This document shows positions 1-61,764 of a stretch of 61,764 nt of DNA, in pieces. The notes beneath the pieces are model-generated. The model was not told the origin of the DNA and did not search any database. It saw nothing but the letters and a program-made list of their open reading frames with translations. Position 1 is the stretch's first letter; every line of letters starts with the position of its first letter. A program made the position numbers and the translations under genes. The DNA is from Gemmatimonadota bacterium (lineage in GTDB: Bacteria; Gemmatimonadota; Gemmatimonadetes; Longimicrobiales; Gaopeijiaceae): positions 7,682 to 69,445 of the forward strand of contig JAPPGM010000181.1 in the NCBI GenBank assembly GCA_028874995.1. The letters run 5' to 3'.

Positions 1-1
1 C

Positions 2-2536
2 AGGCTCATGACCCGGATCGGCAGCTCCACCAACGGCTCCACCAGCCGCGACCGCACCAACTACTTCGAGGTCGTCCCGATCGACGGCCTTGAGAAGGCG
101 CTATGGGCGGAGGCGGACAAGCTCGGCTTCTTCATCAACACCGTGACCGAATCGGTGGTGGCCAAGGAGAAACAGGTCGTCAAGAACGAGAAGCGGCAGG
201 GCGTGGACAACCGCCCCTACGGCCACAACGAGTACGTGATCGACCGCGCGTTATACCCCGAGGGCCACCCCTACAGCTGGCAGGTCATCGGCTCCCTCGC
301 CGATCTCGACGCGGCCACCCTCGAGGACACCAAGGAGTTCCACGCCCGCTGGTACGGCCCCGGCAACGCCACCCTGGTGGTGGCCGGCGCGCTCGACGTC
401 GAGCAGACGAAGGCGTGGATCGAGAAGTACTTCGGGGAGATCCCGGCCCGCGAAACCCCCACTACCCCCGACCCCCCCGAGGTCCACCTCACCGAGTCGC
501 CCCGCCTCTACCACGAGGACAACTTCGGCAACCTCCCGCTCCTCACCCTGTCGTGGCCCACGGTCCCCCGCTACCACCCCGACGCCTACGCGCTGAACGT
601 GCTTTCAAGCCTGCTGACCGACGGCAAGTCGACGCCGCTCTACAAGGTGCTGGTCGAAGAGGAGGAACTCACCCCGCAGGTGTCGACCTACCACCGCGCG
701 GACGAGCTGGCTGGCCAGTTCAACTTCCAGTCCCTCGCCTTCGCGGGAACGGACCTCGACGACCTGCTCGCGGCCGTTGAAGCCGGGTTCGCCCGCTTCG
801 AGGAGGAGGGAGTCCCCGACTCCGAGCTGCGGCGCGTCAAGGCCGGGACGGAGACAGGCTTCTACCGCGGGCTGTCCAGCGCGATCGGCAAGGCCTTCCA
901 GCTGGCCGACTACGCGATCTTCGCGGGTGATCCGGGGTACGCCGGCGAAGACCTCCGCCGGATTCTCGAGGTCTCGGCGGACGATGTCGTGCGCGTGTAC
1001 GAGACCTACCTGAAGGACCGGCACTACGTCGCCACGAGCTTCGTGCCCAGGGGCCAGGCGGAACTGGCGCTCGAGGGTTCCGAGCAGGCCGAGGTGGTGA
1101 TCGAGCCGATCGTGCAGGGGGCCGAGGCCGAGTTCACGGTGGTGCGGGGTGAGGAACGCACGCCGGGCGGGTCGTTCGACCGTTCCGTCGAGCCGCCCTT
1201 CGGTCCGTCCCCGACCTTCCGGGCCCCCGAGGTGTGGCGCGAGACGCTTGCGAACGGTCTCACCGTTCTGGGGGTGGAGGACCGCGAAACCCCGATGGTG
1301 CAGTTCGAACTGGATTTCCGCGGCGGCATGCTCGTCGAGGCCCCCGGACAAACCGGCGTCGCCAATCTCCTGGCCCAGACGATGATGGAGGGCACGGCGC
1401 AGCGCACCCCGGAGGAGCTGGAAGAAGCCATCGACCTCCTGGGAGCCGCGCTGAGCGTGTCGGCAGGCAGTACGGGCTTCAGCATCTCGGGCAGCGTGAT
1501 GGCCCGCAACTACGACGAGACCATGGCGCTGGTCGAGGAGATCCTCCTGGAGCCGCGCTTCGACAGCGACCGGTTCGAACTCGCCCGCCAGAGGGTGGTG
1601 AACCTGATCCAGCGCCTCGACGCCAACCCCTCCGCCGTCGCCTCGCAGGCCTTTAGCCGCCTGCTCTACGGCGACCACATCCTGGCGCAGAACTCCTACG
1701 GCACGATCGAAGGCGTGAACGCCCTCACCCTGGACGATCTCCGCGCCTACCACGCCTCGGCGCTGGTCCCGGGCACGGCCGCCTTTCTCGTCGCCGGCGC
1801 GGTGTCGCCCGACGAGGCCACGGCCCCGCTCGCCACCCTCGCCGAACGGTGGGAGGAACGCCCCGCGCCCGCGATCCCCGATCCCCCTGAATGGTCCGAC
1901 GACCGTGCGGGCCTGTACTTCATCGACGTCCCCGGCGCCGCCCAGTCGGTCCTCAACGTCGGCTACCTGGCGCTCACCCGCACCGACGACGACTACCACC
2001 CCGCGACAGTCATGAACTTCCGCCTCGGCGGCGGCGGCTTCGCGTCCGACCTGACCCAGGTGCTGCGCGAAGGGAAGGGGTACACCTACGGGGTCGGGTC
2101 GGGTTTCAGCGGGGGACACTACCCGGGACCCTTCAGCATCAGCAGCTCGGTGCGATCCAACGTCACCCTGGAATCGCTGGAGATCATCAGGGACATGCTG
2201 GAGACGTACGGCCCCACCTTCGACGACGAGGACCTGGCCTTCACGCAAGGCTACCTGCTGCGCGCCAACGCCCGCGCCTTCGAGACGCTGGGGGCCAAGC
2301 TCGGTGTGGTGAGCGCCGTGAACGAATACGGCTTCGCGCCCGACTACGTGCTGCAGCAGGAGCAGACCGTGCGCGACATGACGGTGGAGCGCGTGCGGGA
2401 GTTGGCCGCACAGTACCTGAGCGGGGACATGATCTGGCTGATCGTCGGGGACGCGGCCACGCAGATGGGACGTCTGGAGGCGCTGGGGCTGGGGGCGCCC
2501 GTGCTGCTGGACCGGTCGGGGCGGCCGACCGGCTGA
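2..2536 (+). CDS. M16 (insulinase-type) peptidase-like protein, truncated at the window edge
   Basis: The frame is already open at base 2 (Arg-Leu before the first ATG at 8), so the signal peptide and the HxxEH zinc site lie outside the window. What remains starts at STNGSTSRDRTNYFE, the segment that normally follows HxxEH in M16 enzymes. It then carries a KNEKRQG stretch with the expected downstream glutamate. The product has two M16 modules. The second begins about residue 405 (VWRETLANGLTV) and has VANLLAQTMMEG where an active module has an HLLEHM-type motif, so it is probably a non-catalytic partner half. The family degrades peptides, usually in the periplasm in these lineages. A DUF5916 protein follows 116 bp downstream. 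The family assignment is firm; catalytic competence cannot be judged without the missing 5' end. Confidence 0.9.
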   Translation, partial: RLMTRIGSSTNGSTSRDRTNYFEVVPIDGLEKALWAEADKLGFFINTVTESVVAKEKQVVKNEKRQGVDNRPYGHNEYVIDRALYPEGHPYSWQVIGSLADLDAATLEDTKEFHARWYGPGNATLVVAGALDVEQTKAWIEKYFGEIPARETPTTPDPPEVHLTESPRLYHEDNFGNLPLLTLSWPTVPRYHPDAYALNVLSSLLTDGKSTPLYKVLVEEEELTPQVSTYHRADELAGQFNFQSLAFAGTDLDDLLAAVEAGFARFEEEGVPDSELRRVKAGTETGFYRGLSSAIGKAFQLADYAIFAGDPGYAGEDLRRILEVSADDVVRVYETYLKDRHYVATSFVPRGQAELALEGSEQAEVVIEPIVQGAEAEFTVVRGEERTPGGSFDRSVEPPFGPSPTFRAPEVWRETLANGLTVLGVEDRETPMVQFELDFRGGMLVEAPGQTGVANLLAQTMMEGTAQRTPEELEEAIDLLGAALSVSAGSTGFSISGSVMARNYDETMALVEEILLEPRFDSDRFELARQRVVNLIQRLDANPSAVASQAFSRLLYGDHILAQNSYGTIEGVNALTLDDLRAYHASALVPGTAAFLVAGAVSPDEATAPLATLAERWEERPAPAIPDPPEWSDDRAGLYFIDVPGAAQSVLNVGYLALTRTDDDYHPATVMNFRLGGGGFASDLTQVLREGKGYTYGVGSGFSGGHYPGPFSISSSVRSNVTLESLEIIRDMLETYGPTFDDEDLAFTQGYLLRANARAFETLGAKLGVVSAVNEYGFAPDYVLQQEQTVRDMTVERVRELAAQYLSGDMIWLIVGDAATQMGRLEALGLGAPVLLDRSGRPTG

Positions 2537-2652
2537 CGGGCTGACCCACGCCCCTCAACAGGACCACACCGCGCGTTGTCTTTAAGGGGCTGGGGCGGGG
2601 CGGCAGGTTTGCGGCTTGTGCCCACGCTCAGGGCCTGTCAGCCGATAATCCA

Positions 2653-4995
2653 ATGGCCGATCAATCACTCTCAACAGACCACAAAGTTCAACTTAAGATG
2701 ACCTTCCCGCGTCTTTCGCTCCCCCCGAAGCGGTCCCTTCTCTCCCCTGCGGCCCTGACTGCGGTCGCAACCCTCGTCACCACCGCGCCCGCCACCGCCC
2801 AGCAACCCCCCGGCAACGGCAACGGCGCCGCCACGGATCCCACCGCCCCCGGCACCGCCACCGCCGCCCGCACCGACACTCCCCCCGTCATCGACGGCGT
2901 CCCCCACGACGCGGCCTGGACCGCCGCCACTCCCCTCACCGCTTTCACCCAGCGCGAGCCCCACGACGGTCGGCCCGCTTCCGAACCCACCGAACTGCGC
3001 ATCCTCTTCGACGCCGATGCGATCTACGTCGCGGTCTGGGCCTGGGATTCGCAGGCGCACGCGATCGTTCCCGGCGACGCCATCCGCGACTACGAGGTGA
3101 GCGACGCCGACGCGGTGATCATGGTCTTCGACACCTACAACGACCAGCAGAACGGCTTCGTCTTCGGCACCACCCCCGCGGGGATCGAATACGACGGGCA
3201 GGTCGCGTCGCAGGGGAGCGGGGGAGGGTTCTTCCTCGGCGGCGGCATGAACAGCATGCGGCGCTTCCAGGCGGGGGCCGGCGGCGGCTTCAACAAGAAC
3301 TGGGACGGCAGCTGGACCGTCGCGACCACCCGGGACGACGAGGGATGGTACGCCGAGTTCCGCATCCCCTTCAGCACGCTCCGCTACGGGTCGGAGAACG
3401 ACACCTGGGGCTTCAACGTGTCGCGCCGCATCCGGCGCCTGAACGAGGAGGACTTCTGGTCCGCGGTGCCCCGCGAGTTCGGCCTCTACCGCCTGGACTT
3501 CGCCGGACAGCTGGCGGGTGTGGAGCCGCCCTTCCGCCGGGCCGCCACCGTGACCCCGTACGTCCTGGGTTCCACGGTGCGCGACTACACCGACCCCGCG
3601 CAGAGCGCCTTCGGCCGTGACGGCGAGATCGGGGGCGAGGCCAAGCTGCAGGTCACCCAGGGGCTCACCCTCGACATGACCGTCAACACCGATTTCGCCC
3701 AGGTCGAGGTCGACGACCAGCAGGTCAACCTGACGCGCTTCTCGCTGCTCTTCCCCGAGAAGCGGCCCTTCTTCCTGGAGAACGCGGGCTTCTTCGCGGT
3801 CGGCGGCGGCGGCGCGGACCTCTTCTTCAGCCGCCGGATCGGCATCTCGGGCGGCCACCCGGTGCCGATCAAGGGCGGTGGCCGGCTGTCGGGTCGCGCG
3901 TCCGGTTTCAATGTGGGCCTGCTGCACATCCTGACCGGCAACAACCAGGCGGACGGACCGGAAAACACCTACTCGGTGGCCCGCCTGGCCAGGGAACTCC
4001 CCAACCGCTCCCGGTTCGGTGGGCTCTTCGTCAACCGCGCCAGCAGCCTGGACGGCGACTACAACCGCACGTTCGCGGTGGACGGACAGCTGGGGATCGG
4101 CGACAACCTGACCCTGACCTCGTTCGCGGCGATGACCGAGACCCCCGGCCTGGACGACGCCGATCACGCCTGGAACTTCACCGCGGGTTGGAGCAGCCGC
4201 AGCCTGCGCGCCAACGCCACCGTCCGCGAGATCGGCGAGCACTTCAACCCCGAGGTGGGGTTCGTGCCGCGCAACGGCCACCGCTACATGCAGTTCTTCG
4301 TGCTCCACAACATCCGGCCCGCGCGCTTCTTCCGCGAACTCCGCCCGCACATCTCCTATTACACCTACCGCAGCCTGCGCACCGGCGTCGAGAGCAACTT
4401 CAACGAATCGGCGCGCCTGCACATCGACAACCACTGGGAGTGGCCGTCCGGGATGGAGCTGCACACCGGCGCCAACTACGTAACCGAGGGCCTCTACGAG
4501 CCCTTCGCGATCCGCGGCACCGATGTCGTGGTGCCGGAGGGCAGCTACTCGGGCTGGGAGTCGCAGATCGTCTTCTTCACCGACCAGTCGCGGTCCCTGT
4601 CGTTCAACTCCCGCTTCAACTGGGGCGGCTTCCTTTCGGGGAGCAAGCGGACCAGCAGCGCCGACATGACGCTGCGCGCCGGCACCCGCGCCAGCGCCAC
4701 GATCCGCGTCTCGTACAACGACGTGACCCTGCCGGAAGGCGACTTCACCACCACACTGGCCGGGCTCAACCTGGGGTACTTCTTCACGCCGCGCGTCTAC
4801 ATCCAGTCGCTCGTCCAGTACTCGGACCAGATCGACACCTGGTCGGCCAACGTGCGCTTCGGGTGGCTCAACACGGCGGGGACCGGGCTCTTCCTGGTGT
4901 ACAACGACGTGCAGGGGATCGAGGACCTGACGGGGCCGCTTGGGCGGTCGCTGTATCTGAAGTTCACGCGGCAGGTGGGCTTGTTCGGTGGGTAG
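2653..4995 (+). CDS. CBM9-like / DUF5916 outer-membrane protein
   Basis: Exported protein of 780 aa, with an N-terminal signal segment ending near ATAQQ. A CBM9-like beta-sandwich follows (from about residue 75: PPVIDGVPHDAAW, then ILFDADAIYVAVWAWD). The long DUF5916 region contains PEKRPFFLENAGFF, the family's best-conserved patch, and alternates polar and aromatic strands to the C-terminus, as expected for a beta-barrel. The family is common in Gemmatimonadota, Acidobacteria and Bacteroidetes; its substrate is unknown, and polysaccharide or protein binding at the cell surface is only inferred. An internal ATG at 2698 (MTFPRLSLPPKRS) gives a more normal signal peptide than 2653; neither has a clear Shine-Dalgarno. 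It may be co-transcribed with the propeller gene that starts 40 bp downstream. Confidence 0.85.
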   Translation: MADQSLSTDHKVQLKMTFPRLSLPPKRSLLSPAALTAVATLVTTAPATAQQPPGNGNGAATDPTAPGTATAARTDTPPVIDGVPHDAAWTAATPLTAFTQREPHDGRPASEPTELRILFDADAIYVAVWAWDSQAHAIVPGDAIRDYEVSDADAVIMVFDTYNDQQNGFVFGTTPAGIEYDGQVASQGSGGGFFLGGGMNSMRRFQAGAGGGFNKNWDGSWTVATTRDDEGWYAEFRIPFSTLRYGSENDTWGFNVSRRIRRLNEEDFWSAVPREFGLYRLDFAGQLAGVEPPFRRAATVTPYVLGSTVRDYTDPAQSAFGRDGEIGGEAKLQVTQGLTLDMTVNTDFAQVEVDDQQVNLTRFSLLFPEKRPFFLENAGFFAVGGGGADLFFSRRIGISGGHPVPIKGGGRLSGRASGFNVGLLHILTGNNQADGPENTYSVARLARELPNRSRFGGLFVNRASSLDGDYNRTFAVDGQLGIGDNLTLTSFAAMTETPGLDDADHAWNFTAGWSSRSLRANATVREIGEHFNPEVGFVPRNGHRYMQFFVLHNIRPARFFRELRPHISYYTYRSLRTGVESNFNESARLHIDNHWEWPSGMELHTGANYVTEGLYEPFAIRGTDVVVPEGSYSGWESQIVFFTDQSRSLSFNSRFNWGGFLSGSKRTSSADMTLRAGTRASATIRVSYNDVTLPEGDFTTTLAGLNLGYFFTPRVYIQSLVQYSDQIDTWSANVRFGWLNTAGTGLFLVYNDVQGIEDLTGPLGRSLYLKFTRQVGLFGG

Positions 4996-5035
4996 GGGAG
5001 CGGGGGGCGGTCAACAACGAACAGGAGGGGCCGGG

Positions 5036-6277
5036 ATGGCCATGAAGAAACGACGGTTCGAAACGACGGGCCATCGGCGGCTGGCTGTGGCAGTACCGCT
5101 CATTCTGGCCGCCGCCTGCGAGGAAGCCGCGCAAACGCCGCCTGTGATGGAAAGGGACAGCGCGGGGATCAGCATCGTCACCAGCGATCCGCTCCAATCG
5201 GAGGCCGTGTGCTCCCTCTCCGACGAACCGACCTTCCTGGTCGGGGACAACCAGGACGACGAGTCGCAGTGGTTCTCCTCCGTCAGCGGTGTGGGCGCGC
5301 TCTCGGACGGGTCTGTCGTGGTGGCTGAGAGAGGCAGCGGCCAGCTTCGGATCTACGACCGCACGGGCCAACATCTCCGCAGCATGGGCCGCCTGGGTGA
5401 GGGGCCGGGCGAATTCAGCCGGCTCTGGTTCCTCAGGGTCCTGGCGGGGGACACCGTGTGGGCGGGCGACTACCGGCCGATGCGCTACTTCCTCTATGCC
5501 TCCGGCGGTGACTGGGTCCGCACGATCGAGCTTGATCCGATGTACCTGAACCCGACGCGCGACGGCGGCGTGCTGGCGAACGGCGTCTCGATCAACGTCC
5601 GGACCGAGGGGGCCGAGCGGCATGACTTCGAGACGCCCGATACCTGGCACGTCGAAGCACACGCCCCCGACGGAAAGCTCATTGGCCCGGTGGCCACGGT
5701 GCCGTCGCGCACCTTCGGCCAGGTGAAGGAAGATCCGGAATTCCTCATCGACCCCTTTTTCGATTCGAGTGCCTCCGTTGATGCGCGCGGGAATACCATC
5801 GCCATCGCCAACGGCCGCGATCCCGAGGTCAGAGTCATGGACGATGCGTTCCGACTGCGCCTGATCGTCCGCTGGCACGATCCGGGCCGACAGGTGACCC
5901 AGGAGCATGTGCGGGCCGCCCGGGACGCCGTGGAAGAGTGGGCCAGGCGTGACGGTGAGCTGTCGGCCAGCGACAGGGCGCGGCTCAGTCCCGACCGCCC
6001 CGCGGCCGATGTCCTGCCGGCGGTCCGGAGAGTGTGGGTCGGTACCGACGGCAGCATCTGGGTGTTCCCGGAAAGCGTCCCCGGCGAGTCCGAACCGCCA
6101 CGTCCGATGGGATTCGGAGCCGACGGACGCTTCCTCTGCCACTTGGCCAACGTGCCGGGAGACTTCGACATCTGGGAGGTGGGCACCGACTACGCGCTCG
6201 GCATACGGGAAAGCGAGTTCGACGTGCAGCTGGTGGCGAAGTACGGCATGAGGCGGCCGGGTGCCGCTCCCGACTGA
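5036..6277 (+). CDS. 6-bladed beta-propeller protein, paralogue 1
   Basis: Exported protein of 413 aa. ATG 5036 is chosen because AGGAGG lies 7 bases upstream. The N-terminus has an RRF..RR basic region, a hydrophobic stretch (LAVAVPLILAAAC) and a Cys with near-lipobox context, so a lipoprotein is likely. The mature part starts with ERDSAGISIV, the signature of Gemmatimonadota 6-bladed beta-propeller proteins. It contains NHL-like blades (LSDGSVVVAERGSGQLRIYD and GRLGEGPGEF). The function of the family is unknown; NHL-type propellers usually bind proteins or small ligands. It is the first of three adjacent paralogues (this gene, 6435 and 7892); a fourth, more distant one is at 45443. Confidence 0.85.
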   Translation: MAMKKRRFETTGHRRLAVAVPLILAAACEEAAQTPPVMERDSAGISIVTSDPLQSEAVCSLSDEPTFLVGDNQDDESQWFSSVSGVGALSDGSVVVAERGSGQLRIYDRTGQHLRSMGRLGEGPGEFSRLWFLRVLAGDTVWAGDYRPMRYFLYASGGDWVRTIELDPMYLNPTRDGGVLANGVSINVRTEGAERHDFETPDTWHVEAHAPDGKLIGPVATVPSRTFGQVKEDPEFLIDPFFDSSASVDARGNTIAIANGRDPEVRVMDDAFRLRLIVRWHDPGRQVTQEHVRAARDAVEEWARRDGELSASDRARLSPDRPAADVLPAVRRVWVGTDGSIWVFPESVPGESEPPRPMGFGADGRFLCHLANVPGDFDIWEVGTDYALGIRESEFDVQLVAKYGMRRPGAAPD

Positions 6278-6434
6278 CCGACGCCCAGGAGCCTGTCCAC
6301 GCGGCCTCCGCACCGGGACCGAAGCGGCGACTTTCGGCAAAGGACCGTATCCCCTTTCCTCGAAACCCCTTACCGGTCAACCCACGTAGTTGGATGCGGG
6401 CACCCGATACGTCTACCAACCCGGAACAAACGAC

Positions 6435-7679
6435 ATGATCAGATGCACCGGAATCGCATCGGGGACATGGTCCGCTGCTGTCTCTGCGGCTGTGACGCTG
6501 ATTCTCGGCACTGGCTGCGACGACCAACCCGCTACGGACCCCAGGATCGAGATCGACAGCGCCGGGGTCAGGGTCGTCACCATCGACCCGTTCGCTTCCG
6601 ATGCCGCGTGCTCCGTGAGCGAGGAACCGACATTCTACATCGGCGACAGCGAGGAGAGTGACGAGCAGTGGTTCACCCGCGTACTGGGCGCGGTCCGCCT
6701 GTCCGACGGCTCCGTCGCGGTTGCCGACGACTACACCATGCAGGTGCGCATCTTCGACAAGTCGGGTGCGTACATCCGCTCCATGGGGCGGGAGGGGGAG
6801 GGCCCGGGGGAGTTCAAACGCCTCTGGTACCTGTGGCGCCTGCCGGGGGACACGCTGTGGGTGGGTGACTACCGGCCCTGGCGCTACCAGGTGTACGCCT
6901 CGACCGGGGAGTGGATTCGAACGGTGACGATGGATCCGGTATATCCGAACCCGACCCGGGCCGGCGGAGTGCTGGCGAACGGTGTTTCGATCAACTCGCG
7001 GGACGAGAGTGCCAGGCCGCAGGATTTCAGCGCTCCTGACAAGCGTCATGTCGAGGCCCACGGACCGGACGGGAAGCTGATCGGCATACTCGCAACCCTG
7101 CCGGGACGCACCTTCGGCCAGGTGGATGACGGCACGCTCAACTACTACCTGAGCCCCTGGTACGATTCCAATCCCACGATCGACGCGGAGGGCCGAACGA
7201 TCGTCACCGCCAACGGCCGCGACCCCGAGGTCCGGGTTCTCGACGACGAAATGCGCCTGCGCCTCATCATTCGTTGGGGCGACCCCGGCGGGAAGGTGAC
7301 CTCCGCCGATATTCAGGCAGCCCGGGAGGCCGAACGGCGCCGGGCCCTGGAAGATGGGGAGATTTCGCAGTTCGAGGAGGCCAACCTGAGCCCGAAGCGT
7401 CCCGGCGCGGATGTCTTCCCCGCGGTCAGTTCGGTCAGGGCCGGAGTGGATGGAACGGTCTGGGTGTATCGCTACCGCAGACCCGGGGCGCCCGCCCGGC
7501 CGCGGCTGATGGCGTTCAGCCCCGACGGGGCCTTCGTCTGTCACCTGGCCACCGGAAAGAGCGGCTTCACGATCCGCGAGTTCGGGGCCGACTACGTGCT
7601 TGGGACCCACACGAACGAACTGGGTGTGCAGCATGTGGCGATGTATGACCTGATGCGGCCGGGGGCGACACCGGAATAA
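6435..7679 (+). CDS. 6-bladed beta-propeller protein, paralogue 2
   Basis: Exported protein of 414 aa, collinear along its full length with the upstream propeller gene. Shared landmarks are the IEIDSAGVRVVTID start, SDGSVAVADDYTMQVRIFD, MGREGEGPGEF, GVLANGVSIN and the C-terminal GADYVLGTHTNELGVQHVAMYDLMRPG. ATG 6435 is preferred to the upstream ATG at 6390 because it gives a compact signal peptide (hydrophobic SAAVSAAVTLILGTGC). The Cys after LGTG is only a weak lipobox. The 157-bp gap from paralogue 1 holds no recognisable gene. Tandem duplication is the obvious origin; whether the paralogues have different ligands cannot be read from the sequence. Confidence 0.85.
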   Translation: MIRCTGIASGTWSAAVSAAVTLILGTGCDDQPATDPRIEIDSAGVRVVTIDPFASDAACSVSEEPTFYIGDSEESDEQWFTRVLGAVRLSDGSVAVADDYTMQVRIFDKSGAYIRSMGREGEGPGEFKRLWYLWRLPGDTLWVGDYRPWRYQVYASTGEWIRTVTMDPVYPNPTRAGGVLANGVSINSRDESARPQDFSAPDKRHVEAHGPDGKLIGILATLPGRTFGQVDDGTLNYYLSPWYDSNPTIDAEGRTIVTANGRDPEVRVLDDEMRLRLIIRWGDPGGKVTSADIQAAREAERRRALEDGEISQFEEANLSPKRPGADVFPAVSSVRAGVDGTVWVYRYRRPGAPARPRLMAFSPDGAFVCHLATGKSGFTIREFGADYVLGTHTNELGVQHVAMYDLMRPGATPE

Positions 7680-7718
7680 CCGGGCTCGAGGGGTTGTGCA
7701 GCGCGGCCGCTCTGTTCC

Positions 7719-7793
7719 CGCCGGACGTCACTCCCGCGGTGCTGTCGCTGACGGTTTCCTGACCCGCTCCGTCTCCATTTCTGGCGCACACGA
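7719..7793 (+). repeat. Diverged intergenic repeat shared with 9188-9263
   Basis: This spacer behind propeller paralogue 2 aligns with the spacer behind paralogue 3. Both contain CGCCGGA(C/T)GTCA, then CGCTGAC(G/C)GT(T/C)TCCTGACCCGC, then GGCACACGA or GGCGCACACGA. The duplication unit therefore included the spacer as well as the gene. No terminator-like hairpin with a T tract is evident in either copy. Confidence 0.6.
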
Positions 7794-7795
7794 CC

Positions 7796-7834
7796 CTCGA
7801 CTTTCACCTGGTGGCGAAGTATGACCTGGAGCGA
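7796..7834 (+). pseudogene. Possible relic of a propeller C-terminus
   Basis: Translation in the frame of the following gene reads LDFHLVAKYDLER. It resembles the last residues of paralogue 1 (FDVQLVAKYGMRR) at 7 of 13 positions. It lies upstream of the credible signal peptide of paralogue 3. The simplest reading is a leftover 3' end of a further, deleted paralogue. It could also be chance or part of an overlong N-terminus. Confidence 0.4.
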
Positions 7835-7891
7835 TTGGTCCCGGACAACCATCCACGCGGACCAATGCGTCCAATGTCTTTGGCACGGCAC

Positions 7892-9151
7892 ATGGTTTCG
7901 GAGAATGGAGAGAAGCCGATTAGGGGACTTCGTGACAATGGCAGGCGCATGGGTATGTTGGCGCTGCTGATGGCGGGGGTCGGAGGCTGGAACGCACAGC
8001 CCGCGCCGGCACAGCAAATCGAAATCGACAGCACAGGGGTTCGAAGGGTGACCATCGATCCATCCGCTGCGGATGCCATGTGCTCCGTGGGCGAAGAACC
8101 GACGTTTTCCGTAGGCGACGACGAGGATCACGACGAACTGTGGTTCTCGCGCGTCCTGGGCGTCGCCAGACTCTCCGATGGTTCCGTGGCGGTGGCGGAC
8201 GACCAGTCCCGCGAGGTGCGAATCTTCGACGCGTCCGGCTCGCACGTCCGTTCGATGGGACGGGAGGGTGAGGGCCCTGGGGAGTTCGACAACATCTGGT
8301 TCATGTGGCGCCTCCCGGGAGACACGCTGTGGGTGGGTGATTTCAGACCCTGGCGCTACCACCTGTACACCTCGACAGGGGAGCATGTCCGGACCGTGAC
8401 GATGGATCCGCTCTACGCGAACCGATCCCGGGGTGGCGGCGTGCTCGCGAATGGCGTTTCGCTCAACGTTCGGTATGAACCTGCCAGGCGGCGAGACTTC
8501 AAGACGCCCGATTCCTGGCACGTCGAAGCCCACGGCCCTGACGGGAAGCTGCTGGGAACGCTCATGACCCTGCCCGGGCGCACGTTCGGCCGCGTGGGTG
8601 GGGACGCATCGAACTTCTATGACAGCCCCCTGTTCGACGCGAGCTCATCGATCGACGTGGCGGGCCGAACGGTCGCGGTAGCCAACGGCCGTGATCCTGA
8701 AGTCAAGGTCCTGGATGACGAATTGCGACTGCGCCTCGTCGTCCGCTGGGACGACCCCGGCCGGGAAGTGACGGCCGCGCACGTGCGGTCGGCCAGGGAG
8801 GCCAGGAGGCGCCGGGCAGGGGAAGCAGGCGAGGAGCGGCGGCTGGGAATCTCCGACCTGGACTCGGATCTTCCCGCGGCGGATTTCTTTCCCTCGGTCA
8901 GTTCGGTCAAGGCGGGCGTGGATGGGACCGTGTGGGTATGGCGGTATCCCAGGCCGGGTGTGCCCGGCCGGTCACGGGTGATGGCCTTCGGTTCCGATGG
9001 CGATCTCGAGTGCTTCCTGACCACCAACAAGGATGACTACAGGATCCTCGAGTTCGGGGCCGACTACGTGCTTGGGGTGCACACGACCGAACTGGGTGTG
9101 CAGCATGTGGCGATGTATGACCTGGTGCGGCCCGCGGCGCCACCGAAGTAG
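7892..9151 (+). CDS. 6-bladed beta-propeller protein, paralogue 3
   Basis: Exported protein of about 419 aa from ATG 7892 (MVSENGEKPIRG). The frame is open further upstream (GTG 7811, ATG 7865 and 7874), but those codons cover a relic-like segment. From 7892 the distance to the conserved IEIDSTGVRRVTID start (about 42 residues) best matches the two upstream paralogues. Unlike them it has no Cys at the signal-peptide end (GWNAQPAPAQQ), so it should be released into the periplasm rather than lipidated. Blade landmarks are the same: LSDGSVAVADDQSREVRIFD, MGREGEGPGEF and GADYVLGVHTTELGVQHVAMYDLVRP. The start site is the main uncertainty. Confidence 0.8.
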   Translation: MVSENGEKPIRGLRDNGRRMGMLALLMAGVGGWNAQPAPAQQIEIDSTGVRRVTIDPSAADAMCSVGEEPTFSVGDDEDHDELWFSRVLGVARLSDGSVAVADDQSREVRIFDASGSHVRSMGREGEGPGEFDNIWFMWRLPGDTLWVGDFRPWRYHLYTSTGEHVRTVTMDPLYANRSRGGGVLANGVSLNVRYEPARRRDFKTPDSWHVEAHGPDGKLLGTLMTLPGRTFGRVGGDASNFYDSPLFDASSSIDVAGRTVAVANGRDPEVKVLDDELRLRLVVRWDDPGREVTAAHVRSAREARRRRAGEAGEERRLGISDLDSDLPAADFFPSVSSVKAGVDGTVWVWRYPRPGVPGRSRVMAFGSDGDLECFLTTNKDDYRILEFGADYVLGVHTTELGVQHVAMYDLVRPAAPPK

Positions 9152-9261
9152 TCTTGACGGGGGTTCGCTGCTGCGGTTGGTCAGCTGCCGCCGGATGTCA
9201 TCCCTGTCTCAATCGCGCTGACCGTCTCCTGACCCGCGATCCTTAGATTGCGGGGCACACG

Positions 9262-11151
9262 ATGCCCGCCCACCTCCGCGTCACCAGGAACACCAGCCTC
9301 CCCACAATGCCCCAACCCATCCACGACATCCTCCACCGAGTCTTCGGCTACACGGATTTCCTCGGCCAGCAGCAGGCGGTGATCGAACACACCGTGGCTG
9401 GCGGCGACAGTCTGGTCCTTATGCCCACCGGCGGCGGCAAGTCCCTCTGCTATCAGATTCCGGCGATCGTGCGTGACGGGGTGGGGGTGGTGGTCTCGCC
9501 CTTGATTGCGCTCATGCGGGACCAGGTGGAGGGATTGCGCCAAACGGGGGTCCGCGCCGCCTGCCTCAACTCGACGCTCACCTACCAGGAGGTGCTGGAG
9601 GTCGAGGCGGCGGTGACGAACAGCTCGCTCGACCTCCTCTACGTCGCCCCCGAGCGCCTCCTCGGCGACCGCACCCTGGAACTCCTCGCGCGCACCCGTC
9701 TCGCCCTCTTCGCCATCGACGAGGCGCACTGCGTCTCCCAGTGGGGACACGACTTCCGGCCCGAGTATCTGCAACTCTCCGAGCTGCGCGACCGCTTCCC
9801 AGACATCCCCCGCATCGCCCTGACCGCCACCGCCGACGAACCCACCCGGCGTGAGATCGTGCGCCGTCTGGGCCTCGGCCGCGCCCCGCAGTTCGTGAGC
9901 GGCTTCGACCGTCCCAACATCCGCTACGCGGTCGTGCCGAAGAACCGTGCGCGACACCAGCTCCAGCGCTTCCTGGAGGAACGCCACCGGGGGAGCGCCG
10001 GCATCGTGTACTGCCTGTCGCGGCGGCGCGTCGACGACACCGCCGAGTGGCTGCGCGGCATCGGTGTGGACGCGCTGCCGTACCACGCCGGCCTCCACGC
10101 CGCCACGCGGCAGCGCAATCAGGACCGCTTCCAGCGCGAAGACGGCGTCGTGATCGTGGCCACCATCGCCTTCGGGATGGGGATCGACAAGCCGGACGTA
10201 CGCTTCGTCGCGCACCTGGACCTCCCGAAGAGCATTGAGGCGTACTACCAGGAGACGGGGCGGGCGGGGCGGGACGGGGAGCCCGCCGACGCCTGGATGG
10301 TCTACGGGCTCCAGGAGGTGGTGACCCTCCGCCAGATGGTGGAAGGGTCGACGGCGGGCGAAATGCGCAAGAGGCTGGAGGTGCGCAAGCTCGACGCCAT
10401 GCTTGGCTACTGCGAATTGACCGCCTGCCGCCGCCAGACGCTGCTTTCCTACTTCGGCGAGACCCTCGACCAACCCTGCGGCAACTGCGACAACTGCCTG
10501 ACACCGGTGGCGTCCTGGGACGCGACCGAAGCGTGTCAGAAGGCGCTCTCGTGCGTCTCCCGCACCGGCCAGATGTTCGGCGCGGGGTACCTGATCGACG
10601 TGCTCAGGGGACTGGAGAACGAGCGCATCCAGCGTTTCGGCCACGACCGGATTCCGACCCATGGGGTGGGTGCCGATCTCGATCCGTACAGGTGGCGCTC
10701 AGTCTTCCGCCAGCTGGTGGCGCGCGGCCTGCTCAGCGTGGACATGGAGGGATACGGGTCGCTTCGGCTGACCGAGGCAAGCTGGCCTGTGTTGCGCGGT
10801 GAGGAGGAGGTGCTGATGCGCCGGGATGTGCGTCCGGAAAGGGCGGCGAGAAAGCGGAAGAAGAAGGAACCTCCACCGCCTCCCGATCCGTCAACCTGGG
10901 ACGAGGCGCTCTGGGAGGCGCTACGGGCGCGCCGGACCGAGCTGGCCAGGGCCCAGTCCGTGCCTCCGTATGTGATCTTTCACGATTCGACGTTGCGTGA
11001 GATGGTGGAGCAGCGTCCTCGCACCCTGGAGGAGTTCGCGCGTTTGAGCGGGGTGGGGGAGACGAAGCTGGGTCGCTACGGCGACGAGTTTCTGGCCGTG
11101 ATCACGGAGTGGGACGACACGCCCTCGATACGATTGGCGGGGGAGGGATAG
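9262..11151 (+). CDS. recQ: ATP-dependent DNA helicase RecQ
   Basis: Superfamily-2 3'-5' DNA helicase of 629 aa that unwinds recombination and repair intermediates in the cytoplasm. Walker A is [14 protein letters not shown] (about residues 54-67), motif II is [19 protein letters not shown], and motif VI is [16 protein letters not shown]. The RecQ zinc-binding region has four cysteines ([10 protein letters not shown] then CGNCDNC). A winged-helix RQC segment follows, then a C-terminal HRDC-like domain ([16 protein letters not shown]...[13 protein letters not shown]). Length and order match canonical RecQ. ATG 9307 ([15 protein letters not shown]) is an alternative start; ATG 9262 sits at the edge of the repeated intergenic sequence. 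The gene converges on the lipoprotein gene ending at 11226. Confidence 0.95.
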
Positions 11152-11225
11152 GCCCGGAAGCCGGGGAACGTCTCCCGCCTCTTGGCCGCGAGGAATGTCG
11201 GCAAGGGCGGATGGCACGTTTCCGG

Positions 11226-12632
11226 TCATTCCTTCCGCTTTCGGATCAAAGCGCGAGGGGTGCGATTGCCTGTACCGATGAGTCTGCCCTCAACCCGGCG
11301 AATCCAGTCCCCCGGCCCGATCTCCAGGAATGGCTGGACCTCCTCAAGGGAAAGCGGGGCAGGGTGCATGTCCGTCGTCCGGTTGTCCAAACCGATGCCC
11401 TTGACTTCAACCCAGTCGAAGAACCCGCGGTTCCCGGTGGACTGTCCCGCGGGCCAGGTCGCCATGACCACATAGGTCGCGTCACCCGACAAGACCGTGC
11501 CCGCAAAGTCCAGCCTCATCAGTTCCGTCGATCCGGCCTTTACCGTCAGGACTCCGCTCCTTACGGCCATCGTAATCTCCGTGAGCTCTCCGACATCCCC
11601 GATGGCGTCGGATTGTCCGTACCATCCATCGTCATAAAGCCAGGTTGGTCCCGACCCATCGAACAGGAGGAATCGATAGTCCGTGTCGCCCAGTCCGAAG
11701 TTGTTGCCATCCGCCCCGATCTGGATCTGGTAGGAGGAGAAGCGCTCATGGTCGGCGCCGACGATCAGCGCCGCCCAAGCGGCACTGGTCGCATTCCCCA
11801 GGGCAGCTGTGACTTCCCATTCAGTGGCATTGAGCGAGAAGCCGGCGAAGCCCAGATACCCGGACGCAGCGTTCGCCAACCAGAACCTTCCGTCGGCAAT
11901 CATGGCCGTGGAACTGTCGGTCACTGTCCATTTGGCCAGACTCTCATCGGTTTCGAAATCGTCCCGAAGGAGGCGTTGGGGTTCCGCCACCCTCACGGGA
12001 AACGTCTGCGAGACGCTCAGCCCGCCGGGATCGGTCGCCGCAGCCGTGCCCGTCGTGGTTCCCACGCCAACGCCGGTCGTGGTCAGGATATCGCCCGCGA
12101 CGGACCCTGTTGCGACGGTCGGATCCGAGAATTCGGCACCGTAGGCGAGTTCCTGCGCGTCCGGGTCACTGAAAAAGGCGCGAAGAAAGATCTCCCTCGA
12201 ACCGCCCGGCGATAGGTATACGTCAGGTATCGTCCCGCTGACCTCCGGCGGCCGATTGGGCACCACCACGTCGAAGCGCAACTGGCCCGTGAGACTGTCC
12301 GGATCGGTCGCGGTCACCGTTACGGTCGTGTTGCCCGGAGAGGTGCCCTGGACCCTGACTCGGTCGCCCGAGATGGAAGCGCGGGCCACCTGAGGGTTTG
12401 AAGGCTCGGCCGACAAGCTGATCCGTTCCATCTCCGGGTCCTCGAAGCACGGCGTGACAACCTCGGTCTCTCCCACGTGGAGCGTCTGTTGCGGTATGGT
12501 GCCGCACGCGACGGGAGGCTGCGGATCACCACAGGCGCCGAGCCATACGACTGCCGCAAGCGAAAGAACCACGGGGGAAGCGGGAGGGGTGTACGACGGA
12601 CGACAAGGATGACGGAACACGGTGTGATACAT
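11226..12632 (-). CDS. Lipoprotein with Ig-like and LamG-like domains, copy 2
   Basis: Predicted lipoprotein of 468 aa. ATG 12632 is supported by GGAG 9 bases upstream and by a clean signal peptide ending in LGAC, a canonical lipobox. The frame upstream of this ATG has no start with comparable support. Two Ig/cadherin-like repeats come first (NTTVTVTATDPDSLTG and TTGTAAATDPGGLSV), each preceding a VVVPNRPPE- or VRVAEPQ-type linker. A concanavalin/LamG-like sandwich follows from DDFETDESLAKW, with VGADHERFSSYQIQIGADG and DDGWYGQSDAI. It is clearly paralogous to the gene at 12820-14187. An extracellular binding or adhesion role is inferred from the domains; no catalytic motif is visible. Confidence 0.8.
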   Translation of the reverse strand: MYHTVFRHPCRPSYTPPASPVVLSLAAVVWLGACGDPQPPVACGTIPQQTLHVGETEVVTPCFEDPEMERISLSAEPSNPQVARASISGDRVRVQGTSPGNTTVTVTATDPDSLTGQLRFDVVVPNRPPEVSGTIPDVYLSPGGSREIFLRAFFSDPDAQELAYGAEFSDPTVATGSVAGDILTTTGVGVGTTTGTAAATDPGGLSVSQTFPVRVAEPQRLLRDDFETDESLAKWTVTDSSTAMIADGRFWLANAASGYLGFAGFSLNATEWEVTAALGNATSAAWAALIVGADHERFSSYQIQIGADGNNFGLGDTDYRFLLFDGSGPTWLYDDGWYGQSDAIGDVGELTEITMAVRSGVLTVKAGSTELMRLDFAGTVLSGDATYVVMATWPAGQSTGNRGFFDWVEVKGIGLDNRTTDMHPAPLSLEEVQPFLEIGPGDWIRRVEGRLIGTGNRTPRALIRKRKE

Positions 12633-12819
12633 CGGTTGTTCTCCGGAATGGCGGGATCGGTCACGGGGCGCGTGGAATCCCTGACTGGCAACGGGAGAAG
12701 ACAAGATACAGCCAACCGAGCCGGCTTTGCAGGAGCGGTGACTTCGCCCCTTCTCTCCCGACAGATGCCGAACTCGCCCGCTTTCGCGTAACGCTACGCT
12801 GGCGGCAGCGCCACCGGCG

Positions 12820-14187
12820 TCAGTTCGACGAGCGGGGACGGATTCCCGACCGATTCGGAGCCATAACCGATGGCGGCATGATCCTGCTCTGGTCTCGCCA
12901 AAGGGTCGGCCGTGAAACCGGCGTGGCCACGCCGTCGGCACGAGCCACCGGGCGCATGTCCGCTCCTGCAGCCCCCACCTCGAGCCCCGTCAATTCAACC
13001 CAGTCGAAGAAACCGCGGCGTCCGGTGGTTTCTCCCGCGGGCCACGTCACGAGCGCGAGGAAAGTCGCGTCAACCGACAAGCCCATCGCCGCCAGGTCGA
13101 CCCGCACCAACTCGGTCGATCCGGCCGTCGCGGTCAGATGCCCATCCTCGATGGTCATTGTGATTTCGGTGAGGTCGCCGACATCCGCTATGGCGTCCGA
13201 TTGCCCGTACCAGCCATCGTAGTAGGTCCAGTATGGCCCCGCTTCATCCCATACGAAGAATCGATAGTCCGTGTCGCCCAGACCGAAACGGCCGCCATCG
13301 GCCCCGATCTGGATCAGGTACTCGGAGAAGCGTTCGTGGTCCGCGCCGACTTTCAGGCCCACCCAGGCTAGGCTCGTCGCATTCCCCATGGCTGCCGTGA
13401 CTTCCCATCCGGTGACAAAGAGCGTGGTGCTGGCAATGCCCAGAAAGGTGGCCGCGGTATTCTCCAGCCAGAACATTCCGTCCTCTACCAGCGCCGCCGA
13501 GTTGGTGTTGAGCGTCCAGCTGCTCAAGCTCTCTTCGGACTCGAAATCGTCCTGAAGAAGGCGTTGAGGCTCCAGGACCACCACGGTGAAGCTGTGCGAG
13601 ACGCTGAGCCCGCCGGGATCGGTCGCGGTAGCCGTGCCCGTCGTGGTGCCCACGCCAGCGGCAATCGCGATCAGGGTATCGCCGGCGACGGAATCCGTTG
13701 CGACACCCGGGTCCGAGAATTCGACCCGGTAGGCGAGCTGCTCCCCATCGGGGTCGACAAAGAAGTCGGAGAGATCGATCTTGCGCGAACCCCCCGGCAG
13801 CAGACGGGTATCGGGCATCGGCAATCGCAGCTCCGGCGGCCGGTTGGGGACCACGACGTCGAAGCTAATCCGGGCCGCCATATTGTCCGGATCAACCGCG
13901 GTGACGGTAATGGTCGCGTTGCCCGGGGAAACTGCCCGTAGCCACACATGCTCTCCCGAGATGAGGCCGCGCGCCACATCGTAGCTCGAGGACTCGGCCG
14001 ACAAGCGGACTGCCTCCATTTCCGGGTCCTCGAAGCAGGGCGTGACAACCGCGGTCTCTCCCACGTAGACCGTCTGCTGAGGTATGCTGTCGCACGCGAC
14101 GGGAGGCCGGGGATCACCACAGGCGGCGAGCCAGCCGGCTGCCAGGAGCGCGTAAGAGCCGCCCCTACCCCTCGACGTTGGCCTCAT
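12820..14187 (-). CDS. Lipoprotein with Ig-like and LamG-like domains, copy 1
   Basis: Predicted lipoprotein of 455 aa with lipobox LAAC. ATG 14187 is chosen because GGAGG lies 6 bases upstream, inside the end of the preceding gene. The two genes overlap by 23 bp, which suggests translational coupling. Domain order is as in its downstream paralogue: two Ig-like repeats (NATITVTAVDPDNMAA; TTGTATATDPGGLSV), then a LamG-like domain (DDFESEESLSSWTL, VGADHERFSEYLIQIGADG, DGWYGQSDAIADVG). A pair of cysteines in VACDSIPQQ and VVTPCFEDPE is kept in both copies and may form a disulfide. The C-terminal tail is basic and lacks counterpart sequence in copy 2. Function unknown. Confidence 0.8.
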   Translation of the reverse strand: MRPTSRGRGGSYALLAAGWLAACGDPRPPVACDSIPQQTVYVGETAVVTPCFEDPEMEAVRLSAESSSYDVARGLISGEHVWLRAVSPGNATITVTAVDPDNMAARISFDVVVPNRPPELRLPMPDTRLLPGGSRKIDLSDFFVDPDGEQLAYRVEFSDPGVATDSVAGDTLIAIAAGVGTTTGTATATDPGGLSVSHSFTVVVLEPQRLLQDDFESEESLSSWTLNTNSAALVEDGMFWLENTAATFLGIASTTLFVTGWEVTAAMGNATSLAWVGLKVGADHERFSEYLIQIGADGGRFGLGDTDYRFFVWDEAGPYWTYYDGWYGQSDAIADVGDLTEITMTIEDGHLTATAGSTELVRVDLAAMGLSVDATFLALVTWPAGETTGRRGFFDWVELTGLEVGAAGADMRPVARADGVATPVSRPTLWRDQSRIMPPSVMAPNRSGIRPRSSN

Positions 14188-14671
14188 GGAAGGCCTCCGC
14201 AAACTCACCCAGCTTCTTCTCCATCAACGACTTGAGCACCGCCGCCACACCCCCCGCCTCGGCCACTCCCACCTCGCTGGCCCACCACGTCACCGCTTCC
14301 GACAGGGTGATCTGCGTGTCGCGGATCATCTGCGTGGCCTGCTGGACGCGCACCGACACCGAGTAGCCCACCACCCCCGCCACCCCGCCCCCGCACTCGA
14401 ACGTCACCCTCAGTTCGGGAAGGCCCGGACTGGCGAGCATCTCCTCCCGCGTGAGCACCGGCACCTCGGCGGCCTCCAGCGCGGCTGCCGCATCCGCGCG
14501 TATCGACTCGGCCGAAACGCCCGCCCCCTCGCAGCCAAGGTTGGTCTCGGCGCGGATGTGCACGCCGGGCAGCCCCTCCAGGGTGTACCGGTTCCAGGTC
14601 GTGTCCTGGGCGGCGGCCGAACCGGCCAGGAGCAGGGCCATCGCCGCGCCCCCCCACCCGGCCCGCCTCAT
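14165..14671 (-). CDS. Exported 168-aa protein of unknown function
   Basis: Starts MRRAGWGGAAMALLLAGSAAAQD, a standard signal peptide with an Ala-X-Ala cleavage site, so the product is periplasmic. Its ATG overlaps the TGA of the ankyrin-repeat gene (ATGA, 4 bases), indicating coupled translation. The mature part is a single small domain with two cysteines (NLGCEGAG and TFECGGGV) that could pair. It also has a run of amphipathic segments and an acidic C-terminal helix (SLMEKKLGEFAEAFHEAN). I do not recognise the family. Its position between an ankyrin protein and lipoproteins, downstream of DUF1552/DUF1592 genes, suggests a role in the same envelope process. Confidence 0.75.
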   Translation of the reverse strand: MRRAGWGGAAMALLLAGSAAAQDTTWNRYTLEGLPGVHIRAETNLGCEGAGVSAESIRADAAAALEAAEVPVLTREEMLASPGLPELRVTFECGGGVAGVVGYSVSVRVQQATQMIRDTQITLSEAVTWWASEVGVAEAGGVAAVLKSLMEKKLGEFAEAFHEANVEG

Positions 14672-16563
14672 CAGCGGCTCCCGCACGTCCGGCACTGGTG
14701 GTTGTTCTTCGACCCGAGCTTCTCCAGGAGCGCAACGGTCGCCGGATGGGGCTGCGCCCGCTGTTCCGGACTGTTCGCAAGATCCGCGGTCGTCTGTCCC
14801 CGCCGGCTGATCGCATTCACGTCCGCGCCCCGGCTGACCAGGAACAGGATCGTCGCGTTGTCGCCCCGCGCGGCAGCGTGGTGGATGGCGGTGTAGCCGT
14901 CCTTGTCGCGCAGGTTGGGATCGATGCCGAGCTCGTCGACCAGGTAGCGCACCGCGGGAAGCCACCCGTCGGGGACGCTCCGGTGCTGCTGCGCGACACG
15001 CGAGGTGCCGAACCCGACCCCGGAGGCCGCGTGCAGCGGGTGGATCGCCGGACCGTAGTCGGGTACGGGCGGCAGTCCCGAGGGATCCGTCCGTTCCTCT
15101 TCCTGCTGCTGAGCGGGGACGTTCGCCCCGAAGAAGCGCCGCGACGGCAGCTTGATCGTCCAGATGTTCGGGTCCGCGCCGTACTCCACCAGCAGGCGCA
15201 TGGCCTCCACGTCGACCGCGTAGGCCGCACGCCAGAAGGGCGTGGCCCCGGTGAAATCGACGCCCATGCGTCCCGCGTTGTAGGCCGCGTACCAGATGTG
15301 GGTGGCCGTGCGCTGGTTGGGGTCGGCGCCCGCCTCCAGGAGCAGTCTCATGAAGTCGAGGTAGTGCGTCTCCTGCTGGCGGAACGCCTGGGGCTGCGGG
15401 TACCAGGTGCGCAGCGACCACTCGATGTTGAGGGTGGCGAAGAGCGGGGCCGCGCCGTCGTCGCTGACCAGGTTGGGATCCGCGCCGCGCTCCAGCAGGT
15501 CGCGGGCCAGGTCGTAGTTGCCGTTGATGACCGCGACCAGCATCGGGGGGGACTGGTCGCCGCCGGTGGGCCGGTTGATGTCGGCACCGGCGTCGGCCAG
15601 TAGTGCGGCGGTGGACCGGTGGCCTTCCCGGGCCGCGTAGTGGAGCGCGGTGAACCCGCCCTGCTTGCCGATCTGCTCGATCGAGCTGAGCGCCTTGAAG
15701 GGGGGCTCGGGGGGCGGCTCCGGCGTCGAATCGGGTGGGGTGGCCGCCGAATCCGGGGGCGTGGCCGGGTTCGCCGCCGCGGGGGCTGGCCGGGCGGGGG
15801 TGCGGGGCTGAGCCGGCGGGACCTGTGGCTGCCGGACCTGAACGCGCGGCTCCTCTTCTTCCTCCTCCTCCTCCTCCGGCTCCTCCGCCGCGGCCCGCAC
15901 ACGTGAGCGCTTCCGCTGCTCGGCGCGCCAGGCGACGCTGATGGCCGGGTAGTCCTTCAGGGCCGTCTGCAGGGCCGGGTCGGCACCGGCTTCGAGGAGG
16001 GCGCTCAGCGCCGCGTCGGCACCGCGCACCGCGGCGAACATGAGGGGCGTGCGCTCGGAGAAGGTGTCGCGCGCGTCGGTGTCGGCACCATGGGCGGCGA
16101 GCAGTGCCACGACCGCTGCCGCATCGGCGTCGGCCGCGAAGTGCATGGCGGTGACGCCGGTGGTGGTGAACACGTTCGGATCGGCTCCGGCAGCCAGGAT
16201 CAGCTCCGCGACATCGGGGCTGCCCGAGCGGCTGGCCAGGTGCAGGGGCGTGTAGCCGCCCAGGCGGGTTGTCGCCCGCGGGGTCGCGCCGGCGTAGAGG
16301 AGGATGCCCGCGATCTCGGCGTCGTTGCGGGTGGCGGCCCAGTGGAGCGCGGTCATGCCGTCGCTCTGGGCGGTGTTGACGTCGGCCCCATCCCTCAGCA
16401 GCGCGCGCACCGCTTCCACGTCGCCCCGCTCCGCGGCATCTGCGACGGGGGAATCAGCCGGCCCGGCACCGGTGACTGCCAGCGCGAGGATGACGCTCGC
16501 CAGGCCCGCGAACCGACCGCCCTTCGACCTCTGGCCCCTCGCCGTCCGCATGCGTCCCTTCAT
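14671..16563 (-). CDS. Exported ankyrin-repeat protein
   Basis: 630 aa from ATG 16563; an in-frame ATG at 16551 with AAGGGA just upstream is equally plausible. A basic N-terminus and hydrophobic segment (FAGLASVILALAVTGAG) indicate export. Two blocks of ankyrin repeats (G-ADVN, TALHWAA, TPLHLAS, GADPN motifs) are separated near residues 235-305 by a run of acidic residues and a Pro/Ala-rich linker. A second block follows, with a degenerate insert, and the protein ends in CRTCGSR. Ankyrin blocks bind proteins. Ankyrin proteins are known neighbours of DUF1552/DUF1592 genes in several phyla. The start codon lies against a palindrome that could hide the ribosome-binding site. Confidence 0.88.
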   Translation of the reverse strand: MKGRMRTARGQRSKGGRFAGLASVILALAVTGAGPADSPVADAAERGDVEAVRALLRDGADVNTAQSDGMTALHWAATRNDAEIAGILLYAGATPRATTRLGGYTPLHLASRSGSPDVAELILAAGADPNVFTTTGVTAMHFAADADAAAVVALLAAHGADTDARDTFSERTPLMFAAVRGADAALSALLEAGADPALQTALKDYPAISVAWRAEQRKRSRVRAAAEEPEEEEEEEEEPRVQVRQPQVPPAQPRTPARPAPAAANPATPPDSAATPPDSTPEPPPEPPFKALSSIEQIGKQGGFTALHYAAREGHRSTAALLADAGADINRPTGGDQSPPMLVAVINGNYDLARDLLERGADPNLVSDDGAAPLFATLNIEWSLRTWYPQPQAFRQQETHYLDFMRLLLEAGADPNQRTATHIWYAAYNAGRMGVDFTGATPFWRAAYAVDVEAMRLLVEYGADPNIWTIKLPSRRFFGANVPAQQQEEERTDPSGLPPVPDYGPAIHPLHAASGVGFGTSRVAQQHRSVPDGWLPAVRYLVDELGIDPNLRDKDGYTAIHHAAARGDNATILFLVSRGADVNAISRRGQTTADLANSPEQRAQPHPATVALLEKLGSKNNHQCRTCGSR

Positions 16564-16684
16564 GACAGATTCCCGCCAGAATCTGTCATTACACCTATCA
16601 ACTGATCCAAGGCGAGTGCTTTGGGTGGTCATTCCAGCCTCCTTCGTGACAGATTCCCCCCGGAATCTGACCGGGAATCTGTCA
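16563..16684. repeat. REPIN/MITE-like pair of palindromes
   Basis: Two palindromes about 58 bp apart. The first is TGACAGATTC / GAATCTGTCA (16563-16572 and 16579-16588, perfect 10-bp arms, 6-base loop). The second is TGACAGATTCCC / GGGAATCTGTCA (16647-16658 and 16673-16684, perfect 12-bp arms) with an extra GGAATCTGA inside. The outer ends of the whole 122-bp unit are also inverted repeats (TGACAGATTCCCG, 13 bp). This is the layout of a REPIN or small MITE. No target-site duplication is obvious. It fills the space between the DUF1552 gene and the ankyrin gene. Confidence 0.7.
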
Positions 16685-16704
16685 CGGGTTTGCCTTTGTT
16701 GCTC

Positions 16705-18093
16705 CTAGATCTCGTAGTGCCCCGTGCTGTTCCCGAACTTCTCGAGGTCGTCCGCGCCGAGCTTGTGCAGCAGGCTCAGCATGACGTTGGCCATGGGCGT
16801 TCCCGGCTGGGCGCGGATGTGCTGCTCGCCCTCCAGGATCCCGCCCGCGCCCCCGACCAGGAAGAGCGGGCAGCGGATGTGGTTGTGCAGGTTGCTGTCG
16901 CCCATCGCCGAGCCGTACATGATCATCGTCTTGTCGAGGAGCGTGCCGTCCCCCTCGGTCGCCTGTTGCAGCCTCTCGAGGAAATAGGGGAGCATGGAGA
17001 TGTGGTACTCGTTGATTCGGCCGAACTGCCGGACGCGCTCCGGACGGCCGCCGTGGTGCGACGCCGCGTGGAAGGGCGTCTCCACCCCCGACTCGGGGTA
17101 GACGCGGGGCGATGCGTCGCGGCCCAGCTTGAGCGAGAAGACGCGCGTCGTGTCCGACTGGAAGGCGAGCACCTGCAGGTCGAACATGAGCTTGACGTGC
17201 TCCTCGAAGGAGTCGGGCACGCCGACCGGCGCCTCGGGGATCTGCCGCTCCTCGCCGCTCACGTTCTGGGCCTCGATCCGCTGGATCCGCTGCTCCAGCT
17301 CGCGGATGTTCTGCGCGTACTGGTCCAGGCGGTGCACGTCGGCCGGGTCCAGCTGGCGGCGCATGGACGTCATCTCGCCCATCACCCAGTCCAGGATGCT
17401 CCGGTTGGTGGTCAGGCGCTCGGCACGCTGCTCCGCGGTGCCGCCCGCCCCGAAGAGCTGCTCGAAGACGGCCCGCGGGTCGCGAATCATGGGGAGCGGC
17501 TCGGTGGGCGAGGCCCAGCTGATGGTGTCCGTGTAGACGCAGGCGTAGCCGTACGCGCAGCCGCCGGCCTGGTCGACGTTCTCGATCGAGAGCTGCATGG
17601 AGGGGATCGGCGTATCCTGGCCGAAGCGGTGCACGTAGAGTTGGTCGAACGAGGTGCCTACGCGCACATCGGACCCCTCGGTCTGCTTGGGGTGCGCCTG
17701 GGTGAGGAAGACCGCGCTGGTGCGGAAGTGGTCGCCGCCGATCTCGGCCGGCGCGTACGCGTCCGCCATGCGCGCGTCGGTGTCGCTCACGATGGTCAGG
17801 TACTTCCGGAATGGCTCGAGCGGCTTGAGGCTGCTGGGGGACAGGTCGAAGTTCTTCCCCGTCTCGGCGGGGGACCAGAGGTTCTGGCTCGCACCCCAGT
17901 CGTTGCAGCCGGCGGCCCCGTGCACCTGCTCGATGCAGACCAGCCGGGTGCGGTCGGCGGCCCTGCCCGCGGGAGTGGACGCCCACAGGCGGCCCGCGGG
18001 GACCATGGCGTCGAGGAGGGGCAGGCTGATGGCGGCTCCGGCTCCCTTGAGCATCGCGCGCCGCGAGATGTGCTTGCCGCTGAGGTATTTCAT
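16705..18093 (-). CDS. DUF1552 family protein with TAT signal
   Basis: 462 aa. The N-terminus has a twin-arginine signal (HISRRAMLKG, then a hydrophobic AGAAISLPLLDA), so a folded protein is exported by Tat. The remainder is typical DUF1552, including RLVCIEQVHGAAGCN, LTIVSDTDAR, SWASPTEPLP and MIMYGSAMGDSNLHNHIRCPLFLVGGAGG. The last block resembles the metal-site region of alkaline-phosphatase-like DUF1501/DUF1552 proteins. The family is nearly always paired with a DUF1592-containing cytochrome-like protein, which here lies upstream at 18203-20683. The biochemical role of the pair is unknown. Confidence 0.9.
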   Translation of the reverse strand: MKYLSGKHISRRAMLKGAGAAISLPLLDAMVPAGRLWASTPAGRAADRTRLVCIEQVHGAAGCNDWGASQNLWSPAETGKNFDLSPSSLKPLEPFRKYLTIVSDTDARMADAYAPAEIGGDHFRTSAVFLTQAHPKQTEGSDVRVGTSFDQLYVHRFGQDTPIPSMQLSIENVDQAGGCAYGYACVYTDTISWASPTEPLPMIRDPRAVFEQLFGAGGTAEQRAERLTTNRSILDWVMGEMTSMRRQLDPADVHRLDQYAQNIRELEQRIQRIEAQNVSGEERQIPEAPVGVPDSFEEHVKLMFDLQVLAFQSDTTRVFSLKLGRDASPRVYPESGVETPFHAASHHGGRPERVRQFGRINEYHISMLPYFLERLQQATEGDGTLLDKTMIMYGSAMGDSNLHNHIRCPLFLVGGAGGILEGEQHIRAQPGTPMANVMLSLLHKLGADDLEKFGNSTGHYEI

Positions 18094-18202
18094 GCGAATC
18101 AGTCCTCTTGGAGTGGGTGACTCGTTGTTGCAGTCCGTGAACGAAGCCCTCCCTGCGCTGAGGCGGGGATGCGCCCGGGGGCTCCTACATCATTGGACAC
18201 CG

Positions 18203-20683
18203 TCAGTTGCCCTCCCGTTGGGGCTCGTGGCCGGGATCCTGCTCCTCGGCCACCGGGGTGCCGGCCCGGGCCATGCGGAAGGCATCGCTCCCGACCACCC
18301 CCAGCACGAAGGAGGACACGCGGTAGCCGTTGGCCGCGGCTTCGCGGATGATCGCCCGGACGGCCGGCATGTCGTAGTACTCGACCCTGCGGCCGAGCGC
18401 GAAGGCCATCAGGTTCTCCGTGAAGGTGCTGAGCACGACGTCCGGCATGTCGAGGAGCGCGTTCCTGAGGTCCTCGGGGCTGGCCAGCACCCTGCCGTTG
18501 TACATCTCGCCGACCGGGTCGACCGGGTTGCCCCCGTCGCGGATGCGCCAGACGCCGGTCACGTCGAAGTTCTCGAGCGCGAGCCCCAAGGGGTCCATCA
18601 CGATGTGGCAGGAGCGGCACTGCGGGTTCCGGCTGTGCTCCTCCAGGCGCTCGCGCACGGTCAGGAAGCGCCCCTCCTCGGCGGCCGCGGTCTCCTCGAA
18701 GGCGGGGATGTCGGGGGGCGGGGGAGGGGGCGGCGTGCCGAGCAGCACTTCGAGGACCCACTTGCCGCGCAGCACCGGAGAGGTGCGGTCGGGATGCGAC
18801 GTGAGGGTGAGGATGCTGCCGTGACCGAGGAGGCCGCGGCGGTGCCCGGTGGGGTAGGTGACCTTCTTGAAGGCGGGTCCGGTCACCCCGGTGATGCCGT
18901 AGTGCCGGGCCAGGCGCTCGTTCACGAAGGTGTAGTCGGCCGTGAGCATCTCCAGGACGGAGCGGTCCTCGTCGACCAGGTGGTCGAAGAAGAGTTCCGT
19001 CTCGCGGTGCATCGCGTCGGCCAGGGTCTGGTCGAAGTAGGGGAAGGTGAGCGCGTCGGGGTGGATCTTCTCCAGGTCCTGGAGCCGCAGCCACTGGGCG
19101 GCGAACCGGGTGGCGAGGGCCTCGGCGCGCGAGTGGGCGAGGAGGCGGCGGGCCTGCCGCTCGAGTTCGGCGGGGTCGGAGAGGGCACCGGAGCGGCCCA
19201 GCTGCAGGAGTTCGTCGTCGGGGGGCGCGCCCCAGAGAAAGAAGGAGAGGCGGGATGCGAGGTCGGGTCCGGCGATCTCGTAGATCCCGTCGGGTCCCGC
19301 GTCGGCGGGCGGCCGTTCGAGTCGGAAGACGAAGTGCGGGCTGGCGAGGATCGCCTGGAGGGCGGTGCGGATCCCCTTTTCGAAGCCGCCGTCTTCGGCG
19401 CCCATCTCGTAGAAAGGGAGGAGGCCTTCGACGTCGTCGCCTGTGGCGGGGCGCCGGTATGCGCGGGTCGCGACCTGCGCGATGATCTCGCGGGCGCAGG
19501 GCAGGGCCTCCTCGGGGCGGGTGGGGCGGCAGGTGAAGACGGTGCGGCGCGCCGGGGTGTCGGAGACGCCGGTCACGTCGAAGGGGCCGAGCACGGTAAG
19601 GCGTTGCAGGTGCTGCTGGGTGGTGACGCCGTAGCCGATCCCCATCTGTCCGTCCGCCAGCGTGTGGTCGATGGGGCGGATCAGGTCGTCCACCACGCCC
19701 TCGAACTGGCGGATGAAGGCTGCCGAGACGCGCTTCTGTCCCGCCGTCACGTAAATCGAGTCGGTGCGGATGTTGAGGCCGGTGGGCTCGGATTCCGACA
19801 TCCAGCGGTCGACGGTGAGGAGCGCCACGCGGGCGCCGTCGATCGAGACTTCGATCTGCTCGGTCCCGAAGGTGCGCCCGAAGACCTCGCCCTCCACGGC
19901 GTTGTACGGCATGATGTGGAAGACGTACCTGCCGTCGGCGGGGAAATTGTGCAGCACCGAGAGTCCTCCGCGCGTGCCGATCGGCGCCCCCTCGACCTGC
20001 TCCTTCTGTGACTGCACCCGCGGAATGCGGTATTCGGTGGACGAGACCTCCGCCTCGGGGTCGCCCAGGGCAAGGCGACTGACCTGCCCGGCCGCGCGCA
20101 GATACCCTTCCATGACCGTCGCCGACGGCATCTGTACGTCGGCGATGTTGTCGAAATTGGCGCTCTTGGTGTCGAGGGGGAGGAAGGTGCCCACATCGAT
20201 GTCCAGCCCCAGCAGGTCCTTCACGGCGGCGGCGTACTCGGCCCGGTTGAGGCGCTGGAAGGTCCTCCGTCCCGGGTTCGGGTCGCCGGCGGCGATCCGG
20301 TCCATGGTGTTCTCGAGCTCGGTGGCCATCTCCGCGAGGACCTCCGGCTCGGGGCGGGGCATCCCCGAGGGCGGCATCATGCCGGCGCGGAGCTTGCGGA
20401 TCATCTTCTCGATCGTGGGGCGCCGCTGGGCGGCGTCGGCGATGTCGAAACCCTCGAGGACGAGGTTCTGGATGCGGCGGCGCTCGTTGTGGCAGCGGAC
20501 GCAGTACTTCTCGACGATCTCGTTGGGGCCGGGGTTGGCGAAATCCGGGGCAGCCGTTGAGTATTGAGGGGCCTCCCACGGAACCGCGCCAAGTGGGGCA
20601 GGGTAGGAAACGGGGGTTTCCCGCCCGGCGACGCCGACGCCGAACGCACCGGCCACGAGGAGCGCAATGGCGAATCTGCTCAT
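18203..20683 (-). CDS. DUF1592/DUF1587/DUF1595/DUF1588/DUF1585 cytochrome-like protein
   Basis: 826 aa with a signal peptide. Domain order is a PSCyt-type haem region (CVRCH at residues 61-65, then MPPSGMP), DUF1587 (RLNRAEYAAAVKDLLGLD), DUF1595, DUF1592, DUF1588 and a C-terminal DUF1585. A second CxxCH (CRSCHIVMDPLG) lies near residue 690. Two CxxCH sites suggest covalent haem c in the periplasm. The architecture is common in Planctomycetota, Acidobacteriota and Gemmatimonadota, almost always next to DUF1552; its substrate is unknown. About 110 bp separate it from the DUF1552 gene in the same direction, so this is probably the first gene of the minus-strand operon that runs down to 11226. 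Confidence 0.92.
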   Translation of the reverse strand: MSRFAIALLVAGAFGVGVAGRETPVSYPAPLGAVPWEAPQYSTAAPDFANPGPNEIVEKYCVRCHNERRRIQNLVLEGFDIADAAQRRPTIEKMIRKLRAGMMPPSGMPRPEPEVLAEMATELENTMDRIAAGDPNPGRRTFQRLNRAEYAAAVKDLLGLDIDVGTFLPLDTKSANFDNIADVQMPSATVMEGYLRAAGQVSRLALGDPEAEVSSTEYRIPRVQSQKEQVEGAPIGTRGGLSVLHNFPADGRYVFHIMPYNAVEGEVFGRTFGTEQIEVSIDGARVALLTVDRWMSESEPTGLNIRTDSIYVTAGQKRVSAAFIRQFEGVVDDLIRPIDHTLADGQMGIGYGVTTQQHLQRLTVLGPFDVTGVSDTPARRTVFTCRPTRPEEALPCAREIIAQVATRAYRRPATGDDVEGLLPFYEMGAEDGGFEKGIRTALQAILASPHFVFRLERPPADAGPDGIYEIAGPDLASRLSFFLWGAPPDDELLQLGRSGALSDPAELERQARRLLAHSRAEALATRFAAQWLRLQDLEKIHPDALTFPYFDQTLADAMHRETELFFDHLVDEDRSVLEMLTADYTFVNERLARHYGITGVTGPAFKKVTYPTGHRRGLLGHGSILTLTSHPDRTSPVLRGKWVLEVLLGTPPPPPPPDIPAFEETAAAEEGRFLTVRERLEEHSRNPQCRSCHIVMDPLGLALENFDVTGVWRIRDGGNPVDPVGEMYNGRVLASPEDLRNALLDMPDVVLSTFTENLMAFALGRRVEYYDMPAVRAIIREAAANGYRVSSFVLGVVGSDAFRMARAGTPVAEEQDPGHEPQREGN

Positions 20684-20801
20684 GTTGACGCTCGCATGAT
20701 GAAGATCCTCGGGACGGGGTCCGGAGCCGGGCCCGTCGCCAGCCCTCGGGCTCGACGTGCGATTGGACCGCGGGTCCTTTCCGGCGTGGCCACACTCTTA
20801 C

Positions 20802-20817
20802 GGCATAAAGATATGCC
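20802..20817 (+). promoter_or_regulatory. Palindrome over the start of the first array gene
   Basis: GGCATA - AAGA - TATGCC, a perfect 6-bp inverted repeat with a 4-base centre. The proposed start codon (ATG 20813) lies inside it. It could be an operator or a translational hairpin. It is short, so chance is possible. Confidence 0.35.
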
Positions 20818-21796
20818 ACACCGGTCGTGTTTCGCCACCGTCCTGGCGGTCATCTGCATGCAGATCGGTATCCTGGCGCCGGTGGACCCGGTTGCCGCCC
20901 AGGAGCGCCCCCACGACGACGATGCCGTCCGACTGACCGCACGGGTCATCGACGGGCGGAGCGAGGAGGGGTTGCTCGGTGCGGTGATCGAACTGGGCGG
21001 GATCGTCGAGCGATATGTGACGGGTGTGGACGGCCGCGTCGAGATCGAGGTCCCGAAGGGACGCTATGCGCTCACGGTGCGCAGGGGCCGGTACGAGGTG
21101 CTCTCGGGGGATCTGGACGTGTTCGAGCCGGGCGAATTCACGCTGTCGCTGGAACGCGTCGGGACGATGGACCGGACAGCGACCGCCACCCTCGAGGTCA
21201 GGGTCGTGGATCACGAGTCGGGGGGCGGGATCGGGGGGGCGCGGGTATCGCTCCTGGAAGGCCCGGATGCCGTGACCGACCAGTGGGGGTATGCGGAGTT
21301 CAGCGGACTGGACCTGCTGGTTGCCCAGGTCTCCGTGGAGATGGGCGGCTATGCGACGCGCACCGCGCCGGTTGCGCTGCACCCGTTTCGCACGGCGGCC
21401 GTACGGGTCGCCATGACGGCCGAGGAGGCCGCGCCCCAGCCGGTCGAGGTCGTGGTGCGCACCCGGGCGATGGACGTGCTCTCCTCCAACTACATCGGGC
21501 GCCGTGGTGAGCGGGCGGGCCTGTTTACGCGCCGGATGCTCGAGGAACTCGCGGTCACCAGGCTCTCCGACGCGTTGGCGACAATGGAGGGATTTCGCGT
21601 GGAACGCCCCGGCCCGGCTGAAGCGAGGCTCGTGGCGCCCAGGAACTGCACGCTTGACGTGCGCGTGGACGGGATTCGGAGAAGGTCGGATCGGTTGAAC
21701 ATCGACGTTGTCCCTGTCAGTGAGGTCGAGAGCGTGGAGGTGCAGTTGCTTCCGCGGCGCGGCTGCGGTGTCGTCATGATCCGGACCCGGCGTTGA
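20813..21796 (+). CDS. Orphan plug protein 1 (CarboxypepD_reg x2 + TonB-plug-like)
   Basis: 327 aa from ATG 20813, with a signal peptide ending DPVAAQE. Two carboxypeptidase-regulatory-like beta-sandwich repeats come first (VRLTARVIDGRSEEGLLGAV; LEVRVVDHESGGGIGGARV). A plug-like domain follows, with SDALATMEGFRVERP, CTLDVRVDG and VESVEVQLLPRRGCGVVMIRTRR at the C-terminus. No beta-barrel follows, so it cannot be a complete TonB-dependent receptor. Two cysteines (Cys before LDVRVDG, and Cys in GCGVV) are kept throughout the array. An upstream stretch (RRAIGPRVLSGVATLL) resembles the signal region of the next copy (RRIGARAVLSAVAALL), so the true start could be ATG 20699. Confidence 0.75.
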   Translation: MPHRSCFATVLAVICMQIGILAPVDPVAAQERPHDDDAVRLTARVIDGRSEEGLLGAVIELGGIVERYVTGVDGRVEIEVPKGRYALTVRRGRYEVLSGDLDVFEPGEFTLSLERVGTMDRTATATLEVRVVDHESGGGIGGARVSLLEGPDAVTDQWGYAEFSGLDLLVAQVSVEMGGYATRTAPVALHPFRTAAVRVAMTAEEAAPQPVEVVVRTRAMDVLSSNYIGRRGERAGLFTRRMLEELAVTRLSDALATMEGFRVERPGPAEARLVAPRNCTLDVRVDGIRRRSDRLNIDVVPVSEVESVEVQLLPRRGCGVVMIRTRR

Positions 21797-21854
21797 GGAC
21801 ACCGACTATCTTGAAGGAATCGCCTTCCAGCTCTTCACAACGGGAGATCCATAA

Positions 21855-22908
21855 ATGACGAGTCGCCGTTCATCCCGGTTCGGCCGTGGGGACCGACGGA
21901 TTGGTGCGCGTGCCGTTCTGTCGGCGGTCGCCGCCCTCCTGCCGCTCCCGATGCTGGGGTCCCCGCCCGTCGCCGCCCAGGACCGCGCGCAGGAAGAGGA
22001 ACTCATCCCACTCACCGCCCTGGTGCGCGACGCCCTGGACGAGCGGGGCCTGCAGGGTGCCGTGATCGAAGTGGACGGCGTGGTCACACGCCATGTGACC
22101 GGCGAGGACGGACGCGTCGAACTGAAGCTCCCGGCGGGGAGCTACCTGGTTACGGTGCGAAAGGGAGGCTACGACGTTCTCGTCGGTGACCTGAGGGTGT
22201 TCGAGCCGGGCGAATTCATGCTGGACCTGGACAGGGCCGGGGACGTCGACATGCGCGTGCCTCCGAAACTCCTGGTGCGCGTCGTGGACGGCGACACCGG
22301 AAACGGGATCGAGGGGGCGAAGGTATCGATTGTGGACGGCGGGAGCCGGGTGACCAACCTACAGGGCCGGACGGAATTCACGGAGCTCGAGCTGGGTGTC
22401 GCCCGGATCAGCGTGGAGATGATCGGCTACGCGCAGCGGACGGAGCCGGTCGCGCTGCATCCGGATCGCACCACGTCGGTAGAGGTCCGAATGTCGCCCG
22501 AGGCGATCGAACTCGAGCCCATCGTGGTCGATGTGCGGTCGCCCCACCTGGAGCGCTGGGGCGTCTACGAGCGTCTGGACCATGGGCTCCCCCGGCGAGT
22601 GCTGACCCGGCGCACGATCGACCAGCGAGCGATCGTACGGCTCTCCGACGCTTTCTACGGGATGCCCGGTGTCCGGGTCAACCGGCGTTCGATCCACTCG
22701 ACGCGGCTGGTGGCGCGCGCGCGCTGCACTCTCAGCGTGTATGTGGACGGATTCCGCTGGGGAACCAACATCGACGCCGTTCCGCCGGAGTGGGTGGAGG
22801 TGGCCGAGGTCTACTGGGGAACTCAGTACGCCGGTCGAGTTCACCGGGCTTAACCGGAACGGCTGTGGCGCTGTCCTCATCTGGACCCGGCTGGGACAGG
22901 CGCAGTAG
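21855..22908 (+). CDS. Orphan plug protein 2, frameshifted near its 3' end
   Basis: ATG 21855 has GGGAG 8 bases upstream. The continuous frame stops at 22853 (332 aa) with VYWGTQYAGRVHRA. Siblings read VYWGLRTPMQYRG...NCGVVLLWTR. Removing one A at 22820-22821 restores LSTPVEFTGLNRNGCGAVLIWTR, ending at 22908. It also gives 350 aa, the length of copies 3-6. The repaired protein has the array layout: signal peptide ending PPVAAQD, two CarboxypepD_reg-like repeats (TALVRDALDERGLQGAV; LLVRVVDGDTGNGIEGAKV) and a plug-like domain (CTLSVYVDG). As sequenced it loses the second conserved Cys. It may be a recent pseudogene, an assembly error or a recoding site. Confidence 0.75.
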
Positions 22909-22945
22909 GACGCCAGGACCGGGTGATGACACCGGTGGACCGGCG

Positions 22946-24007
22946 ATGGGGACGATGAGGAGTTCCTCGCGGTCCTCCGCCCGGAGGACGCGGGGCTTGC
23001 GCGCCCATACGGCGGTCCTTGCGGCGGGCCTTGTTGTCCTTTCGGCAGCGTCCGCACGAGGCCTGACAGCCCAGGAGCCGGACCAGGAGGTGGATTTGGT
23101 CCGTGTGACCCTGCATCTGCGAAATGCGGATACCAACGAGTCCCTGATGGGGGCGCTGATCGAGCTGGCGGGCCACTCGGGGCGGTACGTCACCGGGATG
23201 AACGGGCGCGTCTCCTTCGAGGTTCCGGCGGGGCACTACACCGTCACCGCGCGGAAGGGCGGGTACGCGACGCTGCGCGGTGCTTTCCATGTGTTGGGCG
23301 CGGGTGTCCTGACCGTCATGATGCACGAACTGGGGGACCTGGAGACGAGTGTTCCCGGGAGGCTGCTCCTGCGGGTCGCGGAGTTTGGCACGGGCCGCCT
23401 GATCGAGGGGGCGTCCGTCTCGATTCCCGGCGGGCCGGCCAGGTTGACGGACGGGCAGGGATGGGTCGAGTTCACCGGCCTGAGCGGGCCGGCCGCCGAC
23501 GTCACGGTGGCGATGTTCGGCTATGAGACGCGCACCGAACCCATCGTGCTGCACGAGGGCCGCACGACGGTGGTCGAGGTGGCGATGGCGATCGACGCCG
23601 TGGTCCTGGCGCCCATCGAGGTCGTGGCGAGCTCCGGATTCCTGGAGAAGCAGGGCGTGTACTGGAGGATCGAACGGGGCTGGCCGGACAGGCTCATGAC
23701 CCGGGAGGAACTCGTTGAGAAGGCCGAACCGCGCCTGGCGGACGCCTTCCGGAGCCTCGCCGGGATACGGGTGGACTACCGCGGGGCCCTCGCCGCCCTG
23801 ACGACCCATACGGGCTGCCCGATAGCAGTGTACTTCGACGGTCAGCCCCTGACTGACTCCAATCCGGTGGGGTTGAACATCGACGACGTTCTGGCGGAGG
23901 AGGTCGAATTCGCCGAGGTCTATCACAGGGGACGGACGCCCGCGCGGTTCCCCGGCCCTTGTGGCTCCGTCCTGCTCTGGTCCCGCGAGCGGGCCGGGAG
24001 GGGGTAG
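22946..24007 (+). CDS. Orphan plug protein 3 (CarboxypepD_reg x2 + TonB-plug-like)
   Basis: 353 aa from ATG 22946 (GGTGGA upstream); ATG 22955 is possible. The N-region is Ser/Arg rich and the signal core is AVLAAGLVVLSAASA, ending LTAQEP. The two beta-sandwich repeats are VRVTLHLRNADTNESLMGAL and LLLRVAEFGTGRLIEGASV. The plug-like part runs from LTREELVEK-type sequence (LMTREELVEKAEPRLADAF) to CPIAVYFDG and CGSVLLWSR. It is closest to copy 4: a 56-bp DNA stretch (23549-23604) is identical to 24577-24632. Only 2 bp separate its stop from the start of copy 4, so the two are almost certainly co-translated. Confidence 0.8.
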   Translation: MGTMRSSSRSSARRTRGLRAHTAVLAAGLVVLSAASARGLTAQEPDQEVDLVRVTLHLRNADTNESLMGALIELAGHSGRYVTGMNGRVSFEVPAGHYTVTARKGGYATLRGAFHVLGAGVLTVMMHELGDLETSVPGRLLLRVAEFGTGRLIEGASVSIPGGPARLTDGQGWVEFTGLSGPAADVTVAMFGYETRTEPIVLHEGRTTVVEVAMAIDAVVLAPIEVVASSGFLEKQGVYWRIERGWPDRLMTREELVEKAEPRLADAFRSLAGIRVDYRGALAALTTHTGCPIAVYFDGQPLTDSNPVGLNIDDVLAEEVEFAEVYHRGRTPARFPGPCGSVLLWSRERAGRG

Positions 24008-24009
24008 GC

Positions 24010-25062
24010 ATGGGCGGCCGGATCTCGCGGTGGCCGAGTGTCTGGCTCTTCGCGGCTTCGCTGTTCGCCTACTCCAGCGAGTTGTCGCCGCTGGCGGCCC
24101 AGGAACCCGGTGAGGACACGGAAACGCTCCGCGTCACCCTGCACGTGCGCGACGCCGACACCAACGATCCGCTGATGGGGGCGTTGATCGAACTGGCGGG
24201 CCAACCGCGGCGGTATGTGACCGGCGTGGGAGGCCAGGTCTCGTTCGAGCTTCCGCCGGGGCACTACACCTTCACCGCGCACAAGGGCGGGTACGCGACG
24301 CTGCGCGGCGACTTCAGGGTGGTGTATCAGGGCAACCTGGCCGTCACGATGCACGAACTGGGCGACGTGGACACGGGCATCCCGGGGAGGCTGCTGGTGA
24401 GGGTCGCCGAGTTCGGGTCCGGGCGGCTGATCGAAGGTGCCGCGGTCTCAATATCCGGGGGAGAGCGACGGCTGACGGACGCGGAGGGGTGGGTAGACTT
24501 CAGTGACCTCGGCGGCCCGGTTGCCGAGGTCACCGTGCAGGTGTTCGGCTACGAAACGCGCACGGAGCCCATCTCGCTGCACGAGGGCCGCACGACGGTG
24601 GTCGAGGTGGCGATGGCGATCGACGCCGTGGTGCTGGCGCCTCTCGAGGTGGAGGTGGAGTCCGGCTTCCTGGAAAGGCAGGGCGTGTACTGGAGGATCG
24701 ACCGGGGCTGGCCGGACAAGCTTCTGACCCGGGAGGAACTCATCGACAAGTCCGTTCCGCGGCTGGCGGACGCGTTCCGCAGCCTCGCGGGGGTTCGGGT
24801 GGACTACTGGGGTCCCTTCGCGTTCCTCATAACCCACACCGGTTGTCCCATCCCGGTGTTCCTGGATGGCCGACAGCTGGGGAACGATGTCGGCGGGTTG
24901 AATTTCGTCGTGGGGCTGAACATTGATGATATTCCGGCGGACGAGGTCGAGTTGGCCGAGTACTACGAGCCGGGCCGGGTGCCCGCGCGATTCGTAAAGC
25001 CATCGGTGGACAACTGTGGTGCCGTCCTGCTCTGGTCGCGGGAGCGGGCCGGAAAAGGGTAG
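24010..25062 (+). CDS. Orphan plug protein 4 (CarboxypepD_reg x2 + TonB-plug-like)
   Basis: 350 aa from ATG 24010, with GGGAGGGGG just upstream inside the end of copy 3. Signal peptide MGGRISRWPSVWLFAASL ends LSPLAAQEP. Repeats are LRVTLHVRDADTNDPLMGAL and LLVRVAEFGSGRLIEGAAV. The plug-like domain has LLTREELIDKSVPRLADAFR, CPIPVFLDG and NCGAVLLWSR. Between the DG and EVAE-like strands it carries a longer loop (GNDVGGLNFVVGLNIDDIPADE) than its siblings, with an internal NFVVGLNI near-duplication. The surface role is unknown; absence of a barrel argues against transport by itself. Confidence 0.8.
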   Translation: MGGRISRWPSVWLFAASLFAYSSELSPLAAQEPGEDTETLRVTLHVRDADTNDPLMGALIELAGQPRRYVTGVGGQVSFELPPGHYTFTAHKGGYATLRGDFRVVYQGNLAVTMHELGDVDTGIPGRLLVRVAEFGSGRLIEGAAVSISGGERRLTDAEGWVDFSDLGGPVAEVTVQVFGYETRTEPISLHEGRTTVVEVAMAIDAVVLAPLEVEVESGFLERQGVYWRIDRGWPDKLLTREELIDKSVPRLADAFRSLAGVRVDYWGPFAFLITHTGCPIPVFLDGRQLGNDVGGLNFVVGLNIDDIPADEVELAEYYEPGRVPARFVKPSVDNCGAVLLWSRERAGKG

Positions 25063-25120
25063 GGTATGTGCATTGTATCACGAACCGGGTGATCGCACCC
25101 GTGACAGGAGGTCGAGACCA

Positions 25121-26170
25121 ATGAGTCGCTACAATCCGCGGTGGCCCCGGCGGGGCGTTTGGAGCACGCACCGGGTCCCCTTCCTTGCAAGCCTCGCGCT
25201 GATGTTCGCTGGTTCCATCGTGCCCAAGCCGGCCCGGTGCGCCCAGGAGCCTGCGACGGTCCGCGTGACCGTACAGATGCGGGACGACGCGAACCAGGCA
25301 CCGCTGATGGGCGCCCTGGTCCGGGTGCCGGGACAGCCCAGACCGTACATCACCCGGGTGGACGGGCAGGTGGCCTTCGAGCTCCCGGTGGGGCAATACG
25401 TCATCACGGCGCGAAAGGGGGGATACTCCACGCTGACACATGTGCTCGAAGTCTCGCATCCGGAGGTTGTCACGCTCCGGCTCAAGAGGCTGGTGGAGGT
25501 GGAACCCGGCCTCCCGGCAACGCTGCTGGTGAGGGTCCGCGAGGCGGAATCGGGACGGGCAATCGAGGGGGCGGCGGTCTCGCTGCTGGGTGGAGAGACT
25601 CGAGTCACCGACTCGCGCGGCAACGTCCAGTTCAAGACGCTGTCGGGGGAAGCGCGGATCAAGGCGGAGATGATCGGCTACGCGGATCGAACCGAACCCG
25701 TTTCGGTGCACTCCGACGGCTTGACGTTCGTCGACCTGGCCATGGCGGTGGACGCGGTGGTCCTTCCGCCGATCGAGGTCGAAGTGCGCTCACGGCATCT
25801 GCTGGCCAACGGCGTGTACCGAAGAATCGACAGCGGGCAGGTGATGCGGCTGCTCACGCGGAAAGAGATCGAACAGTTCCCCGTGAGCTTCCTGTCGGAC
25901 GCCTTCAACTTTGTCCCGGGCGTCAGGGTGGACCGGTCAACTCCGGGCAACACCATACTCCTCGGACCGAACAGGGGCGATCCGAACGGGTGCGAATTGA
26001 AGCTGTACGTGGACGGAATCCCCACGGACATGAGCATCGACGCGTTGTCGCCGGAAATGGTGGAGGTGGCCGAGGTCTACTGGGGACTGCGAACGCCGAT
26101 GCAGTACCGGGGGGTGAACGCGAGCAACTGCGGTGTAGTGCTGCTGTGGACCCGGTGGGGAGGGGAATAG
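25121..26170 (+). CDS. Orphan plug protein 5 (CarboxypepD_reg x2 + TonB-plug-like)
   Basis: 349 aa from ATG 25121, which has a perfect AGGAGG 9 bases upstream. Signal core is FLASLALMFAGSIV, ending RCAQEP. Repeats are VRVTVQMRDDANQAPLMGAL and LLVRVREAESGRAIEGAAV. The plug-like part has LLTRKEIEQFPVSFLSDAF, FVPGVRVDRS, CELKLYVDG, VEVAEVYWGLRTPMQYRG and NCGVVLLWTR. This copy preserves the plug consensus best and was the reference used to diagnose the frameshift in copy 2. The 58-bp spacer before it contains no obvious terminator, so it may be read from the same transcript as copies 3 and 4. Confidence 0.82.
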   Translation: MSRYNPRWPRRGVWSTHRVPFLASLALMFAGSIVPKPARCAQEPATVRVTVQMRDDANQAPLMGALVRVPGQPRPYITRVDGQVAFELPVGQYVITARKGGYSTLTHVLEVSHPEVVTLRLKRLVEVEPGLPATLLVRVREAESGRAIEGAAVSLLGGETRVTDSRGNVQFKTLSGEARIKAEMIGYADRTEPVSVHSDGLTFVDLAMAVDAVVLPPIEVEVRSRHLLANGVYRRIDSGQVMRLLTRKEIEQFPVSFLSDAFNFVPGVRVDRSTPGNTILLGPNRGDPNGCELKLYVDGIPTDMSIDALSPEMVEVAEVYWGLRTPMQYRGVNASNCGVVLLWTRWGGE

Positions 26171-26197
26171 GGCGATCGTGGTTCGCAATGTATACTA

Positions 26198-26229
26198 CAC
26201 ATGACATAATGTAATGTTTTCTTTACATT
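26198..26229 (+). promoter_or_regulatory. Promoter/operator motif, site 1 (twin at 47934)
   Basis: CACATGACATAATGTAA, then 7 bases, then TTTACA. It can be read as a -35 box ATGACA (26201-26206), a 17-bp spacer and a -10 box TACATT (26224-26229). TGTA/TACA half sites form dyads in it. An outer 8-bp inverted repeat GCAATGTA / TACATTGC (26185-26192 and 26224-26231) encloses the site. The region is strikingly AT-rich for this genome. The same motif with the same spacing stands upstream of the GGT-family gene at 48083. Confidence 0.6.
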
Positions 26230-26255
26230 GCAGATGGAGTGACCGGCGTGACCCG

Positions 26256-27311
26256 GTGCGGTGGTCCGGAGGGTCCCGGAAGAACCGATGCCGGATCGTC
26301 CTGCCGCTGCTCTTGGCTTTCCCGTGCGTAGCGACGCTCATGTCCGGTCCCGTCCTGTGGGCCCAGGAGCCCCCACGGGATGCAGAGGTGGTCCGGGTCA
26401 CCGCACGGGTGCATGACGCCGAAAGCGGGGCGCCGCTGCTGGGCGCGCTGATCGAATTGTCCGGCCTGCCCAGGCGCTACGTCACCGGGATGCATGGGCA
26501 GGTCACCCTCGAGGTCCCCCTGGGGCACTACACCTTTACGGTACACAAGGGCGGTTATGCGACCCTGCGGGGTGACTTCGGAGTGATCGGCCCGAGCGAT
26601 CTGGCTGTCGCGATGCATGAGTTGGGCGACGTGGACGCGAGCATTCCGGAAAGGCTGCTGGTGCGGGTCGCGGAGTTCGGAACGGGACGCCTGATCGAAG
26701 GGGCGTCCGTGTCGCTCCCGGGGGGGCAGGGGGGGCTCACCGACGGGAGTGGATGGGTCGAGTTCGGGGATGTGGGGGGAGCGGTCGCCGAGGTGACGGT
26801 GCAGATGATCGGCTACCGGAAGCGTACCGAGCCGGTGACGATGCACGAGGGGCGCACGACGGTCGTGGAGGTGGCGATGTCGATCGACGCGGTGGTCCTG
26901 GCGCCCCTCGAGGTGGAGGTGCGCTCGGGGTTCCTGGAGGCGCAGGGGGTGTACTGGAGGATGGACCACAACCGGACGATGCACGTCTTCGACAGCGATG
27001 ATCTCATCGAGCGCGGCGCCGTTCCCTACCTTACGGAGGCGTTCAGAAAGATCCCGAATCTTCATGTGTACGGAGGAGGTAGAATCCTGGGGCGCCGGAA
27101 GTGCGAGATCGCGATCTACTGGGACGGGATGCCCATGGGGTCCAGCACTGCACCGTGGCTACCGGACGAAATCCCGCCAAAGGAAATCGAACTGGTCGAG
27201 GTCTACACGGGCCTAAGAACGCCCTTGCGCTTCAGCCGGTGGCCCGGGGACATCAACGACTGTGGCGCCATCGCCTTCTGGTCGCGGCGCCGCGCGGATC
27301 GGAACCGTTAG
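26256..27311 (+). CDS. Orphan plug protein 6 (CarboxypepD_reg x2 + TonB-plug-like)
   Basis: 351 aa from GTG 26256. The frame also has an ATG at 26214, but that codon lies inside the predicted promoter, and GTG 26256 gives the sibling length. The signal region is RIVLPLLLAFPCVATLM, ending LWAQEP. Repeats are VRVTARVHDAESGAPLLGAL and LLVRVAEFGTGRLIEGASV. The plug-like domain departs most from the others (VFDSDDLIERGAVPYLTEAF, KIPNLHVYGGG) but keeps CEIAIYWDG, IELVEVYTGLRTPLRF and DCGAIAFWSR. It appears to have its own promoter, unlike copies 3-5, so it may be regulated separately. Confidence 0.78.
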   Translation: MRWSGGSRKNRCRIVLPLLLAFPCVATLMSGPVLWAQEPPRDAEVVRVTARVHDAESGAPLLGALIELSGLPRRYVTGMHGQVTLEVPLGHYTFTVHKGGYATLRGDFGVIGPSDLAVAMHELGDVDASIPERLLVRVAEFGTGRLIEGASVSLPGGQGGLTDGSGWVEFGDVGGAVAEVTVQMIGYRKRTEPVTMHEGRTTVVEVAMSIDAVVLAPLEVEVRSGFLEAQGVYWRMDHNRTMHVFDSDDLIERGAVPYLTEAFRKIPNLHVYGGGRILGRRKCEIAIYWDGMPMGSSTAPWLPDEIPPKEIELVEVYTGLRTPLRFSRWPGDINDCGAIAFWSRRRADRNR

Positions 27312-27367
27312 TTTTCGGGATCCACCCACTGCGGCGGGGACGCCGCCACACTCAAACTCGGAACGAC

Positions 27368-27853
27368 ATGGAGGCAGCCTTGAGCGGGCTTGAAACAGGA
27401 ACCAACGCACCGGACTTCTCCCTTTTGCGGGTGCTGGGCGAAGACCCGGTCACCCTGTCGGAGCACCGTGGTGAGCCCGTGGTGCTGATGTTCGTGCCGC
27501 TGGCATTCAGCGGCGTATGCACGAAGGAATTCTGCCACGTCGCGGAGAACTGGGCGGTGTGGGGTTCGATGGGGGCGAAGGTCTACGGGATCAGCATCGA
27601 TTCGCCGTTCGTGAACGTGAAGTGGGCGGAGGATATGGGAGTGCCGTTCCCGATCCTCTCCGACTTCAACAAGACCGCCGCGGCCGCCTACGGTGTGCTG
27701 CGCGAGGAGATCGCGGGGCTCCGCGGAGTCGCGAACCGCTCGGTTTTCGTGGTCGACGCGGACGGGCGCGTCCGGTATTCGTGGGTCAGCGAGGACCCGC
27801 ACGTGCTGCCTCCCTTCGATGAGGTCGTGGACGCGGTTCGCTCGCTGCGGTAG
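27368..27853 (+). CDS. Peroxiredoxin (AhpC/TSA family)
   Basis: 161 aa, cytoplasmic thiol peroxidase that reduces H2O2 and organic hydroperoxides. The active-site region PLAFSGVC puts the peroxidatic Cys at residue 51. The PLAF-GxC form is that of the AhpE-like group. A second Cys at 56 (CTKEFC, C-x4-C) is in the position of the resolving Cys of PrxQ/BCP enzymes, so an intramolecular disulfide is likely. The remaining core is ordinary (YGISIDSPFVNVKWAEDMGVPFPILSDFN; NRSVFVVDADGRVRY). ATG 27368 is used because the family starts close to it; the upstream open frame is noise. It lies 57 bp after the orphan-plug array. Confidence 0.92.
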   Translation: MEAALSGLETGTNAPDFSLLRVLGEDPVTLSEHRGEPVVLMFVPLAFSGVCTKEFCHVAENWAVWGSMGAKVYGISIDSPFVNVKWAEDMGVPFPILSDFNKTAAAAYGVLREEIAGLRGVANRSVFVVDADGRVRYSWVSEDPHVLPPFDEVVDAVRSLR

Positions 27854-27915
27854 AAGTCCGTGAATGGGTCGGATCGAGTGTCGGCGGACTTTCTCCGTGG
27901 GCTGGGGGCGAGTCC

Positions 27916-28722
27916 GTGAGGGGGACGCCCGGCATCGCGTCGTGGATGGCTTGCAACGCGCGCGCCTGGTTGGTCGTCGCGTCCCTGTGCGCTTCGGCGG
28001 TGAGCGTGTCGGCGCAGGAGAGGCCGACGGTCGGGGTGTCATTCACCGGGCAGGTCCTCGACACCTACTGGGGCAGGCCCGTGGAGGGGGCGGTGCTGCG
28101 GGTGCGGGGCGCGGTGCGCCAGGACAGCACGGTCATCATGGGGGTGACCGACGCCACCGGACACTTCAACATCGAGCGCGTACCGCCCGGCCCGAGCGAG
28201 GTCGAAGTCACCCGAATCGGCTACGCGGACCTGATCCAGGTGCTCGACATTCAGGCGGGGCAGTTCGTGGAGGTGGCCGTGATCCCGAAGCCGGTGGTGC
28301 TCGAGGGGATCGAGGTCTATGTGGACCGGCTCGAGGCGCGGGTAAGGGCACTCCCCCACATCGTCGAAACCTACGAGGAGACCGCGCTGCGGGCCGCGCC
28401 GGATCTGGACGTTGCGCGGTACCTCGACAGCCAGCCGGGATTCGCCTTCGTCCCCTGCTTCGAGGGCGCCGCCTCGTCGGTTGGGGCGGTTCGGCCTGCG
28501 CCCGAATGCATGCGCACCCGGGGGACCCTCGCGGAGAGGCCCAGGATCTTCATCGACGACGCGCCCGCATTCGGCGGGGTTCGGGAACTCGCCTCGATCC
28601 CGACCACCGAGGTGTACCGGGTTGAGGTGATTCGCGGATGCGCCCAGATCCGGATCTACACGGTGACCTACACGGAGGAGACCGCGGTCCGCAGGCGTCC
28701 GCTGGTGCCGATCATCTGCTGA
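27916..28722 (+). CDS. Short CarboxypepD_reg / plug-like exported protein
   Basis: 268 aa from GTG 27916, with a signal peptide ending SVSAQE. It has a single CarboxypepD_reg-like domain (FTGQVLDTYWGRPVEGAVLRVRGAV; GHFNIERVPPGPSEVEVTRIGYAD). A divergent plug-like part follows, with EGIEVYVDRLEARV, DLDVARYLDSQPGF, RPRIFIDDAP, VYRVEVIRGC and a short tail ending IIC. It is shorter than the six array copies, lacks the second beta-sandwich repeat and is rich in Cys near the plug (PCFEG, PECM, RGCAQ). It is best seen as a distant seventh relative. Function unknown; outer-membrane or periplasmic location inferred. Confidence 0.7.
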   Translation: MRGTPGIASWMACNARAWLVVASLCASAVSVSAQERPTVGVSFTGQVLDTYWGRPVEGAVLRVRGAVRQDSTVIMGVTDATGHFNIERVPPGPSEVEVTRIGYADLIQVLDIQAGQFVEVAVIPKPVVLEGIEVYVDRLEARVRALPHIVETYEETALRAAPDLDVARYLDSQPGFAFVPCFEGAASSVGAVRPAPECMRTRGTLAERPRIFIDDAPAFGGVRELASIPTTEVYRVEVIRGCAQIRIYTVTYTEETAVRRRPLVPIIC

Positions 28723-28765
28723 TCTGACGGACCGGAAGCGGGCGGGATCGAGTCCGGACCTGGTC

Positions 28766-29170
28766 CTACTCCTCCCGGTCCGGAGTCGCCCGGAGCCGCT
28801 TCAACCGGGACCGGCGCTTCTTCGCCTCCAGTCGCTTGCGCTTTTCCCGCCGCGGCACCCCCGTTGGCAAACGCGGTTTTTCGCGCCGGTCCCGCGCTTC
28901 GAGCTTTCGCTTCAGCCGCTCGAGCGCGTCCTCGCGGTTCCGGTGTTGCGACCGGTGTTTCCGCGACGTCACCACGATGCCCGTGGGCCGGTGCGTCAGG
29001 CGCACCCCCGATTCGACCTTGTTCTGATGCTGGCCGCCCTTTCCTCCCGAACGGAACGTGTCCACGCGGCACTCGGCCAGAAGGTCGACGCCCTCGAGGG
29101 GGCGTGAATCCGGCTCGCTGCCCGCGCCCCGGGAGGGCCCAAGGGGTTTTCGTGACGGCGGCTTGCTCAT
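28766..29170 (-). CDS. Release-factor-like GGQ-domain protein (ribosome rescue type)
   Basis: 134 aa containing an RF-1-type peptidyl-tRNA hydrolase domain. The catalytic GGQ is at residues 45-47 in [20 protein letters not shown], followed by THRPTGIVV and a highly basic C-terminal helix ([34 protein letters not shown]). It lacks the codon-recognition domains of RF1/RF2, as do ArfB/YaeJ and mitochondrial MTRFR. By family knowledge such proteins release stalled nascent chains, with the basic tail entering the ribosome. It converges on the plug-like gene ending at 28722 and diverges from the AI-2E-type permease gene, whose ATG is 43 bp away. Confidence 0.88.
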
Positions 29171-29213
29171 AGACTCAAGATCAGCTCTGCGGGATACTTT
29201 CGATACTGACGTG

Positions 29214-30323
29214 ATGTTCTTCGATCAACAGGACAAGACTCCGGGTCTTCGTTTCCTCTTCACACTCGCGGTAGGGGTCATTCTGATCCAAGGCTTGCGC
29301 TTCGCCGAGCCCATCGTGCTGCCGGTCGCGCTGGCGGGTTTCCTCGCCGTGATCTGCCTTCCGATCGTGCTCTGGATGAAGAGCAAGCGAGTCCCGGTCG
29401 TCGTAGCCGTCCCCATCACGGTGCTGGCCGTGGCCGGCGTGTTCGGCCTGCTGATCGTGCTGGGAACCCAGCAGTTGACCGGCCTGCAGGCACGCCTGAT
29501 CGAACAGGGCGAGGCGATCCGGCCGGCGCTGGACACGTGGATGTCCGAAATCGCGGCGCGCTTTACGCTTGTGGACGCGGAGGAACTCCAGGCGACCGTG
29601 TGGGGCCTGTTCGACGTGTCCAGGCTGGCGTCCATGGCGGCGGGAGTCACCACCTGGGCGCTATCCTTCGTGTCGAGCACCTTCCTGGTCTTCCTCATCC
29701 TGGCCTTCGCGCTGAGCGAGGCCGTGGTCTTTCCGCGAAAACTGGGGGTCGTCGCGGGAGACGCGGTCGCGTCCAACGAGCGCCTGGCCGCGATCGTCGA
29801 CGAAGTCCAGGGCTACCTCGTGATCAAGACGCTGGTCAGCCTCACCACGGGCATGCTGCTGGGTCTGTGGACCTGGGCGATGGGCCTCGAACACTGGCTT
29901 CTCCTCGGGCTCATCGCCTTTGGCCTCAACTACATTCCCACGATCGGGTCGGTTCTTGCCTCGGTGCCAGCGTTGGCGTTGGCGCTAGTCCAGGTCGACC
30001 CCATGAGCGGTGACTTCGTGGGCTTCGACCTGCAGCACGCCGTGATCGTGAGCCTCGGGTACCTCACCGTCAACATCTTATTCGGGAATTGGCTCGAACC
30101 GATCCTCATGGGGCGCCGGCTGGGCCTGTCGACTCTGGTCGTGGTGCTGTCGCTCGTCTTCTGGGGGTGGCTGTGGGGACCGGTGGGGGCCGTGCTTTCG
30201 GTACCGCTCACCATGGTGGTCAAGATCATGCTGGAGAACACGAAAGACCTGCAGTGGGTGGCCGTGCTGCTGGACAAGGCGCCCGCGGCGGAGCCCACCA
30301 CCGCTGGAGCGAAGTCATCGTGA
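29214..30323 (+). CDS. AI-2E family transporter (PerM-like permease)
   Basis: 369-aa inner-membrane protein. Hydrophobic segments occur at [78 protein letters not shown], a central [19 protein letters not shown] and several at the C-terminus. The family signature [22 protein letters not shown] is present. The family exports AI-2 or other solutes, or acts in Na+/H+ exchange; the substrate here cannot be assigned. ATG 29214 is chosen; GTG 29211 is adjacent. No strong Shine-Dalgarno is visible. The stop overlaps the GTG of the next gene (GTGA), so the two are probably coupled. Confidence 0.88.
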
Positions 30324-30859
30324 AGACATCGAAAGGCCCGGGCAGCAGATCCTCCTCGCATCCGAGGGGCACCAGGCTGGAGGACTTTCCCGGAAGCGCC
30401 CGGATCTGGATCTTCGGGACGGACCACGAACTCGATGCCGGGGAGACCGAAGAGCTGCTCGGGGCGGTCGATGGTTTCCTGAGGGAGTGGTCAGCGCACG
30501 GCGTCCCGCTGCGGGCGGCCCGGTCCTGGCGCCACGGACGATTCCTCATCGTGGCGGTCGACATGGAGCGTGCACCGCCCTCGGGGTGCTCCATCGATGC
30601 TCTGGTCCATGTGCTGCGGGATCTGGAGGACCGGTTGGGGGCGCGCTTCCTGGGGAACGAGGCCGTGTGGTACCGGGACGGCGGCGGCGCGATCCGGCGC
30701 ACGTCCCGTCCGGAGTTTCGCGAACTCGCGCGGCGGGGCGGGGTCACCCCCCGCTCCACGGTCTTCGACAACTCCATCACCTCGCTCTCGGAGCTGCGCG
30801 CGGGCCGGTGGGAGGGCCCCGCTTCGGAGCGCTGGCATGCGGCCCTCTTTGATCGGTAG
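30320..30859 (+). CDS. Conserved small protein (database-labelled 'ABC transporter ATPase' family)
   Basis: 179 aa starting at GTG 30320, overlapping the stop of the permease gene by 4 bases. The pattern (ARIWIFGTDHEL, FLREWSAHGVPL, RFLIVAVDMERAPPSGCSID, VFDNSITSLSELRAGRWEGP, WHAALF) matches a small conserved family of Bacteroidota and relatives. That family often carries the label 'ABC transporter ATPase'. The label is not supported: there is no Walker A, Walker B or ABC signature here. The GCSID motif with its lone conserved Cys is the best candidate functional site. Cytoplasmic; role unknown. Coupling to an AI-2E-type permease is the main clue. Confidence 0.72.
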   Translation: MKTSKGPGSRSSSHPRGTRLEDFPGSARIWIFGTDHELDAGETEELLGAVDGFLREWSAHGVPLRAARSWRHGRFLIVAVDMERAPPSGCSIDALVHVLRDLEDRLGARFLGNEAVWYRDGGGAIRRTSRPEFRELARRGGVTPRSTVFDNSITSLSELRAGRWEGPASERWHAALFDR

Positions 30860-30866
30860 CAACAAA

Positions 30867-30901
30867 GAAGAGGCCGGCGGTGCGAGCCCGCCGGCCTCTT
30901 C
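30867..30901. terminator. Bidirectional intrinsic terminator
   Basis: A perfect 14-bp GC-rich stem GAAGAGGCCGGCGG / CCGCCGGCCTCTTC with a 7-base loop, between two convergent genes. Read on the minus strand, the stem is followed by TTTGTT, which suits the cold-shock gene. Read on the plus strand there is no good T tract. Confidence 0.8.
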
Positions 30902-30941
30902 ACGTGATTGGTGCGAAGCGGACGCTTCGCGTGTCTTTACT

Positions 30942-31154
30942 TCAGTTTCCCACGCGGATCACGTTCTCCGCTGCGGGTCCCTTGGGACCGTTGACCATGT
31001 CGAATTCGACCTGGTCTCCCTCTGCCAGGCTCCGGAATCCCTCGCCCTCGATGGCCGAGTAGTGAACGAAACAATCTCGCTCGCCGGCCGTCGGGCTGAT
31101 GAAACCGAATCCCTTTGCGTCATTGAACCACTTGACGGTTCCCGTGGTCCGCAT
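30942..31154 (-). CDS. Cold-shock protein (CspA family)
   Basis: 70 aa, a single cold-shock OB-fold that binds single-stranded RNA/DNA and melts RNA structure. RNP1 is KGFGFI (residues 14-19) and RNP2 is DCFVHY (27-32). The start [15 protein letters not shown] and the C-terminal [11 protein letters not shown] are diagnostic. ATG 31154 has AAGGAG and AGAGG immediately upstream. The Cys in RNP2 replaces the more usual Val. The roughly 220-bp region before the TolC gene must contain its leader; long leaders are typical of csp genes but no fold can be asserted here. The strong terminator at 30867-30901 follows. Confidence 0.95.
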
Positions 31155-31376
31155 CCTCTGCTCCTTCAGGTAAGCTGTACTTTCCTCCGGCCGTCGCGGC
31201 TTGCGACGACCAACCGGCGACCCGAACACAAAAATGTCTGGAGCCAACCGACTGCATGTCTCTGACCCTATGCGAAGCCACGGGATCAGTCAAGGACTTC
31301 GAGCCCCTTCAACGAAGTACGGGGGACAGGTGTCTCGACTTCTGGCAACACTCTCAGTGAAGGACAAGTTATTGGC

Positions 31377-32963
31377 ATGAATACATATATGTGTACAGGA
31401 CACGCGGTGATCGCCAGCCGCGGAGGCCGCCGCGAGAGACTTGGGCAGGCGCTCCCGGCGCCGGTTTCGCGCGTCACCGTTGCGTTGCTGGCCACACTGG
31501 CCGGCACCTCCGTTCCCGGTGGGCGCGCGGAGGCGCAGGTACGGTCCGCGCCCCCGGTAATTGGCGACACACCCGTCCTGCTGAGCACGGTGGTCCGGGT
31601 GGCGCTGGAACGCAACCGGGATGTCCTGGACGCGGAGTACCAGGTGACCGTGGCGGGCGAACAGGTGTCCGAAGCGTGGAGCGACGTCTATCCGACCGTG
31701 GACCTCTCGAGTTCGTTCACGCGCAACGTGGCGCCCCAGGTGAGCTTTCTGCCCGCCCAGATCTTCAACCCGAATGCGGACGAGGGCGAGTTCATTCCGG
31801 TCCAGTTCGGCGCGGACAACATCTGGAACCTGTCGCTCAACGCCGAACAGAAGCTCTTCGACCCCAGGGTCTTCGTTGGGGTGGGCGCCGCGGCCAGCTT
31901 CGAGCGGGTGCAGCGGGAGGCGCTGCGAGGACGCACGCAGCAGGCGGTCACGCGCATCCGGATGGCCTTCTACGACCTGCTGCTCGGGCAGGAGGAGGTG
32001 CGCCTGACCGAAAACTCCCTTAGGCGCGTCACTCAGTCGCTCGATGAGACCCGGGCCATGCAGGAAGCCGGGCTGTCCCCTGTGTACGACGTGCTGCGCC
32101 TGGAGGTTGAACTGGCGAACCTGGAACCCAATCTGAGGCGCGCCCGAAACCGCGTGAAGTCGGCCCGCAGGGAGCTTGCGGTCGAGCTCGCGCTGGATCC
32201 GGAGGCGCCGTTCGAGGTGGCGGGGTCGCTCGCGCGGATCGACCTGGAGAGCTTCGAGGCCAACACCCCCGCCAACCGGGACATACTGGCCTTCATCGGA
32301 GTGCCGGAAATGGGCGAAGAGGAGGGGGCGGAGTTCGCACGCCGGGTCGCCGCCGACCGGTCGGACATCCGGCAGCTGGAGATGACGCGCGACCTTCGAC
32401 ACGCCGAGTTGCGGATCGAACAGGTCGAGTATCTGCCCAAGGTTTTCGCCTTCGGGACGTACGGACTGGCGGCGCAGCAGAACGGGACGCCGGACTTCTT
32501 CGGGAGCAGCGCGGAGCGCGGCTCGTCCAAGCAGGTGGGACTCCGGGTGACCATACCCGTATTCTCGGGATTCGGGCGTGACGCCCGGATCGATCAGAAG
32601 CGGGCCGCGATGCGCCAGGCGGAGGCCCAGACGAGCGTGGCGGCGGACCGGGCGAAGGTTCAGGTGCGCGACCTGGTGGACGAAGTTCAGGAAGCGCACG
32701 GGCGCGCGGCGGGGCAAAGGCTGGCGGTGGCACAGGCGCAGCGGGGGTACGAGATCGCGAGCGCGCAGTACAGGGAAGGGCTGGGGAGCCAGCTTGAGTT
32801 GACGGACGCCGAGGTGGCGCTGCGGCAGAGCGAGTTCAACTACGCCCAGGCGGTGTACGACTATCTGGCGGCAAGGGCTCGCCTCGACGAGGCGGCCGGG
32901 CTGGTGCCGCTGGTCGACGTCGATCCGCGGAGCGGTGGAGGGGAGGGCATGGCGGCACGATGA
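31377..32963 (+). CDS. TolC-family outer-membrane efflux protein
   Basis: 528 aa with an N-terminal signal region ending GRAEAQV. Two OEP repeats form the trimeric barrel and alpha-helical tunnel. The long coiled helices are visible (VRLTENSLRRVTQSLDETRAMQEAGLSPVYDVLRLEVELANLEP; RLAVAQAQRGYEIASAQYREGLGSQLELTDAEVALRQSEFNYAQAVYDYLAARARLD). The first is residues about 205-250 and the second is C-terminal. The motif YREGLGSQLELTDAE is the standard family signature. It forms the outer-membrane channel for the adaptor and RND pump encoded directly downstream. Its TGA overlaps the next ATG by 4 bases. GAAGGA lies rather far (about 14 bases) upstream of the start. Confidence 0.93.
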   Translation: MNTYMCTGHAVIASRGGRRERLGQALPAPVSRVTVALLATLAGTSVPGGRAEAQVRSAPPVIGDTPVLLSTVVRVALERNRDVLDAEYQVTVAGEQVSEAWSDVYPTVDLSSSFTRNVAPQVSFLPAQIFNPNADEGEFIPVQFGADNIWNLSLNAEQKLFDPRVFVGVGAAASFERVQREALRGRTQQAVTRIRMAFYDLLLGQEEVRLTENSLRRVTQSLDETRAMQEAGLSPVYDVLRLEVELANLEPNLRRARNRVKSARRELAVELALDPEAPFEVAGSLARIDLESFEANTPANRDILAFIGVPEMGEEEGAEFARRVAADRSDIRQLEMTRDLRHAELRIEQVEYLPKVFAFGTYGLAAQQNGTPDFFGSSAERGSSKQVGLRVTIPVFSGFGRDARIDQKRAAMRQAEAQTSVAADRAKVQVRDLVDEVQEAHGRAAGQRLAVAQAQRGYEIASAQYREGLGSQLELTDAEVALRQSEFNYAQAVYDYLAARARLDEAAGLVPLVDVDPRSGGGEGMAAR

Positions 32964-34096
32964 AGTGGATGCAATCTCGAAACGGAGTGCGAACGAGCGT
33001 GAGTTGGCGAATGGATGCCCCGAAGATGCTCCTGGCAGTGGCAATGGCGGGTGGGGTGGTGGGGTGCGGGGGGGCGCAGGGTGAGCCTTCGGAGGAAGCG
33101 GCGGGTACGGGCGAAGGCTACCGCCGGGTGGTCAATGTCGAGGTGGAGCGGGTGGCCGCGCGGAACTTCACCAGCACGATACCGCTCACGGGGGTGGCCC
33201 TGGCCATGCGCGACATCGTGGTGTCGGCGGAGGAGGCGGGGGTCGTGCGGCAGGTACTGCTCGACAAGGGGAGCCCGGTTCGCACGGGCAACGCGATCGC
33301 GCGCCTGGATGATACGATCCTGAGTGCCCAGGTTCGGACGGCTGCGGCACAGGCCGAGTACGACGAGGAGGTATGGCAGCGTCGCAAGAAGCTCTACGAG
33401 GAAGACGGGATCGGTTCGGAGCTGGCCTACCACGAGGCCCGCTACGCCGCGGAGCAGAGCCGGGGGAACCTCGCCGCGCTCGAGGCCCGGCTTGCCAGGA
33501 CGACCGTGCGCGCGCCGATTCGCGGCGTCCTGAACGACCGGTTCGTGGAGGTCGGTGCCATGGTGCAGCCGGGAACGGCGGTTGCCAGGATCGTCCAGGC
33601 GGACACGATCAGGATCATGGCCGGGGTGCCCGAACGCTACGCGCCGTACGTTTCCGCGGGGGCCGAGGCCTCCGTGTCCTTCGATGTGCTTCCGGGAGAG
33701 GTCTTCCCCGGGTCCATCATCTACGCGGGCGTGGCGGTGGATCCGGATGCCCGCACCTTCCCGGTCGAGCTGACGCTCCCCAATCCGGGCGGAACGATCA
33801 AGCCGGGGATGGTCGCCGACGTGTCGGTGACCCGGGGCGAACTGGCCGACGCCGTCGTGGTGCCGCGACAGGCGCTCGTGTCGATGGAGGACGGGCAGGT
33901 GGTGTTCGTGGTCGAGGAGGTTGGGGGCGAGACCGTCGCGGCCGCGCGGGGGGTGGAGGTGGCGGCGAGCCAGGGCAACGATGTCGTGATCGGGTCGGGG
34001 CTGGAGCCGGGTGACCGGTTGGTGGTGGTGGGGCAGCAGGGTCTGACCGGCGGTGACCGGGTGCGGGTGGTTGCCGGGGAGGGCGGTGCTTCGTGA
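32960..34096 (+). CDS. RND efflux periplasmic adaptor (MFP/HlyD family)
   Basis: 378-aa periplasmic adaptor linking the RND pump to TolC. A hydrophobic signal segment ends VVGC, an acceptable lipobox, so it is probably lipid-anchored. The biotinyl-lipoyl halves flank the coiled hairpin (VVSAEEAGVVRQVLLDKGSPVRTGNAIARLDD and APIRGVLNDRFVEVGAMVQPG as first and second halves). The hairpin is AEYDEEVWQRRKKLYEEDG..ARYAAEQSRGNLAALEARLART. A beta-barrel region follows (VDPDARTFPVELTLPNPGGTIKPGM). The start overlaps the TolC stop (ATGA) and the stop overlaps the pump start (GTGA), so the three genes form one tightly coupled operon. Confidence 0.93.
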   Translation: MKWMQSRNGVRTSVSWRMDAPKMLLAVAMAGGVVGCGGAQGEPSEEAAGTGEGYRRVVNVEVERVAARNFTSTIPLTGVALAMRDIVVSAEEAGVVRQVLLDKGSPVRTGNAIARLDDTILSAQVRTAAAQAEYDEEVWQRRKKLYEEDGIGSELAYHEARYAAEQSRGNLAALEARLARTTVRAPIRGVLNDRFVEVGAMVQPGTAVARIVQADTIRIMAGVPERYAPYVSAGAEASVSFDVLPGEVFPGSIIYAGVAVDPDARTFPVELTLPNPGGTIKPGMVADVSVTRGELADAVVVPRQALVSMEDGQVVFVVEEVGGETVAAARGVEVAASQGNDVVIGSGLEPGDRLVVVGQQGLTGGDRVRVVAGEGGAS

Positions 34097-37000
34097 GCAG
34101 CCGCGGCCACAGATCCCCGGAGGGACGCGATCCCCGGTCCTTCAAGGAGTTCGTGCTAACGTCGCTGGCAGTCGAGAACCGCACATCGGTCGTCGTCCTC
34201 TTCTTCTTCATCACGCTCGCCGGGCTGGTCTTCTACCGCGCCATCCCGAAGGAGTCGTTCCCGGAGACCGAGATCCCTTCGCTCGCCGTCAACACGGTCT
34301 ATCCCGGGGTGTCGCCGGCGGACATCGAGACCCTGGTCACGCGCAAGATCGAGGAGGAACTCAACACGATCTCGGGGCTCAAGGAGCTCACGTCGACCTC
34401 GGTCGAGGGATATTCGTCCATCGTCGCCGAGTTCGAGACTTCGACCAACATGGACGAGGCGCTGCGGAAGGTGCGGGCGAAGTTGGTCATAGCCCGCCGC
34501 GAAATCCCCTCGGACGCCGAGGATCCCGCCATCTTCGAGTTCTCGATGAGCGAAGCGCCCGTCATGCAGGTCAACATCGCGGGCGGGTACGGACTGGTCC
34601 GGCTCAAGGAGCTGGGCGAGGACCTGCAGGAGCGCATCGAGGCGATTCCGGCGGTGCTCAGGGTGGATCTGCGGGGCGGACTGGAACGTGAAGTAAAAGT
34701 TGAAGTCAACCTGTCCAAATTGCAGTACTACAACGTTTCGTTCGACGACGTACTGACTGCGATCCGGCAGGAGAACGTGAACATCCCCGGCGGCTCGATC
34801 GACGTGAACGGGTTGAAGTACCTGGTACGCGTGGACGGCGAGTTCGACGATCCATCGGTGGTGGGAGATCTGGTCATAGCGACCGTCGGGGGCCGTCCGA
34901 TCTACGTGCGCGACGTGGCCACCGTCGAGTTCGGGTTTGCCGAGCGCGAGAGCTACGCACGGCTGGACGAGGAGCCGGTCGTCACCCTCGACGTGGTCAA
35001 GCGCTCCGGCGAGAACATCATCGCGACGGCCGCGGCGGTGCGGGCCGAGATCGACGCCATGCGGCCGCTCTTCCCCCCGTCCACCGTCATCTCGATCACC
35101 TCGGACATGTCCGCCGACATCGGCGACATGGTGAGCAGCCTGCAGAACAACATCATCTCGGGGCTGATCCTGATCGTGGGCGTGCTCCTCTTCGTGCTGG
35201 GGCTGCGCACCTCGATCTTCGTGGCGATCTCGATCCCGACCTCGATGTTCCTCTCCTTCATCGTGCTCTGGGCGCTGGGCGTCTCGATGAACATGGTGGT
35301 GCTCTTCTCTCTCATCCTCGCGCTGGGGATGCTCGTCGACAACGCGATCGTGATCGTCGAGAACATCTACCGCTTCATGGAGGAGGGGTGGGACCGCAGG
35401 ACGGCGGCGAAGAAGGCGACCGGCGAGGTGGCCGGGCCGGTCATCGCGGCCACCGCCACCACGCTTGCAGCCTTCACACCGCTCCTCTTCTGGCCCGGGA
35501 TGGCGGGGCAGTTCATGCAGTACCTGCCGCTCACCCTCATCGTGACGCTGTCGAGTTCGCTCTTCGTGGCGCTGGTGATCGTGCCGACGCTCTGCTCGCT
35601 CTTCCTGGACCCGGAGAGTTCGCGGCCGCGGCGGCTGAGCCGGCGGGCGCGGGTGTTGCTGACTTGCCTTGCGGGGTGCGCGCTCCTGCTTGTGGGGATC
35701 GCGAATCCGCTCACGGCGTTGCTCTTCGTCGCCACGGCGGCAGCGCTCTGGCTCCTACACTCGAAGTTGCTGGACCGCTTGGGCAAGGCGTTCATGGCGC
35801 GCGGTTTCCCGCGTCTGGTCGGCTGGTACGAGCGGCGTCTGCGCTGGGCGCTGGACCACCGCGCGCTGGTGCTCTCGGGTTCGGTCCTCGCTCTGGTGGG
35901 CACCGTCATGATCTACGGGAGGTTCGCGGCCCCGGTGGAGTATTTCCCCGAGGACATCCCGCCCGCGACGGTGTACGTGGCCGTGGAAGCCCCGGTGGGC
36001 ACCTCGGCGGCCGTGACCGACGGCTACACTCGGCGGCTGAAGGCGGAGTTGGCGGAGATCACCGGGCTGGACGACGCCGAGACCGTCGTGACGACGGTGG
36101 GGTCGGGTGGTGGCGGTGGGGGGTTCATGGACGGGGGCGGACCATCGGGCCCGGAGGCGGGCCGGATCACCGTGAGCATGGTCGACTACCAGGACCGCCG
36201 CTTCGACGTCTTCGCCACGCTGGCCGATATGCAGGCACAGGTGGGCACCAACCTGGCCGGTGCCGAAGTGCGGGTCGACAAGGTCACAGAGGGCCCTCCC
36301 TCGGGGCCGCCCGTGAACATCGAAATCAGCGGCGAGGACCCGGTCCTGCTCGAGGAATTGGCGAACCAGGCGGTCGACCTGATCGAGGGCGCGCCGGTCT
36401 ATTCCCGCCTCGTCGGCCTGGAGAGCGACATGGCCGACGCCCGGCCCGAACTGCGGGTCGAGGTGGACCGCGAAAAGGCCAGCCTCTACGGCCTTTCGAC
36501 CAACGACGTGGGGTTCGCAGTGCGCGGGGCCATCAACGGGCTGGAGGCGGCGAAGTATCGCACCGGCAACGACGAGTACGACATCATCGTGCGCCTGCGC
36601 GAGGAGGACCGCCGGGAGCTGACGGACCTCAACCAGCTGACCGCGTTCGCCGACGGCATCCAGATCCCGCTGCTGTCCGTCGCCGACTGGACCGTGGGCG
36701 AGGGGTACAGTTCGATTCGCCGCAAGGACATGGACCGCGTGGCGACGGTGAGCGCCGAGGTGGCCGCCGGCTACAACAGCAACGACGTGCTGGGCCAGGT
36801 GGAGGCAGTTCTGGCCGACTTCGCCGCGGCGCTCCCCCCCGGCTACACGATGGCCTTCACCGGCGAGCAGGAGGACCAGCAGGAAGCGCAGGAATTCCTC
36901 ATGACCGCCTTCATGATGGCACTGATGCTCATTGCGCTCATTCTGGTCACCCAGTTCAACTCGGTGGTCAAGCCGCTCATCATCCTGTCGTCGGTGATCA

Positions 37001-37572
37001 TGTCCACGATCGGGGTCCTGATCGGCCTCCTGGTCTTCCAGATGCCGTTCGTCATCATCATGACGGGGGTTGGGGTGATTTCGCTCGCGGGGATCGTGGT
37101 GAACAACGCGATCGTTCTGATCGACTACATCGACGTGCTGCGAAGGCGGGACGGCCTGAATCGCCGCGAGGCGGTGGTGCAGGGGGGAAAGACGCGGCTG
37201 CGGCCGGTGCTGCTCACCGCGCTGACCACGGCACTGGGACTGGTTCCGCTCGCCGTCGGGCTCAACTTCGACTTCTTCGGGCTCTTCGCGAGCCTCTCGC
37301 CCGAGTTGTTCTGGGGCGGCGAGCAGGCCGCGTGGTGGGGTCCGATGGCGGTTGCGGTGATCGTCGGCATCATCTTTGCCACATTCCTGACGCTCATCCT
37401 GGTGCCGGTGCTCTACAGCGTCGTGAGCGATCTGGCCCGCTTCTTCCGGCGTCGTGAGCCGGAGGAGGGGGGTGGCGTCTCGGCTGCCGACGGCGATTCC
37501 GCCATTCTGGTACCGCCGCTGGTTCCCGAGCCGGAGCGCGAGGGCAAGGTGGCCGCGGTCGTGGGAAGCTGA
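34093..37572 (+). CDS. RND efflux transporter permease
   Basis: 1159-aa proton-driven inner-membrane pump of the AcrB/HAE1-like superfamily, starting at GTG 34093. Two repeats of six TMs each carry a large periplasmic loop. The TM4 block LILALGMLVDNAIVIVENIYR holds the Asp used in proton relay, and the second half has VGVISLAGIVVNNAIVLIDYID. Typical motifs include YPGVSPADIETLVTRKIEEEL and FTGEQEDQQEAQEFL. It is longer than the usual 1020-1050 aa. Between TM6 and TM7 there are two extra hydrophobic segments (VLLTCLAGCALLLVGIA and PLTALLFVATAAALWLL), and there is a polar C-terminal tail. The substrate cannot be predicted from the sequence; no regulator gene is adjacent. Confidence 0.94.
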   Translation: MSSRGHRSPEGRDPRSFKEFVLTSLAVENRTSVVVLFFFITLAGLVFYRAIPKESFPETEIPSLAVNTVYPGVSPADIETLVTRKIEEELNTISGLKELTSTSVEGYSSIVAEFETSTNMDEALRKVRAKLVIARREIPSDAEDPAIFEFSMSEAPVMQVNIAGGYGLVRLKELGEDLQERIEAIPAVLRVDLRGGLEREVKVEVNLSKLQYYNVSFDDVLTAIRQENVNIPGGSIDVNGLKYLVRVDGEFDDPSVVGDLVIATVGGRPIYVRDVATVEFGFAERESYARLDEEPVVTLDVVKRSGENIIATAAAVRAEIDAMRPLFPPSTVISITSDMSADIGDMVSSLQNNIISGLILIVGVLLFVLGLRTSIFVAISIPTSMFLSFIVLWALGVSMNMVVLFSLILALGMLVDNAIVIVENIYRFMEEGWDRRTAAKKATGEVAGPVIAATATTLAAFTPLLFWPGMAGQFMQYLPLTLIVTLSSSLFVALVIVPTLCSLFLDPESSRPRRLSRRARVLLTCLAGCALLLVGIANPLTALLFVATAAALWLLHSKLLDRLGKAFMARGFPRLVGWYERRLRWALDHRALVLSGSVLALVGTVMIYGRFAAPVEYFPEDIPPATVYVAVEAPVGTSAAVTDGYTRRLKAELAEITGLDDAETVVTTVGSGGGGGGFMDGGGPSGPEAGRITVSMVDYQDRRFDVFATLADMQAQVGTNLAGAEVRVDKVTEGPPSGPPVNIEISGEDPVLLEELANQAVDLIEGAPVYSRLVGLESDMADARPELRVEVDREKASLYGLSTNDVGFAVRGAINGLEAAKYRTGNDEYDIIVRLREEDRRELTDLNQLTAFADGIQIPLLSVADWTVGEGYSSIRRKDMDRVATVSAEVAAGYNSNDVLGQVEAVLADFAAALPPGYTMAFTGEQEDQQEAQEFLMTAFMMALMLIALILVTQFNSVVKPLIILSSVIMSTIGVLIGLLVFQMPFVIIMTGVGVISLAGIVVNNAIVLIDYIDVLRRRDGLNRREAVVQGGKTRLRPVLLTALTTALGLVPLAVGLNFDFFGLFASLSPELFWGGEQAAWWGPMAVAVIVGIIFATFLTLILVPVLYSVVSDLARFFRRREPEEGGGVSAADGDSAILVPPLVPEPEREGKVAAVVGS

Positions 37573-37583
37573 GCGCAGGCGAG

Positions 37584-37620
37584 GTCAACCACGCTTTCCG
37601 TTTTGTCAACCATGGTTGAC
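37584..37620 (+). promoter_or_regulatory. Operator-like palindrome upstream of ggt
   Basis: A perfect 16-bp palindrome GTCAACCATGGTTGAC (37605-37620), preceded 13 bases upstream by another GTCAACCA half site (37584-37591). It lies between the RND operon and the ggt gene, about 90 bp before the start codon. This arrangement suits a dimeric repressor or activator. A weak promoter (TTGTGG at 37628, CACTAT at 37651) follows it. Confidence 0.5.
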
Positions 37621-37712
37621 CAGTCCCTTGTGGACCTGCAACCCGGCGTACACTATTGGCTCTTCTCGATGCCATACCGCCCTTGGGGAACAAACGGAGA
37701 TTGAAGAACCAG

Positions 37713-39437
37713 ATGAACCCGCGTCGATTCCTGCAATTCATGCCGCTCCCGGCGGCCCTGCTCGCCACCGCCTGCAACGCCCCTGCCGCCGAAACTCCCG
37801 GAGTCACCGTCGCCCAAGGGACCCTCGAGTCGGGCGGCGGGATGGTGGTTTCGGCCTACCCGCACGCCAGCCGAGCCGGCGCCGAGGTACTGCGGGCCGG
37901 CGGCAACGCCGTGGACGCGGCGATCGCCACCGGGTTCGCGCTGGCCGTCACGCACCCCGCGGCGGGCAACATCGGCGGCGGCGGCTTCATGGTCATCCGC
38001 TTCCCGGACGGGTCCTCGACGGTCATGGACTTCCGAGAGAAGGCGCCGCTCAGGGCCCACCCCGAGATGTTCCTGGACGAGAGCGGCGAGTACTCCTACC
38101 GGATCCACCACCGCAGCCATCTGGCGGTGGGCGTCCCGGGTACGGTGGCGGGCTTTGCACAGGCCCACGAGAAGTACGGCTCCGCGGCGTGGACCGGCCT
38201 GGTGGAACCGGCAGTAGCCCTGGCGCGCGACGGCTTCGAGGTCAGCGAACGCCTGGCGGGTTCGCTGGCCGGACGGCTGGAGGCGTTCCGCGACTACCCG
38301 GCCACCTTCGCCCAGTTCTTCCGCGACGGCGAACCCTACGCTCCGGGCGACACGCTGGTGCAGGCCGACCTGGCGGCCACGCTGGAACGCATCCGCGACC
38401 ACGGCCGCGACGGCTTCTATGCGGGCGAAACCGCACGACTCCTCGCCGAGGAGATGGAGCGCGGCGGCGGCTGGATCACCGAGGAGGACCTGGCCCGCTA
38501 CCAGGCCGTGGAGCGGGAGCCGGTGCGCGGGACGTACCGCGGGTACGACATCATCAGCATGGCGCCGCCGTCCTCCGGCGGGACCGCCCTGGTGGAGATG
38601 CTCAACGTGCTCGAAGGCTTCGACGTGGCCGCGATGGGCGCGAACAGCCCCGCCCACGCCCACCACCTCATCGAGGCCATGCGGCGCGCCTTCCGCGACC
38701 GTGCCGCGCACCTTGCCGACCCCGACTTCTCCGACGTGCCGGTCGCGCGGCTCACCAGCAAGGCATACGCGGCCGAGATCCGCGCCACGATTAAGGCGGA
38801 TGCCGCGAGCGTGTCGGACCCGGACGACGTGGCGGGCGCACCCGGCTGGGAGAGTTCCGAGACCACTCACTATTCCGTGGTGGATGCGGACGGACTGGCT
38901 GTTTCGGTCACCTACACCCTTGAGGGCGGGTACGGGTCGTACATCACGGTGCCGGGTGCGGGCTTCCTGCTGAACAACGAGATGGGGGACTTCAACGCGC
39001 GGCCGGGGCTCACCACCGACCGCGGACTCATCGGCACGGAGCCGAACCTGGCGCGCCCCGAGCAGCGCATGCTGTCGTCGATGACGCCTACGATCCTGGC
39101 CCGCGATGGCGAGCTGGTTGCGGTGGTCGGCAGTCCGGGCGGACGCACGATCATCAACACGGTGCTCCAGATCGTGGTGAACGTGGTCGACTTCGGGATG
39201 TCCCCGGCCGACGCGGTGGCGGCGAAGCGGCTGCATCACCAGTGGCTCCCCGATGCGGCCCGTCTTGAGGACGGCTACATGAGCGAGGACGACGCGGCCG
39301 TGCTCACGGCGATGGGACACCAGATTTCGTGGAGCGGCCGCCAAGGGATCGCGCACTGCATCTTCACGGGGGAGGGCGGGGTGCTGGTTGGGGTGCCCGA
39401 CCCGCGGGATTCGGACGGGACGGCGGCGGGGTACTGA
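37713..39437 (+). CDS. ggt: Gamma-glutamyltransferase
   Basis: 574 aa from ATG 37713 (an upstream ATG at 37656 adds 19 implausible residues). The enzyme cleaves gamma-glutamyl bonds of glutathione and related peptides, usually in the periplasm; a signal segment (PLPAALLATAC) agrees. It is made as a proenzyme that self-cleaves before the first Thr of TTHYSVVDADG, here Thr384. Other family blocks are GGNAVDAAIATGFALAVTHPAAGNIGGGG-type sequence near residue 65, APPSSGGTALVEMLNVLEGFD, and LLNNEMGDFN after the catalytic Thr. The length is typical. It stands alone and converges with glnS. A palindromic operator lies just upstream. Confidence 0.94.
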   Translation: MNPRRFLQFMPLPAALLATACNAPAAETPGVTVAQGTLESGGGMVVSAYPHASRAGAEVLRAGGNAVDAAIATGFALAVTHPAAGNIGGGGFMVIRFPDGSSTVMDFREKAPLRAHPEMFLDESGEYSYRIHHRSHLAVGVPGTVAGFAQAHEKYGSAAWTGLVEPAVALARDGFEVSERLAGSLAGRLEAFRDYPATFAQFFRDGEPYAPGDTLVQADLAATLERIRDHGRDGFYAGETARLLAEEMERGGGWITEEDLARYQAVEREPVRGTYRGYDIISMAPPSSGGTALVEMLNVLEGFDVAAMGANSPAHAHHLIEAMRRAFRDRAAHLADPDFSDVPVARLTSKAYAAEIRATIKADAASVSDPDDVAGAPGWESSETTHYSVVDADGLAVSVTYTLEGGYGSYITVPGAGFLLNNEMGDFNARPGLTTDRGLIGTEPNLARPEQRMLSSMTPTILARDGELVAVVGSPGGRTIINTVLQIVVNVVDFGMSPADAVAAKRLHHQWLPDAARLEDGYMSEDDAAVLTAMGHQISWSGRQGIAHCIFTGEGGVLVGVPDPRDSDGTAAGY

Positions 39438-39595
39438 CCCGACCGTCCGACGGGCGTCCGCCGCGGTTCGCGAGACCCTGTCAGTGGAGCGGTGCGAGAA
39501 CGGCCGCTGCTGCCAACCGGCCCTCGACGCCCGTCAGGTCCGCGAAGCGGCGGCGGCCTGGTAGCGCCGGAGTCGGAGTCGGCCCCCGACGCCCT

Positions 39596-41911
39596 TCAAT
39601 CGCCAGGGTCCGAAAGGATCGCTTCCGCCAACCGGCTCGCCGCCTTCGGATCGGCCTTCCCCCGCGTCCGGCGCATCACCTGTCCGACGAAGAACCCCAG
39701 CAGGCCGGTGCGGCCCTCCCTGAACGCGGCCGCCTTGTCGGGAAACTCCTCGACGAGACCCTCCAGCATGGTGCGCAGCGTCCCCTCGTCGTCGATCTCC
39801 GCGAGATCGGCTGCCGCCCGGGCCTCCTCGAACGAGCCTCCGCGCGTGAGCAGCGCGGCGAGGACCGTGCGGCCCTGACGGTGGGACAGGTCCCCCGAAT
39901 CGACCGCGCGGACCAGGTCGGCGAGAGCCACCGGTTCGAGTCGGCCCGCATCGGCCCGGTCGTCGCTGCCGAGCAGCCTTGTGAAATCATTCACAAGCCA
40001 GGCCGCGATCGATGCCGCCCCCTCGGAATAACGGGCCCGCGCCGCCTCGAAGAGCTCCAATGCCTTTGGTGACCGCACCAGGCTCGCCGCGGCCGCTGCG
40101 CTGACGCCGTTCGATCGGAGGTCCCGGAACCGGCGCCTCTCCTCGTCGGAGCCGAGCGTCTCCCCGGGCGAGAGCGGACGCTGGACGGTCCCGCCGTCAT
40201 CCCCATCGGCCCCCTCCGGGACGGATAGACGGGGTCCGTCGATGCCCGGCGACCCCTTGCGCAAACGCGCTCCCCAGCTGTCCCGCATGGTTACGGTGCG
40301 ATTGAACACGAGCCGGTCCTCCCCCGAGTCCACGGGATCGGAGAAGAAGTACCCGTGCCGCTCGAACTGGTAGTGCGTGCCCGGAGGCGTCCCCGCCACC
40401 CCCGGCTCCACCAGCGCGCTCTCCACGATCCGCTCCGAATCGGGGTTCAGCGCCCCGACGATGTCGTCGGGCGGCGGCTCCGGCACCGCGAACATCCGGT
40501 CGATGAGCCGGACCTCCGCGCGCACCGCCCGGTCCGCCTTCAGCCAGTGGATGATCCCCCGCACGCGGCGTCCCTGCGGGGCCAGGCCGCCCCGGGTCGC
40601 GGGATCGAAGGAGCAGCGCAGTTCGGTCACCCGGCCGGCCTCGTCCTTCACCACCGCGTCGCAGCGGATCGTACACGCGTACTTGAGGCGGACCTCGCCC
40701 CCCGGCCGCAGCCGGTGGAAGCCCGGGGGCGGGGTTTCGGCGAAGTCCTCCCGATCGATCCAGATGTCGCGCCCGAAGGGCAACGCGCGCGTCCCCGCCG
40801 CCCCTCCGTCACCCGGCATGCGCGGCGCGCTGAAGATCTCCTCGCGCCCCGCCGGGTAGTTCGTCAGCACCACCTTCACCGGATCCAGCACGCAGAAGGC
40901 CCTGAGCGCCCGACGGTTCAGATCATCACGCACCGCGAATTCGAACTTCCCGAAGTCCACGCGCGACTGGGTCCGGGCGACCCCCACCATGTCGCACAGC
41001 TTCCGGATCGCCTCCGGCGTGACGCCGCGCCGCCTGAGCCCCGCCAGCGTCGGCATGCGCGGATCGTCCCAGCCCCGCATGTGCCCGGTCCGCACCAGCT
41101 CCTTCAGCTTGCGCTTGCTGGTGATCACGTAGTCGAGGACCAGGGGGGCGAACTCGGTCTGCTCGGGCCGGGGAACCGGCGCGTCGACGTGCACCAGGAG
41201 CCAGTCGTAGATCTCGCGGTTGTTCTCGAACTCGAGGGTGCAGAGCGAGTGTGTGACCCGCTCCACCGAGTCCGACAGGCAGTGCGCGAAGTCGTACATC
41301 GGGTAGATCGGCCAGTCGTCGCCCTGCCGGTAGTGGTGCGAGTGGCGGATGCGGTAGAGCAGGGGATCGCGCATGATCATGTTGCGGTGGGCCATGTCGA
41401 TCTTGGCCCTGAGCACATGGCTCCCGTCGGGGAACTCGCCCGCGCGCATGCGCTGGAACAGGTCGCGGTTCTCCTCGCGGGAGCGGTCCCGGTACGGGCT
41501 ATTGATCCCAGGGGTCGTCACGCTTCCGCGCCGCTCCCGGATTTCCTCCTCGGTCGACGAGTCCACGTAGGCGAGCCCCTTGTCGACAAGCACCAGCGCG
41601 TATCGGTACAACTGCTCGAAGTAGTCGGAGGCGTGGTAGAGGTGTTCCTCCCAGTCGAAGCCTAGCCAGCGGATGTCGCGCTTCATGGCCTCGACGAACT
41701 CGGCCTTCTCGGTGTCGGGGTTGGTGTCGTCGAGGCGAAGATGGCAGCGGCCGCCGTCGTGCTCCGCGGCGAGCCCGAAGTTGAGGCAGATCGACTTGGC
41801 GTGGCCGATGTGCAGGAAGCCGTTGGGTTCGGGGGGGAAGCGGGTGACGACGCGGCCGTCGTACTTCCCCGTCTTCAGGTCCCGCGAAATCATGCTTCGG
41901 ATGAAGTCCAT
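39596..41911 (-). CDS. glnS: Glutaminyl-tRNA synthetase with YqeY-like C-terminal extension
   Basis: 771-aa class I synthetase that charges tRNA-Gln. ATG 41911 (MDFIRSMISRDL) is the family start. HIGH is at residues 34-37 (PNGFLHIGHAKS) and the KMSKS equivalent is VITSKRKLKEL. The catalytic core and two anticodon-binding beta-barrels are followed by an extra domain of about 210 residues with YqeY/GatB-tail character (GVSAAAAASLVRSPKALELFEAA, SIAAWLVNDFTRLL, KAAAFREGRTGLLGFFVGQVMR). A similar C-terminal YqeY domain occurs in Deinococcus GlnRS, where it aids tRNA binding. A 117-bp copy of the 5' end and leader of this gene reappears at 46747-46863. Confidence 0.95.
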   Translation of the reverse strand: MDFIRSMISRDLKTGKYDGRVVTRFPPEPNGFLHIGHAKSICLNFGLAAEHDGGRCHLRLDDTNPDTEKAEFVEAMKRDIRWLGFDWEEHLYHASDYFEQLYRYALVLVDKGLAYVDSSTEEEIRERRGSVTTPGINSPYRDRSREENRDLFQRMRAGEFPDGSHVLRAKIDMAHRNMIMRDPLLYRIRHSHHYRQGDDWPIYPMYDFAHCLSDSVERVTHSLCTLEFENNREIYDWLLVHVDAPVPRPEQTEFAPLVLDYVITSKRKLKELVRTGHMRGWDDPRMPTLAGLRRRGVTPEAIRKLCDMVGVARTQSRVDFGKFEFAVRDDLNRRALRAFCVLDPVKVVLTNYPAGREEIFSAPRMPGDGGAAGTRALPFGRDIWIDREDFAETPPPGFHRLRPGGEVRLKYACTIRCDAVVKDEAGRVTELRCSFDPATRGGLAPQGRRVRGIIHWLKADRAVRAEVRLIDRMFAVPEPPPDDIVGALNPDSERIVESALVEPGVAGTPPGTHYQFERHGYFFSDPVDSGEDRLVFNRTVTMRDSWGARLRKGSPGIDGPRLSVPEGADGDDGGTVQRPLSPGETLGSDEERRRFRDLRSNGVSAAAAASLVRSPKALELFEAARARYSEGAASIAAWLVNDFTRLLGSDDRADAGRLEPVALADLVRAVDSGDLSHRQGRTVLAALLTRGGSFEEARAAADLAEIDDEGTLRTMLEGLVEEFPDKAAAFREGRTGLLGFFVGQVMRRTRGKADPKAASRLAEAILSDPGD

Positions 41912-42106
41912 CGTCGCGCCTGGCCGGATTGGAACGCTCCTGGGAACGACGGAAAAAGTAATCGAACCGGGCGGGGTCCCGCAGGCTGAGCCGTATCGGG
42001 GCCAACCGAACGGGCACCCGAAGCTGCCGGATCGTTCCGCCGCCTCCATAGACACCGCTGCGTCATAGATACCGTCACGGCATAGGTGGCCCGTCATGAA
42101 AGTGTT

Positions 42107-42135
42107 GATTTTTCACCACCCAGTGCGTATATTCA
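42107..42135 (+). promoter_or_regulatory. Sigma-70-like promoter of the BlaI/BlaR1 operon
   Basis: TTGATT (42107-42112), a 17-bp spacer and TATATT (42130-42135). This is the best vegetative-type promoter seen in the window, about 60 bp before the start of the BlaI-type gene. The 286 bp between glnS and that gene otherwise hold the glnS leader and no further gene. Confidence 0.6.
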
Positions 42136-42197
42136 GCGGAACGGGCGTCGAATTCCCTTCGACCGCATCCCGTCCACTCCTGACAGGGGGAAGAGAA

Positions 42198-42581
42198 ATG
42201 GCCGAGATGCCGCCGCTCAGCCGGCGAGAGCGACAGGTCATGGACATCATCCACGAACTGGGTGGAGCGACCGCGGTTCAGATCCGCAAGCGCATGTCCG
42301 ACCCGCCCACGGACTCCGCCGTGCGGTCGGTACTGCGGATTCTTGTCCGGAAGGGCCACCTGGCGAAGGAGTACGACGCCCCCCGCTACGTCTACTCACC
42401 TCGCATTCCGGCACGCGCGGCCCGCCGCAGCGCGATGAGGCACGTCCTCAAGACCTTCTTCGGAGGTTCGGTCGAAGTAGCCGTTGCCACGCTCATCACA
42501 CTGGAGGAGGGGCCACTCGAAGAGGACGAGCGTGAACGCATCATGGCGTTGATCGAAGAGGCCTCGGAGGAAGGACGATGA
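42198..42581 (+). CDS. BlaI/MecI/CopY-type transcriptional repressor
   Basis: 127-aa winged-helix repressor. ATG 42198 has AGGGGGAAG upstream; an earlier in-frame ATG at 42096 lies upstream of the promoter and is not credible. The DNA-binding part is LSRRERQVMDIIHELGGATAVQIRKRMSDPPTDSAVRSVLRILVRKGHL in family position (residues 6-54). A short C-terminal dimerisation region follows. By family knowledge BlaI proteins bind TACA/TGTA dyads and are cut by a BlaR1-type protease. Here the BlaR1-type gene starts inside the stop codon (ATGA), so both are co-translated. The signal sensed is unlikely to be a beta-lactam (see the next gene). Confidence 0.92.
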   Translation: MAEMPPLSRRERQVMDIIHELGGATAVQIRKRMSDPPTDSAVRSVLRILVRKGHLAKEYDAPRYVYSPRIPARAARRSAMRHVLKTFFGGSVEVAVATLITLEEGPLEEDERERIMALIEEASEEGR

Positions 42582-45382
42582 TGGACTTCCAGTGGGTGGC
42601 CGAATCGGCGCCGCTCCCCGGCTTCGTGATCCGGGCTACGGTCGTATTGGCGACGGGAATCGCCCTTGCGTGGCTCATGCGAAAGAGGTCGGCCCAGGTG
42701 CGTCACCGCCTTTGGACCGCGACCCTGCTCCTCCTCCTGCTCCTTCCGGCCCTGACGCTCTGGGCTCCCCAGTTGGAGATGCCTCTGCTCTCCGTGGCAA
42801 CGCGTGCGGCAACGGAGGCGGGAGCCATGCGGTTGCCGGGTACCTCGCCCGCGGGGTTTGCGGCGGCATCGGGGTCGGGGGCCGCCGCCACGACGCCTCC
42901 ACCTTCCGACATGCCGCTCATGGCGTCGGAGTCTTCAGACCTGGGCCACAAGGCCGCCGCGATCGCCGCGGCGCGCGACGTCGTGGCGGGACCGGCCACG
43001 GGAGCGGATCCGGAGTCCGCCAGTGCACGGAACGCGGATTTCCAACACGGCTCTCCACCGGCGAGGGGATCCGCTCCGGAGCCCGCCGCGCTGCGCGGCG
43101 GAGGGCCCATCGCTTCTTCGAGTCCACGCGCGCAACTGCTGCTGCTATGGGCGCTCGGATGCCTGGGCGGCCTGGTGTCTCTTGCTGTCGGACACCTCCG
43201 CTTCCGCACCCTGGTTCGTCGGGCGCATCCGATCGAGGACCCTCTCTGGATCCGTGACCTGGAAGCCGTCGCATCCCGGCTTGGCCTCCGCCGAGACGTA
43301 CGGCTGCTCGTTGGCGAGACTGCCGGAACTCCGATGACCGGGGGCCTCCGGAAGCCGGTGATCCTCTTTCCTGCGTCCTCGGCGACGTGGGAACCGGAGC
43401 GAAGGACGGTGGTGCTGATGCACGAGGTGGTACATGTGCGCCGGCACGATGCGCTCCGGCAGCTGCTGAGCGGCATCGTGCTCTCGCTCTACTGGTTTCA
43501 CCCGCTCATCTGGATCGCATCCAGGCTGGTGGCGACCAGCCGCGAGGAGGCATGCGACGAGCGGGTGCTGGAGCTCGGCCCGCGGCCTTCGGAGTACGCT
43601 CGACACCTGATGTCCCTGGCCACGGGGAGCACCTCCGCCCGCCTCCCCGTCGCCGCCCTCTCGATGGCCCGGCAATCCCCCTCACGACTGGAGAGAAGAA
43701 TCATGGCCATACTGCGACCTCGCCGCCCGCGCACCAGCGCACTCGTCTCCGGAGCGCTCCTGACGGTGACCGGCCTGCTGGGACTGTCCGCTGCCATCGC
43801 CCATCCGGTTCCCAGGGAACAGGCCGACGCCTCTGCCACCCAGGTCCACCAACCCTCCTCCCGGGAGATCGACGAGGAGAACCCGGCCGCCGCCGTCGCC
43901 GCGGCTGACAGGCAGCCTGAGGCTCACGTCTCTCCTCCCACGGTTGTGGAGACTGCCAAAAGCGCTGGCCGAGGGGTTGCCGAAGCGGGAACGGAGGACG
44001 GTGGGAATGTTGAACCGGGACCGGCCATCGGCGACGGGGCTTCGATCACCGAAGCGGTTGACCGCGGACGAAGCACGGTCCCCGATTCGCCGGACATCGT
44101 CACAGCCGGGTACGACGTGACCGCACCCCCGCCCGTCGATCTGCAGGAGATGAACTGCTGGCCTCCGTCCCCAGGCGAGGAGGAAACCGGAGACACGGTC
44201 CCGGGAAGCCCCCCCATCCCCGTATTCAACGTCCGGACTGTGCCCATCGGCATCGTGCGGGAGGGTGAGGACCAGTTTGCCGTGACAGCCGTCGAAGAGG
44301 TGCAACTCTGCATGCGCGTGCACGGCGAAGTGGATCTTGGGCGCAGCGGGATCCCAACCATCGCCACTGACGGCTGGATCCTCCTCGAATCCGAAGGTGA
44401 GAAGCTCCATCGACTGATTCTGCGGCCGGTGACCAGGCCGCCGGGTGAAGTCGGAATCGAACACTGGTGGAGTGTGGGACGCGAGAATCGGCCCTTCGAC
44501 GAACCGGCCCGGCAGTGGCGGGACGGGATGCTCACCGTGCTCAGGGGCCTCATGGAGATCGATCGGATCTATCATGAGCAGTCGGAGCTTGAGCGCCGGA
44601 TACGGCGTCTGGGTGCGGTGCCGGGACTTGAGGACCAGGCTGCATCCGACCGCGGCGTCGTCGCGGGCCTCCAGCGCCAGGTCGCGTACCACCAGAGCGT
44701 CGTCGCGGACCTGTTGGACGAGATCTCTTACCACCAGGAGGTGCTGTCGGGCCTGCGCGGCGAGATCGCCTATCACCGGGATGTCGTCTCCGGCATGCGC
44801 GCCGAGATCGTGATGCACCGCGCCCGGGTGGCGGCGTTTCAGGAGGTGAAGGCCACATACGAGGCCGAGATCACCGCAATCATCCCGCGCCTGAAGACCT
44901 CCAACTCGGGCGAAAGGGCAGACATCGACCGGAGCATCAAGGCCTGGGAGGAGCGCATCAAGGGCATCGAGGCGCAGATCGAGGCGTACGGCCTGCACGG
45001 GAAGGTCCAGAAGGTCGAGGACAGGATCAAGAGCTACACTCTTGACAGGAGAGTGCGGACGATCGAAGACCGGATCACGGCATATGAGGACTACGCCGGC
45101 CTTCAGAAAATCGAAGCGGAAATCGCGGAAGAGACCGCGCGCCTCGACGAGGTGGCCCGGCGCACCGAGCAGGCGATCATGGCGCGGGCGATGCGGATCC
45201 GGGACACCGTGCAGGATAGTGCGGAGTCTACCAGCACGGACGTGGAGGTCGTGAGACTGGGCGAGATCGCGAGACTGGAACAACAGCTTCGGGATCTGGA
45301 TGCCGACCGAACAATGGAGATAGTCCGGCAGTCGATCGATGAGGCGGGCAAGAAGCTGCTTGAGCTGATTCGCAAACTCTGA
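42578..45382 (+). CDS. BlaR1-type M56 metalloprotease with coiled-coil sensor region
   Basis: 934-aa membrane sensor protease. N-terminal TMs (FVIRATVVLATGIALAWL; TATLLLLLLLPALTLWA) and a later AQLLLLWALGCLGGLVSLAVG precede the M56 domain. Zinc motif HEVVH is at residues 282-286, with a downstream EEACDERVL Glu. The last TM (SALVSGALLTVTGLLGLSAAI) is near residue 390, leaving about 530 residues outside. Classical BlaR1 has a penicillin-binding domain there; none is present. Instead there is an unrecognised segment, then a long coiled coil with four exact 14-residue repeats (YHQ, YHQ, YHR, MHR at residues 704-748), so His 705, 719, 733 and 747 align. It probably cleaves the neighbouring BlaI repressor on an unknown signal. 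Confidence 0.88.
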   Translation: MMDFQWVAESAPLPGFVIRATVVLATGIALAWLMRKRSAQVRHRLWTATLLLLLLLPALTLWAPQLEMPLLSVATRAATEAGAMRLPGTSPAGFAAASGSGAAATTPPPSDMPLMASESSDLGHKAAAIAAARDVVAGPATGADPESASARNADFQHGSPPARGSAPEPAALRGGGPIASSSPRAQLLLLWALGCLGGLVSLAVGHLRFRTLVRRAHPIEDPLWIRDLEAVASRLGLRRDVRLLVGETAGTPMTGGLRKPVILFPASSATWEPERRTVVLMHEVVHVRRHDALRQLLSGIVLSLYWFHPLIWIASRLVATSREEACDERVLELGPRPSEYARHLMSLATGSTSARLPVAALSMARQSPSRLERRIMAILRPRRPRTSALVSGALLTVTGLLGLSAAIAHPVPREQADASATQVHQPSSREIDEENPAAAVAAADRQPEAHVSPPTVVETAKSAGRGVAEAGTEDGGNVEPGPAIGDGASITEAVDRGRSTVPDSPDIVTAGYDVTAPPPVDLQEMNCWPPSPGEEETGDTVPGSPPIPVFNVRTVPIGIVREGEDQFAVTAVEEVQLCMRVHGEVDLGRSGIPTIATDGWILLESEGEKLHRLILRPVTRPPGEVGIEHWWSVGRENRPFDEPARQWRDGMLTVLRGLMEIDRIYHEQSELERRIRRLGAVPGLEDQAASDRGVVAGLQRQVAYHQSVVADLLDEISYHQEVLSGLRGEIAYHRDVVSGMRAEIVMHRARVAAFQEVKATYEAEITAIIPRLKTSNSGERADIDRSIKAWEERIKGIEAQIEAYGLHGKVQKVEDRIKSYTLDRRVRTIEDRITAYEDYAGLQKIEAEIAEETARLDEVARRTEQAIMARAMRIRDTVQDSAESTSTDVEVVRLGEIARLEQQLRDLDADRTMEIVRQSIDEAGKKLLELIRKL

Positions 45383-45391
45383 GGGGGGGTC

Positions 45392-45415
45392 GGTGGCGGG
45401 TGAATGCCCGCCGCC
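45392..45415 (+). terminator. GC stem-loop after the BlaR1-type gene
   Basis: GGTGGCGGG / CCCGCCGCC, a 9-bp stem including one G-T wobble, with a 6-base loop, 10 bases after the stop codon. There is no T tract, so it is at best a weak or factor-dependent terminator. Confidence 0.4.
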
Positions 45416-45442
45416 TCGTCATGGGGTGTGTGCCGGGCCACC

Positions 45443-46726
45443 ATGAACACCAGGAATATCGAAGTGATGGCCAAGACCGGACTTGATCGACGCCATGCGG
45501 CCTGCGGGTGTTTGACTTCCTGCCTGCTTTTCGCCCTGGCAGCGTGCGAATCGTCCCCGGAGCCTCCGGGCATGGAGCGGTCCGATTCCGCCGGCATCCC
45601 GATCTCCACCGCGCTGGCCCCCCTCTGGGGCCCCGGCGAAGGCTGGACGGTCGAGGACGAGCCTCTGGTCCGGATCGGCAACATCGGCGGGCCGCCGGAG
45701 TACCTGCTGGACTGGGTTGTCGGGGCCGTACGCCTGAGTCGCGGCGACATCGTGGTCGGAGAAATGATGAGTGGTGAACTGCGGCGGTTCGACCGGGACG
45801 GCACCTTCGTGTGGCGGGCGGCGGGAAGGGGGGAGGGGCCCGGAGAACATCTGGAGCTGTCGTTCCTGGGCTCGCTCCCGGGGGATTCCGTGGTCACCTT
45901 CGACCATCGCAACAACCGGCTTCAGGTGTTCGGTCCCGATGGCGGCGTATCCCGCACCGTGCCGATGGAATCTCCCTGGCCCGGGTTCAGAGCGACGGAC
46001 GTCATCGGTTTGTCGGAACGTCATCTGGTCATGACCTTTTCCGACTACCGGGGAGAGATGCCGGTTGGTGTGGTGCGGTGGCCGGGGGTGGGGATCGCGA
46101 CCTACTCGCTGGATGATGGTTCCATGCGAGAGTTGATGGCCGTGCCCGGTGGCGAGCAACACATCCAGCGGTACAGCAGCGGGCAAGTCGGGTATACCGC
46201 CTACGAATTCGGCAAGGGGCCCCGGTGGGCGGTGATGCCCGGGCGTCTCGCCGTGGTTGACACGGAGTTCTTTTCCATCAGGTCGGTCTCCCTCGACGAC
46301 GGGTCCACCACGGCGATTCTCCGGCGGAACGACCCCGTGCTGGAGGTCACAAGCGAGCATGTGGATGCCTTCCTCGAATCGATGGTGCGGAGGAACATCG
46401 AGTACGGCGGTTACTCGCGGGAGGAGGCGGAGGCCAGCATACCGTCGTGGCGCGAGCTTCCGATGGCCCCGACCCTTCCGGTCCTCGAGTCGATCCGTCT
46501 CGACGCGGCCGGAAACCTCTGGGTGGAACCGTACTCCCCTCCCGGCACACCGGTGCCGCCGTTCGACGTCTACTCGGCGGACGGCGCCTGGCTGGGTACG
46601 GTCGCGATGCCGCCCCGGCTCGAACTGGGTATCGTCGGGTTGGAGATCGGCGAGGACTACGTTCTGGGCGTGTGGCACGGGGAGCAGGATGTCGAACAGG
46701 TTCGGATGTATCGGCTGCGGAAGTAG
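45443..46726 (+). CDS. 6-bladed beta-propeller lipoprotein (distant paralogue)
   Basis: 427 aa from ATG 45443; ATG 45467 is an alternative with AGGA upstream. The signal peptide ends LAAC, a canonical lipobox, so it is anchored in a membrane. The start MERSDSAGIPIST and the blade motifs (LSRGDIVVGEMMSGELRRFD, GRGEGPGEHLEL, FDHRNNRLQVFGPDGGV, GLEIGEDYVLGVW) place it with the three propellers at 5-9 kb, though it is clearly more diverged. It follows the BlaR1-type gene by about 60 bp in the same direction. A role as extracytoplasmic partner or target of that sensor is an inference from position only. Confidence 0.82.
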   Translation: MNTRNIEVMAKTGLDRRHAACGCLTSCLLFALAACESSPEPPGMERSDSAGIPISTALAPLWGPGEGWTVEDEPLVRIGNIGGPPEYLLDWVVGAVRLSRGDIVVGEMMSGELRRFDRDGTFVWRAAGRGEGPGEHLELSFLGSLPGDSVVTFDHRNNRLQVFGPDGGVSRTVPMESPWPGFRATDVIGLSERHLVMTFSDYRGEMPVGVVRWPGVGIATYSLDDGSMRELMAVPGGEQHIQRYSSGQVGYTAYEFGKGPRWAVMPGRLAVVDTEFFSIRSVSLDDGSTTAILRRNDPVLEVTSEHVDAFLESMVRRNIEYGGYSREEAEASIPSWRELPMAPTLPVLESIRLDAAGNLWVEPYSPPGTPVPPFDVYSADGAWLGTVAMPPRLELGIVGLEIGEDYVLGVWHGEQDVEQVRMYRLRK

Positions 46727-46746
46727 GCCCCGAAGTTCCCCCGATC

Positions 46747-46863
46747 CGGGGGGGAAGCGAGTGACGACGCGGCCGTCGTACTTCCCGGTCTCCAGATCCC
46801 GCGAAATCATGCTTCGGATGAAGTCCATCGTCGCGCGTTGTCGGATTGGGACGCTCCTGGGAA
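46747..46863 (-). pseudogene. Duplicated 5' fragment of glnS with leader
   Basis: 117 bp aligned without gaps to 41830-41946 (8 mismatches by eye, about 93% identity). It contains the glnS leader, the ATG (at 46828) and 27 codons (MDFIRSMISRDLETGKYDGR...FPP, with one Lys to Glu change), then diverges abruptly. It lies 20 bp after the stop of the propeller gene, in the same orientation as the true glnS 4.9 kb away. It cannot encode a working enzyme. Confidence 0.9.
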
Positions 46864-46892
46864 TCCCCGTAGCCTGTCGGTTTGCCGCGCCG

Positions 46893-47579
46893 TCAGAACA
46901 GACGCCACCGGATGGATACTCCCAGGATGGTGTATAGGTCCGCCGGGTAGCAGCTTAGTGGAGGGCATTCTATTCGTAGGATCTCGCCGTGGCTGAGGTC
47001 GGCCGTGGCGGTCACCCTCCCGACTGTGTACGCCGCGCCCAGCCCAATGCCGAACAAGCCATACGTCTTTCCACTCAGGGAGTCGGGGTGGGTCTCGATC
47101 CGCCCGGTGCCGCCCTCGAGGAACACGAACGCGCTGGGGCCCTCGTCCGTCCCTACGCCCAGGGCGAACCGGCGGAGGAAGACTTGGTCGCGTCGGGCGG
47201 TCCATCGTCTCATTTGCGCGAGGAAGCTCATCGAGAACCATACGCGGCCCGGTCGCGGCGTCACGGTCAGCTGACCTGTCACGCCGGGGGACGCGACGCT
47301 GCGGAACTCGATCTGCGGGCCAAGCGACACGGTGACGGTGAACCGGTCACTCAAATCGATGGAGTCCGCGCGAGGTTCCACCTCCTGTGCCTGCGCGCAC
47401 GGCGCGGCGACCGATCCTGACGCCATCACTGCCGCCACGAAAACAACGGACACACTCCGTCGGCGAGGCCGACTCGTCGCCGTTCGGCGATCCGTTTTCG
47501 GGCCGCTGGGTTGGTGACGAGCGATCGGGCGATGTCGGCGGGCGTCGCGCCCCGGAACTGGGGGTTTATGGAAGGTCAT
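46893..47579 (-). CDS. Putative exported beta-barrel-like protein
   Basis: Up to 228 aa from ATG 47579. The signal core (VSVVFVAAVMASGSVAAP, ending CAQAQE) lies unusually far in, about residue 42, so a downstream start is possible; none has convincing ribosome-binding sequence. The mature part alternates polar and hydrophobic residues (FTVTVSLGPQIEF, VWFSMSFLAQM, PSAFVFLEGGTGRIE, YGLFGIGLGAAYTVGRVTATADLSHG) and ends in an aromatic residue (ILGVSIRWRLF). A C-terminal Phe is typical of outer-membrane barrels recognised by the BAM machinery. Two cysteines (ECPPLSC) sit in a predicted loop. I do not recognise a specific family. Confidence 0.65.
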   Translation of the reverse strand: MTFHKPPVPGRDARRHRPIARHQPSGPKTDRRTATSRPRRRSVSVVFVAAVMASGSVAAPCAQAQEVEPRADSIDLSDRFTVTVSLGPQIEFRSVASPGVTGQLTVTPRPGRVWFSMSFLAQMRRWTARRDQVFLRRFALGVGTDEGPSAFVFLEGGTGRIETHPDSLSGKTYGLFGIGLGAAYTVGRVTATADLSHGEILRIECPPLSCYPADLYTILGVSIRWRLF

Positions 47580-47661
47580 CCAGTCTCACTGGGATATCGC
47601 CGCACTCCGGGCATGTCGGGTCCGTCACCTCGGCACGGCACTCGGGACCGTAGGTGTTCAT
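47566..47661 (-). CDS. Possible 31-aa cysteine-rich microprotein
   Basis: A short frame from ATG 47661 to TAA 47566, encoding MNTYGPECRAEV then TCPECGDIPVRLDDLP. Three cysteines (residues 8, 17, 20) with a CPEC knuckle resemble a truncated zinc ribbon. It overlaps the start of the barrel-like gene by 14 bp, so coupling is possible. The upstream sequence is purine-rich (AAAGAGAACGCAGAA) without a clear Shine-Dalgarno. No comparative support is available. Confidence 0.3.
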   Translation of the reverse strand: MNTYGPECRAEVTDPTCPECGDIPVRLDDLP

Positions 47662-47933
47662 TCGGATTCTGCGTTCTCTTTCGGCTCTTCACCTGTCGTG
47701 GTGGGTGGTGAGCATCTGAATTCGAAATCATGGGACGGCTGGCGGGCAGTGGCAATGCCGCAGGAGCTTCGGGTGGAGCTGCACCGGACCGGAAGAAGCC
47801 CGTTGAGTAGTCCTCACTGCGGCGAGGCGTGCCCCTCGTTCCGCCGCTGGCACCAAATACACACCTACACAGCTGCCAGCAGGTCACAAGCGACCAGAAC
47901 GCCCGCCTCCCATCGGCCGACGCGAGTAATCCG
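47662..47933. other. Non-coding stretch
   Basis: Part of a gap of about 420-500 bp between the barrel-like gene and the GGT-family gene. I see no credible gene, tRNA or terminator here. A GTGGTGGGTGGTG run occurs near 47697. The promoter motif at 47934 follows. Confidence 0.5.
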
Positions 47934-47965
47934 CACATGACATTTTGTAAAGCCGGGTTTACAGT
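47934..47965 (+). promoter_or_regulatory. Promoter/operator motif, site 2 (twin at 26198)
   Basis: CACATGACATTTTGTAA, then 7 bases, then TTTACA. Read as a promoter it is ATGACA (47937-47942), a 17-bp spacer and TACAGT (47960-47965). TGTAAA / TTTACA forms a perfect 6-bp dyad and TACAGTGTG a second, imperfect one. It lies about 110 bp before the GGT-family gene. Apart from the two W positions, every specified base is shared with site 1. Confidence 0.6.
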
Positions 47966-48082
47966 GTGAGGCACCCGCTGGCGCCGAAATCACCTTGCTG
48001 GTAGGCTACCAACCGGTTCCGGCGGCCCCGCGATCCTCAGCGGGACAGCGCCCGGACAGCACACGAACCCGGAGTCCCACTA

Positions 48083-49936
48083 ATGCCCGGCAAATCAACC
48101 CTCTCCCGCCTCCTCCTCCTGGGCGCCCTCGCCGCCACCCTCGCCACGCCGGCCACCGCCCAGCGCACCCAGAAGCCCGTCCTGCACGGCAAGGACTGGA
48201 TGGCCATCACCGGCAAGCCCCTCGGCGCCACCGCCGGCGCCATGATGTTCCTCAAGGGCGGCAACGCCGTCGACGCCGCGGCCGCCATGCTCGGCGCCAC
48301 CGCCACCATGTGGGACGTGCTCGGCTGGGGCGGCGAGACCCAGGCGCTCATCTACAACCCCGGGACCGGCAAGGTGATCGGCGTCAACGCGCTGGGGGTC
48401 GCGCCCACCGGTGCCACCCCGGAGTTCTTCCACGAACAGGACATGGACATCCCGCCCGCATACGGCCCCCTCGCCGCGGTCACCCCCGGCACCCCCGGCG
48501 GCCTCATGGTGATGCTGGCAGAGTATGGACGCCTCAGCCTTGCCGAGGTCCTGGCCCCGTCGATCGACATGGCGCGCGGCTACCCCATCGAGGCGCAGGC
48601 GGCCGACGCGCTCGAGCGCGAAAAGGAGCGCCTGGCCGGGTGGCCGTACTCGAAGGAGATCTTCCTGCCCCACTTCGGCGAGGAACGCGCCGCCCCCGCC
48701 CCCGGCGAGGTCTTCGTCCAGGAGGACCTCGCGCGCACCCTCGAAAAGCTCGTCGAGGCCGAGGCCGAGGCGCTCGCGGCCGGTGCCTCGCGCAAGGAGG
48801 CCATCATGGCCGCCTACGACCGCTTCTACCGCGGCGACATCGCCGAGGAGTTCGTGCGCGGCTCGCAGGAACAGGGCGGACTCCACACGATGGAGGACCT
48901 CGCCAACTGGCAGGTCTACTTGGAGGAGCCCGTGACCACCTCCTACAAGGGCATCGACGTCTACAAGCTGACCACCTGGGTCCAGGGCCCCGTCCTCCTC
49001 CAGGCGCTCAACATCCTCGAGGGGCTGGACGTGGCCGCGATGGGCTACAACTCAACCCGCTACATCCACGCCGTCTACCAGGCCATGAATCTGGCCTTCG
49101 CCGACCGCGACTTCTACTACGGCGACCCCTACTATCCCCCCGAGGAGCCGATCGCCGGGCTGCTCTCGAAGGACTACGCGGCCGCGCGCGCCGCCGAAAT
49201 CGACTGGGAGAGGAACAATCCGGATGTCCTCCCCGGCGACCCCTATCCCTTCCAGAACGGCACCAACCCCTTCCTGCACCTGATCGAAACGTGGAACGTG
49301 GAGCCGGTCGCGACCCCCGACCCCTCCGGAATGAGCGCCGAAGAAGCCTTCTACGCCGGCACAACCTCCATCCAGGCGGCCGACGCCGACGGATGGGTCG
49401 TGTCGGTCACCCCGTCCGGCGGCTGGATTCCGGCGGTCATCGCGGGCAGGACCGGGATCGGCATGAGCCAGCGCATGCAGAGCTTCGTTCTGGACGAGCG
49501 CGCGGGCCCGTACAACGTCGTCGAGCCCGGCAAGCGTCCCCGCGCCACCCTCACCCCCTCGCTCGCCCTAAAGGACGGCAAGCCCTTCCTCTCGTTCGCG
49601 GTGCAGGGGGGCGACGGGCAGGACCAGAACCTGCTCCAGTTCTTCCTGAACGTGGTCGAGTTCGACATGAACGTTCAGCAGGCGGCCGAGGCGGCCAACT
49701 TCAACAGCTACCAGATGCGCAGCTCCTTCGGCGCGCACGAGTCGCAGCCGGGACGCCTCCTCCTCAACGACGGCGTCTCCGCCTGGGTCCGCGCCGAACT
49801 CCGCGAGATGGGCTACGACCTGACCTTCTCCGCCCGCACCTCCGGCCCCATCAACGCGATCTTCTTCGACGCCGCGACCGGCACGATGTGGGGCGGTTCC
49901 AGCAATCACGGCGAGGACTACGGCATCGCATGGTGA
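48083..49936 (+). CDS. Gamma-glutamyltransferase-family protein (Ntn hydrolase)
   Basis: 617 aa with a clean signal peptide (LSRLLLLGALAATLATPATAQ), so exported. GGT-family blocks are FLKGGNAVDAAAAMLGATATMWDVLGWGG, AVTPGTPGGLMVMLAEYG, GPVLLQALNILEGLDVAAMG and HAVYQAMNLAFADRDFYYGDP (residues about 55-345). The processing site reads GTTSIQAADADGWVVSVTPSGG, so the nucleophile Thr is present but the usual TTH is TTS. The segments after it (IPAVIAGRTGIGMSQRMQSF) differ from classical Ggt. This fits the YwrD-like or acylase-like branch of the family, so the substrate may not be glutathione. It is translationally coupled to an alpha/beta hydrolase and an M3 peptidase downstream. Confidence 0.88.
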   Translation: MPGKSTLSRLLLLGALAATLATPATAQRTQKPVLHGKDWMAITGKPLGATAGAMMFLKGGNAVDAAAAMLGATATMWDVLGWGGETQALIYNPGTGKVIGVNALGVAPTGATPEFFHEQDMDIPPAYGPLAAVTPGTPGGLMVMLAEYGRLSLAEVLAPSIDMARGYPIEAQAADALEREKERLAGWPYSKEIFLPHFGEERAAPAPGEVFVQEDLARTLEKLVEAEAEALAAGASRKEAIMAAYDRFYRGDIAEEFVRGSQEQGGLHTMEDLANWQVYLEEPVTTSYKGIDVYKLTTWVQGPVLLQALNILEGLDVAAMGYNSTRYIHAVYQAMNLAFADRDFYYGDPYYPPEEPIAGLLSKDYAAARAAEIDWERNNPDVLPGDPYPFQNGTNPFLHLIETWNVEPVATPDPSGMSAEEAFYAGTTSIQAADADGWVVSVTPSGGWIPAVIAGRTGIGMSQRMQSFVLDERAGPYNVVEPGKRPRATLTPSLALKDGKPFLSFAVQGGDGQDQNLLQFFLNVVEFDMNVQQAAEAANFNSYQMRSSFGAHESQPGRLLLNDGVSAWVRAELREMGYDLTFSARTSGPINAIFFDAATGTMWGGSSNHGEDYGIAW

Positions 49937-50730
49937 TCGAGGGGAAGGGCCACACTCCCGTCTCGGGACTCCTGACCGAGGCGCGGTCCCCCACCTGCCT
50001 CCTGGTCCTCGGACACGGTGCCGGCGCGCCCATGACCCATCCGTGGATGGAGGCGGCGGCGGAGGCGCTGGCGGCGGAGGGGATCTCCACGCTGCGCTAC
50101 AACTTCCAGTACGCGGAGGCGGGACGGAAGCGGCCCGATCACCTCCGGCGGCTCCTCGCGGTGGTGGCCTCGGCGTTGCGCGCGGGGGAAGAGTGTGCGA
50201 ACGGGTTGCCTCTTTTCGCGGGTGGGAAGTCGATGGGGGGGAGAATGAGTTCCACGCTGGTGGCGGAGCGGGCGCGGGCGGCTGCGCTTGTCGGTGCGGA
50301 CGCCATCGGCCGCCCCCTGCGGTCCGCCGACGAATTCCGGACGGATCGCCACCCCAACCCGGCGAGAACCATGTCCGCGGGCACCAAGGGGGGCGACGCC
50401 GAGTGCCCGGCGGGGTTGGTCTTCCTTGGCTTCCCCCTCCACGCACCGGGACGCCGTGAGAGCGTGCGCGGCGACCACCTCATGCACGTCCCCCGTCCCA
50501 TGCTCTTTCACCAGGGGACGCGCGACCGCCTCGCCGACCTGGAGCTGCTGCGGCCCCTCCTGGAGCGGGTCGGGCCGCACGCGACGCTGCACGTTCTGGA
50601 AGGCGGCGATCACTCGCTCAGGATGCTGAAGCGATTGGGGCGGACGCAGGAGGATGTTCTCGCGGAGGTCGCGCGGGTCACGCGAAGCTGGGTGGATACC
50701 GTGCTGGGTACGACTCCCGGCTCCTCATGA
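49930..50730 (+). CDS. Alpha/beta hydrolase (KANSL3/TEX30-like)
   Basis: 266 aa. ATG 49930 overlaps the end of the preceding gene by 7 bases (GTG 49933 is in frame too). The fold is alpha/beta hydrolase: oxyanion region VLGHGAGAPMTHPWM, then STLRYNFQYAE, nucleophile Ser101 in GGKSMGGRM, acid region LFHQGTRDRLAD and catalytic His in EGGDHSL near residue 222. The GHGAGG/GxSMGG pattern is that of the KANSL3/TEX30-like branch (dienelactone-hydrolase relatives). Substrate unknown. It is probably cytoplasmic, as no signal peptide is visible. The stop overlaps the start of the M3 peptidase gene (ATGA). Confidence 0.85.
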   Translation: MVIEGKGHTPVSGLLTEARSPTCLLVLGHGAGAPMTHPWMEAAAEALAAEGISTLRYNFQYAEAGRKRPDHLRRLLAVVASALRAGEECANGLPLFAGGKSMGGRMSSTLVAERARAAALVGADAIGRPLRSADEFRTDRHPNPARTMSAGTKGGDAECPAGLVFLGFPLHAPGRRESVRGDHLMHVPRPMLFHQGTRDRLADLELLRPLLERVGPHATLHVLEGGDHSLRMLKRLGRTQEDVLAEVARVTRSWVDTVLGTTPGSS

Positions 50731-52745
50731 GCGACCACCCCAACCCCCTCCTCGACCGCACGTTCCCGGTCCCCTTCGACCGCATCGAACCCGGCGAAGT
50801 GGGCCCCGCGGTGACGGAAGCCCTCACGCGGGCCGGGGAGCGCATCGAGGAGCTGGGCGAAGGGTCGGGCGGTTCATACGACGAAGTGGTCGGCGAACTC
50901 GACGCGATCACCGAAGAGGTGGAACGCACCTGGTCCCCCGTCTCCCACCTCCACAACGTCGACGCCACACCCGAGCTGCGCGAAGCCTACGCAACGGCAC
51001 TACCCGAAATCACCCGGTTCTCGAGCCGCCTCCACCATCACGAGGGACTCTACCGCCGCTTGCGCGACTTCGCGGCCTCGCCGGCGGGCACCGCCCTGAC
51101 CGGCCTGCGCCGTCGCCACCTCGACCGCACGCTGCGCGACTTCCGCCGCGCCGGCGCCGCCCTGAACCCCGCCGACAAGAAGACCCTGGAGGACCTGCGC
51201 CTCGAACTCTCCGAACTCGGCCGCAGCTTCGAGGAGAACCTCCTGGAGGAGACCGCCGCCTACGGCAAGGTAGTCACCGATTCGGACACGCTGGCGGGCC
51301 TCCCGGAGACCGCCCTCGAACGAGCGGCCCAACTCGCCGCCGACCGGGGCGAGGAGGGCTGGCTCATCACCCTGGACATGCCCAGCGTGCAGGCCGTCCT
51401 CCAGCACGCCGACGACCGCGAGCTCCGCCGTGAGACCCACGCGGCCTACCTGGACCGCGGCACGGCCGGCGACCGCGACAACCGCCCGCTGGTCGCGCGC
51501 ATCCTCGAACTCCGCCGCCAGGTCGCCGAACTGCTCGACTACCCCGACTTCCCCGACTACCGTCTCGAAACACTCATGGCGCGCTCCGGGGGCCGGGTCC
51601 GCGGCTTCCTCGACGAACTCATCGACCGCACCCGCCCCTTTCACGACCGCGACACCTCCGAACTGGAGGCCCACGCGCGCCGGTCGGGCCTGGACGCGCT
51701 CGAGCCGTGGGACGTGGGCTGGCTCATGGAGAAGCTCCGCAGGGAGCGCTTCGACGTGGACGACGAGATGCTCCGTCCCTGGTTCCCCCTCGACGAGGTC
51801 CAGTCGGGCCTCTTCGAGATCGCCGACCGCCTCTTCGGCCTCTCCGTCGAGCGCGTGGACAATCCGGCCGTGTGGCACCCCGATGTCGGCTTCTTCGAAG
51901 TCCGCGACGAAGCAGGTGTCCACCTCGGCTCCTTCTACACCGACTGGTTTCCCCGCGAGACCAAGCGCCAGGGCGCATGGATGGACAGCCTCGTCTCGGG
52001 CGGCCCCACTGCGCAAGGCGGCTTCGACCCCCACCTGGCCTTCATCGGCGGCAACTTCACCCCGCCCACCCCCACCCGTCCCGCCCTGCTCACCCACCGC
52101 GAGGTCTGCACCCTCTTTCACGAGTTCGGCCACCTCCTCCACCACACGGCTTCACGGGTCGAGGTGCGCGCCCGCGGCGGCGTCAACGTCGCGTGGGACT
52201 GGGTCGAGGTCCCCTCGCAGATCATGGAAAACTGGTGCTGGGAACGCGCAGCCCTCGACCTCTTCGCACGCCACTACGAGACCGGCGAGCCGCTCCCGGA
52301 CGCCATGCTGGAACGCCTCCTCGCCGCACGCCGCTTCATGGGCGGCTGGATGCAGATGCGGCAGCTCTCCTTCGCCAACCTGGACCTGGAACTCCATCGC
52401 ACCTGGCGCGGCGAGGTCCCCGTCATGGCGTACGCGGCCGAGGCGCTGCGACCCTTCGTGCCCTCGGACCGCTTCGTCGAGCGTCACATCCTGCCCTCAT
52501 TCACGCACCTCTTCGGGGGTGGGTACGCGTCGGCCTACTATTCGTACATCTGGTCCGAAACGCTGGAGGCGGACGCATTCTCCCGGTTTGCCGAAGAGGG
52601 GGTGTTCAACGCGGCGACCGGGCGTGCCTTCCGCGACTGCGTGCTGTCGCAGGGGGACCGGCGGGATCCGGAGGAGCTGTTCAGGGACTTCATGGGGCGG
52701 GATCCGGATCCGGGGGCGCTGATTCGACGGAATCTGGGGGGGTAG
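50727..52745 (+). CDS. M3 family oligopeptidase (oligopeptidase A-like)
   Basis: 672-aa zinc metallopeptidase. The zinc motif HEFGH is at residues 465-469 in LFHEFGHLLHH, with the third ligand in the following VPSQIMENWCWE. FIGGNFTPPTPTRPALLTHREVCTLFHEFGHLLH covers the usual approach to the site (about residues 435-472). No signal peptide is visible, so it should act in the cytoplasm on short peptides, as E. coli OpdA (PrlC) does; length matches that enzyme. It is the last gene of a three-gene coupled set with the GGT-family protein and the hydrolase, so a peptide-salvage role for the set is reasonable. Confidence 0.93.
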   Translation: MSDHPNPLLDRTFPVPFDRIEPGEVGPAVTEALTRAGERIEELGEGSGGSYDEVVGELDAITEEVERTWSPVSHLHNVDATPELREAYATALPEITRFSSRLHHHEGLYRRLRDFAASPAGTALTGLRRRHLDRTLRDFRRAGAALNPADKKTLEDLRLELSELGRSFEENLLEETAAYGKVVTDSDTLAGLPETALERAAQLAADRGEEGWLITLDMPSVQAVLQHADDRELRRETHAAYLDRGTAGDRDNRPLVARILELRRQVAELLDYPDFPDYRLETLMARSGGRVRGFLDELIDRTRPFHDRDTSELEAHARRSGLDALEPWDVGWLMEKLRRERFDVDDEMLRPWFPLDEVQSGLFEIADRLFGLSVERVDNPAVWHPDVGFFEVRDEAGVHLGSFYTDWFPRETKRQGAWMDSLVSGGPTAQGGFDPHLAFIGGNFTPPTPTRPALLTHREVCTLFHEFGHLLHHTASRVEVRARGGVNVAWDWVEVPSQIMENWCWERAALDLFARHYETGEPLPDAMLERLLAARRFMGGWMQMRQLSFANLDLELHRTWRGEVPVMAYAAEALRPFVPSDRFVERHILPSFTHLFGGGYASAYYSYIWSETLEADAFSRFAEEGVFNAATGRAFRDCVLSQGDRRDPEELFRDFMGRDPDPGALIRRNLGG

Positions 52746-52822
52746 ACATCGCCGGGTTACGTTAAGGTTAACTTCCTCCCGAACCCCGGCTCCACCGGGA
52801 ACTCGGGCGATCCGGAGCGTCC

Positions 52823-53827
52823 GTGTATCAGACCTGCATGTTCTGCAAGAAACCCCTCGGCGCCAACGAGGTCGTCGAGACGTTTCCGGTCGGCCGACGG
52901 CTGGCCTTCGACGCGGCCAAGGGTCGTCTCTGGGTCGTGTGCCGCACCTGTCAGCGCTGGAATCTGACGCCGCTGGAAGAGCGCTGGGAGGCCGTCGAGA
53001 CCTGTGAGAAGCTGTTTCGCGGGACGCGGGTCCGCACCTCGTCCGAGAACATCGGGCTGGCGCGCCACGCCGAGGGACTGGAGCTCGTGCGGATCGGGAA
53101 GCCGCTCAGGCCGGAGTTTGCCGCTTGGCGTTACGGCGACCAGTTCGGGCGGCGGCGGAGACGCACGATCGTGTACTCGACCGGCATTTTCGCGGGGCCG
53201 GTGGCGGGCTGGGCCCTGTTGGGCATCACCGGAAGTATCGTGGGCCTCATGGGAGCGAGTATCCCGATCTACACCGACCTGTGGCGGACCTACGGTCCCT
53301 CGGTATGTTTCCGGCCTTCCGATGGCTGGCCGCGCCGGATGAATCGACTGAACGCACTTCACACCCTGATCCGGCCGGACAACAGCGACGCCGGGTTCCT
53401 GGTCGGCGTTAGCAAAGGAGTTTTCAGACCCCGGAAGACCGAGTGGTTCGCGGGTGAAGATGCCCAACGCGCCATCAATGCCATTTTGCCGGCTGTCAAC
53501 CACGAAGGTGGAAGTTTGAAAATGGTACAGTCGGCGGTTTCGGAGATCGAATCCCACGGGCATCCGGAGCGATTCGTGCACCAGGCAGTGCAGCGGTGGC
53601 GGGAGTATCGGCGCGGAGGTACCTCCGGCCACCTGATTCGCATGCCGCATCGCCTGGCCTTTGAGATGGCCCTGCACGAGGAGGAGGAGCGCCGGGCGCT
53701 GGCGGGCGAGCTGTGGAGGCTGGAACAGGCCTGGCGCGAGGCGGAAGAGATCGCGGCGATCGCCGATGATCTGCTTCTGCCGGAGGGTGCCGACGAGTTG
53801 TTCGACCGGCACGGGAAGAAGGGATAG
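52823..53827 (+). CDS. Zinc-ribbon membrane protein, tandem copy 1
   Basis: 334 aa from GTG 52823 with GGAG just upstream. The N-terminus is a zinc ribbon: C5-x2-C8 (TCMFCKKPLG) and C40-x2-C43 (VVCRTCQRW). A conserved middle (LTPLEERWEAVETCEKLFRGTR, TSSENIGLARH, LRPEFAAWRYGDQF) leads to RRRRR and a hydrophobic stretch of about 45 residues (AGPVAGWALLGITGSIVGLMG). A hydrophilic C-terminal half ends in an acidic/arginine-rich helix (ALHEEEERRALAGELWRLEQAWREAEEIAAIADDLLLP). I do not recognise a named family. One or two TMs are likely, with the ribbon in the cytoplasm by the positive-inside rule. Confidence 0.8.
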   Translation: MYQTCMFCKKPLGANEVVETFPVGRRLAFDAAKGRLWVVCRTCQRWNLTPLEERWEAVETCEKLFRGTRVRTSSENIGLARHAEGLELVRIGKPLRPEFAAWRYGDQFGRRRRRTIVYSTGIFAGPVAGWALLGITGSIVGLMGASIPIYTDLWRTYGPSVCFRPSDGWPRRMNRLNALHTLIRPDNSDAGFLVGVSKGVFRPRKTEWFAGEDAQRAINAILPAVNHEGGSLKMVQSAVSEIESHGHPERFVHQAVQRWREYRRGGTSGHLIRMPHRLAFEMALHEEEERRALAGELWRLEQAWREAEEIAAIADDLLLPEGADELFDRHGKKG

Positions 53828-53913
53828 CGGAAACTGGACCGGACCGCCTCCCCGGCGCATCTTCCGACCGCGGCGGCTTTCCGCCCAGTGTCTGACACTC
53901 CGTCGGAGAGATC

Positions 53914-54918
53914 GTGTACCAGACCTGCATGTTCTGCAAGAAACCCCTCGGCGACAACGAGGTCGTCGAGGCGTTTCCGGTCGGCCGCCGGCTGGCCTTC
54001 GACGCGGCCAAGGGTCGTCTTTGGGTCGTCTGCCGCACCTGTCAGCGCTGGAATCTGACGCCGCTGGAAGAGCGCTGGGAGGCCGTCGAGACCTGTGAGA
54101 AGCTCTTTCGCGGGACGCGGATCCGCACCTCGTCCGAGAACATCGGGCTGGCGCGCCACCCCGAGGGGCTGGAACTCGTGCGGATCGGGAAGCCGCTAAG
54201 GCCGGAGTTCGCCGCCTGGCGGTACGGCGACCAGTTCGGGCGGAGGCGGAGACGCACGATCGTGTACTCGACCGGCATGATGGCGGGGTCAGTCGCGGGC
54301 TGGGCACTGATGGGCGTCACCGGGAGCATCGCGGGCATCATGGGAATGAGCATCTGGTCCTACGCCCACACCTGGCAGACCTACCGTCACTCGATACGTT
54401 TTCGGCCTTCCGATGGCCGGCTGCGCGGGATGAATCGGTTGATTGTCGGTCATACCCTGATCCGGCCGTACGACGACGATGTCGGCTTCCTGGTCGGTGC
54501 ACCCCAGGGCATTCTCAAACCCCGGGAGACCGAGTGGTTCGCGGGTGAAGATGCCCGACGGGCCATCAACGCCATTCTGCCCTCGATCAACCGCGCAGGC
54601 GGAAAACTGAAGGAGGTCCGGTCGGCGGTTTCGGAGATCGAATCCCACGGGCATCCGGAGCGATTCGTACACCAGGCCGCCGAGGGCTGGCGGGAATATC
54701 GCCACAGGGGCACCTGCGGCTTCGTCGGCGCGATGCCGCCCCATACCCGCCTGGCCTTTGAGATGGCCCTGCACGAGGAGGAGGAACGCCGCGCGCTGGA
54801 GGGCGCGCTGTGGAGGCTGGAACAGGCTTGGCGCGAGGCGGAGGAGATCGCTGCGATCGCGGATGATCTGCTGTTGCCTGAGGGTGCGTCCGGGTTTGTC
54901 GATCGCCACCGGGGATGA
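53914..54918 (+). CDS. Zinc-ribbon membrane protein, tandem copy 2
   Basis: 334 aa from GTG 53914 (CGGAGAGATC upstream), the same length as copy 1. The first 118 residues differ at only a few positions, and the DNA there is nearly identical too. The membrane segment (GSVAGWALMGVTGSIAGIMGMSI) and the following 60 residues are much more diverged, while the C-terminal helix is again conserved. This mosaic suggests gene conversion over the ribbon half, or selection for a common partner there and different partners across the membrane. An MntA/HepT toxin-antitoxin pair on the other strand follows. The 107-bp gap behind it holds nothing recognisable. Confidence 0.8.
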   Translation: MYQTCMFCKKPLGDNEVVEAFPVGRRLAFDAAKGRLWVVCRTCQRWNLTPLEERWEAVETCEKLFRGTRIRTSSENIGLARHPEGLELVRIGKPLRPEFAAWRYGDQFGRRRRRTIVYSTGMMAGSVAGWALMGVTGSIAGIMGMSIWSYAHTWQTYRHSIRFRPSDGRLRGMNRLIVGHTLIRPYDDDVGFLVGAPQGILKPRETEWFAGEDARRAINAILPSINRAGGKLKEVRSAVSEIESHGHPERFVHQAAEGWREYRHRGTCGFVGAMPPHTRLAFEMALHEEEERRALEGALWRLEQAWREAEEIAAIADDLLLPEGASGFVDRHRG

Positions 54919-55025
54919 GGCGGGCGTGACGGGTCTCCGGGCGATACGTGCCTCGGTGCCGTCAGACCGATTCTTGGATCGGCGGATCCTCCCACCGACC
55001 TAGTGGTCAAGTGGTGGAACCAGCC

Positions 55026-55370
55026 CTAACCGTCCTCTGGCGGAACTAGCGGTCCCAACCGGGCTATGAGATCGGGAATGTCCTGGCGAACTGTATCCCA
55101 AACGAGCGAAAGATCGATGTCGAAATAGCCGTGCACCAGCCTGTTGCGCATGCCGACGATTTCCCGCCAGGGAATGTCCGGATTCGCACGCCTCACATCT
55201 TCGCTCACCTGCGCGGCGGCTTCGCCAACGATTTCCACCGACTTGAGGACGGAGAGTTGAGTGCGCCGATCCACCACGAAGTCGTCGAAGGACATGCCTT
55301 CCGTAAAGGACAGCGCATCGCGGGCGGACAGCAGCATATCCAGCAGATACGCGGAATCGTCACGCGGCAT
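55026..55370 (-). CDS. hepT: HepT-like HEPN toxin
   Basis: 114 aa from ATG 55370; longer upstream frame is not needed. An alpha-helical HEPN (DUF86) protein with the catalytic RX4HXY motif at residues 75-82 (RNRLVHGY). By family knowledge these are RNases that cut tRNA or mRNA. Toxicity is blocked by the partner MntA, which AMPylates the motif Tyr (present here as Tyr82). It starts inside the end of the mntA gene (11-bp overlap), the usual operon layout. Start MPRDDSAYLLDMLLSARDAL is typical of the family. Confidence 0.92.
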   Translation of the reverse strand: MPRDDSAYLLDMLLSARDALSFTEGMSFDDFVVDRRTQLSVLKSVEIVGEAAAQVSEDVRRANPDIPWREIVGMRNRLVHGYFDIDLSLVWDTVRQDIPDLIARLGPLVPPEDG

Positions 55371-55695
55371 AAAGCACCCGCGCGGAATCCAGGATCGCCT
55401 TTCGGCGAATGTAATTCCGGCTCCCCTCAATAGCGGCTCGGTTCACCAGATCAACCCTGCGGGCCATTAGGTCGGCCAGCTCCCTCTCCATCCGCGCGAT
55501 TCCGAAAAGGCCGGGTGTGCGCTTCGACTTGAAGCGGACAAGCACATCGACATCGCTGTTCGCTCGAAAGTCGTCGCGCAGAACGGATCCGAAGAGCGCC
55601 AGCTCTCCCACCTCCCATCGGTCACAGAATGCCTTGATAGCGCTCATGGGCACACCGATTCGGGCTGCCAGTTCGCCGGTCTCCAGCTTCTCCAT
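55360..55695 (-). CDS. mntA: MntA-like minimal nucleotidyltransferase antitoxin
   Basis: 111 aa from ATG 55695, with GGAGG 5 bases upstream. The nucleotidyltransferase motif GSVLRDDFRANSDVD (residues 36-50) holds the GSxxR...SDxD metal ligands. FKSKRTPGLFGIARMERELADLMARRVDLV follows in family position. Together with HepT it makes a type VII toxin-antitoxin pair in which MntA AMPylates the toxin. A short N-terminal helix-turn-helix-like segment (ELAARIGVPMSAIKAFCDRW) precedes the catalytic part and may add DNA contact or autoregulation; that is an inference. Confidence 0.92.
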   Translation of the reverse strand: MEKLETGELAARIGVPMSAIKAFCDRWEVGELALFGSVLRDDFRANSDVDVLVRFKSKRTPGLFGIARMERELADLMARRVDLVNRAAIEGSRNYIRRKAILDSARVLYAA

Positions 55696-55809
55696 CTATC
55701 CTCCAAGCCCAGTTACGCGTGCCACTAGTTCTCACGTGTCCAACATAGCACTCGCCACAAACAGCAGCATCATTCACCACACATACCCATCCACGGCTAC
55801 CGCAGCTCA

Positions 55810-58392
55810 CTACCCCACCATCCCGCCCAGCCTCCCCAGACTCCCCCCCAGATCCGGCCGCAACTCCAGCACCTCACGCATCGGATCCCCCCGCGTCGCC
55901 ATCCGCTCCGGCACCGTCGCGATCGTGTAATCCCCAATCCACAGCCCCTCGTCCACCTCATCCCACTCCAGCGGAGCCGACACCGGCGCACCCGGCAGCG
56001 GCCTCACGCACAGCGGCGCCACGATCAGGCGCCCGTGGCCGTTCTGCAGGAAATCCACGTAGACCTTCCCCTCGCGCTGAGAGGGCAGCCGCGCAACGGT
56101 CGCAATCCCCTCCAGCTCCCGCACCGCCATAAGCGCCAGCAGGTAGCCGATGTTGCGCGACTGCTCGTAGGTCACCTGCCGCCCCAGCGGGACCAGCACG
56201 TGGAGCCCGGTCGAACCGCTCGTCTTCACGAACGAAGGCAGCCCGATGTCGTCGCACAGCCCCTTCAGGAATCGCGCGATCTTCACCACATCCGAGAACG
56301 GCGCGTCCTTTGGGTCCAGATCGAGCACGCAGAAGTCCGGCCGCGAAATGTCGGCGACCCGGCTCTGCCAGATGTGCAGCGGGATGCTCGCGCTGTTGGC
56401 CACGTAGAGGAGCGACTCCAGGTCGTCGGCGACGAAGTAGTCCAGATCCCGCTCGGACCCCTCGCTGTAGAGACGGATGCGCCGAATCCACGACGGCGCG
56501 AACTCGGGGGCGTTCTTCTGGAAGAAGGACTTGCCTTGGATGCCGTCGGGGAAGCGCGTCAGGACGACCGGGCGGTCCGCAAGGTAGGGAAGGATCCAGG
56601 GGGCGATGGCACGGTAGTAGTCCACCAGATCCCCCTTCACGTAGCCGTCCTCGGGCCAGAAGGGCTTGTCGAGGTTGGTGAAGTGGACGACCCGCTCCGG
56701 AGCGGCCTCCACCGGCGGCGCGGGTTCGGCCAGCCGCCTCCCCGCATCGACGGGAACGCACTCCTCGGGCGGCTTGTCGTCGCGCAGCCGCAGGAACGAC
56801 GGATGCCGCAGGACGCCGGCCTCGGTGATCTCCTTGTAGCGCACCTCCGCGACGAGCTCCGGCGAAACCCAGCGGTGTCGGCCGCTTCCGGCCAGCTCGG
56901 CGCCCGCCGGGGGTTCGGCGGACGGCAGGCTTCGGAGCCGATCCCCCAATTCATCGAGCAAATCGGAGGAGAACCCCGTCCCGACCCGTCCCGCGTAGAC
57001 GAAGTCCCCTTCCTCCCGGAACGCCAGGTGAAGCGCCCCGAACCCCGTCCTCCCCGCATCGGGTTCGGTAAATCCGTGAATGGCGAAATCGGCAGTGTGT
57101 ATAATACACACTTTCAGCCACGAGCGGCTCCTCCCGCCCACGTAGACCGAGTCCGCCCGCTTCCCCACCACCCCCTCCAGCCCCATCCCCACGAGTTGCC
57201 GGAACATCTCCTCCCCCTTCTCGGGGATGTGTTCCGAGTACCGAACCGGACCCGTCGGCGGCAGCACCTCGCGCAGCAGCGCCTTGCGTTCCAGCAGCGG
57301 CAGGCCGCGCAGGTCGTACCCCTCGAAGGCGAGCAAATCGAAGGCGTAGTACGTCGCCGGCAGGGCCACGGCAGCCCTCGCAATGTCCCCTTCGCGCTGC
57401 AGACGCCCCCGCTTCTGGATCATCTGAAACGAGGGGATCCCCTCGGCGTCGCTCACCACGACCTCGCCGTCCAGCACCACCGCGCGGTACGGCAGCTTCC
57501 CCAGCACCAGCGCGACCTCGGGGAAGACCCGGGTGAGGTCGTTGCCGTTTCGCGAGATCAGCTTCGCGTCGCCGCCCCCCGCCTCCCCCAGCAACCGGTA
57601 CCCGTCGTACTTGATCTCGAAGACCCACCCTGCCCGCGAGAACGGCTTCTCGTGCCGCTCCGCGTTCATCACCGTCACCTCCTCGGCCTTCACCTCGCCC
57701 ACCACCGCCCCCGCCTCCCCGCACCGCTCCCGGATCCGCGCCCCGAAGTCCCCCCCCTCGCCCAGCTCCTCCACCGTCAGCCCCGACAGGATCGACGCAT
57801 CCGGGTAGTCCCCCGTCCCCCCCTCCGGCTCCTCATACGCGTCGCGCTCCTTGATCAGCAGCCAGTGGTTGTCCTCGCCGCCCTTCGTCTTCACCAGCGT
57901 CCAGCGGCCGCGCAGCTTGTACCCCTTCAGGTCGAAGAGGAGCTTCCCCTTCTTCATCCCCTCGTGCGGGTCCTCGACCGCCGTCCAGATCCCCCGGTCC
58001 CACACGATCGAGGGCCCGGCGCCGTAGCTGCCCTCCGGAATCACCCCCTCGAAGTCGGCGTACTCGAGCGGGTGGTCCTCGACGTGCACCGCCAGCCGCT
58101 TGTCGGCCTGGTTGGGCGACGGCCCCCTCGGCACCGCCCACGACACCAGCACGTCGTCCATCTCCAGCCGCAGGTCCCAGTGGAGCGACGACGCCCGGTG
58201 CTTCTGCACCACGAAGAGGCGGCCCCCGGCGGACCTGCCGCCCCCGAACGGCTCGGAGGTCGCCGACGCGGACCGCTTCGCCCGGTATCTCGCGAGGCGG
58301 TCCTCGGGGTCCCGGTCGCCCACCGGCTCACCGGCCGCTTCAGGCTCGGGGCTGCCCTCCAGCCTCCCACGCGGACCCGCCTCCTCACCCAC
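55810..58392 (-). CDS. ligD: Multidomain ATP-dependent DNA ligase LigD (PE-LIG-POL)
   Basis: 860-aa non-homologous end-joining enzyme starting at GTG 58392. Order: 3'-phosphoesterase (SSLHWDLRLEMDDVLVSWAVP, HPLEYADFEG; residues about 65-190); ATP-dependent ligase with the adenylated Lys at about residue 261 (FEIKYDGYRLL), LDGEVVV and the OB region ending RYKEITEAGVLRHPSFL; C-terminal primase-like polymerase (YYRAIAPWILPYLADRPVVLTRFPDG, LDLDPKDAPFSD, SGSTGLHVLVPLG). The PE-LIG-POL order is that of Pseudomonas LigD. It is divergent from ku with only 38 bp between starts, so both probably share a control region. Confidence 0.96.
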   Translation of the reverse strand: MGEEAGPRGRLEGSPEPEAAGEPVGDRDPEDRLARYRAKRSASATSEPFGGGRSAGGRLFVVQKHRASSLHWDLRLEMDDVLVSWAVPRGPSPNQADKRLAVHVEDHPLEYADFEGVIPEGSYGAGPSIVWDRGIWTAVEDPHEGMKKGKLLFDLKGYKLRGRWTLVKTKGGEDNHWLLIKERDAYEEPEGGTGDYPDASILSGLTVEELGEGGDFGARIRERCGEAGAVVGEVKAEEVTVMNAERHEKPFSRAGWVFEIKYDGYRLLGEAGGGDAKLISRNGNDLTRVFPEVALVLGKLPYRAVVLDGEVVVSDAEGIPSFQMIQKRGRLQREGDIARAAVALPATYYAFDLLAFEGYDLRGLPLLERKALLREVLPPTGPVRYSEHIPEKGEEMFRQLVGMGLEGVVGKRADSVYVGGRSRSWLKVCIIHTADFAIHGFTEPDAGRTGFGALHLAFREEGDFVYAGRVGTGFSSDLLDELGDRLRSLPSAEPPAGAELAGSGRHRWVSPELVAEVRYKEITEAGVLRHPSFLRLRDDKPPEECVPVDAGRRLAEPAPPVEAAPERVVHFTNLDKPFWPEDGYVKGDLVDYYRAIAPWILPYLADRPVVLTRFPDGIQGKSFFQKNAPEFAPSWIRRIRLYSEGSERDLDYFVADDLESLLYVANSASIPLHIWQSRVADISRPDFCVLDLDPKDAPFSDVVKIARFLKGLCDDIGLPSFVKTSGSTGLHVLVPLGRQVTYEQSRNIGYLLALMAVRELEGIATVARLPSQREGKVYVDFLQNGHGRLIVAPLCVRPLPGAPVSAPLEWDEVDEGLWIGDYTIATVPERMATRGDPMREVLELRPDLGGSLGRLGGMVG

Positions 58393-58430
58393 CGTTGGCC
58401 CCCGGAACCATATGTTTGTACGTTACCCTC

Positions 58431-59105
58431 ATGGCTGCCCGTCCGATCTCCACGTCGACCGTCTCCTTCGGTCTGGTCTCGCTGCCGGTCAAGCTCTACT
58501 CGACCGGGCAGTCCTCCGCCAAGGTGCGCTTCAACTGGATCGAGGCCCAGTCGACCGAGATGATCGAGATCACCGAGTTCGTCCCGGCCGCGGATATCGA
58601 CCGGATCTACCTGGAGCGCGCCTACTACCTCGGCCCCGCGCGGGGCGGTGCCCGTGCCTACCGGCTCCTCTCGGCGGCGCTCCGCGAGATGGAGCGGGTG
58701 GCGATCGCGCGCCATTCGGCCCGGGGCAAGCAGCGCCTGGTCATGATCCGCCCCCTCGACGACGGGCTGATCCTGGAACAGCTCTACTACCCGGAGGAGG
58801 TGCGCTCCTTCGACGAGGTGCCGCTGGAGGAGGGCGAGGTAAGCGACGCGGAGCTGGCGCTGGCGAAGCAGTTCATCGAGCAGGCGGCGAGCGATTCGTT
58901 CGACCCGGGCCGCTACAAGGACGAGGTCAAGGAGCGGGTCCAGAACCTCATCGACCGCAAGATCGAGGGGGAGCAGATCACGATGGCGCCCCAGGAGGAG
59001 CCCGAGACCAAGATCATCGACCTGATGGAGGCGCTGAAGGCGAGCCTGGGCGGTGCGGGGGAGAGGAAGGGCGAGGAGAAGGTGGCCGCGGCAGGGGGAG
59101 GATAG
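58431..59105 (+). CDS. ku: Ku protein, compact form
   Basis: 224-aa end-binding protein of bacterial NHEJ, which recruits LigD. ATG 58431 gives the family start MAARPISTSTVSFGLVSLPVKLYS. After VRFNWIEA the protein jumps directly to QSTEMIEITEFVP. Standard Ku has about 55 further residues there (the segment with RVCPADG- and MVKGYE-type motifs). The remainder is normal: IYLERAYYLGP, PYRLLSAAL-like sequence (AYRLLSAALREMERVAIARH) and RLVMIRPLDDGLILEQLYY, then the bridging LIDRKIEG. The jump is in frame. Either this lineage has a shortened ring or the deletion is recent or an assembly collapse. A short acidic/basic tail replaces longer C-termini. Confidence 0.92.
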   Translation: MAARPISTSTVSFGLVSLPVKLYSTGQSSAKVRFNWIEAQSTEMIEITEFVPAADIDRIYLERAYYLGPARGGARAYRLLSAALREMERVAIARHSARGKQRLVMIRPLDDGLILEQLYYPEEVRSFDEVPLEEGEVSDAELALAKQFIEQAASDSFDPGRYKDEVKERVQNLIDRKIEGEQITMAPQEEPETKIIDLMEALKASLGGAGERKGEEKVAAAGGG

Positions 59106-59121
59106 CAGTCAGGCGACTCGG

Positions 59122-59319
59122 CTACCGTTGCCCCTCCCGCATGATCCAGACCCGGATCAGCACCGCACCCCAAACCAGACACACGCCCCCCCAGACCAGC
59201 TTTGCGTAGAGGGGGGGCAGATCCAGGCCGGCCTGGATCATCAGCCCGCCGCCGGTGGTGAGTAGCAGGGTTCCGATGAAAAAGGCCGTGTCTTCCCACT
59301 GGGAGGTCTTCTTGCTCAT
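59122..59319 (-). CDS. Small two-TM membrane protein
   Basis: 65 aa with two hydrophobic helices (TAFFIGTLLLTTGGGLMIQAG and LVWGGVCLVWGAVLIRVWI) joined by a short loop, ending REGQR. ATG 59319 is the first in frame. No family is recognised. It sits convergent to ku with 16 bp between stops. Confidence 0.6.
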   Translation of the reverse strand: MSKKTSQWEDTAFFIGTLLLTTGGGLMIQAGLDLPPLYAKLVWGGVCLVWGAVLIRVWIMREGQR

Positions 59320-59636
59320 TTCACCGTCTTCGGCTCAAGGGGACTCCGGGTGAAGGGCGGGTCCATCAGCCCGCGGCCCGGCGCCTCGCCACTTTCTGTG
59401 CTCGCGCGGGTTTTGTCCACGGACTGCGACGCCCGGTGACCGGTGCACAGTCTACCAGCACACGGGGCATTTTCGCCACTGTCGGCCGTCGCCCGCCGTC
59501 CGCTACAACAATCCCGGACAAACCATATCACGCACGCCGGATATCCCGCCGCCGTCATCCACACTGGAGCCTCTCCGAAGCCGCAGTTACCTTCCTCATC
59601 GAGGCGGCGGCGCCCATGGGCACTGCCCCCTCTTTC
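59320..59636. other. Gap with no recognisable gene
   Basis: About 317 bp between the small membrane protein and tRNA-Arg. Several frames are open but none has a plausible start or domain. A CGCGCGGG-rich segment is followed by a less GC-rich patch (ACAATCCCGGACAAACCATAT) that might carry a promoter for tRNA-Arg, though no clear boxes can be assigned. Confidence 0.5.
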
Positions 59637-59710
59637 GCGCCCGTAGCTCAGCTGGATAGAGCATCGGCCTTCTAAGCCGAGGGTCCCAGGTTCGAGTCCT
59701 GGCGGGCGTG
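59637..59710 (+). tRNA. tRNA-Arg (TCT)
   Basis: 74 nt with a complete cloverleaf. The acceptor GCGCCCG pairs with CGGGCGT (terminal G-T). The D arm has GCTCAGCTGGATAGAGC, the anticodon stem is TCGGC/GCCGA with loop CTTCTAA (anticodon TCT), and the T arm is CCAGG/CCTGG with TTCGAGT. Discriminator is G. The 3' CCA is not encoded. Confidence 0.97.
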
Positions 59711-59713
59711 CTT

Positions 59714-61216
<1,503 letters not shown>

Positions 61217-61428
61217 GAAATGGCACTCCCGGGCTACGGGGACGGGTCGATCCTGCCGGACAGGATACGCCCCCTGGCGACGCGTCGCAAAACCACGGTC
61301 CGGCACGCCGGGCCGCCGACATCCGGGGGGCCCGGCGACGACCGATTCACCCGTCGCGACGTCCCGGTTTACCCGTGCGCGGGATTGGTGTAGCTTACGT
61401 CGCCGCGGGATGCCCGCGGTGACGCACG

Positions 61429-61502
61429 GTGGGCGTAGCTCAGTCGGTTAGAGCGCCGGATTGTGGTTCCGGAGGTCGCCGGTTCGAATCCGGTCGCCCA
61501 CC
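61429..61502 (+). tRNA. tRNA-His (GTG)
   Basis: Acceptor GTGGGCG pairs with CGCCCAC. A G at 61428 can serve as the G-1 typical of tRNA-His, opposite discriminator C. The anticodon stem CCGGA/TCCGG closes loop TTGTGGT (anticodon GTG). T arm is GCCGG/CCGGT with TTCGAAT. CCA is not encoded. Confidence 0.97.
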
Positions 61503-61764
61503 CTTGAAGGTCCGCGGTGAAGACGGAGGGGGCTTCGCTGCCGGTCCCTCCGGGATCGCCACCAACAGGCCACCAACAGGGCTGTTGACACCACGCCTGG
61601 ATTTCCCTATGATTAAGGTCTACCGAGTTTCCACCGGGCCCTCCCGGTCGGCGGCGGGATTCCGTCCCCCGCAGACCCGCGAAGAGCGGTTCCGGTTTCG
61701 GGCGGCTGCGGCCGCCCTTGATTTTTGACAATCGAGGTCATGAGAAGCGGGCGGGCCCTTCGCC
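61503..61764. other. Terminal stretch with no recognisable gene
   Basis: After tRNA-His there is no credible gene before the window ends. A short CCACCAACAG direct repeat occurs near 61560-61580. A TTGACA at about 61726 has no matching -10 box within the window. Confidence 0.5.

Follow-up and report, generated by a model that had tools for sequence, protein, structure and literature searches.

A receptor of the BlaR1 type was identified in the window (the whole stretch of DNA analysed, 61,764 nucleotides, part of contig C185 in the 4.5-Mb, 191-contig assembly G000), which keeps the M56 membrane protease and carries a beta-rich domain and a long, histidine-cored coiled coil in place of the penicillin sensor. 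By its sequence it is a variant within BlaR1-type signalling and not a BlaR1, since the defining penicillin sensor was searched for and is absent. On balance, the locus probably encodes a proteolytic circuit of the BlaI/BlaR type in which a new kind of sensor, placed in the periplasm, governs a beta-propeller lipoprotein. The preliminary description knew of no BlaR1 with such a sensor, and none was found in the open-access literature searched, a search which is incomplete in that most subscription journals and all preprints lie outside it.

Gene organization of the locus

All features lie on the + strand. A candidate BlaI operator, TGTTGATTTTTCACCA (42103..42118), was observed 5' of blaI as a conserved imperfect palindrome with 11/12 matches to TGTTGAN4TCAACA. 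It overlaps a sigma-70-like promoter, TTGATT-17-TATATT (42105..42133), which was found by consensus scan and whose position is kept in orthologues. The blaI gene (42198..42581), its start set by sequence conservation, encodes a BlaI/MecI/CopY-type repressor of 127 aa (Pfam Penicillinase_R, E=1.9e-22), and its stop overlaps the ATG with which the M56 gene starts. This gene (42578..45382) is an ORF call with Pfam and NCBIfam matches encoding the blaR-like receptor of 934 aa. The two genes adjoin in orthologues too, as in M56-BlaI pairs at large, and a BlaR1-type protease working with a BlaI-type repressor had been supposed at the outset. A 6-bladed beta-propeller lipoprotein gene (45404..46726; weak DUF5128 match, E=0.0035) begins 21 nt 3' of the receptor gene, and no terminator was seen in the 21-nt gap.

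Two gamma-glutamyltransferase genes (37656-39437 and 48083-49936) flank the glnS-blaI-receptor block, an order that several related genomes share. A 117-nt direct repeat (93%; 41830-41946 and 46747-46863) corresponds to the 5' end of the glutaminyl-tRNA synthetase gene. Its second copy and the propeller gene sit in a stretch of ~2.6 kb (about 45.4-47.9 kb), which is missing between the receptor and the gamma-glutamyltransferase in the orthologues L123-L127. The sole full-length relative in the scanned named genome collection was 81% identical and came from a metagenome-assembled genome labelled Gemmatimonadetes.

Protease domain and membrane topology

Peptidase_M56 (Pfam, E=1.5e-36) matched residues 186-378 of the receptor (43133..43711), including the third transmembrane helix, and this domain has 82% mean identity in seven orthologues. 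The gluzincin pattern was present with HEXXH (HEVVH, residues 282-286, 43421..43435), E323xxxD327 and the conserved Asp D291. H282, E283, H286, D291, E323 and D327 were invariant in all seven orthologues and could be aligned to the S. aureus BlaR1 structure 8exs, the region as a whole also aligning to 8exp, which agrees with the earlier view that the protease is intact.

Four transmembrane helices were predicted by hydropathy, at residues 16-34 and 45-63 (together 42623..42766; both also helical in the structure prediction), 187-205 and 389-407 (43742..43798), together with a hydrophobic segment at 296-314 which probably fits the re-entrant element of BlaR1. For BlaR1 itself, a dimer, cryo-EM gave a topology with a re-entrant element and an extracytoplasmic C-terminal domain (PMC9834060). 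Basic residues stand before residue 389 of the receptor, so the residues after 407 would be extracytoplasmic and presumably periplasmic by the positive-inside rule. The four-helix layout with an extracytoplasmic C-terminal domain is therefore that of BlaR1 as judged from hydropathy and basic flanks, its orientation being predicted.

About 530 residues follow the last transmembrane helix, starting with a variable linker (residues 408-544, 43799..44209; 49% mean identity among orthologues over 411-540). Neither a transpeptidase nor a penicillin-binding domain was detected in the receptor by Pfam, where no match beyond M56 reached the curated cut-off, and the NCBIfam model blaR1_generic matched residues 186-380 only, with 77 of 400 bits. 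Replacement of the penicillin sensor by some 530 residues ending in a coil, as first proposed, was in this way upheld. The same result makes it very improbable that the receptor responds to beta-lactams or wall damage as BlaR1 does, with the EL1 loop or the beta domain as its sensing part. The classes of protease and repressor are those of the BlaR1 system and would suit such a role, but EL1 is poorly conserved (0.49), and the gene linked by the operator encodes a beta-propeller, neither a beta-lactamase nor a PBP.

Beta-rich domain and predicted structure of the C-terminal half

A beta-rich domain with the pattern LCMR...GWILLES...HRL...FD..AR.WRD was delimited at residues 545-660 (44210..44557) by alignment and profile matches. 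It had no Pfam match, and a PDB profile search with it returned nothing convincing (best 2p90, E=0.43). The profile matched 77 of 394 genomes of the class, and in the loci inspected the domain comes after M56. Distant relatives have an alpha-solenoid built of I-x-SD-x-E repeats C-terminal to it; in the receptor's own group the coil stands there.

AlphaFold2, run on a single chain with an alignment of two sequences only, predicted one helix of ~90 residues (684-774, 44627..44899) which holds the His repeats. Two runs agreed on it, with pLDDT roughly 57-88 in the first. The helix breaks near residue 775 and more helices follow (776-934, 44903..45379), where repeat comparison revealed, from Y804 on, a series of degenerate 16-residue repeats. 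For the protease and the beta domain these models were of low confidence, and nothing was drawn from them there. The repeat region is predicted to be extracytoplasmic by hydropathy and helical by AlphaFold2, so the case of a cytoplasmic, disordered region, which the preliminary description had named as fatal to its proposal, does not apply by prediction.

Histidine repeats and the coiled coil

The four 14-residue units (residues 694-749, 44657..44824) are VVAGLQRQVAYHQS, VVADLLDEISYHQE, VLSGLRGEIAYHRD and VVSGMRAEIVMHRA, which are similar and not identical. TRF reported a 42-nt unit with 2.2 copies and 78% match, so the exact repeats of 14 residues (42 nt) described at first had to be given up. 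His705, 719, 733 and 747 are spaced by exactly 14 residues. Such spacing of four among the nine His of residues 540-934 was reached in 3e-5 of shuffles, or in 1e-3 when any equal spacing of 3-30 was counted. Next comes a fifth unit (750-763), degenerate, in which Tyr takes the place of His.

The heptads were set by the hydrophobic residues, giving V at a, L at d, I/V at a and His at d (V-x2-L-x3-I-x2-H). Val or Ile at a, Leu at d and His at every second d follow one another without gap in the AlphaFold helix, the unit of 14 being 2x7, as in a coiled coil. The four histidines had been placed on one helix face with two-heptad spacing; this was right and can be refined, since the unit alignment, the arrays of relatives and the orthologues show His to be a core residue, at d in every other heptad, beyond merely one face. 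Val/Ile at a together with Leu at d favour a parallel dimer, which the coil would accordingly be expected to form.

That the repeats are mere products of DNA repeat expansion, functionally meaningless, is hardly credible. Unit number does vary among relatives (five in L047 and three in L069, which are otherwise close), but the units are diverged, with position-specific identities and synonymous changes in orthologues at ~50-81% overall identity, and amino-acid change in the coil is no faster than in the protease.

Conservation of the coil among relatives

Units in relatives were called with a profile blind to positions 1 and 12, which avoids circularity, and 151 units in 29 distinct arrays were obtained. 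Val was found at position 2 in 121 units, Leu at position 5 in 133, Ile at position 9 in 108 and His at position 12 in 108, with Tyr next (10). His accordingly occupies 72% of the d' sites, where other polar residues, e.g. Asn, are scarce. The arrays carry 1 to 7 core His, and the number of 14-mers is ~1 to 9. As far as these alignments go, the core His is characteristic of the family within Gemmatimonadota.

In a tree of 48 M56 plus beta-domain sequences, the coil group formed a clade of 44 rows (100/100), and the four long-branch outgroups had no core His. Homologues without the histidines, which had been named as evidence against a histidine sensor, exist in part. At least one core His is kept in 35/44 clade members, but Tyr stands at the site in 9/44, nested in one subclade (three labels were set by eye, L087 being His, L085 and L077 Tyr), and L120 of genome G118 keeps the 14-mer array, four of its six units carrying Ala at the site and only one His being present. 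This Ala array is a natural variant for comparison with the core-His arrays. Among the seven closest orthologues, His719, His733 and His747 are invariant (7/7), and position 705 reads H, H, R, Y, Y, R and R. The Tyr and Ala variants, and the Arg or Tyr at 705 in five of seven orthologues, mean that not every layer needs His.

Mean identity in the seven orthologues was 0.83 for the coil, 0.82 for the protease and 0.67 for the beta domain, and in the coil conservation extends to every face (1.0 and 0.97 at position e). Conservation beyond the need of a pure core, the variable number of 14-mers and the Ala and Tyr variants would suit a coil that is a stalk or partner-binding rod and no sensor by itself, holding the dimer together and binding the beta-propeller lipoprotein (or the wall or outer membrane), with the core His as polar layers fixing register and oligomeric state. 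Asn layers set the register in other coils. The high share of His at the d' sites, the scarcity of Asn-like residues there and the second His that relatives add at +3 argue against this reading, to which we give a tentative place only.

This second His, in an HxxH pair, accompanies 66/83 core His outside the receptor's clade versus 0/25 inside it. It could provide as many as four His for each layer of a dimer, and a transition metal (Zn, Ni, Cu) might be bound between the helices by the His array, making the receptor a periplasmic metal sensor. The CopY/TcrY copper-repressor model also matches this BlaI weakly (E=1.4e-9, 38 of 122 bits), but far under its cut-off, and no metal-transport gene was seen beside the locus or at the operator-linked sites. 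The metal sensing suggested in the preliminary description has lost ground, a metal site being less obvious here than in relatives because HxxH pairs are absent from the receptor's clade, and a dedicated metal sensor is rather unlikely.

In the C-terminal tails of L055, L046 and further relatives, the 14-mers are succeeded by 16-residue repeats whose core is YDLDGK. An EF-hand-like, calcium-binding reading of them was dropped, as the acidic residues are not kept in the receptor's clade. The numbers of 14-mers and 16-residue repeats co-vary (Spearman 0.83, n=25, outside the receptor's clade; 0.55 over all 32), counts being regex-based, the relatives non-independent and L047/L069 a counterexample. 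Because of this covariation, the two arrays may pack together.

Operator and predicted regulon

A conserved GTTGA-N4-TCAMC box was revealed over the -35 element in the aligned blaI upstream regions. Among 61 non-identical regions 5' of blaI in M56 loci, 42 contained the fuller form TGTTGA-N4-TCAACA with at least 10/12 bases, a level which for most of them was not attained in any of 200 shuffles. In L126 and L128, GTTGA-N4-TCAAC stands twice in tandem 5' of blaI instead of once.

With one mismatch allowed, TGTTGANTTTTCANCA had three sites in the 4.5-Mb genome G000 and none in the reversed control. One lies at this blaI, one at a paralogous blaI on C108, and one 5' of a gene for a 476-aa beta-propeller (DUF5128/NHL) on C37. 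As the C108 site is part of a paralogous system, there may be cross-talk; the identical 16-mer TGTTGATTTTTCACCA is common to this blaI and the C37 propeller gene only. The 14-base core GTTGANTTTTCAMC had exactly two sites in each of six related genomes (controls 0), one 5' of the orthologous blaI and the other 5' of a beta-propeller gene with a lipobox-like signal. In two of the six this propeller is the orthologue of the C37 one (74-76%), and in G007, G022, G011 and G005 it is another one, 55-56% identical to the product of the window gene 45404-46726. Comparison of genomes in this way puts the candidate operator at both the repressor's own promoter and a target promoter, as expected of an M56-BlaI pair. 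Only the operator version with the TTT spacer was specific; across the genome, the loose pattern TGTTGANNNNTCANCA with one mismatch gave no excess over control (8/7 vs 12/7). The flanking gamma-glutamyltransferase genes were rejected as targets, with no site of one mismatch or fewer beside them in the window.

More distant coil-type loci also have a propeller gene just 3', and there are paralogues in which M56 and such a propeller are joined in one protein. Such fusions indicate that the propellers probably act in the same pathway as the receptor, as target, partner or both. Operator-linked and fused propellers would also supply the partner that a binding rod calls for. The distribution of the operator suggests that the BlaI-type repressor and the receptor control the beta-propeller lipoprotein.

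Proposed mechanism and significance

In the proposed circuit, the BlaI-type repressor would sit on the TGTTGANTTTTCANCA boxes over its own promoter and that of the beta-propeller lipoprotein. The receptor would anchor the M56 zinc protease in the inner membrane and expose to the periplasm a C-terminal half of the small beta domain and the long coil, whose Val-Leu-Ile-His core has a His layer every second heptad. The trigger might be a change in the periplasm that affects how the core His are charged or liganded, or the attachment of a partner (e.g. the beta-propeller). The coil would then repack and act through the last transmembrane helix to switch the protease on, and the active protease would cleave BlaI, releasing the operon and the beta-propeller gene. 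Of this circuit, sequence comparison establishes how the receptor is built, its catalytic residues, the core placement of His and its conservation across the family, the operator and a regulon of two promoters.

Of the signals, pH or metal sensing by the core His, as first put forward, is plausible; membrane-stress sensing may be extrapolated likewise, as may cleavage of BlaI. The more specific form of the proposal is that the periplasmic coil with its stacked core His (1 to 7 layers) is the switch, whose protonation or metal ligation gates the protease and derepresses the beta-propeller lipoprotein, in a family seen only in Gemmatimonadota so far. It is a possibility with the odds against it, and the observations suit a stalk or partner-binding role, with His as the polar layer that sets register, almost equally well.

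These genomes have many M56-BlaI pairs that lack a penicillin sensor. In the present family the sensor is conserved, the operator is defined by sequence and the regulon predicted in seven genomes is very small, which makes the question of what the receptor senses directly testable. A core-His coil with variable layer number is also a natural case for tunable pH- or metal-dependent helix packing.

Comparison with known systems

The CopY/TcrY copper repressors share the repressor superfamily with this BlaI, with the weak model match given above. CopY binds copper itself and has the operator core TACANNTGTA (PMC7253601), which was not seen 5' of this blaI.

Genome G000 has 17 M56 matches and 12 BlaI-type repressors, four of the M56 matches being on one contig (L013, L015, L016 and L017 on C83), and among its M56 proteins are some whose C-terminal part is a beta-propeller, FGE-sulfatase-like or TonB-like. 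The protease is also the same in other M56-BlaI pairs of Gemmatimonadota, several of which have a domain related to the beta domain or a site related to the operator. They differ in carrying a beta domain with alpha-solenoid, M56-beta-propeller fusions, or TonB-like or FGE-sulfatase-like C-termini, and have no His-cored 14-mer coil.

With the BlaR1/MecR1-BlaI/MecI systems of S. aureus and B. licheniformis, the present pair has in common the M56 membrane zinc protease with HEXXH...ExxxD, the transmembrane layout, the neighbouring BlaI-family repressor and a predicted extracytoplasmic C-terminal sensor. The sensor binds penicillin there, whereas here a beta domain and a coiled coil stand in its place, the candidate operator is TGTTGANTTTTCANCA, and the operator-linked target is a beta-propeller lipoprotein.
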